From the NCBI GenBank assembly GCA_963971425.1, contig OZ020526.1, forward strand, positions 4,801,976-4,865,975: 64,000 nucleotides of DNA, in the 5' to 3' direction. Shown piece by piece: positions 1 through 64,000 of this stretch; the stretch's first letter is position 1; each line of letters opens with the position of its first letter. Position numbers and translations under genes: made by a program. The DNA comes from Bryoerythrophyllum caledonicum (lineage: Eukaryota > Streptophyta > Bryopsida > Pottiales > Pottiaceae). The notes under the pieces were generated by a model. That model was not told where the DNA came from and did not search any database. It was given only the letters and a program-made list of their open reading frames with translations.

Positions 1-205
1 ATTTTAAGAAATACGTTTAGCCAAATCCAACCCCCGGGTATGGTGTTTAGGGAGGAAAAGAAAAAAGAAAACGTCCTAGAGCAATAATGAAATGAAAACC
101 TTGTCATGTTCAAATGTTCAGATTATAAATTTTATGAAAATTTAGCTTTGTGGAGAAAGGTTTTGGTGATCTCATAAAATTCTTTCATGCATAAGAGGGT
201 ACCTT

Positions 206-1138
206 TTAACCCTAAAAAGGACCACGACCACTTTCGCTCTAAAACCAGTCCAAAATTGCCACTGCCAAAAAGAGACATGAAAATCACATTTTAAAGTGAA
301 TTTCCGATTCTCAAACATAAGATCTTAAAATTGACTTCTATATCAACATGCCTCAAAATTTTGGTTGCAATCCACCGCACGGACTGATAGATTTTAGTGT
401 TTAAAGTCAAAACAATGGTTCATTTTCTTCCCTGCGTTGAGTAGATCAACAGACTTTGACTTCACTTTGTATCAAATTTTTGCATTGTACAAGGTCTAAA
501 TCTCTTACCATTGTCTTAAGCATGATGTTATTTCCCAACACACCAATTTTTAGAGGTAAAAAAGGGGTGTAGCATATTCAAAACAAGTGTGCAAGGAGTG
601 GAAGTTCAAAAATTGCCATTTCTCGTTTTATTTTTTTGTGAACTACGTATGTATTCAAATGATAATCCAAACGGTCAATAAGAAGGTTTTCACCACATAT
701 TGTTGTAGAAAAAATAAAGAGTGAAAAATATGAAGATCTCTAGGTTTTATGTAGAAAAGATGAATTTTTTTGCCCTCGTTGCCCAAAAATGTGTGAAAAT
801 GTTTGACTTGGAATAAAATGTCTTTTTACACTAAAGACAAGAGTTTTTTTTGAAAATATCCAGAGAAGGAAATATTCTTTATGTGTGAAAAATCTCAATG
901 TCAATAGAAACTTTTGTCAAAAAATTTGGAGGTGCCCAGTGTCCCCACTTTTGGCTTTAAGTGGTACTAACTTTCAAACCACAAATCCAAAAAATAAAAT
1001 AAAAATATGTCCACAAAGCTCTTATCAGAGGCAATCTAGAATAAAAATTTCAGAGAAAAAGGATTTTTTTTCGAATTTTAGGAACCTGCCCAGAATCAGA
1101 AATCCCCCCAAAGGAGACTTTGGTCATATAGGGGTTAA
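206..1138 (+). repeat. Family A TIR element, copy 1
   Basis: A dispersed element of about 930 bp that begins TTAACCC and ends GGGGTTAA, so its ends are short inverted repeats. It shares long internal blocks with the copies at 2974-3747, 19221-20176 and, inverted, 30686-31641: the CCGCACGGA block, a ten-T-rich stretch, and the block ending in GAACCTGCCC. No coding capacity is visible. It is probably a non-autonomous DNA transposon. The superfamily is not clear, because the target duplication cannot be separated from the TTAA ends. Confidence 0.6.
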
Positions 1139-1925
1139 ACAAAACTTAATCAAGAGTCATTTGTAGGCCAACTTAACCCTTTACCACCTTTGTGGACTAG
1201 GAGCTAACGAGAGAATCTACGGTGGTAATAGATTACACATAATATAATTTATACAGCGGTACATTTCACTTCACATAAATAATTGTAGTTTGTCAATGCC
1301 TGCATCATTTGAAGATCCGACAATTGAATTGGAAACCTCTCTCAGACTCCAAGTGCGTTATCAGAAATGGGATGACAACCGGCAATTGCACTGAAAGATA
1401 CAACACCGAAAGCACCAAAAACGACCATGTCAGGGCCTTGTAGGCGTTAAAGGGTTAAAGCTACCAACTTTGGATGCTTAGATGCGCATTTCATGCACAA
1501 ATATTCCAGTTGAGAGCACTCATTGATATGTGGTAATCAGTGTTAGAAAAATATGAAGAACATGAGAATCCACCTCCTAGTTTGAATGGTTGATACTTCT
1601 TCTAATTTCTTCAAAACAAGAAGGATGCATATGTCTCTTTTGTACAAACGAATTCATGTCGTTTACATCCAATAAAATACATCAAAAAAATATTTCAATA
1701 TTATGTCGTTTTGGGTATGAGTATAACTAACAATCTAACTCCTTTTGATAGTGGAAATGTATGTTACTAGGTGAATCCTGTCACAACAAACTTTTTGGAT
1801 TGTATCTGGTTGCCATGTATTTTATTTTCTTTAATTCTAAAACCCTTCCACGGGAAATTTAATCTTTGGAGGAACATGTCCTGGGACTTTTTTGGGGACC
1901 TTCTGTAAAATCACCACCGACCCAA
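1139..1925 (+). repeat. Family C repeat, copy 1, interrupted by a MITE
   Basis: The stretches 1139-1172 and 1459-1925 match 14942-15539 in the same order: TAATC.AGAGTC, then CTTTGGATGCTT, then AGAATCCACC, then CCTTCCA.GGGAAATTTAAT, then GTAAAATCACCAC. In copy 1 the match is broken at 1173-1458 by a complete family B element, while the copy at 14.9 kb runs through. This shows the element and its empty site within one window. No protein is recognised. Confidence 0.55.
1173..1458 (+). mobile_element. Family B MITE with 11-bp TIRs
   Basis: This 286-bp element starts TTAACCCTTTA and ends TAAAGGGTTAA, perfect 11-bp terminal inverted repeats. The TIR similarity continues imperfectly inwards (CACC near the left end, GGCG near the right). 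Internal sequence around TTGTCAATGCCTGCATCA matches the elements at 25.3-27.0 kb. It lies inside a family C repeat whose intact copy is at 14.95 kb, so insertion is well supported. The TTA at the boundary would fit a PIF/Harbinger-type target, but this is inference. Confidence 0.65.
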
Positions 1926-2364
1926 GCCCTCATTGTTAAGTAAACATGGCTAATGCGCAACAACCCACACATTAAAAACACTCATGCTCACTACACTAAC
2001 TTATGATGTTTAGTGTATCCTCACTACAATCAGCCTACAAGAACATGTGTTACAACAACTATTTTTATCAACCCTTCAACGGTGAGATGGTTGTTTTTGG
2101 GTCAATTTGGGTATGTTTCTAGTGAGATTTCCTTGTGTGTAAGTTGGGTGCAACTTTTTTGGTTGAAACTTGTCTCACAATAGTGAACATCTTTCAAATG
2201 GAGCAATTACTGGGCGGATTGGTGCAAGCATTGGAGGCCTACAATGATTTCTGTGAAGTGGAGTCAACGTGGAATGTACTCAATGTGTAGATGCTCATGT
2301 GCATTATCTACTAGTTCTAGGGCAAGATCTATTACACTAATAATCGCCATATTTAGTGGGTGGT
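1926..2364. other. AT-rich spacer, nothing recognised
   Basis: No open frame, tRNA or named repeat was recognised here. Short TTTAGTG/CACTAA motifs around 1990-2030 echo the ends of family E and the 5.6-kb foldback element, so old repeat debris is likely. Confidence 0.4.
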
Positions 2365-2562
2365 AGTGAGTGTACCTATTGGTGGCCACCCACTAAACAT
2401 GGCAGCACACTTTGAAAAATTCATAACTAATGCACATATCATCGGAAAAGTATGAAACCACTTAGGTTGAAATTGTAATTCCAATAGCTATCACTGAAAA
2501 ATAAGTGTATTATAATATGCTCTTTCCATATAGGCACATTTGCTTAACCTATTGGTTCTGGG
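2365..2562 (+). repeat. Family D repeat, copy 1
   Basis: About 190 bp running from CTATTGGTGGCCACCCACTA through CTCTTTCCATATAGGCACAT. Close relatives occur at 9178-9362, 9608-9795, 24650-24845 and inverted at 32556-32750. All carry the CATGGCA(A/G)CACACTTTGAAA block and the TTGGGTTGAAATTGTAATTC block. The uniform length and lack of coding suggest a MITE- or SINE-sized element. Its termini are not defined. Confidence 0.55.
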
Positions 2563-2973
2563 GGATTTGCCTTATAAGAGTCGGCCTCCTCGTATTGCAC
2601 ATTCCCAGACCAAAACCATTTCATTATAGCAACCGCTCTTTATAGCAAGCAAGACAAAGAAGGTTGTTGTAGAGGGAGTTGAGTGTATATGATTTGAAAG
2701 TGTCATAAATTGTTGATTATTGTTCTTACCTTTCATGAAGATTTTTACTAAGAGCAAAACTATCTATACTACACCAAACACTAAACATAGTATCAATGCA
2801 TTAGTATTGTAGGTGATAAAAGATGTAGACCACATCAATTTTGGTTTTAGAATAGAATTAATGTGGATACATTTCAACGTGTGTCATGCCACTCACTGCC
2901 ACCTCACCGCCACACACTACCAAATATCTTCCACTCCTCGCCGCTCACCGCCACCTCTCCATCAATCTACACT

Positions 2974-3747
2974 AAGCTCTAAAGGCCCAAGGCATTTTCA
3001 CACCAAAAACACTTCAAAATTGTTCCTTCTACTGCAATGAGTAAGGAGGAAAATAAAAGTTAATATATCTACATAAAATCGTAGGATCCAAATTTAGACT
3101 TATCAAGTAATGTCCACCAAAAATTTCATAAAATTTGACCACACGGATTAAAAGATTATAGTTTTTGAATTGGAAAAATGGTTCATTTTCTTTCGTGCGT
3201 CGGGTGGATCAACAAACTCTTACTTCACTTGGTGTCAAATTTTTGCACTACTCAAGGTCTAAATTCATTACCATCAGCTTAATCATGATCTTAGTTCCTT
3301 GAACACCAATTTTTAGAGGTAAAGAAGGGGTGTAGCATATCCAAAACAATTGTGCAAGTAGTGGAGGCTCTGAAATTGACAATTCACGTATATTTTTTTG
3401 TGAATTGAATATATTATTGAATGAGAATCCAAACAGTCGGTAAGAACTTTTACACGACATCTTGTACTAGAGAAAATGAAATGTTAAAAGAAATGAAGAT
3501 CTCTAAGTTTTATGTGGACAAGAAGAAGTTTTTTGGTAGTGTGCTTGACAATGTGTGACAATGTGTAAAAAAGTTTGACTTGGGTAAATGTGCTATTTTT
3601 CACTGAAGTCGATATGAAAGGAAATAAATTGTTCAAAGCTTTAGTAATGTCCATCCACAAAGAAGAATGTTATAAATTGACACCATAGGAACCTGCCCAA
3701 ACCTTCAAAGAGTCTCATGAGGGAACTCTTGGGCCTCTAGGGGTTAA
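2974..3747 (+). repeat. Family A TIR element, copy 2
   Basis: Begins TCTAAAGGCCCAAGGCATTT and ends TTGGGCCTCTAGGGGTTAAC. The ends are inverted repeats built on (T)AAAGGCCCAAG / CTTGGGCCT. Internal blocks match copies 1, 3 and 4 collinearly. It is shorter than the other copies through internal deletions. No protein is encoded. Confidence 0.6.
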
Positions 3748-5626
3748 CTTTGTGTCAAGAGCTTTGAAACATCCCACAGTATTTTCTAAGGTACATGATT
3801 CAATGTGGGTTGAGAATTGAAGTGGACCACTGTAATCTATGTACACAAGAATTAGAGGATATTTTTTGAAATAGTCTGGCCCACATTATATGCAAAGAAC
3901 GATGTACTCAAAGAGGGTGAACATTGTTGGTAAAAATCAATTCACGGGGAGGAAAAACTTGTAGCATTTATAAATCCATATACCCCAGTCTGTATACACT
4001 AAACATGTAATCAAGTGATCACAACCTCACACTCAAGTCCAGAATTCAACAACTCAAATGATTGATATTTCCATGTTAGAATGGCCAGAGCCATAGCCCA
4101 ATGAAACCACGGCAGAGCATGGAATTTAAAATAAGCACTTCTATATGGACATGTGGAGTGCGGTCATATTCATAGAATGCATTGATTATATACATACCTC
4201 GATCCTCAATAATGAAATGGATGGATGGAAAGAGCACACATGGTTGCCAAAGCAGATGAGACAAATGAGGTATCTGGACTTGCCCGTGTCCTATCCCCTC
4301 TCACTTCTTTCCTTCTACCTTTTCACACTTCAAAATTGTGTAGAGTGCAAAAGAAACACATAGTCTTCAATTCCGTCTCCAATGAGGAGATCTTAATCTA
4401 TACTACTAAAACCACATGCTCACTAAAAACTTCAAAAACATTGATTGCACACACTGAAAATTAGAGAATTTTTAAAATAGAATAAAATAAATCTTCCTGG
4501 TGTTGAAAGGATCAACTGACTTTGACTTCACTTGGTGTTGAATTCTTACGTTATAAAAGCTCTTAAGCTTATACCATTATGATGTACATGATGTTATTCC
4601 TTGTATATTACCAAAATCTAGGAAGTCAAGCATTGTTTGTAAAGTTAAGCAATGCTGAGAGAAAAAGAAGTGCAATTTATTCTTCTAATTATAATAATCC
4701 ATTATGTAATTTGAAAATCTAAATGGTTAGAACCAAGGTTCATGCTTTTTCCTGAAGTAGGAAGATAAAATACAAAGAACTTCAAGATCTCTGTGTTTTA
4801 TGAGGAAATGAAGTTTTTCCTTTGTGCCTTGCTTGAAAAAGGCAAGAAAAATTTGTCTTGTCTTGGAGTGAAAGTTTTGCATTATAGATTGGATGATTTT
4901 AATTTTTAAAATAACAATCTCAAATAAAATAATGTTACTTCCTTGTATCATAAATATAATATTTTAGAAGGTCATAGGATTTTTTTTAATGATGGCGTAA
5001 TTTTGTTTCTTCCATAGGTCCATTGAGAATAGTAATTATGGCCCCACGTACAGTTCACCCTCTTTAAATGTTACCTCTTTATATGTTATAACCTCATATA
5101 TGTTATGCAAATTACACTCCCTTAAAATTTAAACTATCAGGTGTTATGACATGTTCTACTCCCTACTTTGTTAATTTTAATTTTATAAGAATTAAAGTTG
5201 GTCAAATTAGAGAAATGATGGGGCACTAGATAGGGGCAAGGGCAATAAAAATGACCAGGTAGAATGCGGTTTAGGATTTAGGGTGATTGTTGGATGAAAA
5301 TTATCATGATGGATGAAACTATTGGATGAAAACGGGTAGAACGAATTAGTTGAAAATTTGATATGTGTTATTTTTGATATGTGTTACGATTTTCCGACTC
5401 CCCACCATTAACATTTAAAGAGGATGGACTGTAATAATTTCCTACTTGGCCTTTATTTAGTTACTATTTTGCTTTCTTAGTTACCCCTTGTCCCTCTTTT
5501 TCCCCTTAGCTCCTACATGTCCTATATTCATTTTCTTCTTGGTTCCTACATCTCCTTTTGCCTTTTCTCAACCCTCAAGACAATTGTTGCAGAATTTTAT
5601 GCATATCACAAATGATTTATAAGTAC
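3748..5626. other. Repeat-derived AT-rich region without recognised genes
   Basis: Only short chance frames are present. At 4260-4700 some sequence resembles family A interior (CTTTGACTTCACTTGGTGTT, then a decayed continuation), so part of it is an old fragment. A TCTATACTACTAAAA motif at 4397 looks like a Helitron 5' end, but no matching 3' end was found nearby. Confidence 0.35.
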
Positions 5627-5847
5627 TACACTAAATATCACTTTTAGTGTAGTGCCCAATAAATGACTTGTAAATGCAATAAATTTTTACTCTTGATGCC
5701 AATTTTTACCAAGAGCACAACTCTCTATAGTATTCAAATAAAAGGATCATTATAATCATAGTTGGTAAAAGTATTCACTTAAAGTAAAAACTTATAGCAT
5801 TTACAAGTCATTTACTGGGCGCTACACTAAAAGTGATATTTAGTGTA
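5627..5847. mobile_element. Foldback element with 64-bp inverted arms
   Basis: The left arm 5627-5690 and right arm 5784-5847 are inverted copies of each other, with about four mismatches over 64 bp. Both ends are TACACTAAATATCACTTTTA in inverted orientation, and 93 bp separate the arms. This is the layout of a foldback or long-TIR MITE. The same TACACTAAA motif borders family E at 21.56 and 31.94 kb, which suggests related termini. Confidence 0.7.
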
Positions 5848-8800
5848 CTATCATCATCACCATTATTCTCATTATTTTTTTTATAGTTACTTAACTCTCC
5901 AATCATGAAGTAGATTCTTATAGAATTTTGCCTATTTTGTTTAGTTTCTTTTACTTGATTTTTCAATAATTTTGGATCAGTTTTGGGTTACGAGATAAAA
6001 ACAAATAAAGTGAGTTTGGAGCTCTTTTTGGACCCAACTATATATTATAAGTGTATTTTAACTCTAGAAGGACTAAGACAAAACACACACTTCAAAACTT
6101 TTGTACAGTGTCAATATAAAACATCCCCATATAATGATCCTTCTCTACTTGTGACTTTAGGTTGAATATTATTAGATGAATACATCACAAATATGATACA
6201 ATGATCATTTTTATCCTACCACGAGAATATCATATTGATTGAAATGAATTAGATATTTTGATTCATCACCATTTTACAAAGTTAGCACTCTATGTTTTCT
6301 TGATAAAATCAAACTTTTTGCACTTTGAATAGTTTCACTTCTCACCATTACAACGAGTATGATGTAAGGTACTTGTCATTGGGCTTTAGTTGTAGTAGAG
6401 ATATCTAAGACATCCAAACAATCATGCAACAAGAAGAGGTCCAAGATGAAAGAACTTACAGTTGTTGATATTTGATTTGTTGCATAGTTGAATTTTCATG
6501 AATATTTAAATTCAAACCATGAACATAACGACTTTGATTTTCTCTCCAAGCTAGATTTATTATGAAAGATGCTATGATTCTATATGTAGAGAAAGATTGT
6601 TTACTTTTATAACATAGTGAAAAGACTCACACTTAATACTTAATACAATGTAGGAAGGTTTCTTTAGCAAAATCTTCATGAACATCATGTTGGTTATTAG
6701 TATACAAAATCTCAAAAGTAAGTGGAGGGGTTAGCATGAAAGCCAAAGTTGCCGATCATTCTTTTATGGTGGCATAACTTTTTCATGTATTAAAAAAAAA
6801 AGTATTATCCCAAAAGTATTATCCCAAAAGTGCTTACAATTCTCCTCATTCACTAAAAACTCCAAAAATGATCCTCAAAATTGACATCATATGAACAAAC
6901 AAATACTCCATTCATGTTGACACTAAATTTGGTGTATCTGTAGAGGAGGAGTACAAACTGCATACAATTTTTTTGCAAGCTCAATTTTTATAAAATCTGA
7001 ATTTTAGAAGAACCATTTTGGATATCCTAGCAAAAGTAAAATTCCATAGTAATTTTGCTACCAAACAGTAATTCTCCAATGCAATAATGAGAAAGCCATG
7101 CTGGATAAAGGAAGAAGACTCCCCATTCCAAAAAGTATGTGGCTAAAAACAAAATGTAGACATTCACATGTTTCTATAATTAAAAAATAACAATATCTCG
7201 TTTTCCCGGATGAGCACATCCTTCACTAACAGCACCAACTGATGGCAAATATGCCATGATTAGAGGATATGTCTGACTCTCTGCCCATGTAAAGCACTTT
7301 CATTCATAATTTGGTGATGGAACTGTTGCGCTTTTCAGCTCCTTCAGAAGTAAGTTATATTGAATAGTAATGCAATGGCCAGTCTGCCCACAGTGTAACC
7401 AGATCATGCATGAGTACTTACGATCATGTTGATTGAATTGTCAGGGGATCCATGAGTCTCTCTTATTCCATGGCAACCCGATCATGCGTCACGTCAAGAC
7501 AATTGATGTTTTCGAGTTTTTACACATCTACCCTTTGGAATACCCCCATGTAACTTTCTCTGGCTACCCTACTTCGTGGGTCAATTTCGTACATAATGAA
7601 CTTGTAGTGGAGAATGTCCAACTTTTTGGGAATATTTAAGTGATTTGTCTAGGTGATACCCGCTATGCCAAAGTCACCCTTTGAAGAAAAGAGGTGCAAC
7701 TACATTAACGGCTACAGTTCTTTGAAATTTTAGCACCCAACCACATTGAAAACTACTAGTTTCAATGCATGTGATACAAAATGCAAATAAATACTATTTT
7801 TACATATCTAACCATAGGATCTTGTACTAGGACTGTACAAGTGCATGTGGTAATTTTTTTGGTCAGTTTGACCGCACGGATTGAAAGATATTAGCCTTTG
7901 AAGTGAGACATAAACTCTTCTTGAGGTCATATTGAACACCTTCAACAAACCTTTGACCACCTTCAATTGCAAATTTTTGCACTTCCGGTCGTGATTTTAA
8001 AACTTCAACTGAAAAAGGATCATGTTAGACACATGTGGACCAAGTTTAAGAGGGGTAGAAGATGTCCTTAAAAATAGAATTTTCCTAAACCATAGGATTT
8101 TATGTGATGAGAATTAAGAAAACACTGACAAGTTTTGCAAAAAACATATCCTTCTCATATTTTTGAAACTCAAAAATCCCTATGGTAGATGCCAAAGGTT
8201 TCCATTTCCTTTCCAAGAGGAATTTTTCAATTTAAAAATTGAACCAAAAACTCCAATTTCTATTGATTTAGAATTAATTAAAGTTTTGCTACACTATATG
8301 TCATAAATGACACTAAAATGCTGCACTATTTGTATATGTCCGTGAAAATTGTTGTAACTTTTGAATTGTCAGATGGATTTCTAAAAAAATAAAATGTCAA
8401 CAATAAAAATTGCCCATTCAACAATAAAATCTCAAAAAGTCATGCCAGAATTTGAGATTGAGGGACTGAATTGGAACTCAACTTGTCTACCAAAGGGGAC
8501 AATTATCCTTTAGGGGCTAAAATAAACACCAAGAACTTTGGTGTACTTGGGGCTTCAATGTTTGGTATAGTTTGGCAGTTCTTGGTATTCACCTTTAGTG
8601 CTGTTGCACTCTTGTCCTACTAGTAATATCCTAAAAATGGTTTTTATCGTGCTATCTCATGTCCTAACACTTAATGAAACTTTTATTAATTGGCTAAAAA
8701 TAGATTCATTATGCAAGCATCACAGTTTGGAGATTTTGAAGAATATAATGTCCCCTAAGACAGGTCGGCCCATTTCCATCCACTTCTATACCCTTCTTCA

Positions 8801-9130
8801 ATTTTAAGGCAAAAATGTTGGTTGTCATTATATGACTTGTGTATTGACCAATGAATCTATAAATGATGTAATGATCAACTACATTTCCTCCTTGAAATCT
8901 ACAAATGATATAGAATTGGGTGTTATTGGGCTGACCTTTACCTTTCTTAGGTATTGGGCTGACCTTTACCTTTCTTAGGTATTGGGCTGACCGTTAACCT
9001 AACGAAAACCCATAACAAATGCTTATAAAATTGGGGTATATCCAACCCACTTCCACCCCATTACCACCAATTCAGCTCCAAATATTGGTTTGCTTTAAGT
9101 CATGGTCTCCGGGCTTTTGGTCTACCTTAC
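5848..9130. other. AT-rich intergenic region, mostly unrecognised
   Basis: No convincing gene was found. The 68-codon frame at 7433-7639 is not family-like. Its end (7583-7660) resembles 41908-41990, including GTGATTTGTCTA-type sequence, so it is part of a dispersed repeat. The stretch 7860-8530 carries family A-like pieces (GACCGCACGGATTGAAAGAT; CTTTAGGGGCTAAAAT at the right edge). A duplicated stretch containing GGGCTGACCTTTACCTTTCT lies at 8927-8990. Confidence 0.35.
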
Positions 9131-9131
9131 A

Positions 9132-9795
9132 GAGATATCTATTGGTGACCACAAAGATATCTACTGGTGACCACAAAGATACATATTGGTGGCCACTGGC
9201 TAAACATGGCAACACACTTTGAAAATTCATAACTAATTGCATATCATTGGAAAAATGTGAAACGACTTGGGTTGAAATTGTAATTCTCTTGACTATCACT
9301 AAAAAATGCAATATTGATTGTTCTCTCCATATATGCACATTCTTTATCTTGTCGATTATGGGGGTACACCTTAATACTAGTCCCTATACCTTAATACTAG
9401 TACCTATACAAGGGAAGAGAAGTTCTTATGCCAGGATGGCAAGTTCCATCATAACAAGTAATTCAAGTTCTAATACCAGTACCGCAACCCCTCCCATAAC
9501 CAACTACATCCGGTAACCAACAACTAAAAAATTGGGGTACACACAACCCACTTCCATTCAATTCCAAATGGAAGTTTGGTGTCAGTCACGACCCCTCAAT
9601 GTTGGTCAAGGGGTACCTATATGCGGCCACCAACGAAACATGGCAACAAACTTTGAAAATTCACAACTAATTCCCATTTGATCAGAAAAATATGAAATCA
9701 CTTGGGTTGAAATTGTAAGTCTTTCGGTTATCACTCAAAAATAACGAATCATTATTTTTTCTCTCCATATACGCAGATTACTGAACACCTGATTA
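9132..9795 (+). repeat. Two family D copies with a short tandem repeat
   Basis: Family D copies lie at about 9178-9362 and 9608-9795. The first is preceded by a roughly 23-bp tandem repeat of the AGATATCTATTGGTGACCAC type (9132-9195, three units) that grades into the D start. The DNA between them holds a duplicated CCTTAATACTAGTACCTATA-like phrase. No gene is visible. Confidence 0.5.
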
Positions 9796-10403
9796 AGGTT
9801 TGATACCATCGCTGATCAGTGAGGAAAAGGTTGGAAAAAAGATCAGGACGCGCAGCAGCATCTTCTTCCAGCTGAGTCCCTCCGCAGGCAGGTTGCGGTC
9901 ATAACATCGATGGCCTATTTTGTGCATGAGATATGTCGCAGAACCCGATTTGGGAGCAGCAGCTCTCGCCAATAATGTGCGAGATCCAATTTGCTCTCAA
10001 AGTCACTCCCTGAAAGCCTGTTTTGCCGATAAAGTGGACATGGAAGCGCCGTGAGCTGGAGCCCTTTTTCGACTGCTTGCCCCCGCTGTCCATGTGCATC
10101 ACTCGCGCCCTCTTGAGGGAAAGGAGACCAAAAGTAGTTTTGACTTACACTCATGCCACTCCCTTCAACTCGTCCAAGCTTTATGAGACCGCCAAGTATG
10201 AATCTAGCTGTGCTTCTGTGTGAGCGACCATCTTCTGTGTTTTCACTTTCACTCTGGATTAGCCGTTTTCCAGCTCTTCTTATTATAGTGAATTTTTGTT
10301 TACTTGTGGGAGAAGATTTTGATTTGTAGGAAGACAACTGTGCTCTCCGAAGGAATCTGGCGTGAATAAAGTGGTTGTCCGCTTTCCCATTGAGCCCATT
10401 CGA
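9796..10403. other. GC-richer segment of unknown nature
   Basis: Base composition rises here and long open frames appear on the minus strand (166 codons ending at 9915, 67 codons ending at 9899). Neither shows a recognisable domain, and they overlap each other in different frames. Position 10330-10387 carries a block shared with 14884-14934 and 63707-63770 (see the hairpin module). This may be a captured or decayed exon fragment, but no function is claimed. Confidence 0.3.
10330..10387 (-). repeat. Dispersed hairpin module, diverged copy
   Basis: Read on the minus strand, it contains CACTTTATTCACGCC followed by TTCCTTCGGAGA. The copies at 14884-14934 (-) and 63707-63770 (+) share the same order. 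The palindromic CGCCGG/CCGGCG arms seen in the other two copies are eroded here. Confidence 0.45.
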
Positions 10404-11092
10404 GATGTTTCTCATCCCCTAAAGGACCAAGTGTCCCATTGGCGGACAATTTTTTTCACCTTGTTCGTAATTATCTTTCAATCCTTACAATTGAAACTCA
10501 CAAAATGTCTACTGCATCGTCTTAAATAATTTTAGAAGAAGATTCTACGATTACATACTTAAAAAGTTAATCTTGGCAGTTTTTAATTTCTAAAGTAGTG
10601 GTTCCCCTAAAATTGGGCGTGAGGTTATTCTAAGACAAGGTAGAAATATCATTAACCCCTATAAGACCAAGGCATTTAAGAGAAATCTCAACTCTATTGA
10701 ACAAAATTTGCCAAGGTGAACTTCTGAGAATGAAATCATAGGATCTTATAAAATCATATGAGATAATGTAGTAAAAAAATTATGAATTTTGACTATGCGG
10801 ATTGAAAGATAACTGCAATAAAAGGGAAGAACATTGTCCCCTTGTATAACACTAGGTCCTCTAGGGGTTAACTCCTACATTACCAAGTGTCATCTCGAGG
10901 GACAATTTTTCCCCCTCATCTTGATTGTAATTATTTTTCAATCAATATGGTCAAAACTCATAAATTTATTACCACGTCATCTTACATAAGTTTAGAAGAA
11001 GATCCTACGATTACGTGCTCAAAAAGTTCATCTTAGAAACTTTCAATCAATGGAGTAAGGATTCCTCTAAATTGCCTTGGTCCTTCAGGATA
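10404..11092. repeat. Tandem-like family A-related repeats
   Basis: Begins CCCCTAAAGGACCAAG and ends CTTGGTCCTTCAGG, inverted termini related to family A. Two roughly 215-bp units (about 10404-10620 and 10862-11080) share TTAGAAGAAGAT.CTACGATTA and AAAAAGTT.ATCTT. Between them is a 218-bp piece (10652-10869) bounded by TTAACCCCTA and CTAGGGGTTAA. The region appears to be one composite or nested element next to the COL gene. Confidence 0.5.
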
Positions 11093-11986
11093 TAATACAA
11101 ACGAAGTCATCCTCATCACCTAACCAGGTAAAAAGCTTGCCTCGCCCACCGTTTCACCGCAAAGCCTCCCCAGTAAACGTGAAACCACTTCTTCCCCTAA
11201 AGTTCATACTTCAAGTCACTATCCTAAACCGGATAAACAGCAACAAAAGCACTTCCAACATAGAAACTCCGCAACGAACGCGGCGAACACGCACAGCGAG
11301 AAACGGATGACGACGACGAAGCAGACTCACTGCTCTACAAGCACGAGGACCTCATCCACGCCGGAGGAACATTTCCTATCGTTTGACACGGACGAGATTG
11401 ATGTCTAGATTTGACAGACCATCATCCACGTTGACGGTACATTGTTCACTTGAGTCCAGACTCCAGTCCTCTCTACACAAAAAATCTGCCCACGCTTACA
11501 ATATTAGCCCCCGTCATAAACTCAGCCTGCAGGCATCTCCGTCAGTCCCCGAAAAGCACTCAGTCTGCTCCAAAAAGAAAGAAAATAATAAACTAGCAGA
11601 ATAACGAACAGTAGTCCTCCTGAGAGAATTCTTATACCGCTTCTTCCCTGTCCAACTTTCCCACTCCACTCAGCTCGAGAGTAGTGTAGAACTTCAAGTT
11701 GTAGTGTTGGAAAGGTGTTGGTTTTGGTGCTTGTCAAGGTTCTAGTACTGGTACTGGTGTGGTTTAGTGGGGGTTTATCTTGTGAATATTGGAAAAGGAC
11801 TGATTGCGACAGTTTTTGGAGGTTGAATTGGGGGAGGTGTACGTCGAGTGCATGCGTGCTCACATTGAGCTGAATTTGTCGACGTTGAAGCCCTGGAGTG
11901 AGTGGGAGGGAGGAGTTGAGGGGGTTGGGATTGTGGCATTTGATGGCTGGTTGAGCCTGGGAGAGAGTTAGAGTCTGCAGTGGATC
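11093..11986 (+). promoter_or_regulatory. Upstream region of the COL gene
   Basis: This 0.9-kb stretch between the repeat edge and the COL start codon has mixed composition, with a GT-rich, T-rich leader from about 11690 to 11980. It presumably contains the promoter and 5' UTR. No clear TATA box or other defined element was identified, and the transcription start is not visible. The long antisense frame covering this region and exon 1 is a by-product of the GC-rich exon. Confidence 0.35.
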
Positions 11987-13639
11987 ATGGCGGGGACGAA
12001 GGTGGTGAGCAGGTCGGTGGCGACGGCGATGGCGATATCGTCGCGTGCGTCGCGGGCGTGTGATGTGTGTGCCAGCAAGAGTGCGCTCTGGTACTGCGGT
12101 GCGGACGCGGCATACCTGTGTGATCGGTGCGACATGCAGGTGCACTCTGCGAACTCGCTGGCGCAGCGGCACGAGCGCGTGCGGCTGACGCCCGCGGGAG
12201 TTCCTATGCGGAAGCTGGAAGTGAAGACGACGACGGGTGGGAGCAAGAAGAAGAAGAAGAATCCGCCGCCGCCTTCGGTGTTGCAGCCCGCGCGCAAGCG
12301 GACGCGCTCCAGCCGGCCGCACCCGCACCGCCGGCCAGTGGTGGAAGAGGCGGTGAAGGTGGAGGAGGGCAACCTGTTCGCGGATTTCTTCGACACAGAG
12401 CCGGACTTCGTGGAGGACGACACGCATGAAGTCCCGTCGTTCGCGTCGTCGTCTCCCTCCGGCAGCAGCAGCAGCAGCACCTCCTCCGCCTCTGGCTCCG
12501 AGGCGTCGCTCTCGCCGGAGCTCCCCGACAGCTTTGCGGCGTATTTCAAAGGCAAGGCCGCGCACGACGAGTTCCTCGTGCCCGACGGGTTCGACTCCGG
12601 CATCGACACCATCTGCTGCGACGCCGACGGCAACATCTCCCTCGCCGGCGAGGCCTGCTTCGTCCCGGGCGACATCCCCGGCCTCGACGCCTTCGATGAC
12701 TGCAGCCTGGGCTTCAACCTCGCGCAGCGCGGCCTCACCCCGGACGCCTTCACGACCGCCACCGCCACCACCGCCAGTCCAGGTACTTACATTCCAGCCC
12801 CGAGTTCTCCATCTAGCAATGCAGGAACGCGTTCTCATCCTCTCCTCTTCTCTCACCAGGTGACGAGTTCTCGAACGGTCCGTTCGCGAAATACTTCGTG
12901 AAGCGGAAGGTCGCGTCCGAGGCGAAGCTGAGCCCCGAGGTGATCAAGTCGGAGGCCAAGGAGATCCTGCGGTGTTGCCTGGAGGGCGAGGCCGAGCGCG
13001 CGGTCCCGGCGCTGCGGCTGAACTACGAGGAGATCATCACAGCGTGGTCGAACCGCGGGGAGCCGTGGGTGAATCCGGGGGACTCAGCCACGGTGGGTGC
13101 CGCCAGCTTCCAGACAATGGTTTGCTAGTAGTTTTGCACAGACAAACACAGACACAGACACAGACACAGACACAGACACAGACACAGACACAGTTAGTAA
13201 ACCATGTGCCGCCTTCATTTTGACCAGGACGTGGGCCTAGTGCCGGACATGGATGAAGCCGATGAAGGACGCAGAGAGGCGAGAGTCCTGAGGTACAAGG
13301 AGAAGAAGCGGAGCCGGCTCCTCTCCAAGACCATTAGATACCAAGTTAGGAAGCTCAATGCCGAGAGCCGACCCCGGATGAAGGTCAGACTCATCTCCCA
13401 ACTTAGCTAGTAGTAGTCTACCACACCACCACTTCCACCTCTCAAGGACACTACCACACTCTTTTACCGGGAGTATGAGATTCACCTCCCTTCTTCTTCT
13501 TCTTCTTCTTCTTCTTCTTCTTCTTCTTCTTCTTCTTCAGATTCGTCCCGGAAAAACACTAGGTGGTCTCACCTGATTCCGGCCGTTTCTTTCTCTTTTT
13601 TTTCCACTGCAGGGTCGGTTTGTGAAGATGATTACATGA
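11987..13639 (+). CDS. COL: CONSTANS-like B-box/CCT transcription regulator
   Basis: A plant zinc-finger transcription regulator of the CONSTANS-like family; members act in the nucleus in light, photoperiod and developmental control. Proposed exons are 11987-12782, 12860-13119, 13228-13383 and 13613-13639, giving about 412 residues in frame throughout. A single N-terminal B-box is complete: Cys25, Cys28, Cys37, Asp40, Cys45, Cys48, His53, His62. No second B-box follows, which fits the one-B-box COL6/7/8/16 group. The middle is acidic and Ser-rich. The CCT domain (about residues 367-411) contains [16 protein letters not shown] and [17 protein letters not shown] and is finished by GRFVKMIT from a tiny last exon. 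Introns are 77, about 108 and 229 bp. The exon 2 donor could also be 13092, in the same phase. Exons are GC-rich. Substitutions such as KK to KT and EKR to ESR within the CCT core are unusual. Confidence 0.88.
13137..13193 (+). repeat. ACAGAC microsatellite in COL intron 2
   Basis: About nine near-perfect repeats of the hexamer ACAGAC lie inside the proposed second intron, just upstream of the acceptor TTTTGACCAG at 13218-13227. It is a likely length polymorphism. Confidence 0.85.
13491..13538 (+). repeat. TTC microsatellite in COL intron 3
   Basis: Sixteen TTC triplets lie within the 229-bp third intron, upstream of the CCACTGCAG acceptor at 13604-13612. They form a pyrimidine tract, although the actual branch and acceptor region is nearer the exon. 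Confidence 0.85.
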
Positions 13640-14114
13640 GGCGAAGTGGCGATGGCTTTCTTTTGTAATTTTGGGGTGGTGGTACATGGATAACATGCTC
13701 AAATGCTCCCCTTTTTGAGGGAGGGGTGTGGAGGTAGTGAAAGCGGTTTTCTCATGTTTTTTTTTTTTTTTTTTTTCTTCCAAGGGTGGAGGTAGAGATA
13801 GTGTGTTCATAATGGAGTGATAGTAGTGTGAAGGAAAGGAAAGGAAAGGAAAGGAAAAGGAGGTGGTAGAGTGGAGCCAATACGACGGTACAGGGTGAGA
13901 TGAGAGATGGTAATACAAACAATGGCTCAGGAGGTTACATGTAGTGAAGATGAGGAGGTTACATTAGTGAGGGAGAGCTCCTCTTTTAGTGGTTTTTCAC
14001 CGGGTTGTGTAGAGATCCTTGCTGCGGTTTTTGAGTTGCGGCGGGTGTGATGGTGTAGAGGAGGTTTTTATCTGCCAGTGGAGGTCCTCTTTCTTGGGCT
14101 CTTTTTTGATGCTC

Positions 14115-14120
14115 AATAAA
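14115..14120 (+). terminator. Candidate poly(A) signal of the COL transcript
   Basis: AATAAA lies 476 bp after the COL stop codon and is followed by a GTGTTT-rich stretch. If used, the 3' UTR would be about 0.5 kb and would include the poly-T/TTCC-rich stretch near 13760. Confidence 0.4.
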
Positions 14121-14182
14121 AATTGTGTTTCCTTGACCTCGATTTCTTTTGCCTTGCGATTGTTTCTCAATGTGAAAATGCT

Positions 14183-14358
14183 ATGGCATTCCCATTGTTT
14201 CTTGATGTGAGTGCTGTCATGTGTTTGGACTCCACAATGGCGTCATCTCACATGCACAAAGTGTGCTTGCTCTTGCTTCTCCATGCCGCATTCCCATTGA
14301 TTCTTGATGTGAATGCTGTCATGTGTTTGTGCATGTGAGATGATGCCATTGTGGAGTC
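14183..14358. repeat. Hairpin with 33-bp arms plus direct repeats
   Basis: Arms 14228-14260 and 14326-14358 are inverted copies with 32 of 33 positions matching, separated by a 65-nt loop. A direct repeat of about 43 bp (GCATTCCCATTG.TTCTTGAT onward) precedes both arms at 14183 and 14287. The transcript of either strand could form a long stem. It lies just downstream of the COL poly(A) candidate. Confidence 0.7.
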
Positions 14359-14883
14359 ATGTGGATGAAGTAGGGGCAACATGGCTGCTGTTGATGCTGT
14401 AAGAACCAAAACCAACCTCGACATCCACGAATTATGACAGGAAGTCTTCCTCAGTTTGCACAAAGTTTTCACAAGTTCACGTCCCTTAACCTCACTTGAT
14501 GAATTTTTTCTATTAAACTCATCTTAAAGCCGGTTCAAAAACAGGTTTTCAGACTTGGGTATGTTTTATTCATGCAAGTAATCTAGTTGAAGGTTTTGTC
14601 TTGGAGATGATGACGAGATGACTTGGATCACTGAAGAATGGTTAGACAAGTTGTTTGTAATATTTCAAACTATAAAGGCAAAGAAAGATTGGTATCGCAC
14701 TGAATGTTTGGAGGTTGTGGAGATGGTGATGGGATGATTCTTCCAAAGTCCCTTTTTACAGCCTAGGTGTTTGCTTGTCTGACTTTGGAGTTAACTAATT
14801 GGGTGGGTCTTACCTTCTTGTGGAGAAAAGTTTTGGTGAATGCAAAAAACACGGCAATATGTGAGAGGGGGTTCTCTAAACAA
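14359..14883. other. Spacer with no recognised gene
   Basis: Only short frames occur. The minus-strand frame at 14763-14948 runs into the hairpin module and shows no domain. Confidence 0.4.
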
Positions 14884-14934
14884 GAAGAACGCCGGTCTCC
14901 AAAGGGGCCGGCGTGATTAAAGTGTCTGTTCGTT
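14884..14934 (-). repeat. Dispersed hairpin module
   Basis: On the minus strand: ACGAACAGACACTTTAATCA, then a palindrome CGCCGG...CCGGCG (14890-14913), then TTCTTCTT-like sequence. It is about 90% identical over the core to 63707-63770 on the plus strand. The stem arms are kept while the loop differs, which suggests the structure matters or that this is an element terminus. Confidence 0.6.
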
Positions 14935-14941
14935 TCTCTAA

Positions 14942-15539
14942 ACAACACCTAATCGAGAGTCGTTGTCGGCCATGTACTTTGGATGCTTTTGATATGCATA
15001 TGATGCATGAGTATTCTAGTTGTGAACATTGATTAGAATGCAACAATGATTGTTTGGAGAAATATGAGAGACAAGAGAATCCACCCCTTACATTGATTGG
15101 TAAGTGCTTCTATTTTGTTTGTTGTTTAAAGATGCATAATCATCTTTTTTGTCCAGTTAAATTCATGTGTAAGTCAAAAATTCATGTAAATTATGTGGTT
15201 AAACATATGTAAATAATAAATAATCTAATTCATTTTGTTGCTGGAAATGTGTATAGGTGAATGAAGCATCTCAAGACAACTTTGTGGATCATATTTAGCT
15301 CTCGCATTCATTGTATTTTCTAGTGTTCTCATGTCATGTGAGAGAATTTGTACCACTTAATTGTTTTTTTAAGAGTTATGATTTGAAAAATATACTAGAT
15401 TAAAACCTGTCCAAGGCAAAATTTACATGTCCAAGAACCAATAGTTTTTTTCAAACCCTTCCATGGGAAATTTAATTTTTTGGAGGAACACGTCCTAGGA
15501 CATGTTCGGGACCTTGTGTAAAATCACCACTGTCAGGAA
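14942..15539 (+). repeat. Family C repeat, copy 2 (uninterrupted)
   Basis: Matches 1139-1172 plus 1459-1925 in order, but lacks the 286-bp MITE of copy 1 and has extra sequence around 15320-15440. It provides the empty-site reference for that insertion. Confidence 0.55.
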
Positions 15540-16631
15540 GGGCAAATTTTTTTTTCTCACATTATATTGCTCATATCTCCTTTGCTGGAAATTAGATTGT
15601 AAGGGCAATTTCCACATCCAAATCAGATTCTGAGACTACTGGCTGGAGACCTCTATCATCCAGAAAAACAAATTTGGAAGGAAGAGGAGCCATGATAAAC
15701 CTGTGGAATATTGAAGCCTACACTTGTACAAAGACACATAATGGGCCAAATTCGGAATGAAGTGGCCGTGCAAGGATGTACAAGTGGAAATGGGAACATG
15801 TGTCGCATATACGTCTAAGTGTGTGACGATGCATGGAGCAACATAGAACTGACAAAGTTGAATTATTCTCTGCCTTCCACATGCAAGCCCAATCATTTAG
15901 TGTCGTAACGAATTGGTGCTATCCAAATTTGAGTTTTTATCATTTTAGGAAGATCCCAACTCTAAGAGCTACACAAGAAAGAAAGATGAACTCCACTGAA
16001 CTTACACTGAGCAAATGATCTTAGACACATTTCACAAGCAATGAACTATGGCAACAGTCCTATTACTTAGACCCAAACACCTTGTTAAAAATCTCAGAGA
16101 GGAAGCTATGAGAAGCACAAACAACTAATCCATGATTCTAAACGATGATTTTTTTCCACTTAAGAATGGTGATAATAACAATCATGCTCGCACGAATAGT
16201 TGAGAATGAGAATGGAATATCACCCAGGAAATCATTTCGTGCAACCAAACGTAGTGTCTAGCACTTGAGTGCACATCTATGGACATGAAACAAAGGCTAG
16301 ATTGTACTTGAAAGTGTAATACACCTCAGTGAAAATTCCAATGCTTGAGGTGTAGTAATTTTCACTGAGGTGTATTCCCAGCGATGAATAGTTTGCCCAT
16401 GATCTCAAGTTTCAAGAAATACCACAACTTGAGCAGGTCAGTTACATATTTGTCAGGCAGTGAGCCATGGTGCGTAGAGCCAGACCGCTGCCACGCATTG
16501 TTGGAAGTACTGCGCACTTACAACAGATAAGTACAAGCAGCAGTTGCTCTGTCCAGGTCACTGCAACAAGAAGTCCAGCCCATGCCCCTTTCTACTTCCC
16601 CCTCCGACCTGCAGCAGCTCCAATAACAGAC
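15540..16631. other. Intergenic, 3' flank of the DeSI gene
   Basis: No recognisable gene. An imperfect direct repeat around 16318-16378 contains ACACCTCAGTGAAAATT and its inverse, forming a small inverted repeat (16320-16336 against 16356-16372). The right part is presumably the 3' UTR and downstream DNA of the minus-strand gene. Confidence 0.35.
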
Positions 16632-18478
16632 TCACAAGTCATGAGTACATGATGTGCACAAGAGATCAAAGCAATAAGACAATTGTATCAACTGCGCCGC
16701 ATCTCTGACATGGAGGGTAGACTGCAATCCACACGCGTCATCCTCAATGCCTGCAAACAGGAAAGGCTGCAGTGGAGAATTCTAGGAAAGTTGGGAAAGT
16801 GGGGAAATGCACAATATCGTACCGCTTCCTTTTGGAGGTGATGGATTGGGAAATGGAGAGAACGATCCGGCGGCTCTGAAAGTGGAGCTGGACGCAGCAG
16901 GGGCTGAAGGATTAGGCCATGACCGGGCCGAGTTCCGTGCCGAAGCCATCAGATCCCCTCCGAACCTCAGACTACTTTCCAGCTGCTGCAACATGGGCAC
17001 TGCCACAAAACGAGCACCCTCACGTTTCAGAGTCTGAAATGCAGCTACGTCCATCATATCGCCAATTGTTATACTTTGATCAATTTGTCAAGTGCTTTCT
17101 CTGCTCATGTCATAAGTCCTGCTGTGTTCCACAAGAGTGCCAACAAAAAAAAATATACTCATCAATGCCAACTCTCTACGTTTGTTTATATTCTTCTGTT
17201 CATGATAAATCTAATGCATCTACAAAATAGTGCCGTTTCCGAATGCAGAGCTGGTATCAAAAACTTTTCGCAGGTTTAGGGTTTAGGGCTCCTAGCACTA
17301 GGACAAATGCAGCTCTTCTTGACACAGAATTCAATACAATCTGGTGAAGTGACAAAAATTTGTGAAGTGTCGAATCTAGATTGTCGAAAACAGCCCCATT
17401 TGTGCTAGTGTAGGAAGTTTTTACTCACATGGTACTGAAGTGAATCACAAACATAGAGATACAGTGAGATAGTAAGGTTTATTACGCATCATGGCTCCGA
17501 GAGGAACGGTGCCGAACGCTGTGTCTGCCTGCTTCAGAATGTGGTCCGGAATGCCCGCCCCTACCAGAAACTTAGCGGCTTCATCGGAAAAGTTGTTGCA
17601 GTTGCGGTTGAGCAGGCTGTAGTTGAGCAGGGAGAACCGGGACGCAATCCCCTGCAGAAACTCGTGAAACACGTCCTTGGGGACGTGCGTGTGGCCCAGC
17701 TCCAGCACCTCCAGAGGCTTGCCGAACGGGCTGCGCCCGCTGGCCACGTTGTGGATGCCGGCTCCGAAGAAGTACTCCCTTCCGAAAACACCTATGCCTG
17801 TGTGCCTGAACTCATTCAACGGGCGAATCATACTGTGAATTCTAAACATCTGTCATCAGTTCTAAACCTACACCTAACAGCTCTGTCAGTTAAGATTTGT
17901 AGTACAGCATAACCTCTCCCTTTTCATCTAGTTTGAAGACTACCAAGCTCTTTTGAGGAATCTAGTTGAGAGACTACCAAGCTTTTCCATTGGGGAAAGA
18001 GTAGTATTGTGGGGTATCTTATGTATCGAAGGTTTGTATGACTTAACAAAGTTTCTTTAAGATGCCATTCTTTTTCAATTGAATCAAAATCACCTCAGAG
18101 TAGAGAAAGGCGATCAGGGTTGATCTCATGCAAATTTCTTTCCTAACCATGTTCAGAGACCGTCTAGCTCTTCCACACTTGATTCAAGGATTCACCACCA
18201 AGCCCTTCTATCATTCTGATAACTAGTTTGATATCTAGAGTGAACGAATAACTCTGGAAAAACGCCAATTACCAGACGGCCTCGATGGCGTTTCCGAGGA
18301 ACGTCGTCGACAACTGCCGCGCTACGCCCTGCGTGAGATCGTAGACGTACAGAACCACCTCCTCCCCACGATCCTGAGAAAAAAACGATCAGCAAACAGT
18401 GTAAGAGCAAACACCAAACCCTAATTCCAGTCCCCAGTTGTGCAGCAAAATTCATCACAAGACGGCGACCTGATCCAT
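16632..18478 (-). CDS. DeSI/PPPDE-type deSUMOylating isopeptidase
   Basis: A PPPDE-fold cysteine isopeptidase; the family removes SUMO (or ubiquitin) from proteins. Proposed minus-strand exons are 18478-18470, 18373-18273, 17805-17486, 17044-16823 and 16750-16632, giving about 256 residues with phases agreeing at every junction. The N-terminus reads VVLYVYDLTQGVARQL; the catalytic pair is His38 (WHTGIGVFG, made by joining exons 2 and 3) and Cys106 (NRNCNNFSDE). EYFFGAGI and the conserved AKFLVGAGIPDHI stretch also fit the DESI1 family. The start is a 9-bp coding exon MDQ that splices perfectly onto DRGEEVV. Exons 1-3 are secure. Exon 4 (AFQTLKREGARFVAVP, then a Ser/Pro-rich tail) is likely. 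Exon 5 rests on a strong TTTCCTGTTTGCAG acceptor and is tentative. If exon 3 were unspliced, the protein would stop after 13 extra residues at 17445. Confidence 0.82.
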
Positions 18479-19220
18479 GTTCGCGATGGTGAGCTAGCGC
18501 AACGAGCCTGGAAGATGAATAGGCGAGTCTATCAACTCATAAGCGTTCACCGCTTCCCGGAGGCGGTGTACGTTGCGTCAAAAAGTTGTCCAGCGACTGC
18601 AGCAGATATTATATATTCTACGTCCTGATCTTTTATCGCTTCGATTCTAGAGCCCGGAAAGAGTGACATGGAGTCAACAGCCTCGCATCTGGACACATTT
18701 GGATCATGTGGTGTTCCGCACTCTGATTGGGAACTCTGCTACAGCTGAGATACTGGTACGAACCCGGCTTAGACTCGCAAGTCGACAATGCTGTGTTAAT
18801 ACTAGTACTTGATGTCGTGATCTAGATTCTTAAGAGCGAAACGTGCAAAAAGCTTGCACTAGTTCTAAATTGTACGTCATTACCATGTTGCCCTAATCTT
18901 GACCTCTAGATCCTTGTTCTCACTACTCACTTCTACTTGAATTACATCTGAAATTATGGCTAAAGTCCTTCTTAGGAAGTTTTTCATAATTCCAACTTCT
19001 GCTGAGAGTGATGAAAATATATATCCAATACTTCTCCAACTGTAGGCCTAGTTATGGGATCAGATTGCCAAGAGTTTTTGTGTCCAAGCTTCAACAGGGG
19101 ACCAACGTGAATGTAGTGTTTGTTCATTCGCGTTACTAAGCCAATGGCATCTGGACATAAGTTAGCATAATAGAACTACCCCTCCCCACCCCAATTTTGA
19201 GGATAAGCACTTTTTCTACG
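18479..19220. other. Upstream flank of the DeSI gene
   Basis: Presumed promoter and 5' UTR of the minus-strand DeSI gene, followed by unrecognised DNA. No defined promoter motif or other gene is seen. Confidence 0.35.
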
Positions 19221-20176
19221 TTAACCCCTAAGGTACCGTGACAGTTTTACACCAAAAACACTTCAAAATTAATGGATTCTAGTGCAATGAATAAAGAGGG
19301 TAAAAAAAACTTTTATTTTTAGTTCTGACCGTAGGATCTCAATAAAGGCTTATTAAGTAATACATATACGAAATTTCATAAACTTTGACCGCACGGATTG
19401 AAAGATTATAGTGTTTGAAGTCAAGCAAGTGGTTCATTTTCTTCCCTGCGTTTTGTGGATCAGCAGACTTTGACTTCACTTGGTGTCAACAAATTTCACT
19501 ACACAAGGTCTAAATCTATTACCATCTTGTTAAGCATGATGTTAGCTCCTTACACACCAATTTTTAGAGGTAGAGACGGGGTGTAGCATATTCAAAACAA
19601 GTGTGCAAGGAGTGGAGGCTCGAAATTTGTTAATTCACACTTTAATTTTTTTTGAACTTAATATGTTTTAAATTGATAATCCGAATGGTTAATAAGAAGG
19701 TTTACAATACATATTGTTGTCGAAAAAATAAAAAGTGAAAAATATGAAGATCTCTAGGTTTTATGTGGAAAAAAAGAAGCTTTTTTGGTACCTTGCTCGA
19801 CAATGAGTGACAATGTGTGAAAATGTTTGACTTGGGTTGGTATGCTATTTTTCACTAAAGACAAGAACTTTATTTGGACAACATGAAGGGAAATAATATT
19901 ACTTGCAAGTACTGAAAATCTCACTTTCAATAGAGTGTCCTATCAAAAGTTTTTGGAGGTGCCCGAGGTGCCCGCTTTCCCCATTTAAAATTCAAAACCC
20001 TATAACTTTTTCATCAAATGTCCAATTTAGGAAAAAATTGTTTTCCCACTAAGCTATTGGTAATGTCTTTCTATAGTAAAAATTTCAAAGAAGAATGTTG
20101 GAAATTGACACCATAGGAATCTGACCGAACTTTCAAAAAGCCCATTTTTGACACTTGGTACCTTAGGGGTTAAGTG
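19221..20176 (+). repeat. Family A TIR element, copy 3
   Basis: Begins TTAACCCCTAAGGTACC and ends GGTACCTTAGGGGTTAAG, good inverted termini of about 17 bp. It is a long, collinear copy of the family (about 956 bp), matching 206-1138 and the inverted 30686-31641. It is one of the two best copies for defining family A. Confidence 0.7.
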
Positions 20177-21009
20177 ATTTCTACCTTAAGTACATTTTCT
20201 AAGTGGCTTCAAAGACAACCGACATGTCATCTTCCAAGGGCCTTGTGGGTACCCATACAATGAGCATACGCACATGCGACCATACAGAGTTTCCATCCGG
20301 ACTCCAACGTCATATGGTGGGTCCCACCTAACATGAAAATTTGTTTTCTGACATTTTAAAAGTTACACATTGGGAACATTAAGGAACGACTGTGCCCACT
20401 TGGAAACTCGATTGGGAACGCACTTGGAAAGATTAGGAAACACATGAGAATGATGTGGGAACGCACTGGGAACGGATAAGTCACAAATATGGTAAAAACT
20501 ATAAAGTCAAAGAAGGGTAAACAAATGGTTTGGTTTGTAACCAAATCGGTTTTCCACCTCAACCCGATATGGGTGTGAGACACCAAACTCGGCCCCGTAA
20601 GACTCAGCTGGATTTGGTACCTCACTACACCATTCGCTGCTCATGTGCGTGTGCTTAATGAGGTCTTGAGACCCTCCACCATAAGGCAGATGCACGTGAC
20701 GACCAAACGGGGCTTCATCTCCCAAATATGGTTCCTAAAAGTCCAGATTGGGCTCCTCATGGCCACACCAATTCCATGGTTTGGTTCCTAACCAAACCAT
20801 TTGGTTACCCTCTTCTAATTTATCTTTTAGACCTTAATCGTAATGCATCCATGACCCATTGTTTACATTGAGTTCCCATAACGCTTCCATCTTGTTTCCA
20901 TTGTGTTCTTGGAGCGTTCCCATAGAATTTAAAGCCGTTTCCCTTGAAGTTCCCAACGAGTTTCCAATTATTACCCACAATGTCGTTGGATTTAATGGGG
21001 TACTAACGT
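20177..21009. other. Unrecognised segment with repeated 'TTGGGAAC' phrases
   Basis: Contains many variants of GGGAACGCACTTGGAA (20360-20480) and of CCGTTTCCCTTGAAGTTCCC (20880-20970), plus repeated AACCAAA/TTTGGTT motifs at 20525-20800. The two parts look partly inverted with respect to each other, but no element boundary or protein was found. Confidence 0.35.
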
Positions 21010-21183
21010 CGTTTTGTTTAGTCGAGCCCACCACCAACCCAACGCAGCCCTATCCACACACAAGTGCATTGGCTTATAGTTGGGTGGACTATGGTGGTAA
21101 GCACCATGCTGACATTGGGATTTGAACTCACAACCATTGCATCGATGTGCCATGACCCAAACTACTACACTAACTTGGCCATA
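21010..21183 (-). mobile_element. tRNA-derived SINE (fragment)
   Basis: On the minus strand the sequence starts GGCCAAGTTAGTGTAGTAGT and has an A-box-like TTAGTGTAGTAGTTTGG at 21157-21173 and a B-box-like GGTTGTGAGTTCAAATCCC at 21117-21135. Their spacing fits an internal RNA polymerase III promoter. The CCCAATGTC continuation replaces the tRNA acceptor end, so this is a SINE rather than a tRNA gene. The 3' boundary is uncertain. Confidence 0.6.
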
Positions 21184-21562
21184 GTGCCTTGATTGATATG
21201 GTCAATAAGCACCATTTTATGATGTCCACGGTTGAGTGGGTAGTTGTTCAAGTGGAAGCTTAACTACAACCTACCAAGATCTCATACCAAGTCATTCCAA
21301 AACTATAAATATATGATGTTTTTGAAAATACCTCTCGTCTCTTAGTAATACATGCTTGCAATATCCCCTCCTTTCATGCTTGCAATATCTCTTGAGCCAC
21401 GAAAAATGTGGTTCCTACTAGAACACTCACAATCTGCTACAAAACATTGTCAAAACATGCATGGATTGGGTTTTTAAATGAATAGAAAACTTTCCAAATC
21501 CAACTTCAAAGATCCTTTATTTTAGGTACACTCATCCCTCTCAAGAGGTATAGCCAAATATG

Positions 21563-22205
21563 GTGCTACACTAAAATTTATGTTTAGTGTAGTACACACT
21601 ACGTGCTAACCCATAAACCAATTGAAAACGAGGCATTTTAGTGTCATAACCGTACACTAAATGCCAACTACTACACTATTTGTCAATTTTGGTAAAAGAT
21701 TGCAATTTTTTTTCCACATATGTACATTTAGTGTATCAACAGTAGAAGTATTAAAAAAGGTCCAAAAGTTGAGGGCTGCCAGAGTATCTTATCAACAATC
21801 TTCTGAAGAGTGTACCTCATTCAAATTTTATCCGAATTGGGCATATGAGGTGTTTTTTTATCTCTACATTTTTGTAGATATCAAAACCACCTCTTATGCC
21901 CAATTTGGACAAAATTTGAATGAGTTATGGCCATTTAAAAGTTGCAAATGAGAAGATGCATGGGCTGTCCGCTAGGAATCAAAGTTTCAGTACGTTTCTA
22001 GTAACGATTGCAAGAGTGGAGGATGCAAGATTGGGGAAGAGATAGGAATGAGGATGGCAAATCAACGGGGAGAGTTAAGACATGGCGGCTGGTAGGCGGT
22101 TGATTGGGGTTTACATTAATGACATTGGTGGTTAACACTATTTATCAACTTATTTACAAATAGTGTACTAGGATAAGTACACTATTTGTAATACTATACT
22201 GAACA
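21563..22205 (+). repeat. Family E repeat, copy 1
   Basis: Opens with TACACTAAAATTTATGTTTA and shares with 31944-32372 the phrases CACTA.TTGTCAA.T.T, TTGATTGGGGTT and TTACAAATA.TGTACTAGGAT. The 5' part forms short palindromes (CTACACTAAA...TTTAGTGTAG). It carries an extra segment (about 21745-22020) absent from copy 2. The element is cut at its right end by the L1 remnant. Confidence 0.55.
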
Positions 22206-24480
22206 TGAATTTTTTATTTTTTATTTTTGGCACAAAAACAAACAAAGTTTGAATTGCAAAGTAACCAAGGGAAACCAACAAAACAAACGTGCCAAGACCG
22301 GCAGCACAGGGCCAAATGCAGGAATACTAATGAAAAGCACCAACTCAAATCACCCTCTTGTCAAGCCTTGTACACAAGGCCTTGTTGCATCCCCACATGG
22401 AGTCGAAAGTGATGGCGGCTTTGGATCTATTCATCTCTAAATTGGCAATCCAAATTTTGTCCCATGCAATCTTGCCATAGTTGGTGAGCCCTTGCCAGAT
22501 TATGTTCTCAATCTTGTAAGGCGTCCACCGTTGTTGATTAAACCCAGTCATTCTTACCGATCTAGAGAGTCCAGATGGTAATGCTACAGAGAATTTACCA
22601 AAATCTTTTGAGCTTTTCAAATTTCCTCAAGGGGTGGAAGGCAAACAAACTCAAGAGTGGAGAGTCTTCAGTGCTGAGTAGAGGAGTTGCTCAAGTTTTT
22701 CAGGATTTTAACCAGATAGAGCCAAGTGTCGCGACTCGCGAGCCTGTGGGCATGACCAGAAGCTATGCACAATGCTTTCCGTTTTTCCACACTTGCAGAT
22801 GCTACAATTGATATCGATGTCTTGGCAAGCCCGACTTTTCCATTGGTTCACCGTAACGGCCTTGTGCCAGAGTTGCCAGATAAGGCCGGTTCCTTCCCCA
22901 CTTGCTTCGTGTCCCAAACATTTTTCCACTTGAGTTTGAAGTTGGGGGGAAGAACCTTGTTCCGTTTTGTAGTGACAACATCAAGGGGCGGTCGCCTAGC
23001 ATGCAGTAAGTGCCTGCCAAACTTGGTGATTTAGGAGAGTAGCGGTTCGCTGTTGATCCGCTTGATTTGAGTCGGGTCCCAAGTGTGCTAGTTCTTCCAT
23101 AGAAGAGGAGATTCCTTTGCTTTTGTTCCCGTTTTAACAAAAAAAAAACGCGCACCTTCTCCAATCAGCCACGAACTACGATGGTGTTGGGTTGCTCGTC
23201 AATTGGTCTCCGGAGTAAGATGCATGCTTGAGTGGCTATTGTAAAGAGGCCTCCATGCTCCCGAAGAGTCCAAGCACCCTGTTGGCCAATGTCCCTTCTT
23301 TCCACCATAACGTCTCCCGTGAAAACATAGAGCGGCATATGATTGTGTTCCTGCTCAAAGACCCCAAGCCACTTGCTGCTCTTCGGCGGGTGAGTTCCTG
23401 CATTAATCCAATAGATCCTTGTCGGCCAGAGCCTTTCCTCTATCCTCTCCCATGGTTCGCGTTTACCCTCTTCTAGACCAAACCGGGGGACTGTTTATTC
23501 AAAGTTGAGAATTCTATTTTCTGGTTGGAAACAGAGGTCTCTAGAAAACACGAACTCTCGCCATGCAAGTTGGGCAGTTCTCCTATTTGGAAACTCCAAG
23601 GCCGTCCTAAGTGCTCATGTCTCAATTCACCCTTGGGCGCTCAACCATTCTTCTATGGTGTTTTCCGAGGTGATGGTCAATTCCTTCACCAGAGCCCGCC
23701 ATGCTGATTTTGTCTTGTTCCACAACCAAGATTGGTTGGGACCTTGGAAGCCTCTTTTAAATTCCCACCACGTACACCGTGCCCATTTAGGCCCTCATTT
23801 TGGTTGACATTGCGATAAATGGTAACGCAGTAGTCAATTAAAATTTGATAGGCTTGGCATGTTGGCGGAAATTATCCACTTGCACATGAGTGATGTCATA
23901 GCTTCCATTGGGTTGACTACATTGAGCCCTCCTAGTTCATTTTTTTGGCATATGACATTCTACTCTGCTCTGGTGGGGTTTGTGACCTTGCCCACATATA
24001 ATTTCGGATTTTTTCGGTCACTCGCTTGATCTACTGGAGCTCCCTCCCCAAAGGCCTATATAGAAGAGAGTAGTTGACACTAGCATATTGTTTCCTATTA
24101 TAATCCTAACAATGCTATTTGCTTTAACTATGGACCAATACTCTACCTTTTATCAAATTTTCCCTACATGAAATCATCAATGCTAGAGGTAATCAAATCT
24201 AAGCCAAAAGCGGTGCCTAAGAGTTTGGAGATCTCTCCCTCTTGGGCCCATTTAAATCAAAGGTTGTTAGTCGGCTGAGGCTGAGGTTGTCTATTACTTC
24301 CCTAGTAATATGCAGCTAATTTGTCTAGGTTCATAATTAATCCTAATGCGTCACTAAATGTCTCTAAGGTCACTAAGACATTTTGGGCAACTCGCTCTTT
24401 TTCTGCTAACATTTACGATGAGTCATCTACATATTGCATTACCACTTGAGGATTTTCTACACCAGACATATGTATTCCGC
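22206..24480 (-). mobile_element. Decayed L1-type LINE, 5'-truncated
   Basis: Minus-strand coding debris of a plant L1-like retrotransposon. The reverse-transcriptase active site reads QYVDDSS at 24415-24438 and is followed by a decayed ALGLIMNLDKLAAYY and EGEISKLLGTAFGLD region (24180-24360), typical of the RT thumb region of plant LINEs. Further on, 22708-22929 gives LIWQLWHKAVTVNQWK and CSICKCGKTESIVHSFWSC, a zf-RVT zinc-binding domain. Many stops and frameshifts interrupt it. The 3' end is an A-rich tail (T-rich on the plus strand at 22208-22231) abutting the family E repeat. The APE part is missing, so it is 5'-truncated and inactive. Confidence 0.75.
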
Positions 24481-24649
24481 TACTGACTATTTTTAGTTAC
24501 TGACATTTTAAAGTTTTTTGAGTGGTTATGGATGGGTGGATGATTGGAATTGGATTGCTCTACATAGCAGATTTGGATGGGTAAATTGGAATTAGGTGTC
24601 TCCACCTTATTAGTCAAGACTCCTTGCTTTTGGTTGTTGCTTTCGGGTG

Positions 24650-24845
24650 GTACCTATTGGTGGCCACCCACTAAACATGGCAGCACACTTTGAAAATTCA
24701 TACCTTATTCAATTTTCATCGGAAAAATATGAAATTACTTGGGTTAAAATTATAGTTCTGTTGGCTATTACTGAAGAAATGATCAATTTTTATTTTCTCT
24801 CTCCATATATGCACATTGCTTAACTTGTCGATTATAGGGGCCTAC
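24650..24845 (+). repeat. Family D repeat, copy 4
   Basis: Starts GTACCTATTGGTGGCCACCC and ends near TTGTCGATTATAGGGG. It matches 2365-2562 in order and length. Confidence 0.55.
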
Positions 24846-25276
24846 CTTACTCGGTTGAGATTATAAGATAACGATATTATAACTCATGGGAGAAATGAGT
24901 CTATTCTTCAAGCCCATTTGCCGCTTTTAGACCCTTGTGAACAATTCCATGAGAGTGTACCCAATCCAACCCCAATGCCGTATGGTATATCATCTATTCA
25001 GCTTCTCTCCTTGAAAATGGTCCACAAGTGATCTCCTAAGTCCCCATCTCATATTGTTGTCAACCAATGTGTGCAAATGAAGTTGTTCTTTTTGCATCAC
25101 CAATGCCAATCTCCTTCAGCAATGTTCTACAATGTACAGTTCAAAACAAAAGTATTGTGGGAGCAACTTTGATGTGGATGAGTACAAATTGTGCATATTC
25201 TCCACATGGTATCATCATGAATAAACAAAGTTATTGAGATAATTTGAAATGGTTAATTTGAAACTTATTCTTTGAC
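24846..25276. other. Spacer with no recognised gene
   Basis: AT-rich sequence without open frames of note or recognised repeats. Confidence 0.4.
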
Positions 25277-26390
25277 AATTTTAAAGACCATCAAAGATGT
25301 GTTGAACCTCTATCTTAACCCATTAAGGCCTACAAGAGATTTTTGCTTGGGAGAATTTACGAGTGTAATAGATTATGAAGAGCATCATTTACAAAGAGGG
25401 TACATTTCATTGCAATCAGGCTTCACAAAAATCACTATAGTTTGCCAATGCCTGCATCAATTTTGGTGGTGCTAGTTCCAGTAGATGCTCATCTTGCTCC
25501 ACTTGTAAATTTGCCTTGGAGGTGGCCTGTAGTGCTTGCTACAAAGGTTAGCATTTTAACGCCCAAGTCATGTTTATCCAAAACCAAGATATGTGCTAAT
25601 TTGTTTTCTTTGAACTAACTTTGATGGAAATAAAATGCCTAATATTAATATCCAACCTTACAAAATTGAACTCAAACCATGACCTATACTTTGGGGAAAG
25701 TTTGCACAACATCTAACCGTTGATGGAATAGATGATGTGTTTAAAGATACCATATCTTGGTAATAAAATTGTGGACTTTGAAGGGTATACTACTTTATCC
25801 ATCAATAGACTTGCAAGAATTTATGTATTTTGAATAAAAAGAGGTTCACATGTGCACTAGGTTGAAAGCTTTGCATTGACATATCATACACAGAGAAAAC
25901 ATTTGTACACAATTATTAATGATTTTCTATGCCTTTGTCTATTTGATGTGTACAAAAATGTTCCAAACTTATACAAATCAAAACAGAAGTTTTGTATGCG
26001 ATGAGAGAGATCAACAATCACAAAACAATGAAGAATATTTGAAAGATAAATTTCAATCAAAACTTAAGACCAAATTCATATTGCATGTGTATGAAATACA
26101 ACATAGTATGAGGCATGGTATTCATTGTATTTTAGTGTATTTGATGTATTTTGAGTTGTATACCTAGCTTTTCTAGGAGTTCTATAACTCTAAATCATGA
26201 TATGATTTTTTGGGAGTGTTCATGTAATATGTGCGCAAATCTAAACTTCACATTTCACAACCTAGTTCCTCATGGATTTCATGCAAATTGAGTTTCATCA
26301 CCTCTTGAGTCCCATTTTGGGTCTTGTGGGCATTAAAGGGTTAATGTGCCAAAACAATCCAAAAATGGTCACTTGTCCTTAATGGGTTAA
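25277..26390 (+). mobile_element. Family B element, long version
   Basis: Bounded by TTAACCCATTAAGGCC at 25314 and TAAAGGGTTAA ending at 26343. The first 280 bp resemble the 286-bp MITE at 1173-1458 (TTTGCCAATGCCTGCATCA, GTGCTTGCTACA). The remaining roughly 700 bp contain a short frame at 25919-26167 without a recognisable domain. It could be a longer family member or two nested elements. Confidence 0.45.
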
Positions 26391-26993
26391 AGACCATCAA
26401 AACCCCCTATCATAACCCTTTAAAGCCGATGAGCTCACAAGGACTAGGAGAATATTTTACAAGTGTGATCATGCATAACATCATCTACACAATGGATACA
26501 TTACATTGCAACACCACATCACAGAAAGCACTGTAGCTTGCCTATTCTTGCATCAATTTTGGTGGCGCTTGTCACGGTAGATGCTCCTATTGTTCTGCCT
26601 TTAAGTCACAATTCAAAATTTCCTTAGAGGTGGTTTGTAGTGCTTGCTACAGAGGTTAAGGTGCCCAAATGATCCAAAAATGGACGTTAGAACATAACCC
26701 TTTAAGACCGATGAGCTTTTCTGGCTAGTGAGAATCTACAAGTGTTCTAGATCATGCAGAATGACATCTATGCTTTGGATACATTTCAGCATAAAAACCT
26801 ACAAATTCATTTTACAAAAATCATTGTAGCTCGCTGATGCTTGCACCAATTGTCATGACAATGGTCTCAATAGATGTCCATCATCCTCCACCTTGAAGTC
26901 ATGATCTATTTTTTCCTTTGAGGTTGCTTGTAGCGCTTGCTACAAATGACCCATACATGATCGTTCAGCCTTAAAGGATTAAAGGGGTTAGTG
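26391..26993 (+). mobile_element. Two tandem family B MITEs
   Basis: Two head-to-tail units of about 300 bp (about 26418-26696 and 26697-26993), each starting AACCCTTTAA.GCCGATGAGC and ending in GTAG.GCTTGCTACA followed by the terminal region. The phrase TTAAAGACCATCAAA that precedes the 25.3-kb element is repeated before the first unit, so flanking DNA was duplicated together with the element. Confidence 0.5.
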
Positions 26994-28813
26994 CGTATTT
27001 CGAAACTGCAAACCCTCGTCAAGGCGACAATTCCATGCGGAACAGTGGAGATGGCCCCCCATGGTCTTATCTCGATTTGTATTTGGAGTTTGTCGTGTTG
27101 GGAGGTTTCTATCTTTGAAGATTCTCATCATGTTTTTTTTAATGTTTTACATGGAAATGCATTGCTCATAAATGGCTCGGTGCTTTGTGTGCAAATTGCA
27201 CTGTGAGCTGCAATGAATTCAAAAACTAAGTATCATTTCATACATTGACTTTCATGGGGCTTGAGTGATGAACCAGTTAACTGTGATGAACTCACAGAAT
27301 GAAGCAAGTTTGTACATTATCATGTGATGAAATCAAAGAGTCTAGAAACTCTATACTTAACCCTTTAGATCCTAATTTCCATGATTTGCATACATATTGT
27401 ACACACACTTTCAAATATTAGATCATGATATGGAGTTACATAACTCTTGGAATACCTCAAAGTACATGGCTAGATACACAAAATACATTCATATATAATG
27501 ATTACCTATAAATATAATGTCACATACTATGTTAGTATTTTGTAAACATAGAAACTATTTTGGTCTAAACTTTAATTGAACTTTGCCTCTTAAAGACTCT
27601 CAAATGTTTTGTGAATGTTGATCTCCCTAATCGCATATGAAACTTATGATATGATTTGTATATGTTTTGGAACATCGTTGTATATAATCAGGTAGGCAAT
27701 ACACGAAGATTCTTGGAAAACCATGCATACATGTTTATTTCACATGTTGTCTGTCAAAGTGAAGCTATCAACATAGTGCACATTTGAACCTCACCCATTT
27801 TCTACTATGATATCTTGCAAGATTCTATTGATTGATAAAGCGTTACACCTTCCAACATCTACAATTTTCCCAACAAATATTGTACCCCATCATTGGTTTC
27901 AAAAAAAAAAATCTAAAAACAACTACCATTTTTTTAATAGAAATTATGTCCAATTTTTTTTGACTTGGAAAGTTTTATTTTCCAATAACATCTATTTTTC
28001 CAAACATCTATTTTTAAAATAAATAAATATTTGGCATTATAGTGTCAAATCCAACCCTCATGTACAAATATAGTATAGAGATGGTTTAGGGTCCAAATCC
28101 AACCATCTCTGTTTGGCATTTGGCCCTAAATTTGTATAAAATTTAATAAAATCCTATCAAGCTTCACAAAAACACATGTGTGACTATAGTCAAACTTAAA
28201 GATAGATTATGCAATGTCATTATTGTCAGAAAAAACCGTTTTTCTTTACAACAACACTTGCTGCAACACTCAGTACCCACCTTTTTCATTATAACCACCC
28301 CTCAATACAACAACCTCTATATACACTAGGTAGAATAAACAAGTTGTTGTAAAGGGAGCCGACTGTAGTTAGTCTCTAAGTTCAACTATAGTGGTATATA
28401 AAATGTCATTGTAGTCAGTTTCTATGACTTTGTCACATATCCTTATCATAATAGCATATTTTGTTGTTAGTCTATATCAAATTATGTGCCAAAGCCCTTT
28501 ATACCAACCATGCATATGACATAAGGTAGAGGCACCCGATTCCGATTAGAAGAGTGTGCATGGAATGGTGCATGAAAATGGTAAATGCATGAAATGGTGC
28601 ATGAAGCGACCCAAAATGGATAACTCAGAATTTGAAAACTCCACTTATTATGAGCATTGGGTCATGAAGTGTGCAATCTTGAGTTGCTCCACCTCAATTG
28701 AGCTCTCATTGGTGGCCTTGCCTCAAAAGTCGAACAAGACCAATTGGCATTGGGTACCTCCGTGAGTTAGTTATCCATGGCATGTCTACTCTCTTTTTAC
28801 TCACTTTCACTTA
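26994..28813. other. AT-rich intergenic DNA with repeat debris
   Basis: No supported gene. TTAACCCTTTAGATCC at 27358 followed by TTAGATCATGATATGGAG echoes the interior of the 25.3-kb family B element. The stretch 28210-28370 contains a CAACAAC-rich tract ending AAGTTGTTGTAAAGGGAGCC, related to 31650-31940 and 32785-33065. Confidence 0.4.
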
Positions 28814-29361
28814 GGGCCGCTTTACACTTGGTGGCCAAGTTGAGTGGCCGTCGATTTCCACCAATGAGATTGCTAGAATGGCCAAAGTCCGGACTTTGGG
28901 CCTTTACACTTATGCCCAAACTCCAAAGGTCGTCGTCCTACATGGCAGCACTTTTGGATTGTTTTGGCGCCAAAGCGACGGCCTCTTAAGCAAAATTGGG
29001 GTCGCCCATTATAGTGGACCCAAATTTCAATCGAGAGTCCTTCAAATTTTTTAATAAAATAATCAAAAATTGACAAGATCTGGACCGTTAGATGAAAGAG
29101 GTCGAATTTTTTGGCTGATTTTTTTTGGCTGATTTTTTTGGCTGATTTTTTGGGCTGATTTTTTGGGCTGATTTTTATTGGCCCAAAAAATATAGGGTTT
29201 GGACTTTGGATTTGGCCTTTGGAGCTTCACACCACAACCGGCCAAACCTTCAATCTATATTATTTAATGTGTTTTTTTGGCAAAAAAGCTTGGCCTCTTG
29301 CCATAGTTTGGCCACTATTCTGACGAACGGTCACTCGACTCGGGCATAGTGTGAAGCGGCC
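28814..29361. mobile_element. Non-autonomous TIR element
   Basis: Ends are GGGCCGCTTTACACT on the left and AGTGTGAAGCGGCC on the right, 14-bp inverted repeats with one mismatch over the core. Length is about 548 bp with no coding. Subterminal GGCC/TTTGGCC motifs are abundant, as in some hAT-like elements, but no clear 8-bp target duplication is seen, so the superfamily is open. Confidence 0.55.
29111..29178 (+). repeat. GGCTGATTTTTT tandem repeat
   Basis: Five units of GGCTGATTTTTT with variable T number lie in tandem inside the TIR element at 28.8-29.4 kb. Confidence 0.75.
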
Positions 29362-30496
29362 TTTATTGGCATTGGGCAAAGGAGGGCACCAAATCTCACC
29401 TACTCTAGAGTTTGATTATGGGCTCCGGTGGTTTTTGGGCTTCTAAATTTTATATCAATTGCAAATCTTTGAGATAAAATTTGAAAAAATATTTGTTGAG
29501 TTTCATTCTTAATTCCGCATCTTTCTACATAAATGTTTTTGACATACAATGTCATTTGAGTCCCCAATTGCCTTAAGTGATCGGAATTGGGTGCCTCTAC
29601 CTTACTGCAATAAGATAAAGACTTACTACTACAATTATTGGAAGATTGTAGCATATGTACTAAATAAAATAATAGTATCTTTCATGACTAGCAAGGATCA
29701 ATACACTTTGACTTATATTGGCATCAAAAAAATTCATTAATTAGGATATAATATTTTGATAATAATTTTTATAAATACCAAAGTATAGAAGTAGTGAAAG
29801 AGTGAAGCATCTTCAAACTATTATGCAAGGATAAGATGTTTTAATATTATTAATAAACATTTCAATTTTTAGTAAATTCAAGTTGATATGGATATAAATC
29901 CAAATAGTCAAAGCATAGATTAATGCCACATTTTGAAGTAGAAAAAATCGAAACTTCAAAACTCAAAGTTCCCAATTTTTTATGTTGAGAAATTAGGTTT
30001 TTACATCTTGTCTAATAGGATGAGGATTGTTGACTTGCCTAATGATGTTCTTCAATTTTAGTTAGGATTTATTTTTATTTTTTTGGCAGTGCAAAAAAGA
30101 TACTAGTTATCAATGTAAATAAAATCTAAATGGAAATCAAAGGGCCCAACAAATGTAATAAAGCAATGTCAACAAGAATTGTAATCAATATCATTACACA
30201 TCTTACAAGCAATGTCTTCAACTTTCTATAACTCAAGATTGTTGCAATAGAACTTCTTAAAGATAGACCAAGGTCAAGTATTTCTAAGTTTGGACTATTT
30301 TTGTCCTCTTCAACGAATCCTTGATGATTCATGCATTTAGCCTTTGCATCTTTTGTAACCCAATTTGCTAAACTTACTCAATGCCAAAGTTGACGACCTT
30401 CTAGATATTAGAATAAGAGTGGTTACACTAATAGAAATTGCGTTAATAGCACCCAAGAAAAGTGGAGCTCTTTAATGCAAATTTTCTTGCTTTAGA
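29362..30496. other. AT-rich spacer, nothing recognised
   Basis: Only short frames on both strands and no recognisable RNA or repeat family. ATTGGCATTGGG flanks the TIR element on both sides (28741 and 29366), which may be leftover target or repeat sequence. Confidence 0.35.
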
Positions 30497-30673
30497 AAAT
30501 TTGTCACAAAGAGTACCAAAAAACCCCACTTTCCTAGATACTTTGTGACATGATTTCCGCTAGGGGAATGTTTTCCATGGCGGCATTTCTATATTTCAAA
30601 TAAGAGCCTTTATAGGATTCTTTGTCTACCATGTTATCAAAGAATCCTCCCCTTTTAAATGTAAGTAGCAACC
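30497..30673 (+). repeat. Duplicated block, copy 1
   Basis: TTTGTCACAAAGAGTACCAA through AAGAATCCTCCCCTT matches 32373-32555 collinearly at an estimated 80%. The copies flank a family A and a family E element, so the region has been built by duplication and nested insertion. Confidence 0.6.
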
Positions 30674-30685
30674 CTACAACTCACT

Positions 30686-31641
30686 TTAACCCCTAAAGGC
30701 CCAAGAGTCCCCTCGGGGGACTCTTGAAGGTTTGGGCAGATTCTTGTGGTGTCAATTTGTAACATTACTTTTTGAAATTTCTAAAAGCTTGAAATGGACA
30801 TTGCTAAAAGCCTCTTGTGAGTCCAATTTTTTTCCTAAATCCAACATTCTATTCAAAAGTTATAGGGTTTTGAGTTTTGAATGGGGAGAGCGGGCACATC
30901 GGGCACCTCCAAAAACTTTTGCTAGGACACTCTATTTTATGTGAGATTTTCAATACCAAAAAAAATATTATTTCCTTTCATATTGTCAAGAAAAATCTCT
31001 TGTCTTATGTAGAAAATAACATCATAATCTAAGTCAAACATTTTCACACATTGTCACACTTTGTCGGGCGAGGTGCCAAAAAAACTTCTTCTTTTCCACA
31101 TAAAACTATGAGATCTTCCTATTTCTTACACTTTATTTTTTCTACTACAAGATGTGGTCTAAACCTTCATATTGACCATTCGGATTATCATTCTAAAACA
31201 TATTTAGCTCACAAACAAATATAACGTGAGTTGGCAATTTTTGAACTCCACTCCTTGCACAATTGTTTTGAACACGCTACACCCCTTTTCTACCTCTTAA
31301 AAATGGTGTGCAAGGAAATAACATCATGATTAACATGATGGTAATGTTTTTAGACCTTGTGTAGTGCAAAAATTTGACACCAAGTGAAGTCAAAGTCTGC
31401 TCTTCCACGCAGGGAAGGAAAAGAACGATTTTCTCTACTTCAAACACTATTATAATAATCTTTCAATCCGTGCGGTCAAGTTTTATGAATTTTTTGAGGA
31501 CTTTAATCAACAAGTCTTTATTTAGATCCTATGGTTAGATGTAGAAATGAAACGTTTTGGTAACTTCATTACTCATTACACTAGAAAGAGCAATTTCAAA
31601 GTGTTTTTGGTGTGAAAATGCCTTGGGCCTTTAGAGGTTAA
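30686..31641 (-). repeat. Family A TIR element, copy 4 (inverted)
   Basis: Plus-strand ends are TTAACCCCTAAAGGCCCAAG and GGGCCTTTAGAGGTTAA. The interior is the reverse complement of the copy at 19221-20176. Near one end, GAGTCCCCTCGGGGGACTC forms a short perfect palindrome (30709-30727). Confidence 0.65.
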
Positions 31642-31649
31642 GCATAGTG

Positions 31650-31940
31650 AATGATGTACATCAACTTCCTCTACAACAACTCTGTTTGTTATAATATTCA
31701 TTCATTATAACAATCAAGTTTCTGTTACAGCAACCCTCTTTGTTTACATTATAACAATCAACTCCCACTACAACAACCCAAGCCGACTATTATATATGAA
31801 ATGGCTATAATAATAAATGCTTTTGTAAAGAAAGTCAGTTGTAATCCCTCTTCATGAAAGTCGAATTGAACAAATAATAAGGAAAAAAAAAGCTCCTACC
31901 TTGATAAAAAAAAACTCAAACTCAAATGATATATCCATGG
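31650..31940 (+). repeat. CAACAAC-rich duplicated repeat, copy 1
   Basis: Contains CTACAACAAC, CATTATAACAATCA and GTCAGTTGTAATCCCTC. The same order is found at 32785-33065. No coding. Confidence 0.55.
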
Positions 31941-31943
31941 CAT

Positions 31944-32372
31944 ACTACACTAAAAATGACAGTTAGTATAGTATACACTAAATATGAATCTGTACACTAA
32001 TTGCAAACTCTGCATCTAGTGTAGGGACAAAATTGTATACTAAATGCCGCCTAATACACCATTTGTCAAGTCTAATAAAGATTGCAATATGAATTTTTTG
32101 ACTTGTGGACGTTTGGTGTAGAGTATCAAAAGTGAAGAAGATTTTGAGTACATTTAAAAAAAACAACCATTTGCAACTAGAGGATTGGAATAAATAGAAC
32201 ATAGATATAAGAAGTCAACGAGGAAGAATAAAGGCATGGCGACTGGTAGACCATTGATTGGGGTTAACATTTATGACGTTGGCCGCTGACACTAATTGTC
32301 AACTTATTTACAAATAATGTACTAGGATAGGTGCACTTTTCGTCCCACTACACTAAATGTCATTTTTAATTT
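31944..32372 (+). repeat. Family E repeat, copy 2
   Basis: Starts TACACTAAAAATGACAGTTA and ends in CTACACTAAATGTCATTTTT, so the ends are inverted repeats. It is a shorter relative of 21563-22205. Confidence 0.55.
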
Positions 32373-33065
32373 GTCACAAAGAGTACCAAGAAACCCCACC
32401 TTTCTTAGATACTTTGAGGCATGATTTCAACTAGTGTTATATGGGAATGTCCCTCATAGAGGCATTTTTATATTTCTAATAAGAGCTGTTATATAATTCT
32501 TCATCTAACATGTTACCAAAGAATCCTCCCCTTCCATTGTAAGTAAGGCAAGCCCCCTAAAACCGACAAGTTAAGGAATGTGCATATATGGAGAGAGGAG
32601 ATAATTATACTATTATTTTTCAGTGATAGCGAGTAGAATTACAATTCCAACCCAAGTGATTTCATATTTTTCCGATGAAAATTGAGTTAGTTATGAATTT
32701 TCAAACCGTGCAGCCATGTTTAGTGGGTGGCCAGCAATAGGTACCCCCCATAACCAACGACCAAAAGTAAGTGTCTTGACTAATAGTGAAAGGTGTACAA
32801 TCAACATCCTCTACAACAACCATGTTCATTATAACAATCATTCATTATAACAAGCAACTCCTTACAACAACCCTATTCACTTACATTATTGAAACGATAA
32901 GCTCCCTCTACAACAACCCAAGCTGACTGCTGTAGATGAAATGGCTGCCGTAACAAATGCTCTTGAAAAGGAAGCCAACTGTAATCCCTCTCCATGTACC
33001 TGAAAAGATAACAGGCAAAAGGAAAAAAGCTCTGGTCTCGAAGAAAACTCAAATCCATGGCTCAC
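32373..33065 (+). repeat. Duplicated block, inverted family D copy and CAACAAC repeat
   Basis: Three adjacent repeats. 32373-32555 matches 30497-30673. 32556-32750 is family D in inverse orientation. 32785-33065 matches 31650-31940, including the ATCCATGGC end. No gene is present. Confidence 0.55.
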
Positions 33066-33667
33066 TGCCACATAGTTGAATAAAAGTGGATTTCCATGTT
33101 GATGGAACGGCAGGCCCGATTAAGAAAGTCCTCCGGAACCACAAAATCCGTGAGAGTTCGAATTGAATAAAGTTCGGTCAACAAATAAGATTCAGGTGTT
33201 GATCCAGATATATTATTCTTACGTAGAATTACCGACATCATCTGCTGAAGAAGGTCTAGGCGTTGACGAAGACAAACACCATCCCTGCTAATCTGTCCAA
33301 ATGACAGTAGTGAGAGATTTTCTGCAGGGCGATTTCAGTCATGATCTCCGGGTGATGTGCAACACAAGGCCAGCTGCAGAGATCGCAGGAGCTGCACAAC
33401 GCTGGTCGACTCAGTCACTAGAAAACCAGAGCTGCGTACTTATTCTCGTGGAACATCATCGATCGCTCGCTCGCTCTTGGGACCATTGCAGCAGGTTAGC
33501 TACAGAACTTGGGGGGGGTGCCATCATCATGTACATCAAAAGCGCACCGGTGGTCTGGAGTTTGCTGGTTTACAAGCTAGTTTTCCACAAAAAAGGCAGC
33601 TACCCAGGAGGTTCACTTCGCTAAGCGAGCAGCTCGTTCCTAGGATGAACGATGGGTCGGCTTGACG
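33066..33667 (-). other. 3' flank and likely 3' UTR of SUVH
   Basis: Mixed-composition sequence downstream of the minus-strand SUVH stop. Short plus-strand frames (33301-33665) have no recognisable domain. No clear minus-strand AATAAA was found. Confidence 0.35.
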
Positions 33668-35698
33668 TCAATACATCCTCTTTCGGCAGAATCTGGCGCC
33701 GCAATGGCAGTCCTTGGCGACCGTGTTCCCGTGGACGTCGCGGACGGAGTCCAGCTCGTAGCCGTAGTCGTACGAGATTTCGGTGTGGGCGGCGATGTCC
33801 TCGCCGGCGAACAGGACGATGTGGCCGCGGTTGAGGTCGGCGTGGTCGTGCAGCACGCCCTGCACGAACAGGTTGGGCTTGCAGCTGTGGTTGATGAAGC
33901 GGGCGACGTTGCCCTTGAGGCGGCAGTCGATCACGTAGTGCACCGGCTTGGGATCAGAAGCCCCGGCTTGATGATCGGCACCCACGGCTTTGGAGTTGGC
34001 GTTCCATGGCTTGTTGCGGGCCCTGGCGTTGGAGCGGAAGTCGAGGTTGAAGAGGTACTCGTCGTTGTCGCGCTCCGCCGCCACGGTGGCCGTGAGCAGC
34101 TCGCCCGTGAGCTCGCACACGAAGCTGCCGCTGGGGATGGCGTCCAGCGTGCGCACGCCCCACCCCTTGGACGCAGTGCGGAACACCTCCAGGCGCCACC
34201 GGAGGCCCCGCTGGCTCACCCGGTTCCGGCATGCCACCTCGCTGCAGTTGCACAAGGGCCCGCACTCATACACAATGTTCCGGACCCGGATGAGGTGCCC
34301 ATCTTCGTTGTAAGCGCCCACGCCGCCGCTGTTGCGCTTGACGCACGAACACACCCCGTCCTCGCACGTGTAGTAGACGCACTCGCACCGGCTCGCCTGC
34401 GCCCGGACCACAGGGAGCGGCGACTGGAATGCCGGGCACACGACCGTGGTGGTGTACTGGAACTTATCCGGAGCATTCTCGTCCACTGCATTCACGACGC
34501 GCACCGGGGTCTGCTCCATGCCACACGAGATGTCGGGCGTCAGCAAGATGCCGGGCGCTGCAGGCTTGGGCGGAAGTTTATGACCGTTGAGAGCGATGTC
34601 TAGACCCAGTTGGTTGCCCTCGCGCTCCAGGAAGAACTTGTACACGGAGTGCCCATGCGCGCCTGTGTCCAAGAAGTACTTGGTCACCTTGTACAGGCCG
34701 TAATACGTGAACCTCTGGCCGGTGTCGCTGTCGGCGTCCTTCTCACGCCTGATCACGCGCACGGGGAGGTTCAAGCCGCACGAGTTCATTAGAGCCAGGT
34801 TTCCGGTCTCGGCTCTCGACTGCTTCTGCTTCCCACCCTGCCCGATGAACAGGAGCTTGTCGCCGTTGATCCGGTCGTTCTCGGCGATGAGGATGCTGAG
34901 CACCACGCTCTGGTTCTTGTACTTGGTCCTGGCCGCCTCTGACGTCGAAGAGAGATGGCATATGTTGCCCCGGAGATGCTTGTGCAAGCCTATCAGGAGG
35001 AGCTCGTAAGTGTACGAGTACCAGTCGCCCACTATCACGCCGGGGACATGACCCACTTCGTTGAAGTCGTTGTAGCACTTGGCGTCCATCATCTTGGCGC
35101 CCGCCTGCACCGCGAACCTGGACTTGTTCGAAGCATTGGGATCCCAGTGGTCCTGCTGCGTCTTCCGCCGAAGCTCCGCGAACTTGGTCAGGATGCCTAG
35201 AATGAACTCCCTCGCACGCTCCTCGTCGCTGTCAGACGCTTCGGCAATCATGCTCTTCACCACTGCGCTTGTAATCATCAAATCTTCCTGCTGCTGCTGG
35301 GCATCGGAGGTGGTAGCCAGATTCACTTCGCTACTTGTTGTGAAGACTTCTTTGTACTCGCTCACTTCTTTGCAACCATGATCCACTTCAGCAGCTCCAT
35401 GCTCCGCCGGTCCGTTTCCCTGCACCCACTTGTGGGTCTGGGTCCTCCCGGATATCGACTGCCTTCGGTACTCAATTGTCATACTGTTCAAATCCCTCGA
35501 TTACTGCTAAATCTACCAAGGAGTCACCTGCACCGTTCGCCAACTCATGGGCATGAGAAGAGGGAGGGGAAATGTTCACAGCAGCGGAATTGAACCCAGT
35601 TTACGTCGATCATGTCCATTACGAAGAATGTTATACCTGTAGGATAGACATCTAGCGCTTGCATCACATATCCTTGCTGCTTTCACAACGAGCTCCAT
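33668..35698 (-). CDS. SUVH: SUVH-type SRA/SET histone H3K9 methyltransferase
   Basis: A plant SU(VAR)3-9 homologue that deposits H3K9 methylation in the nucleus and reads methylated DNA through its SRA domain. The large exon 35483-33668 carries everything recognisable. An upstream exon 35698-35637 starts with an ATG in a strong context (GCCATGG) and joins in frame, giving about 625 residues. Without it, the first ATG is at 35482 (604 residues). In the longer numbering: SRA about 163-313 (VPGVIVGDWYSY, IGLHKHLRG, GQGG, NLPVRVIR, YYGLYKVTKY); pre-SET about 387-443 with all nine zinc cysteines; SET about 452-598 with GWGVRTLDAIPSGSFVCE, RFINHSCKPN and ISYDYGYELD; post-SET CHCGARFC near the end. 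All catalytic signatures are present, unlike SUVH2/9-type proteins that lack the post-SET. The coding exon is GC-rich and lies amid transposons, the usual targets of this pathway. Confidence 0.93.
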
Positions 35699-35723
35699 GG
35701 CTCTATTCTCATCAGCACCGTGG

Positions 35724-37030
35724 CCTACAAAACACGCCGAGAATCAGAAAAGAGAGGAATCGACTAAGAACTAACGAACATTAGGTTAAGACGAAGCAGA
35801 AACTGTTTCTATGCATGCTGAGAATAATGGCTGAGATCAAGGAGGTTATGCTTGAGGAGAAGAGGATGTGAGCGTAATTTAAAGTGCAGTTCTTTCACAT
35901 GATCGTCACGCATGTCAGATTTTTGTGACGTGGGCACATTTTAGCAGCTCAGAAATAAACCCATTCTTTACAAAACAGCATTGAAAGATGCCCTCCAATT
36001 ATTGGCTAGGACCTAAATAACAAAAGCAGCTCACTTTGTGAATATATAAATAACAAACATACTCTCGACCTACTATTATATATCTGATTCAGAGAAGAAA
36101 AAAAAAACTAAAAAAATTGAGCTTCTCTGAAGCTAAACAAAAAACTAAGGAGTACCTCTTATTCTTCCTTAGATGTTCTTAGAAAAGCAGGATCTGAAGC
36201 TAAAGATAACAGGAATGATGGCACTGGAGTTCCTACTCTACTAGTATACATTGAATAACCCTCACCTGGGCGTCCTCGATCACTTCATCCTCGATCATTT
36301 CATTTCCTGCATCAAGAAACAGAAAAGGTCAACAAGATCCCAATTCAAGTCGGTTGCCGGAATAAAGTACTTGCTGCTTTTAGAATCAAACTGTACAACA
36401 TAAACCCTAAGAAATCAGAGGCTTGGTGAATCAAAGGCTAGCCAACTCGTCGACAAAACCCTACCCGAAAGAATCAACAAGATTCGAGACCTGGAACAAA
36501 ACCAGACTTCCCATTTGTCGGCATCATCGGGGACAATAAACTCAGCAACCCAATGCGAGCTGGTCCTCTACTGGTCAACCACACATGAGCCACGAACTCA
36601 CTCCAGTTCCCACCACCATCACCGACACCATGCTCGGTCAACGCACTTGCACCGTGAACAAACACTCACACTCTCACGCAACTCCCAACACTCCTTACAC
36701 GCAATTCCTGCTAAATCCTAGCTAAATTCAGTCCAAAACCAGAAAAAAAAACCCCGCACCACAACTGAAAAATCCAATTCCAAACTCCACTAGCAAAACA
36801 ACCACCACCAGTCGCAATTTCCAAACCCACACAAAGAATATCACAGCTCCACCTCCACAACAACAAGCCACATTGTCAAGAAAACCGCAACTCATCCTCA
36901 GAAATCTAGCTGGAAACAATCTCCCACGCTCCTCCCATCTCACAATCCACTCCTCCAAAAGCCCAAATCAAGCTAGAAGAATTCTCAGAGAGAGAGAGAC
37001 AGAGCTTGCACAATCACATGTCACTCCAGA
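35724..37030 (-). promoter_or_regulatory. Probable 5' UTR exons and promoter of SUVH
   Basis: On the minus strand a short candidate exon 36308-36267 sits between a TTTCTTGATGCAG acceptor and a CAG|GTGAGG donor. It contains an ATG followed by only 11 codons before splicing, so it may be a leader exon with a short upstream frame. Further up, 36990-36730 is GT-rich, and a CTCTGTCTCTCTCTCTCT tract at about 36985-37003 could mark a pyrimidine-rich initiator. These assignments are inference. Confidence 0.4.
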
Positions 37031-37220
37031 GACGATGAATGAGCTTGGTTTACCGCTTGAGGATCCCATGAAGTAGTAGCACCATAATGTCTGAGAATCC
37101 GGCGCATTAGCCTTGACTTGGCACACAAGAGAGAACCCACAATGAAGGAGGCGGTGCGAAGGTGGTGCATTTGGTTGGGAGGTGAGCTAGCGCCTCCCTT
37201 GTTAATAATTGCTTCTACCA

Positions 37221-37771
37221 TGGATTGTCTTTGATGATTCTCATCCATGTTGATGGATGAAGTCTTTGCCTTGGCATTGATGGGTGGGTGGAGGGTTGTT
37301 CTCTTGGATGTCCTCTTTGCTCCCATGTTTCTCATGTGACCTTGGATTTTTATCGTTTCTACTTTCATGCTTAACGTTCTTACTTTTTACATTCATGGCT
37401 TTGTGGATTGTCTTTGATGATTCTCATCCATGTTGATGGATGAAGTTTTTGCCTTTGCATTGATGGGTGGGTGGAGGGTTGTTCTCTTGGATGTCCTCTT
37501 TGCTCCCATATTTCTCATGTGACCTTGGATTTTTATCATTTCTACTTTCATGCTTAACGTTCTTACTTTTTAACATTCATGGTTTCATGGATTGTCTTTG
37601 ATGATTCTCATCCATGTTGATGGATGAAGTCTTTGTCTTGGCATTGATGGGTGGGTGGAGGGTTGTTCTCTTGGATGTCCTCCTTACTCCCATGTTTCTC
37701 ATGTGACCTTGGATTTTTATCATTTCTACCTTCATGCTTAACGTTCTTACTTTTTACATTCATGGCTTAGT
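37221..37771 (+). repeat. 183-bp tandem repeat, three copies
   Basis: Units start with TGGATTGTCTTTGATGATTC at 37221, 37404 and 37588, so the period is 183-184 bp, with very few differences between units. A diverged single unit lies at about 38995-39180. The near-identity suggests recent amplification, while the single copy is older. Confidence 0.85.
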
Positions 37772-39840
37772 GGGGTGGTTGGGAATTTTTTTGGTTTTTT
37801 TTTAGGTTGATTTCTTTGTTAGTGATGTTTGTTGTGGACGGACGGTTGTTGTGTATAGGATTGTTACGGTTTGCTTTGTTGCACTTAGAAGATGCCCTTT
37901 TGGCTTCTTGTCGGACCTTTCATACCTTCTGTATAATATTTTGTTGAGTTTTTGTAGATTTCATATATTGTCATATCAAAACATATTTTTACCTTATTAA
38001 ATGATAATGTAAAAGAAATTCAATTTGTTGTTTTGATAAATTTAAGTGATTATCTTCTTATTAACGATATATAACCATTTGTTTGCCCCAAGATGGATGG
38101 TTGTTGTTTATGAAAATGTTGCAATTTTCTTTTTTGTGGTTGGAAGGTGACCTTTCATAGAGTTATTGACTTCCTCTACAACCTTTTATATCTTGGACTT
38201 CTTCTACAACCTTTTATGTTTTTGACCTATTATGCAACTGTAGTATAATTTTGGCGGGATGTTTCTGGCCCTTTGCCATGATTATGATATTTTTCTTTTT
38301 CTCTATGGAAGTTCTTTTTTAAGCAATGTAAGAGCCGTGGAAGATTGATAAATTTTTTAGGTTATCTTCTTCGCTAATGATATCAAAGGATGGTTGTTGT
38401 TTGTAAAGTTGTGGTTTCCTTCCATGCACTTTAAATGCGACCTTTCATCTAGTTTTGACTTTTTATAAAACCTTTTAACGTAATGTGACCTTTTGTGAAA
38501 TGTCTATGGAGTTTGGTGGATTTCATTTTTCATCATACTTAATGGTTTCCTAAAAAAAGTGGCCATACTTTAAAATGTTTTATCAATTGTATCTACTGCT
38601 ACTATTGAGGCTTTTTAATAGTAATAATGATGAACAAATGCATGGGCGTGAACTTGTCAAATTGATCAAAATAGATAGATTGAGGTACTAATTGCGTTTG
38701 GACCACTTTGACCTTTCAAAGTCCAAACTATTCAAATCCCAACTAAAACTGTTGAACAATTTTGTTTATTGAAGATTATTTTCTATTCAAACTTCAGAAT
38801 GTGAGATCCAACATTTGTTTTTTAGTTAGAATATTGATAAATATTTTTAATTATCACTTAAACTACCTTAGATTTACAGATATTGAGTGCATTGATGGTT
38901 GCCTTTCAATGAATTATTGTTGCTTTCACTGTCGTGCATGTGGTAGTTGGAAGGTTGTCTTTTTTGACGGCTTCACATTCAATGCTTGTAACTTCTACAT
39001 TGATGGATAGATGGTCTTCATCCATGTGGATGGATGGATTTTTTGTCTTTTGCTTTGATTGGTGTGTATATGTTGGAGGGTTGTTGTCTTGGATGTCCAT
39101 CTTACTCCCATGTTTTTCTTGTGACTTTGGATTATAACCATGTTACTTGATGCTTGACATAATTACTTTGACTCATCTATCACTTCATCGGCTACATCGA
39201 GATTTTTTTAAATGATTTCTCTACAATTTTATTACCTTGGTTCTTTTGGTTAATTTCTTTGTTAGTGTTGTTTATTTACTTTGTTGTGTATGGGCGATTG
39301 CTGTTTATAGGATTGTTATGGTTTTCTTTGTTGTTGGAGTTGAAAAATGTCCTTTTGGCTCATTCTATGGCCTTTCATACCTCTTGTATGATAGTTTGTT
39401 AAGTTTTTGTTGATTTCATCTATCAACAATTTGTCATTATAGATATTGACCTTAATCAATGTCTAAGACTTTTTGTTGTTGTTGTGAAATAAATCAATTA
39501 TGTTGTTTTGATAAATTATTAAGAATTTCTTCTTCTTTATGATATGAACCATCAATGTTTGCCTCAAAATAGATGGTTGTTGTTTATGGAATTTTTGCAA
39601 CTTTCTTTGTTGTGGTTAAAAGGTGGCCTTTCATTAAATGCTCTATCCCTTGTGTATCCTTTATTTTTGTGAGCTTCATGTAACGTTTGGTGGTTTTTGT
39701 AACTTTGATTTATTGTCATATTTGGTGTTTGTCCATATAAAATTTTGTTTTATTTTATATCTATTGCTTTAAAATATTTATGTAAATTTAATTTTTCTAT
39801 ATTTTGGCATTTAAAGGAACTTTAAGCACCATGTAGTTTT
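37772..39840 (+). repeat. AT-rich block with internal duplications
   Basis: The stretch 37800-37975 (TTGTGTATAGGATTGTTACGG onward) resembles 39240-39440. The stretch 38153-38240 (CTTCCTCTACAACCTTTTAT) resembles 40320-40400. The stretch 38640-39000 resembles 42030-42410 (AACTTGTCAAATTGAT; GGAAGGTTGTCTTTTTTGAC). No gene is visible. It looks like a degraded, repeatedly duplicated transposon or satellite-like unit. Confidence 0.5.
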
Positions 39841-39853
39841 GAAGTATTTCTAA

Positions 39854-40190
39854 TCTATATCTATAAAAGAATACACGATGAAGGACGATCCTTTTGGATG
39901 AACACGTCGATGAAAATGGAGCGTCAAATGAATGAACACTACAAAACAGATCCACAATTTCATTGCATATGCCCTTTGGAGGAATCCATTGAATGTGCCC
40001 TTTGGAGGAATCCATTGAATGTGCCCTTTGAAGGAATCCTTTGAATGTACCTTTTAGAGGAATCCTTTGAATGTGTCCTTTCATTAGGATTTAGATTTGA
40101 TCTAATCCAAAATTTAAAGTTTTTATCTACATACATTTGTTTAACTCAAGATTGCCCATGGCCCGTCGGTTAGAACGGGGGTTCCACTAG
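39854..40190 (+). mobile_element. Small non-autonomous Helitron 1
   Basis: The 5' end TCTATATCTATAAAAG follows an A. The 3' end is CCACTAG followed by a T, preceded by the hairpin CCCGT...ACGGG (40162-40179) 11 bp before the CTAG end. This is the Helitron signature of 5' TC, 3' hairpin plus CTRR, and insertion between A and T. It is 337 bp long, non-coding, and contains four tandem 26-bp units. Confidence 0.7.
39971..40074 (+). repeat. 26-bp tandem repeat inside Helitron 1
   Basis: Four exact-length 26-bp units of the GCCCTTTGGAGGAATCCATT type start at 39971, 39997, 40023 and 40049. Related but disordered units occur at 40925-41025 (in Helitron 2) and 41520-41640. Confidence 0.85.
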
Positions 40191-40833
40191 TCTATTGATA
40201 GTATCTTTCAAGATAATGATACATATCTACTTATTTGGCCATTTGTATATGGGTGAATGTTGATTGAGAGGTTGTTGTGGTTTTCATTATTGCACTTTTT
40301 AGTTGTGCTTGGAAGGTAACCTTTCATAGAATTTGAAACTTCCTCTACAACCTTTTCTATTTTGGACTTCTTCTACAACCATTTATGTTTTTGACCTAAT
40401 ATGCAACTTTTGAATGATTTTAGCAACTCTCATCTTGAGTGTCATTGATAGTTGTCATTATGGCTCGTTTGTACTGGATGTCTATGGCTTTTTGCCATGA
40501 TTGTAATTTTTTTAATACAAGTTGGTTTTTGAGTAATTTGAGACCCTAGTAATTTGTTTAATTAAGGTTTGAGATTATCTTTTTCCTTAATGATATCAAT
40601 GGTTGGTTATTGTTTGTGAAGTTGTGGTTTCTTTTCATGCACTTGAAATGTGACCTTACATCTACCATCCGAGTGGTCACTTAGCTACCGAAGTAATCAT
40701 TTTTCCTTTTTGCAATGGTTCAAACACAATGGATATCACCTAGGCATTACATGGGAATGACTAGTCATATCTCTTGAAGTTTCCACATCATTCACCGTTG
40801 TGATCATTCACCGTTGTGAATTCATTTTCCATA
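40191..40833. other. Spacer between the two Helitrons
   Basis: Contains a second copy of the CTTCCTCTACAACC...TTTTTGACC block (40320-40400) related to 38153-38240. No gene. Confidence 0.4.
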
Positions 40834-41442
40834 TCTATAACAAAAAACAATCTATCTAGAACATCCGCTAGTTCCGCAACAAACAACTTTCATTGGCCGG
40901 TTCTTGGCACATTTCGGGATGACAAAGCCTTTTGAAGGAATCACTTCGTTCTTTGGATGTGCCCTTTGAAAGGATCCTCCATATGTGTCCTTTGGAGGAA
41001 TCCTTTGAATGTGCGTTTTCATTAGAATTTGCATATGATATTAATTTATTTTTTAAAAATACTACTATCCACCAAATATAAAAAATAAGTGCTACACATA
41101 CAATTCAAGAATAATGATTGCTAAATATAAAATTTATTTGGATGAAAGTACGGGGTATATGAAGTAAGTATGGAGTATCTAAAGTAAATAATGGATATAT
41201 AGTAAATGATAAAAACACCCATGAGCTTCTCCACAATTTGTATACATCAAATGGATTATATAATGGCAGGAGATTAATTGTACGTTGGTACCATGGATTA
41301 TTTTGATTACGGAGAGCCTTTGGCATTTTTTCTCAGTACGCTGCAGACAGTTCCTTATCCAAAATTTAAAGTTTTCATCTACTTACATTTGCTTAACTAA
41401 AGATTGCTCTTGGCCCGTCGGTTATGACAAGAGTTTCACTAG
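40834..41442 (+). mobile_element. Small non-autonomous Helitron 2
   Basis: The 5' TCTATAACAAAAAACA follows an A. The 3' end is GGCCCGTCGGTTATGAC, then TTTCACTAG followed by T. The terminal 110 bp match Helitron 1 (CCAAAATTTAAAGTTTTxATC onward). The hairpin is partly eroded. It is 609 bp long, and the interior includes 26-bp-type units and non-shared DNA. Confidence 0.6.
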
Positions 41443-42994
41443 TTTATTATAATAAAAAATGGTCCAATACACGTTAGGTGGAGTACCTAGGTGAAACTTA
41501 GAAAGATATCCTTTGCATTAAAGCCTTTTGGAGGAATTACTTTGGCCTTTGGATGTGTTATTTGAATCAAATCTACCGTTTGAAGAAATTCTTTGTATGT
41601 GCCCTTCAGAGGAGTCCTTTGGATCTATCCTTTGATTAAGAATTTGGCTCATAGTAGAAAACGTATTGAATTTGAACATACTACTATGTACCAAAAATAG
41701 AGAAGTAAGTGCTACACATAGAATTCTTAAAATCATGATTTTTTCTTACATGTCAATTTAGAAAAATGTATATAGCCTATCATGACATATTAAATTTATT
41801 TGAATAAAACTATATAGTATACTACTCCAGGTATATAAAGTAAATGATGCATATCTAAAGTAAATAACGAGTATACAAAGTACCATATGCAATGGTCAAT
41901 TTTGTACATTATCAATTTGAAATGGAGAATGTCCAAATTTTTTAGAAATTTCAAGAGATTTGTCTAAGTGATTTCCATGCATTATCAGGGTGATATATGT
42001 GTAATTTTACACATATAACACATGCAAGGGCACAAACTTGTCAAATTGATTAAAAACGATAGCTTGAGGTACTACTTCCATTGGACCACTTTGATCTTTT
42101 GAAGTCCAAACAATTTAAATCCCAATTTAAATGGTTGTATTGTTTTTTTTTTGTTGGAAACTATATTCTATGAAAATTTTCAAATGTGGGATCTAACATT
42201 TGTATTTTTTATAAGAATCTCTATTAATTTTTATAATTATTACTTGAACTACCTTAGATTTATAGATATTGATGATATGCATTATATTGCATTGATGGTC
42301 GCCTTCTAAGTTTTGATGAATTGTTGTTGCTTTCATTGTGATGCACGTGGTGGTTGGAAGGTTGTCTTTTTTGACGGCTTCACATTCAATGCTTGTAGCT
42401 TTCATTTTCACCATATTTTATCTTGTCATATTTTTTTTAGATAAATTTGATGTTTGTCAGATTTTTCTATACCATACTTAATGCTTATGATTTTATTCTC
42501 ATTTTTATTTTTAACAATTTATTCATGAATAACATTTCCCTAATATGTTGGTTTATTATTTTTTGATTTTAATTTAAATTAAATTAAAAAAATATCCAAA
42601 ATGTGATTTTATTTCTATTGAACAATTAGTGAAATGTAACTAAGAATTATAATAAGGAAATTAAAAAATAATCCCAAAAAAGACAAAAATCTTGATAATA
42701 GAAAAATAACAATTAGGAAATAATTTAGAACTAAAAAATTTGTTGCTACTTTGTACTTTAAAAGAAAGTGAATAGACTCTCCAGTCAATTAAAGGTAAGC
42801 TTATCCTAGGGGGAAACAAATTTTCACTACTTGTGATTTTTGTTTTCGTTATACTTGATGTTTGTTCTTTCATTTTTACTATACTTGAAGTTCATGAATT
42901 TAGTTTTATTATAAAATTTTATGAGTTTATCACAAAATTAAATAACTTATGAAGTAAATCTTTAATGTTAATGATATGTATCTACTTATCCTTT
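41443..42994. repeat. AT-rich duplicated block
   Basis: 41520-41640 has further 26-bp-type units. 41908-41990 resembles 7583-7660. 42030-42410 duplicates 38640-39000 at an offset of about 3.4 kb. The remainder is very AT-rich and uninformative. Confidence 0.45.
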
Positions 42995-43759
42995 CAAGAC
43001 TCAAGAGCAATTACCCCACCTATAAACATCCCCCTACTAAATATACATTCAACCAAATGCAACCCTGAAAAAAGGCATTCTCACATCAAACAATACAATC
43101 AAAATCAATGAAGACCTGACACATACATATGAAGACAATGGGAGATACCTAATCACTATTCCCGTCACTAAACTCTAATGGTTATGGAACCAATACCGTA
43201 ACAAAATACATTCCTAGCTTTGATATACCAACACAACACAAACCTATCTCATAACACCACCCCTCTCTCCACATATCAAAACCATACCTCCTTAAAAATT
43301 GACCCCACATATAGTTACTATACAGATGGCTCCTTCAAAGAACCAATAGAAGCCAGTTTGGGTCATTGGCATAAAAAAAAAGCTGGATATGGTATGTACA
43401 ACTCATCCAAAGAAATAAAAATATCCAAAAGACTACATCAACTTCAAAATATCCTCATAGCGGAAATGATGGCCCTCCATAAAACCCTCCAAATTATCAC
43501 CACACTATATGCTAACAAACCCGCACACATCTTTACAAATTGTATAAATGTACTATATCTATTAAACACACAAATAACACACCCTACCTTACACAATAAT
43601 CACCCCGACCAAGCCATACTAACATCCATGGTTCAAATGCTACAAAATTGCACACAAATCACAACCCTCCATAAAGTTAGAGCACATGTCAACATAGAAG
43701 GAAACGAGCAAGTGGACAAACTAGCCAAAGAGGGACTAGATAAATTCCATAGAAAGGTC
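42995..43759 (+). pseudogene. LINE fragment with RNase H domain (left half of split copy)
   Basis: Homologous to the long LINE from about 61858 (CAAGACTCAAGA, CCACCTATAA, CTCTAATGGTTATGGAACCA against CTCCAATGGCTATGGAATCA). It then diverges into an RNase H domain absent from that copy: YYTDGSF (first Asp), AEMMAL (Glu), IFTNCINVLYLL, and VRAHVNIEGNEQVDKLAKEG (His and last Asp), within 43301-43738. The second catalytic Asp, expected in the TDS/TDC position, is Asn here, so the enzyme would be inactive. The front part has stops. The frame runs into an insertion at 43760 and resumes in the same phase at 45757. Confidence 0.75.
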
Positions 43760-45750
43760 TATGAGCCCCAAAAACAGCTCACAGTGGCAATTGGGACAAA
43801 AAGTCAATTCTTAACAATAAAAAATAGTAATTTAAGCAAGATGTTAAGTCTAAACCACTTTTTATGGATAAATTGGCCAAGTAGCCTTTTAAATTGTTAT
43901 TTTCCAATTTAGAAGTAGTATTTTTTCAATTTAGAATTTTATGTAGTTAACCAAAAAATAAAAACGTTAAAAAGGAGGGGCCCTATAATTAAAAGAACCA
44001 CTCTCAACCCATGTGTTTTAAACACAAGGAAAAGGGTTGAGTGAAAAGAAAAGGAAAAAATATAAAAGAAGGGAAGCCTTTAGAATTAAGTAAAATAAAA
44101 ATGGTTAAAAAAAAATGGAAGAGCTTGAAGTAAAAGCCATGGGCAACCACCATTTAATTAGTTAAAGTAGGCACATGTAAATGGTGCATGCAAATTAGGG
44201 AAAATTAGGTAGAGTTTAAACAATTACAATTGGAAAAGTGGCCTCAATTATTTGAAGCCCATGTGCTTGTCTTGTGGCAAAAGCTTAATTTAATGTGAGG
44301 TTAGCCGTTGAATTTTGGAAGCACCTCCTTAGCTATGGCTAAAAGGGGGTAAGGGGGAAATTAGAATTAGGTTAGGCTTAAAGGCGGCTATGGAGGCGCC
44401 CAACGAGGGGAACAAAGCTCTCAGGGAGCTGGCTGCGAGGGGGACACTCTCTCTCTGGAGGAACAAGGGGGAAGAGCCCGGAAGGAGTGTCTGCAAGCTG
44501 GGGAGTCCTACCGACGCAGAAAAGAGAGTTGTGTGTAGAGAGGGTAGGAGAGGGGAAGGACCCCGAGAGAAGAGAGCGGAAGCCCGGTTCGAATCAGTTG
44601 TGCGGCTGCGGCTGCCGGAGAATCGAGGTTGTGGAAGCACGGAACGGAGTGAAGCTGCAATCGAGTAGCAAATCTCTGAGGCGCGCAATTAGAAGGCTCT
44701 CGGTGTGGAAGGAGCGATGGCGGTGGCTGATTTGCGTTAAGGAGCCGTGAAGGCGAGGAGCGCCGAGAAAGCACTGAGGAGCCGTGAAGGCGAGGAGCGC
44801 CAAGAGAGTGCTCAGGAGCCGTGAAGGCAAGGAGCACGGAGAGAGCGCTGAGGAGTCGTGAAGACGAGGAGCACTGAGAGAGCGCTGAGGAGAGTTGAAC
44901 CGCGAGCAAAAGTGGGCGACCAGGCTGAGAGATTAGCTGCGAGGTTACTTGGCTTCCAATCAGGGAGCTTCCCCTCTCCCAATCTTATCGAACTCTCGTC
45001 TTGATCAATGCTAAAGTTGCGTTGTAAATCCTTGCATGTATTAGTGGTAAAAGATTTCCGGTCTTAACTTCCGTGCGGAAGCGCTGCCAATTTTTTTGCA
45101 AAAAATTAGGTTTCCCTTGAATCTAGGCATGAATCTTGCCATTGCATGATAACTGACCACTTAGTAACTAGCTCATGAATGGTTGGATGAGTGCATGTGG
45201 ATGTGCCTGGACGGTTGTGAATGTGTGTTGCGTGGCTGGATCACTACTGTCCGTCTGTATGTTGAAATTACCAAGGTCCAATGAATGTTTTGAGAGTCCT
45301 TTTGTTAAGAACACGAATTTGATAATGAACTTCTAATCACTGTAGGAGGAAAAAAATTGGAATTTGGGGTCCTAAGTCAAAAGATATGAGCTATTGAAGT
45401 TGGGCCATGAGGCAAGTGCAGAATTCAGTTCTAATCAGCCAAGCTTAATCAAAGATTCAAGGAGAGAGAGATTAAAAAGGAATTAAAAAAAACATAAAAG
45501 AAAATAAAAATAAAAATATAAGAGTAAGTTAAAGAAAAAAAAAGATAAAGAAAAGAAGAGAAGGAAGGCTACAAGAACGATAAAAAGAAAAAGGGAATAG
45601 TCCTAAGCAAAACAATCAAGTACCTAAAGACCCTCGTGATTCTTCTATGTATACATTTTTGAGCATTGATTGTGCAAGGGTTGAATCCTTAAAGTTAGGG
45701 CCTTGTGTTCAAATTGAATCTCCTATTTGGGGGAAGTTTATTTTGCTCAC
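43760..45750. mobile_element. 1,991-bp insertion splitting the LINE copy
   Basis: Flanked by AAGGTC on both sides (43754-43759 and 45751-45756). Removing it restores one reading frame of the LINE (KFHRKV continuing to KHPNEHAHG). The ends are TATGAGCCCC and TTTTGCTCAC; TGAGC/GCTCA near the ends is a very short imperfect inverted repeat. Inside are a TATA-like TATAAAAG at 44061, a GC-rich leader-like stretch (44390-44900) with a 37-bp tandem repeat, and an A-rich tract at 45480-45600. No transposase or polymerase frame is convincing, so the class is unknown (possible solo LTR or other non-autonomous element). Confidence 0.65.
44741..44888 (+). repeat. 37-bp tandem repeat, four copies
   Basis: Units start GGAGCCGTGAAGGCGAGGAG at 44741, 44778, 44815 and 44852, each exactly 37 bp, with a few substitutions. 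They lie in the GC-rich part of the insertion. Confidence 0.9.
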
Positions 45751-46950
45751 AAGGTCAAACACCCAAATGAACATGCCCACGGTACCTCATACTACCTCCA
45801 AAGAGAAAGCTGGCCTTCTATGGAAGACGCATCGGACAAAGGCCCCATCAAATTTTTAGATAGATACCTCAAAAAACAAGATTTAATTAACAACCTCGAC
45901 ATAATCTCAAATAGTTTCCTAACATCGACAAATGGATCGGTAATAAGGACATTGACAATGAACTCTCTACAAATTTTTGGGAAAATCCCACAATTTCAAA
46001 CTTACAAAAAACATGTATTATCAAATTTCATATGAGACAATACATGGGAAATGCCCGCAAACAACTCTTCTTCGGTATCAAAAGATTTCCATCCATAACA
46101 TGCCCAATATGCACATCCACGGATCCAGACACATGGCTACATGTACTCCTCAAATGCTAGAACCTCAATATACACTTTGTAATCGTCAAAAGTCACAATA
46201 AAACGGTATGGAAAATCCGTAAACTAATAATATCTTCTAATAAATCACGATGCTTCATACTTATGAATGCCGGAACCTTCAACAACACACCACAAGAAAA
46301 TACACTCCCTTCATGGCTACTTCCATGCACATGTGAAACCTAAAGATGTCACTGTAATGCTAGATTCAAACTAGACATACTATGTATCAAAGGACTACCA
46401 TATAAAGACCTCCCACCGGACCACATTAACACAAACCTTACTATCCAATTCATCAAATATTCAAATACTGCAATGATAGATTTTCCCCATAAGTTATCGA
46501 TTTTTTTTTTAATAAACACCAACCACTTACTAATGACATCACAGCTCTTGAATGGCACGTTGACCCCTTTATTGTCATCACCGCCGGAGTTAGAACTACT
46601 ACCTTTATCCCCTCTATAAAAGCCTCAAAAAAACATTCAATATGACCACTAACCCAATTAAAAGGACATTCACAACAATTAACACCATTGCTATCCAACA
46701 AGCAATGTCCATGTTCATACACAAATGAAAAACTGAAAATAACCAACCTCTCCACAAACTAAATAGTAGCCCGTGAAAATATATTTTAAAAAAAACCCTC
46801 TAAGAAACATATGATTGACCTCTACAAAATCATATCCTAGAACTGAGCCATGTGGCTCTTCTTGGTCCATGGTCTCTGGTTACTAGTTACTAATTACAGG
46901 TTACAAGTTACATAGTGTCTATCCTCGAGAGGGGGGAGTAGTTCCATACT
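45751..46950 (+). pseudogene. LINE fragment, zinc finger and REL-like end (right half)
   Basis: Continues the split LINE copy: linker (YLQRESWPSMEDASDKGP, RYLKKQDLINNLD), then NARKQLFFGIKRFPSI, CPICTSTDPDTWLHVLLKC, NAGTFNNTPQE and RFKLDILCIKGLPYK, collinear with 62619-63487. The conserved acidic residue of the FIEF motif is Lys here (IQFIKY). Several stops and frameshifts are present (for example after WLHVLLKC). The 3' untranslated part ends with a hairpin at 46919-46941 shared with the long copy. The linker before RYLKK is not in the long copy. Confidence 0.75.
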
Positions 46951-48114
46951 ACTAAACCTATGTTGATTGTCTTTGCTTGTAAGTGATGGTTAATATGTAG
47001 TAAAGGCTCCGCATTCTAACGAACAAATTTTGCAACTCCTACACTAGTTTTTGGGGTTGAATGCAAATTGGCAGCATCCTTGTCCAAAATTTCATCCCTC
47101 TGTAAGATTTCCTCTTGTACGGTTTTTTAATCTAAGACAAAATTCATCCACTACAAGGCTTCATCTACTCTGGAACTTCATCTATGCAATTTTCATCCAT
47201 CACTTGATAGCAACAACCTCAAATGCGGTAGAAGATGCGCAATTGCTCTGGCTCCTAGTTGCGTGCCAAATTGTAAATCCGTCAGCTGAAATTGTTCAAG
47301 TCCCTCAAATGGAAACTTAAATTTTCCAACTTTTGTAAAAATGATGATTTTCATTTCAACTCATATCGGTAGTACTTAGTTAATGGAAAAGGAAAATTTT
47401 AATTGTTAGAAATTTTTAAAAGCCACATTTTTATGAGGATCTCAAATTTATTATTAAAAAAACGACCCCAACTTTGAATTTTGTTTGTGGCAACACCGCA
47501 ACTCTATATAAGGCAAAATTTGTCCTTGTTTCGAATGAATTTGGCCATGGAATCCATTTAAATTTTTGGATTGACATTGGAAATTGATTTTCAGCCCTGA
47601 ATGACTATTTTCATGGCTGAATAGTATTTGTCAAGATCAATTTTGAAGTATTTTACTATTTTCCTAAATTTCAAGTTGTGGGACTTAGGAGGGGAAAACA
47701 CTTTTAGTGTTTCTCTTAAGTTGATGCACGTGTTTGAGGCTTTTGTGACCATCCACTGCAGGCGCATGCTAGTGGCTCTTGCCACCTTGTCTTTTCGTGC
47801 TTTTACGTGGTTGGAGGAGAGGATCCAAAGTGAATTTTCTAAATTCTATTTATGGTACCTCCTCCGTGTTGCGGGCTTTTGTTGCCAGAGTTTTCTAGTG
47901 ACCCCGTTGTTCGTTGTCACTAGTTTGTAATAGGCATATTGTAGGAGCAAAGCTCGAGTGATGATTAGCATGGCCATTTTGTGGGGTGGTCGTTGGAATT
48001 GTGATTACTAGAGGTGATGATTGGTCAATTGCATAGTCTTGTGATTTTGCACATGCAGGTTTTACCCTTACCATTTATATAGTTGTCGTAGATAGTTTCC
48101 GGGGGGTTTTATTT
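46951..48114. other. Unrecognised intergenic region
   Basis: Frames at 47051-47320 and 47628-47930 show no recognised domain. No repeat family of this window was identified here. Confidence 0.35.
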
Positions 48115-48748
48115 ATGGTGAGTACCAGGACTTGGTACTACTGCTCTTCTTCACCAAATTACCCGGAGAGTGCGTCTACCATAGACCTTGGGCCAAGGTT
48201 GGATATTGACGAGGCTTTTGAGCCTATTTTGACGTTGGATATCAATCATAGGCTTTGGGTTTGGAGTGTGGGCACGTTTGACGACATGGAGAACGATCAC
48301 CATCATGTCGTGCAAGTTGTTTTTTGGAACGGGTCGAGGACCGCTCTTTGCTTGAATGGAGGTTGTATTCGAGACATGGATGACAAAAAAGCCCCAACGG
48401 ACACTGTCATTTAACGATTGGTACGCCTTTGATTTATTGCCACATCACTTGTCATTGGAGGTTGTTCAGACGTACAAGAGGTGGATTACACCGCACGAGG
48501 CATACTTACGCCCAGTTCATGATTACTGGTGCCACCATATGGAATTGGTGATTGTGCTTAAGAAGAGTGCGGCTGTCCATGTCACGGCTTCCACCGATCA
48601 ACCCAAAGAAAAGAAAGTTCCTACGGTGGGGACTCCAGGTAGAAGGACATTTCCCTTGTGGATGAAATTTTGGGCATGGAGGCCATGTTGCGTTGGCTTG
48701 AACAATGCAAGCAACCTTGGCGGGGGTTATTCCTCTGCCAGCCTTTGA
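48115..48748 (+). pseudogene. Degraded coding sequence of unknown family
   Basis: Two overlapping frames (48115-48414 and 48356-48748) look like one coding region broken by a frameshift. They include WVWSVGTFDD, VVQVVFWNGS, then YAFDLLPHHLSLEVVQTYKR. Aromatic-rich, protein-like composition and a higher GC level than the surroundings support past coding. The family was not recognised. It may be a transposon-derived protein. Confidence 0.3.
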
Positions 48749-49812
48749 TTTCCTAGTGCATTTCCTAGAGCATTTGGAGGTGGAGTCAGTACTTAGATGG
48801 GAATATCCACATGTACCACTTACTAGCAAAAGTTGTTATAATTAAAAAACAAAGATTTCAAATAGTATTTGAAGAATCAAATAATTTTTTATTTAAAGAA
48901 AGAAACAAAAATTACAAAAAAAATTAGATGCTTTGTAGAGGCAATTTTTTTTGGATATGTTTGGATGCCATTTAGAGAGTTTAAAAAGGAATATTCATAG
49001 TTTGGAAAAGCTTAGAAAATAGTGAAAATTGAGATTTATTCTAATATCCTTAAAAATAAGTATTGTATGTTTTATAATAGCATTATCTTGGTTATAAGTT
49101 CTTAGAAGAATCAACGGTAGAAAATATGACTAATTTAAATATTGATACGATGATTAAGGCCCCAAATTATCTTTAAAGCATCACAAAGTCAAATGGAATG
49201 GGGGACAACTTTTTCTTGTATATGTGGATATTTTAAGACCATTGGTGAAATCTATTTTGCCAAAAGATGCTCAAACAAAGCGAATGTTTGCAAGAGGAAA
49301 TCCTAATTAGCCTATGATGAAACCTTCTAAATTTAAGAATTTTTAGGACTTCCATTCTAATTGGGGCATTTTGAATACAATGGCGTAATGTGTTTCAATA
49401 TTTCACCTTTGATGGAAAAGTGAGATTAGAGGACCAATATAATTAATATTAAAAAATAAAATGAAAAAATGGGTGCTAAAACTTCATATTTTGATACAAG
49501 GATGGAAACAAGGAGCCACTAACAAAGTAAATGTCCTAATCCATAGCCTAGATACTATTTATCCAAAATCTTTGAAAACATTAGGTTCCTATTTAATTTT
49601 CTCGTAAAATATCAAAGAAAAAAAATCAACATGGCCACTCTAAAAGGCCAAATGTAAGACTCTAAACTTCATTTCCTCTCATGTATATCTTGCAATATAT
49701 ATTTATTAATTTTGAATATTGGATAACTATCACATCTATATTTAAAATCTATTGATTCATGTGATTTTTTTTACTATTAATAACCCAGAAAAATATTATA
49801 TCCTATATATAT
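48749..49812. other. AT-rich spacer, nothing recognised
   Basis: Low-complexity AT-rich DNA without frames or shared repeats. Some phrases (ATTTAAGAATTTTTAGGACTTCC, shortened) resemble decayed retrotransposon coding, but not enough to call. Confidence 0.3.
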
Positions 49813-49864
49813 CTAAGTTTGTAATTGAAAATTGCTCATTGAAACATGAGTTGTCAGGGCGCTG

Positions 49865-50115
49865 GACGTCCTCGACGTCCGGACGTCCAGGCTGGGGACG
49901 TCTTCCGCTACCCAAGGACCTCCTATGACATTTAGGATTTTAGGGTAATTCATCCTTAGGTGAAACTTGAAAGGGCGGTCGCCGACAATCCATCCACCCG
50001 GCCGACCGCCTTGCAAACGGCTCGTGGCCGTCCGCCCCTCTTCCGATCTTGCAACGGTCACTAACTTTTCAGTGGCAAGGATTATTTTTGGTTTCCATGG
50101 CCCATGGGTATAAAG
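49865..50115 (+). promoter_or_regulatory. GACGTC cluster and TATA box
   Basis: Four GACGTC palindromes at 49865, 49874, 49882 and 49897 lie within 38 bp. A GC-rich stretch follows, then a TATAAAG at 50109. This resembles a compact polymerase II promoter reading rightward toward the BED-like fragment at 50313. GACGTC is the core bound by plant bZIP factors (known), but its use here is inference. Confidence 0.45.
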
Positions 50116-50312
50116 AGGACAGCAAAGGACACCTAGGCTCACTTCTAAACTTTCATTTCCCAAGGGCTTTGAGCTGCACTTTGCATCCATTGCTTGGTAA
50201 TTATTGAGTTTGGAAGTTGGAGGTGTCGGAGTTTCTTTAGAAACGTATGACACCTTATTTTCCTCATACCGCATATCACATTCATTCATTGGAAGATATT
50301 TGATCCTTTGAA

Positions 50313-50541
50313 ATGGCTACAAAGCCTTGGTCTCCTTGGTACTCGGAAATAACAGAGATACTCGGGAGAAAGACTCATTCCCTTAAATGCAATCTTTGTT
50401 TCCGCATTTTTGCAAGAAGGCTAGAATGACAACTTAGTCATCTCGGGTGTGAAGAAGTCCTTGGCAAGCGCAACAATGGTGTTGGCATCTGCACCAAATT
50501 GACACCGCGTATTCATAGTCTCAAGAATGCTAGGTTGTGAG
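50313..50541 (+). pseudogene. BED-type zinc-finger fragment, probably hAT transposase
   Basis: Starts MATKPWSPWYSEI and contains CNLCFRIFARRLE, then an in-frame TGA at 50427, then LSHLGCEEV. The Cys-x2-Cys and downstream His/Cys spacing, with an aromatic-rich start, fits the N-terminal BED finger of plant hAT transposases. The downstream dimerisation region is absent, so only the 5' end remains, preceded by the promoter-like region with TATA at 50109. Confidence 0.4.
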
Positions 50542-51850
50542 CGGTGAGCAATGCTCGATGAGCGGTGGGACGTGAGCGATGAATTGTCGGAAATTTCTAG
50601 CCCTGCTTTTGTAGAAACTGGATGATTAACCGCGGAAATTAGGCTCCAGAGTACCCAATATCCGTAGAAAATTTGGTGTCATATTGCCTATTTCCGTGGA
50701 ACTTTTGCAGAAGTAGAGCCTATATCCACATTTGAAATCTGGATTATCTTTTCTTGTTTTTGAATATGCATTAAGATTTCTTTTCCTTCTATATTTAATA
50801 TTTAGATAAATCACATTTTCATAACAATTAAGTAAGTTCTATTCTATGATTAATTTGTTTACTACAAATAAATGCCGCGTGAGAAGTGTTTAAGAGTTAG
50901 AATTACAACACTTACAAGTTTAGAGTTGAAATTGATTAAAAGAAGATTCATCCAATATTTTTTGAACATCATTCATCAACCTAAAAGCATTTTAAATGTT
51001 TATGATTTATTCTATATCTTATACTTAATGTTAAATTGTATTTGGATTGAAGATATATTTGAAAAAGTAAAACTAGATTCGAAATCGGAGATGGCAAAGA
51101 GCACCCTTAGGTTTAGGGTTAAGGATTTAGTATATATGAAGGGGCTAGTTTTTAAGTTATATGTAAAAAATATGCTACATTACACCAATTATTTGCCATG
51201 TGAATGCCATGTGGAAATTGTTTCAATTTTTGGATTGAAACATTGATAGGTTTGTAATAAACTTGCTTTAAAAAATGGGTCCATTTCAAACATGAGAGAC
51301 TATGAAAATCTACAAAACTACAATTCAAACTCATCTTGCCATTGCGGCCCTTTATTGTTCTAGGATTCAAACCGGAGACTGCAAAGAATTGCAATAGAGG
51401 ACCTGTTGAAATTGTAGTTTTTGTGAAGGCGTTTAGGGTCGTTCAGTTTTTATGTATAAATGATGCTATATTACCTTGACTATTTCTCCGACGACTTTTC
51501 TAGAGGATTGTAGGAATGGCTCAGGAGTAGCTCCGCAAAACCAGGTGAGGAGAGGTTTTTTGGTGGTAGTCACTTCTGCTCCATGTTTGTGGCGAGAGTT
51601 GCTCGGCCTCACCACCAACCCCGTGCATGGTTGCTTAGTGATCACCGATGTTTCTAGTAGCATTAGTGTTGGAGAGGGGTCCTAGATCTGGATCTACATT
51701 ATGGATTGCACAAGGAGATGTTTTGGATCTAGTAAGTGGTGGTAAGGGAAATCTGAGGCGAGCACCTTGTATTGGGCCACAATCTGCTAGATCCAACTCA
51801 AACTTGCACAATGTCATCTTTTAGATCTAGATCTAGTGTGGGGAAAAACT
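50542..51850. other. Unrecognised AT-rich segment
   Basis: The 124-codon frame at 50872-51246 has no domain signature. Several TAGATCTAGATCTAG-like palindromes occur at 51660-51835. Nothing else is supported. Confidence 0.35.
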
Positions 51851-51899
51851 AGAAACATCAATGCCAAAAAGCCTCTGCAAGCCTCACGACACATTAGAC

Positions 51900-54400
51900 G
51901 ATGCACAACAACAACATGCAAAGGACACACACGGCACCTCACCATCAAACAACCGTCTCAGCTAAGTTACTACCTCTCTTGTCTATCATTTTGCCTATGA
52001 CTTATGTTTTTGAAATGCATATATGCCGCATAGCTCCACATGATAGATTACAGGGGTACAAAACAGAGTTATATGGATCTGACTGCAGCCAAGCCACTAA
52101 GTCTAGCCCTAGTCCGCGCAATCAAGCAGTCTTCATAGAAGACACTCTCCTACGACGAGCCGAATATACAAATGTAATATACCTCTCCCGAAAGACGAGG
52201 GCCCAATCAGGAACAAAGCCTGCGACTGCACAGACACTCACAGCTCGAAGGAGCTCGATAGACCAGAGAAATGATGGTGCCTGCGCAGACACTCATAGCT
52301 CGAGGAACCCAACATCACCAGAAAAGCGTAAGCAGCAAAGTCGTCAACAACACCTGACGATACATTGGAAGAGCAAGAGGCCCAGTCATAAGAAGGACCC
52401 AACAACATATGCGAACCGCGAGCCACTCACTCGCGGACAAGACACAACAGCATGCGTGAAGCGCAGGAAAACCAATCACCATCAATAGGATCGCCAAGCA
52501 TACTCAGAACCTGCTCTCCATGACCTCGCCTGCCCTCACCAACTCTCAACTATCCTAAACCACGCCGAAAGAGCAAGCGCCGAGAACTCCCCATCGACAT
52601 CTTCCATGACAAAGTTGCGCCAAGATCCGCCCTGCAGGCAACAGAAATCCCATGCCCTGCAACAAACAACAAAAAAGGTAAGAACACTAAACCTCAATCT
52701 AACCACTTACTGCATCTTGTATGTAATCCATGTGTACACAGAAGGATCTGAGAAGGATCATACAAGAAAACAAGATCAACATCCCACCCTCATGATAGAC
52801 CACAGCACCAACAACTCACGACCTAGCTGTAGAAGCCCCCCCCAAAGGAACTCAAGACAAGATACTCCAACAAAAACTCTCAGCACAAGATCTGCAAGGC
52901 GAAAGGGACGTCAACAACAAAAAAAAAAGCAAATACAAGAAGACCGAAGACCTCACAAATAAAAACGTCGCCCTCCAGGTAAGTATCCCTCAACCCTACC
53001 TAGCTCCCCACCATGCATTTAATTTGATGGTAGATGCAAGATACAGGAAAAAGGAAGAATCACAACATGTTGATACGAAGAAAAGAGGAAAACAACAAAG
53101 GTTGAACAAGGGACATAAGCAAAAGATCAAAACACTGAAGGAAAATAACAAGACGCGATGAATGCAGGTAAGTCCACATCACCCAAAACTTGTACTAAAA
53201 CGTGCTGTGAATTTTCAGGACCCAGTCACAACATCAAGTGAAGACTTAGCATGGAGATGCACCAAAAAGACCAGCGGCTACACGAAACAACGCCTCCAAT
53301 AGAGATCCCACCAACGGCCACCAAGAAACCCTAATCGCCACCCATAACAAGAAAATACTCCAAGAAAAGATCAAGAAGCCGCCACACCAAATCTCAATTG
53401 GACAACTCCCAAAGCAGATCATAGAAGGAAAACCTAATCGACTTCAACGACAACAGGGTAATCATACATCACCAATCAAGACATCCACCGAACCCTACCA
53501 AGAAAAAAGGTACAAAATCCACCCTTACCTCTAGATCGAATCCTCTTTCATTTGTGCCCCTCACCGCATCCCCACTCCCTACAAGTGCAACTGCACACCC
53601 CATCAGAGCATCCTTGCCCCCAGTCGCTGTAAAGGTAGAGGAGACAATACGCCGGAACAGACGCCCGGTAGGCAGCCTGCGTAAGACCCTGGACACAGAC
53701 GCTCCTACATCCCGATCGAAGTGGAGATCAGCCGCAAGGACGGAGAAGACTACCTCCCTCGAACGCAGCACCGTTCGACACCAGAGTGTCTGCAACAGTC
53801 CCCTCTTTCACCTGTGTGACTTTCTCGCTGCAAATTCTTGTCACATTTGTATACCCTAACAGTATTACTAACTGTAGATTCCCTCTCTTTCCAGAAACGA
53901 GCAGACGACAATAGCATATACAGATCCGCCAAAGCAGACAGATCCAGAGGAGCAACGTAGCAACAGACTTGCACTACTAGATAGAACCTCACCAAAGCGT
54001 ACAGATCCGGACCGAAGCTGTGAAGCAGCAAGGAGACGAGACAAGAAAACCAAGCATGGTGTACGAGCATACACAAGGAGGACTCGCTACGCGCACAGGC
54101 ACACATAACAGGCGAGCCCAGGCCACAATCCGGGAGCAAGAAGAAGTCGCAACAAACGGAGACCCTGCAACGCGCACAAACACCCAACAAAGGAGAGAGA
54201 GGACCAGTAAGCTCCCGGGGCGACAACAGACCAAGCCCCAAAAGATACCCGCGAAGACTAGACACAAGGGAGGGCCGCACACTACGACGAGACTCCAAGC
54301 CCCTGGGCAAGCGACAGCCCCAAGCCCTCAGCAGTCCCTCGACGCCCCAGGTCCGTACACCTCACTCAAACTCGTAGTAAGTACCACTTTTCTCTTTTCC
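51900..54400 (+). other. A/C-rich region with candidate short introns
   Basis: Plus-strand composition is strongly A/C-rich, interrupted by short T-containing stretches that begin GTAAG and end in AG: 52678-52741 (GTAAGAAC to ACACAG), 52979-53040 (GTAAGTAT to GCAAG) and 53168-53218 (GTAAGTCC to TTTTCAG). A TTTCCAG-type acceptor at about 53896 and a GTAAGTACC donor at 54377 extend the pattern. It may be a spliced leader or non-coding transcript, or the 5' region of the LINE that follows. No conserved protein is recognised in the exonic parts. Confidence 0.4.
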
Positions 54401-54691
54401 CACTTAACAGCCTATTGTGAAGGTTGTTTTAAATGTAAGCATTCACAACTTTGTATAAATTTTGGTGACTCAAGGTGTGACCCCAATTTAAAGGGCATAC
54501 CTCACTGTCGATGTCTGGTTCGGTCTTGCTTAATTAAAAGTCTTAGAGTCTTGGTGTTATTGCATGTGGATGACTTGCCTTCAACAAGCCCACAAAGTAA
54601 GTTGTGGGAAGAAGGCAAGCTCCAAACTTGTCAAACGGTAGTAACGGCTTTGAAACAACACCCTACCACTTGGCTTTTTCTTTGGATCAAC

Positions 54692-56286
54692 ATGTCTTGC
54701 TCACAAGCTCTCTTTGCGTCATCAAAAGTTGTAGACATGCTTGATTTGGTTGAAGTCCATAGTGGAGGAAGTCCCCCTCCAAAACGCAGTCATGATGAAA
54801 TGGAAACCACGCCAATCTACAAGAAAGTGAAGGCAACAAGTTTGTTTAAACTAAAATATTGGCTAGGTTTCAAGTCCATGAATACTATTGCATTCGAGTC
54901 TAGCATGCCTAGAGTATCTCTTCTCTCAATAGAAGATTTGATGAAAGGGGGAATGACCAAAGGGGAGGCAGAAGAATACTTTATAGCAATTCCCTCCTTC
55001 CCATATGTACTCCAAGAAGAGTGGCCCTCAATAAGACCGGACGGAAAATTGGGCAACCATTTTAACTTAACCCAACTTCCAAGTGAAGTTGAGGTTGACA
55101 AAAATGGCTTTGCCCATGACTATCACATCTCCATTCACTTTGAGATTGGTGACCAAATACTACCTAGGGATAGCATTCATGAGATGGTTGTGGAGAGACT
55201 AAATGAAATGAACATCCCTACAGGGGATGTGTTGGGGGAACCGATTGCTATCATGTGCTACCACAAAAACACGAACTGGAGTGGAAGTATTAAAATCCAC
55301 CTCAAACACCCTGAAATTGATTGAAAAAGTCTTTTGCAAGGGAAAAGACCCTTCATCCTAAAATTGGATGAAGAGATCTCACACTTGGGAAAAGTGGGCA
55401 AATCATAGGATTCCTTAGCCTTTGCAAACCTCCTCTCCATCAAAATTACGGGTGAAAACCTAGTGGAAAAAGAGTGGTTCAAACTTCACCACCAAATTGT
55501 GGTTGAGAGCTTTGCTAGAGGTTTTGATTTCGAAATTACCGATGTCCAGAAAAAGAAAGAACATGATTTTGCTTGGGTCAAAACACCATCACCGGATCAG
55601 GCCCAAAAAATCAAAGTTCATAAAGTTGCCTTTTTGAATGAGATATTTGAGCCAAGTTTGCAAGCAAAGGGAAAATGGGGGAAGAGGAGATTGCAAAAAA
55701 GAAGGCTTTGATTTTAATTGCAAAAAACCTTAACAAAACCAAAAAAATAGAAATACTTGAAGAAGGGATCAAAGAAGTGCTTGGCAAGGGAAATGTTGTG
55801 GGGATGTATTTCAAACTTGAGAAAGGTAAACATGTAGGTGTTTGCAATGTCCAATGCTTGAATGCGGCGGTGTATAAGAAACATGTGAAAACAACCGTCA
55901 AAATATTTGGAAAGTATGTTGAATTCATTGCCCATCCAAAAAGTCAAGATGGTAGTAATGCTCCTTCTCAAGAGGCACTGATGAAACTAGGGTTTAACGA
56001 TGTGAACACCGCAGTTGCAAATGCGGTAGTAGCTATGGCAAACAAAGGTCTAAATCAAGAAGATCTCAATAAAGTAGTAGAAGTTGCAGTCAACAAAGGG
56101 TCAATTAGCACCATTGACGAGATCCGGAAAGAAATGAACATCATGAAAGGAGAGATTGTACTTGAAGCCCGGCTATATGTAGACACAGTACAAGCAGCGA
56201 TGACGAGGACACTTAGAGGAGAAATGAAGAGCCTAAGAGCTAACCTCATCCAAACAATAATGGACGCAGAAGAGGAGGCCAACTGA
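54692..56286 (+). pseudogene. LINE ORF1 (gag-like nucleic-acid-binding protein), broken
   Basis: Probable ORF1 protein, which in LINEs binds the element RNA. The first frame (54692-55321) stops at 55322 and again at 55406. The same frame continues to about 55700, then shifts by one to 55675-56286. Visible parts: KRSHDEMETTP and a basic patch; a first RRM-like region around IAIMCYHKNTNWSGSIKIHL; a second beta-alpha-beta region KKALILIAKNLNKTKKIEIL to VKIFGKYVEFIAHP; and a C-terminal helical, charged stretch (EIRKEMNIMKGEI) that could form a coiled coil. No CCHC knuckle is seen. The frame is open upstream to 54020, so the true start could be earlier. It ends 47 bp before ORF2. Confidence 0.6.
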
Positions 56287-56333
56287 AGACAACTAAAGGC
56301 CATCGAAAACCCCATGAATATGTCAAACTAATT

Positions 56334-58745
56334 ATGACCCCCAACGCGATGGATACTACAACACTTATTAACAATAAAAATAATAATAAAAGTAAAAAAA
56401 ATATTATTATTATTATTAAAAACCTAAAACACCACATATTCCTTAAAAGAAATTTTAAAAATCATAAAATATATGCTAATAATATTGTTAACAACAAAAT
56501 TAATAATAAAAATAAAAATAAAAATTTAGCCATCAAAAACAAAAAACAAAAAATTAAAAACAACCCTGACCCCAAAAAAATTAGAAGTAAAAACAAAATA
56601 TTAAAAACAAAAAAACTTAACAAAACGATAACAAAAATAAAAATAAAGAATATAGGGAAAATAACCCAAAAATTTGAAAATAGAAATACTACTCTAAACC
56701 AACAACTAAAACAAATAACCAAGATACCAACAGATATAAATAACCAAAAAAAAAAACATATTACTATAACGACTACCACAAAAAAACAATTAGAAACCAC
56801 ATACAAACTATACAATAACCTCCCCAAACCCAATCTCTTTACCACAAGACACATACCAAAAAAACTTATATTATCACTCAATAACATTACACTAATACTT
56901 ACAAAAATAAAAAACACACCAAAACTAAAATATCAAACATACGGACTAACCACAATATACAAAGATCACACCATACCTTTAAAACAAAACAAAAAAAGAA
57001 ACATAGAATCAAAACCACGACAAATATCAAATGTACCAACAAAATACCCAACAAACATTAAACAAACTAATAGACAATGCGCAAAATACCCCATCAAATA
57101 CTATCCAAATCTGACAAAAAACATACACATGTATATATATAAAAATACTAAAATAAAAAACAAACAAATGAAAAAATACACAAAATACACATGCATACCA
57201 ATAAAACAACGTATTAAACCTCTTCACTACAAAACCATATTATTACTAAGTGGAGATATAGAAACCAACCTGGGACCCATGCCCAACATACTAAAAAGAC
57301 ACCCCCCAACACACAAGAAAAATGCCAAAATATACTTCATACCAAACACCATAAAACTACAACCAGAATACACACACATAGCTAAAACATTTGCACCACT
57401 CTTAAAACCCACTCATTTGTTACATCAAATATATAATACAACACACCCCAATATTGCCCAATACATCCAACAAAAAAATACACACCCACCAACACATATA
57501 TTATATTCTCTTATAGTAACCATACACCCTAACATTGACGAATGCAACCGCATTTTAAACCTACTAAACCCAAATATAATCACATGGACCAACAACTTAT
57601 TAAACACCCTATCAAACCTACAAAATCCACCCGAAAGACATATTCATATCCCACACCCCTATACAAAATTTCTTGAAGAAAACCAAAACATCATAAAACA
57701 CGGGGACTCCATATACAAAGAACTATACGACTTTTTACATAGTCAAAACATACCTCCTTCAAACATCACAATAAAACAAAAATTTCCCTACCTCCCTAAC
57801 AACCTTATAAATGAATCACTAAAATGCTTTGACCCCATTCCAAAATATACCCACCCTCCCCCCCCACCTCCTCACCTCCCCCCACAAAATCAAAGCGTTA
57901 ACTCAACCAATGATAACACATACATAATTACATGGAATGCCTCATCACTAAATATTGCACTCCCTAGCTTACAAACCCTGATCACTAATACTAACACACC
58001 CCCAGCCATCATAGCTATACAAGAAACAAAACTATCGGCCACAAAATCTACAAAATATATACAAAACATATTCCATGAAAATAAACTCATCTTTAACAAC
58101 ACTCATGCATTAACGAGATGCATCCAACAACGTAGACCATATACACCGGGCCGAGGCGGCCTCCTTACACTAATTCACAAAAAATATGCTTTCCCAGGCA
58201 ACATTACAAAAATCCCTACACCTATACACATATCTCCTTACCTTCAAATAATTAAAATCGCTAATCAACCACTACAACCATGGTTAATCTTTCACATGTA
58301 TATGCCCTCCCATCCTGAAGATATCAGATTTACTATAGACATACAAAATAATATTACAAACCAAATAAATAATTACCCAAACCACAACTACATGCTATGT
58401 GGAGACTTCAATAGAGATATAGCTCTAATTGGCCGTCAAAATGGAAACCATATCACTCCCCCGCAAACCACACACTATCAATGGCGACACTTTACGGAAA
58501 ATCTAAACTTCACCTACATCAACACTGATACACAATACTCCAGACAAGGTGGACACAACTATAACGGCTGGAGCTTAATAGATGGCTTTTATATAAATAC
58601 AAATAACAATACACAATACACCTCTACCACAAACAAAGAAACTACTCTCAACTCTGATCACTCGCCTATGCAACTCCACATACCAAACAACATACTAATT
58701 AATCGTACCCCTATAACCACAACCAATGATACACACGAATACTAA
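56334..58745 (+). CDS. LINE ORF2 N-terminal part: 2A-like motif and APE endonuclease
   Basis: An 803-codon open frame, the longest intact part of the element. Residues 1-300 are Lys/Asn/Ile-rich low complexity. Residues 306-315 read SGDIETNLGP, a 2A-like ribosome-skipping motif with Leu in place of the first Pro of the NPGP core. About 215 residues of unassigned sequence and a poly-Pro stretch follow. The APE/EEP endonuclease, which nicks target DNA for target-primed reverse transcription, spans about 530-790 and retains all motifs: TWNASS, AIQETKL, GDFNRD (about 690), SLIDGFY (about 747) and NSDHSP (about 773). The frame then ends at 58745 through a frameshift, because coding resumes at 58742 in another frame. 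The first ATG may not be the ancestral start. Confidence 0.75.
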   Translation: MTPNAMDTTTLINNKNNNKSKKNIIIIIKNLKHHIFLKRNFKNHKIYANNIVNNKINNKNKNKNLAIKNKKQKIKNNPDPKKIRSKNKILKTKKLNKTITKIKIKNIGKITQKFENRNTTLNQQLKQITKIPTDINNQKKKHITITTTTKKQLETTYKLYNNLPKPNLFTTRHIPKKLILSLNNITLILTKIKNTPKLKYQTYGLTTIYKDHTIPLKQNKKRNIESKPRQISNVPTKYPTNIKQTNRQCAKYPIKYYPNLTKNIHMYIYKNTKIKNKQMKKYTKYTCIPIKQRIKPLHYKTILLLSGDIETNLGPMPNILKRHPPTHKKNAKIYFIPNTIKLQPEYTHIAKTFAPLLKPTHLLHQIYNTTHPNIAQYIQQKNTHPPTHILYSLIVTIHPNIDECNRILNLLNPNIITWTNNLLNTLSNLQNPPERHIHIPHPYTKFLEENQNIIKHGDSIYKELYDFLHSQNIPPSNITIKQKFPYLPNNLINESLKCFDPIPKYTHPPPPPPHLPPQNQSVNSTNDNTYIITWNASSLNIALPSLQTLITNTNTPPAIIAIQETKLSATKSTKYIQNIFHENKLIFNNTHALTRCIQQRRPYTPGRGGLLTLIHKKYAFPGNITKIPTPIHISPYLQIIKIANQPLQPWLIFHMYMPSHPEDIRFTIDIQNNITNQINNYPNHNYMLCGDFNRDIALIGRQNGNHITPPQTTHYQWRHFTENLNFTYINTDTQYSRQGGHNYNGWSLIDGFYINTNNNTQYTSTTNKETTLNSDHSPMQLHIPNNILINRTPITTTNDTHEY

Positions 58746-59293
58746 ACTCCATCCCAAAAGATAACCTAGAAAAATTTAATACAATGTTTTTTGAAAAAAA
58801 CTCTATACAAATTGACTCTATAATAAACACCCTAGAAAATAATAACCAACTATCTCAAACACAATGGCACGAAACTTGCCACACTCTAGACATCTCCCAC
58901 ATTTTAGAAAAAACCTGTAAAGCCCCACCAATACCAAAAATGACAAACCGAACATCACAACAAGGAGGTTACCTACCCCGCAAAATCTCAAAAATCTGGA
59001 AACAACACCTAGGTACATATCATATAATATAAAAAACTATTAGAATTGTAAAAAATAACCCACAATGGCATAACCACCCCATATGTAATGAATTGTTGAA
59101 CCTGCAAAACACCCAAATCCCAGCCCCACCTTCCACAGGCCAACCCCACGATATATGGTTACAAGATATTGCCCTCATCGCAAAAAATGCCAATACACAA
59201 GCCCGAAAAATAACTACAAAATACTCTCAAGACAATATTAAAAAAGCCATCTCAAAATATAGGCAAATGTACGAAACTAGCCCCAAAAAATAA
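58742..59293 (+). pseudogene. LINE ORF2 linker between APE and RT
   Basis: Continues ORF2 in a shifted frame (LNSIPKDNLEKFNTMFF onward), with a stop at 59030 and another at 59291. It contains GGYLPRKISKIWKQHLGTYH and AISKYRQMYETSPKK, resembling the RT-preceding segment of LINEs. Duplicated ATAAATAG/GATAGTCTTT sequence at 59285-59330 follows and breaks the frame again. Confidence 0.6.
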
Positions 59294-59337
59294 ATAGATT
59301 TCGATAGTCTTTCGATAAATAAATAGTCTTTAAAAAA

Positions 59338-61580
59338 TCCGATTTCCCACCTCTAGATTGCATCATGGACCAAAATAATAACATTCTAACTAGTCCAAAA
59401 GACATTTCAAACAAAATATTCAACCAACAGACAAAAAATAATAGACCCATGATACTGTACCTACATGCAACTATCAACCACAACACTCATCTGAATGCAC
59501 ATGTGCAATACGCCAATACCCATGGCATGACCTCAATGGATTCGTATTAGAAAAATGAGGAGAACCTAAAATACCATTGCATACATACTTTAATAAAGCC
59601 ATATATGATACATGCCTCTGTAACCTTAGAAATAACAAAGCCCCAAGGCCGGACCGAATACCGAACTCAATACTAAAAAACATGCCCCCAAGATTTCATA
59701 AACTCCTCTTTCTCTTCTTTTCCCATTGCTATAAACAAAAACAAATACCAAACTCATGGAAACAAAACGCAACAGTCCTAATATACAAAAAATGAGACCC
59801 TTCAATATTACCAAATCATAGACCAATTGCACTAGCCAACACAATATATAAACTCTACACGAGCACACTAACCTCTATTCTTTCCTCATACGGAGAAAAA
59901 TTCCGAATCCTACACGATAGTCAAGAAGGATCTAGAGCAGAAAGAAGCACCTCCAGACAAATACAAACTATAATAGCAGCACTTGAAGACGCACGCTTCA
60001 CAAATCAAGATATATATCCTATATGTCGACTTCAAAACGCCTTTGGCTCTATTGACCACACTCGACTATTAGCTATATGGAAGGACATTGGATACCCAAA
60101 AGACGCAACCACACTAGTCGGAAACATTTACTCCCAAACATCTACATACTACACAGGCGAGCACTTTGGAAAGACTAAGCCTATACCCATCTATAGAGGC
60201 ACTATACAAGGAGATACCCTTAGACCATACATGTTTATCATATTTCTAGAACCACTACTTAGATGGTTAGAACGAGGCAATAATGGATACACCTTTGGTA
60301 CATCGCATACTACCATAAACTCTGCGGCCTACGCCGATGATTTAGCTATCATAACCAATACAATAAAACCACTACAAACACAAATTGATAAAATTGAAAG
60401 ATACTGTAAATGGACTGGTATGGACGTAGGCGTCCCAAAATGTGCTGCCACTGGATGCCCAAATAAATCCAAAACAAATCCAACTGCTTTTAAAGCTCTA
60501 ATGCAAGCCTCGAACATCAACTACCGAGGCCAACCAATCCCTATACTGCACCAAAATGAAGCATATACATACCTAGGTATAAACCTTGTTCCTTCTCTAA
60601 AATGGAAAATCCAAACCCACACCACGACCTCAAAACTTATCAATCAATGTAAAGAACTAACCACATGCCCGGCTACCATGAAACAAAAAAATAAAATGGT
60701 TGACACCGTAATACGCCCAGGTATAGCATACAGCTTCTACGCTGTACCATACTCTATGCCAGCTATCAAAAAACTTGATCAAAAAATAATAGCCTTAAAA
60801 AAAACCATATGTGGCATGCCAAAATGCATGTCCAACGCACTAACCCAACTCCCACACAACCTATTTGGACTCGAAGCTTTCTCTCTAAAAAATGCCTACC
60901 TCAGGTGCATAGGGGAACAATTACAAAATGCCTTAAATGACAAAGGAAGGCTCGGGATAATATACTTCGGACTAACTCAATACATACTTGTCCAATTTGG
61001 AGGTGCCGAAAAAATATCCAAAATTAAAAAATCGAATTGTATAAGATCACCAATAACCCGTACACTTTTCTTATTAAAACACATAGCCAAAGTTCATCTT
61101 AAGAGCACACTACCAAAGTTCCTCTACAACCAATCACCACTAGAAATAATATGGCAACAAGAAACAAGAAACCACAACACACTTAGCGCCCAACTCTCCC
61201 AAAAACTATTACAAAAACTCCTATCAAAAAACATCCTTGAACTAAAACAAATCACTCTACCAAACGGCACACACATCACGAATGATACAGACTTCAAAAC
61301 CTTCCACTTCACTCCATCCAAACTAATCAAAAGCGCCCTAAAAGTTGCTAAACAACTTTTTTGCCACCCAACATATCCACCTACAACCACAAGTGACATC
61401 CCTTATAACATACACCAATACTCAAACACACTCCAAGACCCATTTATAACCACCGATAACAACATCCTCCCAAAAACTACCATACCACCAATACATCCTC
61501 CCAAGAACTACCATACCACCAATACATCCTCCCACCCCCATATACCCACGTTACCCCCGCCCCCCAACATACATCACTAA
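59338..61580 (+). pseudogene. LINE reverse transcriptase domain, broken
   Basis: 59338-59520 is read in one frame (CIMDQNNNILTSPKDISNK) and 59520-61580 in another, with stops near 59556 and at 59793. RT motifs: NNKAPRPDRIPNSIL (usual KAPGPDG), PNHRPIALANTIYKLY, then QNAFGSIDH, GTIQGDTLRPYMF, and the active site AYADDLAI with YADD at 60330-60341. The motif A aspartate (VDFK) is readable only in another frame at about 60027-60038, between two compensating one-base changes, so it is lost from the long frame. TYLGINL and the thumb region follow. A 31-bp direct duplication at 61463-61524 shifts the frame shortly before the end. Confidence 0.8.
61463..61524 (+). repeat. 31-bp tandem duplication in the LINE
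   Basis: Two 31-bp units, 61463-61493 and 61494-61524, differ at one base (CCAAAAAC against CCAAGAAC). Since 31 is not a multiple of 3, the duplication shifts the reading frame. Confidence 0.85.
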
Positions 61581-61618
61581 AAATCCCACCACATACCCTA
61601 TTAATAACTTTATATGAC

Positions 61619-62618
61619 ATGAACATATACAACATATAGACACCAACGGAATACAAAATACCAATATAAAATACCTATGCCAATGGCAACAAAACAACTA
61701 CACTTTCAATAAATGGCTCCCTCAAAGAAACCTCTTTCCAAGACACGACTGCAATACCTCCACATATAACGCTGAAAAACTAAAAGAATACTATCAAAAA
61801 ATAAAACAAAAATTCTACTTGGAAATCATTCAAGCCCATCACCCCCAAGAACAAATACAAGACTCAAGATCCGTAACTCCACCTATAATCATCCCACTCC
61901 TCAACATCTATACAACGAAATGTAATCCCGAAAACGATATTATCACAACCTCAAACACAATTAAAATAGAGAACAACCAAGCTCATCTATATGAGGCAAA
62001 TGGCCGACATTTACACACTATCCCCACTAATAGACTCCAATGGCTATGGAATCAATACAACAAGAAACTACAAATCCCTACAAATATTGAACCAATAATC
62101 CAACCATTCGAAACCGAACTAATTTGGCTATACCAAAGATATAAATACCGCACCCAAAAAAAAAATCCCCTAAAAAATGCACAATACACAATACCCAGAC
62201 CTATCCTAGACACATTAATCTCATCCTTTAACATCGAACAATCATACTTCTCATCCCCCGTCACATGCCCCACCAAATTAAAAAAATTCTACTCACCCTT
62301 TGAAAGAGATAAAGTATTTGGCTCATTGGGGAAGGCCTTTGACCATAAATGGGCCGGTAAAGATATAGCTCACCCCCACAACGAGGAGGAAGCCCAACAA
62401 GCACTACACTGGGCTAGACTTGCTGCTAAAAGTGACCCACATCACTCATCCACACTCATTATCACACCGGACAAAAACTAGTACCAAAACGATAACCCAC
62501 AATCAAGTCCATTTGCAGACTCGCACATCATTGCAATATTCGAAGCAGACTCAATTGCATATGAAGAACCTACTATTCCACCTGAGCAAAAAAAACCTAG
62601 AATTGAACCTTCTACAAA
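61619..62618 (+). pseudogene. LINE ORF2 segment with an unassigned domain
   Basis: One frame runs from about 61619 to 62478, meets a TAG at 62479 (after IITPDKN, probably a lost Trp), and continues to about 62618. The first part contains PLLNIYTTKCNPE and LQWLWNQYNKK, shared with 42995-43200. From about 62085 there is a compact domain: FETELIWLYQRYKYRT, IPRPILDTLISSFNIE, then FYSPFERDKVFGSLGKAF, EEEAQQALHWARLAAKSD and STLIITPD, ending in a Pro/Glu-rich tail. The pattern slightly recalls PCIF1-like N6-adenine methyltransferases, but this is weak. In the split copy this place holds RNase H instead. Confidence 0.55.
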
Positions 62619-63487
62619 ATAAATACCTCAAAAAACAAGACCTATACAACAACCTTGATACAATTTCAGACAACTTCCCCAACATAGAAAAATGGACTAA
62701 TAATAACGACATAGATAATGAACTCTCCACAAACTTCTGGAAAAATTCCATCATCACTGACTCTCAAATAACATGCATTATTAAATTCCGCACCGGACTA
62801 TACATGGGAAACGCCAGAAAACAACTTTTCTTTGGAATGGAAAGATTCCCATCCATAACGTGCCCAATATGCACTTCCACGGATCCTGACACATGGCTAC
62901 ATGTCCTACTTAAATGTAATAACCACCACATACACGCCCTAATTATCACCCACAACAAATCGAGATGTTTCATCCTTATGAATGCCGGCACCTTCAACAA
63001 TAACCCACAAGAAAACACAGTGCCACCATGGCTACTCCCATGCACATGTGTAACCCAAAGATGTCATTGTAATGCTAGACTTAAACTGGATATACTCTAC
63101 GTTAGAGGCCTACCATACGACCCCCCACTTGACCACATAAACCAAGGTTACACCATCCAATTCATCGAATTCACATATTGTAACGACAGATTCTCCCCGG
63201 AAACAATCGGAAATAAAATCAATAAATACCAACCCCTTATTGACGACATCACCGCCCTCGGGTGGAATGTGGATCCCCTTATTGTAATCACTGCTGGCGC
63301 CCGGGCCACCACCTTTATACCATCTATAAAAATCCTGGAAGATACCTTCAAAATTCCTATTGACACAATAAAAAATACTTTCAATAATATTAACATCATT
63401 GCCATACAACATGCTATGTCCATCCTCCTACATAAACGCAAAATTAAAAACAACCAAATCCTCCCCGTTACACATGACCCCCCATAA
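62619..63487 (+). pseudogene. LINE ORF2 C-terminus: zinc finger and REL-like domain
   Basis: Starts at a frame change at about 62619 (KYLKKQDLYNNLD), which also marks the point where RNase H-side sequence is missing. NARKQLFFGMERFPSI precedes a zinc finger CPICTS...WLHVLLKC (Cys codons at 62861, 62870 and 62915, His at 62900). A second Cys-rich motif CTCVTQRCHC follows, then KLDIL (Asp at 63089), IQFIEFTYC (Glu at 63167), NKINKYQPL (Lys about 63224), and GWNVDPLIVITAGAR. The order Cys-rich finger, Asp, acidic-hydrophobic strand, Lys-x-x-x-Tyr parallels the restriction-like endonuclease of R2-type LINEs. The frame is open to its stop at 63485-63487. Confidence 0.65.
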
Positions 63488-63637
63488 AATCTCTTCTCCA
63501 CTTTGCCTTCAAAACCACAACACGTAAACACACCCCCCCTCACCACCTTCTTCCCTCCCCACTTTTTTGTTTTCCTCCCCCTCTTTTTGGAGCCTTCTCA
63601 TTGGGTTTGTGGTTTTTGGCCACTTGTTTCATAGTAT

Positions 63638-63660
63638 CTACCCTCAAAAGGGGGAAGTAG
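63638..63660 (+). other. LINE 3' UTR stem-loop
   Basis: CTAC and GTAG pair outside a CCTC/GGGG stem with an AAAA loop. The counterpart at 46919-46941 has CTAT/GTAG, CCTC/GGGG and a GAGA loop, so a base change in the outer stem keeps pairing as U-G. Both are followed by TTCCA and CTAA-containing sequence. It is probably the 3' signal recognised by the element's reverse transcriptase (inference). Confidence 0.55.
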
Positions 63661-63706
63661 TTCCAGCTCACTAATTCCCTGTCTGGTGGACTTGGTTTTA
63701 GTAGTG

Positions 63707-63770
63707 GAACGAACGGACACTTTATTCACGCCGGCCTCCTTCGGAGACCGGCGTTCTTCTTCTTCTTCTT
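63707..63770 (+). repeat. Dispersed hairpin module, best copy
   Basis: ACGAACGGACACTTTATTCA, then the palindrome CGCCGG-CCTCC-TTC-GGAG-ACCGGCG (63729-63753), then a TTC microsatellite. It matches 14884-14934 and 10330-10387 on the opposite strand. It lies just beyond the LINE 3' end and is not shared with the other LINE copy, so it belongs to the flank. Confidence 0.6.
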
Positions 63771-64000
63771 CTTCTTCTTATTTCTCCGACAAAAAAATTA
63801 AATTTCCAATGTTAAAAACTATAATTTGTACCCTGCTTTGGATGGAAGATTTTTGGGTTGTAGCAATTTTTATGTACATCAACCGAAGAATCTCCTAACC
63901 ATGGCGGGGTTTAAACTATAGATTTTGATCAACATTTTTTGCTCATGATACATAAATACATACAAATAGTGCCAACCATGGTGGTTCAGTGAAGACGCTT
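63771..64000. other. Window end, nothing recognised
   Basis: AT-rich sequence with a 70-codon frame covering the TTC repeat. No domain is seen. Confidence 0.4.

Follow-up and report, generated by a model that had tools for sequence, protein, structure and literature searches.

A Non-LTR Retrotransposon Family of a Moss-Like Streptophyte Combining an APE, a Putative R2-Type Endonuclease and a PCIF1-Like Domain

Introduction

Dualen/RandI retrotransposons are described as carrying an APE and a PD-(D/E)XK-type endonuclease in a single element (PMC3636483, PMC4640811). An RNase H is reported as well (PMC4640811), and 8/8 algal RandI families have a 3′ end made of repeats that are not poly(A) (PMC3747384). 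From the position of Dualen, it has been argued that APE LINEs originated by exchange of the restriction-like endonuclease for an APE (PMC4640811). The first-pass annotation of the DNA studied here, which proposed a Dualen-like LINE, gave green algae as the source of the clade. Chlamydomonas is indeed a known host, but the clade is not confined there, LINE/Dualen being annotated as expanded in cryptophytes in a 2025 paper (PMC12747079).

In R2-type elements, the hallmarks of the restriction-like endonuclease (RLE) are a CX2-3CX7-8HX4C knuckle, RH, KPD, D/E, and KX2KY (PMC5678591, PMC6895275, PMC10499050). R2Bm is reported to have KPD and KRNKY, together with D996, D1009, and K1026 (PMC6895275, PMC10499050). 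LINEs may also bear domains of methyltransferase families, as illustrated by SymbioLINE-Dnmt, a dinoflagellate LINE with a cytosine methyltransferase in ORF1 (PMC5890265).

Here, we describe a stretch of 64,000 nucleotides ("the window") and related copies in the same genome. Very probably, they belong to a dual-endonuclease non-LTR family of Dualen/RandI type, a likeness drawn from published descriptions of Dualen only, which is abundant and was recently active in a moss-like streptophyte and of which the window holds a dead, internally deleted copy. Among the open-licence papers listed for PCIF1 with a retroelement or for Dualen, we found none on a land-plant element of this kind, with two unrelated DNA-cutting enzymes and a PCIF1-like domain in one protein.

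The Copy in the Window

The stretch of interest is a dead, internally deleted copy of a large retrotransposon family (Table 1). The interval 56334-63487 first assigned to the element holds for ORF2 but not for the ends: remnants of ORF1 begin near 54770, and a structured 3′ UTR reaches 63779. In the window, ORF2 is not a continuous reading frame: several stops and frameshifts split it.

Table 1. Features of the element copies in the window.
Feature	Position	Strand	Remarks
ORF1 remnants, shifted frames	54770..56283	+	tblastn with ORF1 of an intact copy (C7)
ORF2, broken	56334..63487	+	stops/frameshifts in window copy
StopGo/2A motif, decayed	57249..57278	+	GDIETNLGP
APE	57927..58673	+	Pfam PF03372 E=7.2e-6; N, E, Y, DxN, IDxF, SDH motifs
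Reverse transcriptase (RT) + thumb/linker	59559..61310	+	PF00078; frameshifts near 59795, ~60000
Chromodomain-like segment (tentative)	61618..61740	+	weak CBX4/Chromo matches
PCIF1-like (CAPAM) domain	62083..62616	+	Pfam PF12237; stop at 62479
Internal deletion junction	62616..62618	+	alignment to L041 frame
CCHC knuckle CX2CX9HX4C	62861..62917	+	CPIC...H....C read in sequence
Putative R2-type RLE	62918..63300	+	KLD 63083, E 63167, KINKY 63215
3′ UTR	63488..63779	+	folded region (predicted); hairpin at the terminus, 63728-63754; (TTC)n up to 63779
Second, decayed copy of same family	42953..46773	+	interrupted at about 44000-45700

The motifs quoted in the first-pass annotation are all in place: TWN (57930), QETK (58020), GDFN (58401), LIDGF (58575), and SDH (58653) in the APE, then CPIC...H....C, KLDIL (63083), FIEF (63161), and KINKY (63215) in the C-terminal part. 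Together with the Pfam match in the window frame, this motif set upholds the APE assignment. The RT, whose YADD motif lies at 60330, matches PF00078 with E=2.9e-7 in the window and 7.1e-27 in an intact copy.

Relative to the intact copy L040/L041, 271 amino acids including RNase H are gone: residues 1-104 of the L041 frame align at 62305-62616 and residues 376-680 at 62618-63484. The RLE stretch with RH is also missing, and the KPD motif has lost its Pro (KLD). The second window copy retains RNase H (43220-43912; PF00075, E 3.9e-11) and pieces of the RLE (45859-46773).

Upstream, the ORF1 region has open frames at 53981-55321, 55409-55708, and 55651-56283. C7 ORF1 aligns by tblastn at 54770-55672 (47%) and 55651-56001 (62%), and does not match the sequence upstream of 54770. 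The piece at 55675-56283 gave hits in the genome for 150/150 of those scored (the best 150 of 2,635 first-look candidates). For 23/31 of the best ORF1 hits (window excluded), an ORF2 module follows in the same orientation at no more than 25 kb, the distance being 5.3-5.5 kb in 16 of these 23.

Intact Relatives and Phylogenetic Position

Two copies were read with long stop-to-stop ORF2 frames, of 3,757 aa (L040+L041) and 3,087 aa (L058). Their ORF2 order is StopGo/2A, APE, RT, chromodomain-like segment, PCIF1-like domain, RNase H, CCHC knuckle, and RLE. Pfam found APE, RT, RNase H, and PCIF1_WW in both when they were searched in pieces; as a single 3,087-aa query, L058 returned only RT and PCIF1_WW. 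APE, RT, and RNase H each have their catalytic motifs. The proposal of two different endonucleases in one LINE is supported by two intact paralogs that encode both within one open frame. In 18 distinct copies, some with stops, PCIF1, RNase H, and RLE fall into a single colinear alignment. The family is young and abundant; exact 3′-end matches number 1,012 in the genome, against none for the reversed control.

RNase H, the other Dualen trait that had been invoked, is present in the intact paralogs and the second window copy (PF00075, E 1.5e-14 to 4.8e-13 in L041, L058, L059, and L060) but deleted from the window copy itself. The extension of the dual-nuclease layout to a streptophyte is also supported. 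The host genome carries LEAFY, a gene that is not known outside streptophytes, which places the host among them, probably as a moss.

The motif DIETNPGP is found in L040 and L058 (GDIETNPGP with the preceding residue) and DIEQNPGP in L059. These sequences fit the published StopGo/2A core (D/G/C/N)(V/I)ExNPGP (PMC12846837). A natural motif of this type in a plant genome is notable because the same 2026 survey reports no evidence for StopGo use in plant viruses (PMC12846837).

In a phylogenetic tree with long branches and few references, none of them Dualen, the RT sequences of the element group by themselves, apart from those of host L1s (99/98) and R2 (97/95). Within the limits of that tree, the RT is therefore not inside the host's APE-only L1s, a placement that would have spoken against the first-pass reading. 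An L1-clade element combines an RT inside L1 with an APE only, which is not the combination found here. Among PDB chains, the RT is matched best by those of R2 (E 4.9e-32 to 2.6e-28), R2Bm itself (1.1e-16) ranking below LINE-1. Searches of viral contigs with RLE or RT found no relatives. Host L1 LINEs (zf-RVT type, L066-L068) have RT and CCHC knuckle in common with the element, and APE motifs are readable in L066.

By published description, the element resembles Dualen/RandI in having both nuclease types, RNase H, and non-poly(A) 3′ repeats. It differs in its streptophyte host, and may also differ in its open frame of 3.1-3.8 thousand amino acids and its StopGo, chromodomain-like, and PCIF1-like segments. 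In common with R2, it has matching RT and an RLE order of knuckle, RH, KPD, acid, and KxxKY. In contrast to R2, it additionally has APE, RNase H, and ORF1, and shows no site preference in the 18/31 flanks that were parsed.

The PCIF1-Like and Chromodomain-Like Segments

The PCIF1-like domain is the main novelty and is conserved in the family. Neither this domain nor the chromodomain-like segment nor the decayed 2A motif had been noticed in the first-pass annotation. In the window, PF12237 matches over 62083-62400 (E=2.2e-11; 44.1 bits for a cut-off of 31.1), and the similarity is above cut-off in the intact copies too. Profile A8 searched against the PDB had PCIF1 chains as its sole hits, weak ones (E 0.14 and 0.57). 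In a PF12237 search for a cellular PCIF1 gene of the host, with 150 of 2,614 candidates scored, the four best places (L054-L057) read as element copies; a cellular gene may rank below them.

PCIF1/CAPAM is a cap-specific adenosine N6-methyltransferase whose NPPF motif is essential for activity. The version in the element shares PF12237 but sits inside a retrotransposon protein and has HPHN/T in place of the catalytic NPPF. AHPHN, at 62368-62382 in the window, aligns where PCIF1 has ANPPF; it occurs in 21/23 distinct family A copies listed, and AHPHT in five family B copies. The segment might nevertheless be an active N6-adenine methyltransferase, marking the cap, RNA, or cDNA of the element through an altered active-site motif. 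Purifying selection (dN/dS 0.06-0.21 in 14 copies with dS >0.3) and conservation of AHPH itself in both families favor this idea, but the replacement of NPPF argues against it, and we consider it unlikely. A 2016 survey of N6-adenine methylases by Iyer and colleagues may be relevant here. SymbioLINE-Dnmt is likewise a LINE bearing a methyltransferase-family domain, but that domain is a DNMT and is sited in ORF1. We know of no kinship between this DNMT and PCIF1.

The chromodomain-like assignment is tentative. The segment matches CBX4 with E=0.58; a profile searched against the PDB gave CBX4 (0.07) and CDY1 (0.09) among 17 weak hits that include cryptochromes. Pfam Chromo scores in intact copies (E 0.012-0.016; 15.6-15.9 bits) are under the cut-off of 25.1, and the family B piece tried had no hit.

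The Putative R2-Type Endonuclease

The resemblance to the R2 endonuclease that had been noticed after the zinc finger is supported by motif order, conservation across two families, and selection. The features CX2CX9HX4C, RH, KPD/RPD, E, and KxxKY follow the published R2 order, with a knuckle one residue longer than the published form. This order was met in 0/300,000 shufflings of the L041 sequence, with spacing limits that had been widened after the sequence had been seen. The four metal ligands of the knuckle, E200, K216, K219, and Y220 are invariant in 11/11 rows from two families, and most rows retain RH and KPD or RPD. Some single copies have lost a hallmark: the window copy and L013 lack RH, the window copy and L038 lack the Pro of KPD, and L009 lacks the Asp. 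The region is kept in family B at 66-68% identity. Its dN/dS against L041 is 0.05-0.07 at dS 0.88-1.4, with a median of 0.079 over 166 pairs. The Asp-to-Glu distance of 26 codons given for the window is correct, its row being one residue shorter than intact L041 (27, with 16 from Glu to Lys); the corresponding spacing is 13 in R2Bm.

An APE-only LINE, in which the APE alone cuts and the conserved C-terminus binds zinc and nucleic acid but no longer is, or never was, a nuclease, would account for several observations. APE-only LINEs, including the host L1s (3/3), likewise end in a CCHC knuckle, and the first two acids are farther apart than in R2. The C-terminus had no RLE match among solved structures, R2 included (phmmer, two profiles); with an RT+RLE query, the RT was matched and the RLE was not. 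AlphaFold models of the C-terminus from one or three rows (mean pLDDT 39 and 31) are too poor for use. However, the invariant E and KxxKY, the wide retention of KPD/RPD and RH at the divergence of the two families, and the low dN/dS of the C-terminal region argue against a non-nuclease C-terminus, as does the absence of an RLE core from the host L1s read (0/3). We consider the APE-only reading improbable.

A chimera, with the RLE or PCIF1-like segment coming from a neighboring or nested element, might be suggested by the several broken frames of the window copy and by the second copy about 10-16 kb upstream, but it is refuted, barring assembly error in every intact frame, by two family A copies with every domain in one uninterrupted frame, a family B copy with RT through knuckle in a single frame, and a chromodomain-PCIF1 module contiguous in 136/136 scored genome matches, window included and nearly all full-query.

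The 3′ End and Insertion Sites

The predicted 3′ UTR fold has 41 consensus pairs, five of them changed on both sides, in an alignment of 15 of the 32 3′ ends read. No convincing target-site duplication was seen in the window copy, L040/L041, or L058, whose 5′ ends are uncertain. The 18/31 parsed 3′ flanks had no target consensus, the other 13 having been missed by the pattern.

Proposed Mechanism

For the dual-endonuclease family, the domain order, open frame, conservation, selection, and predicted 3′ structure lead us to propose the following cycle. One RNA would encode ORF1 and the giant ORF2. While ORF2 is being translated, StopGo/2A would release its repeat-rich N-terminal portion from the enzymatic remainder. 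The ORF2 protein would then bind its own RNA at the 3′ fold and the (TTC)n tail, and initiate target-primed reverse transcription. The two endonucleases would divide the cutting: conceivably, the priming nick comes from the RLE, which adjoins the RT in the manner of R2, and the APE helps to cut the other strand or broadens target choice. RNase H would remove the template RNA, and the chromodomain-like segment may guide integration toward chromatin that carries marks. Its catalytic NPPF lost, the PCIF1-like segment is probably a substrate-binding module, perhaps for a capped 5′ end.

A more elaborate version is rather doubtful. There, the PCIF1-derived domain would be a cap-reading pseudo-methyltransferase that grips the element's RNA by its capped 5′ end. 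The polyprotein, its RT on the 3′ hairpin, would bind both template ends and complete full-length insertions of a >12 kb template, each nuclease being dedicated to one strand.

Conclusion

With its many long open copies, a young and abundant dual-nuclease family of a land plant is a tractable case for establishing which nuclease makes which cut. Finally, its PCIF1-like domain would connect a LINE to the family of cap-methylation enzymes.

ORF2 Architecture in Intact Copies and in the Window Copy

In two intact copies of the window element's family (family A), all the ORF2 domains lie in one frame, measured from stop to stop. These copies are L040+L041, together one copy with a frame of 3,757 aa, and L058, with a frame of 3,087 aa. 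In both, the order is GDIETNPGP (StopGo/2A motif), AP-endonuclease (APE), reverse transcriptase (RT), a chromodomain-like segment, a segment resembling the PCIF1/CAPAM cap methyltransferase (PCIF1-like), RNase H, a CCHC knuckle, and an R2-type restriction-like endonuclease (RLE). With L058 as a single query, Pfam returned RT and PCIF1_WW only; searched in pieces, the same frame gave APE (E=1e-6) and RNase H (E=1.7e-14). L040 carries two more imperfect 2A-like stretches, GGELEINPGP and GGDMETNPRP, and tandem repeats are found amid these motifs in the N-terminal part of its ORF2 frame (see table).

In the RLE, the copies of a second family, family B (L059-L061), share 66-68% identity with L041; they have the same domain order, L060 and L061 being read from PCIF1 onward only. 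In L059, two frame changes break ORF2 and the RLE acids carry on in another frame; its APE is assigned from motifs together with a PF14529 match that falls below the threshold (E=0.0023). Downstream of ORF2, family B has an additional 234-aa open frame (ORF3), similar in all three copies read; a Pfam scan of one copy gave no match.

The window copy itself is a dead element, since its ORF2 is split into several frames. Every motif listed for it in the first-pass annotation was recovered in place by sequence inspection, and the APE proposed there has Pfam support in the window copy itself, as does the RT. Relative to the intact paralog, 271 aa with the RNase H are missing, the RLE part holding RH is absent, and KLD stands where the paralog has KPD. 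A second decayed copy in the window, unlike the main one, still has its RNase H; it is broken by about 1.7 kb without match to the element.

Coordinates of features of the element and its relatives
Sequence	Position	Feature	Remark
Window	42953-46773	Second decayed copy	
Window	54770-55672	Match to C7 ORF1	47%
Window	55651-56001	Match to C7 ORF1	62%
Window	55675-56283	203-aa ORF	ORF1 remnant
Window	62369-63484	C-terminus	Query for copy search
L040	2358-3091	Tandem repeat	123 bp x 6
L040	3483-3610	Tandem repeat	12 bp x 10.7
L059	From base 8208 of complement	ORF3	Reverse strand
L060	2747-3448	ORF3	
L061	2779-3480	ORF3	

The Restriction-Like Endonuclease

According to PMC5678591, a LINE RLE is recognised by a CX2-3CX7-8HX4C knuckle, by RH at the first helix, by PD and D/E acids, and by the lysine of KX2KY. 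For R2Bm, PMC6895275 names the mutants KPD/A and K/ARNKY, and the catalytic residues are Asp996, Asp1009, and Lys1026 (PMC10499050). The RLE of L041 reads CX2CX9HX4C, KRHN, KPD, E 27 residues later, then KIDKY 16 residues after E. The knuckle ligands do not vary across 11 aligned rows of the two families, nor do E200, K216, K219, and Y220; RH is lost in the window copy, the KPD proline in the window copy and L038, and the Asp in L009. L013 also lacks RH in an alignment of 19 family A rows, from which three further translated copies, each with a stop, are excluded. In these 19 rows, median dN/dS is 0.079 (range 0.04-0.29; 166 pairs with dS >0.1). When the L041 sequence was shuffled 300,000 times, with spacing limits fixed after the sequence had been seen, the full motif order occurred in 0 shuffles, the core in 74, and the knuckle in 456. 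Three host L1 LINEs also have the knuckle but are devoid of the RLE core. The restriction-like endonuclease of the first-pass annotation is backed by the published motif order, conservation, and selection, but sequence and profile searches against PDB chains gave no match. Two AlphaFold models from window-only rows were too low in quality for use.

The PCIF1-Like Segment

Against PF12237, whose cut-off is 31.1 bits, the window frame reaches 44.1 bits, and L058, L059, and L060 reach 44.8-46.5 bits. The PDB matches of the segment are to PCIF1 only and are weak (E=0.03, 0.14, and 0.57). Under the ANPPF of PCIF1, the element has AHPHN. Of 23 distinct family A copies, many of them near-identical, 21 have this motif (24 rows, as L025 and L042 represent the same place); the exceptions are L017, decayed at this point, and L038, with AHPYN. 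Five family B copies seen have AHPHT. Across 14 copies with dS >0.3, dN/dS is 0.06-0.21, seven values lying at 0.12-0.15 and several others coming from partial alignments; the corresponding ranges are 0.04-0.10 in RNase H and 0.05-0.10 in the RLE. Hence, the segment is maintained, less strictly than these two domains. NPPF is essential in PCIF1. Because the segment is maintained but this motif is replaced, it is read as a retained and probably non-methylating module.

RT Placement

In the PDB, the L040 RT best matches R2 chains (E 4.9e-32 to 2.6e-28), followed by LINE-1 chains (from 2.9e-22) and R2Bm (1.1e-16). A tree of 11 rows, rooted at the midpoint and with L1 and R2 as the only references, unites families A and B in a single clade (100/100). 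The four L1 rows (99/98) and the three R2 rows (97/95) lie apart from it; branches are long and the program warned of long-branch joins.

ORF1 and the 3' End

Another copy, C7, has a 1,412-aa ORF1 frame overlapping the start of the ORF2 frame. As it matches the window at the 203-aa ORF, the latter is an ORF1 remnant. Leaving the window aside, 23 of the 31 best ORF1 hits have a same-strand ORF2 module within 25 kb downstream, 16 of them at 5.3-5.5 kb; the figure of 23 is a lower bound, since the comparison was with 33 ORF2 rows picked from the matches. The 4.1 kb upstream of L058, with no masked base, give no ORF1 match.

Family A 3' UTRs share a folded stretch with a hairpin at its end. From 15 aligned ends, of 32 read, 41 consensus pairs are predicted, of which 5, including two in the hairpin, show changes in both partners. 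The 3' ends carry 1-8 TTC units where the search pattern could read them; algal RandI families likewise have short 3' repeats, not poly(A) (PMC3747384). The L013 end deviates, a CTT run of >200 bp replacing the terminal hairpin. The 18 flanks parsed, out of 31, showed no target consensus. By eye, L017 seems to be inserted beside sequence resembling ORF1 of the same family (3' flank).

Copy Number and Host

Searching the window's own 437-Mb assembly with the C-terminus gave 200 matches from 110 scored of 11,654 first-look candidates. Identity of the listed paralogs to the window is 82-94% across the matched region, and more than 20 rows among the matches listed sit in open frames >2,000 aa (longest 3,757). 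A 29-nt 3' UTR piece has 1,012 exact matches, 509 on one strand and 503 on the other; the same piece reversed, as a control, has 0. In the PF12237 search, 42 of 150 scored rows tie at 50.6 bits (E=4.0e-11), and 33 of these sit in an open frame of 3,087 aa, L058 being the only one read. Copy number, exact 3' UTR matches, and equal-scoring rows therefore point to recent expansion of the family. As L058 lacks an ORF1 match in the 4.1 kb upstream, the 33 copies with the same frame length and score may represent a spreading ORF1-less subfamily.

The assignment of the host to streptophytes holds, since its assembly contains a LEAFY gene (E=1.3e-27) and LEAFY is not known outside streptophytes. Its DNA-binding domain reads KPKMRDYVHCYALHC, with an Asp at a place where this residue is typical of moss LEAFY, which makes a moss host likely. 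The LEAFY SAM domain gave seven hits, six of them scattered and far weaker than the best.

The proposal of a LINE with two endonucleases, a candidate member of the Dualen clade, is supported and extended. What is new is the host and the addition of a StopGo motif and of PCIF1-like and chromodomain-like segments.
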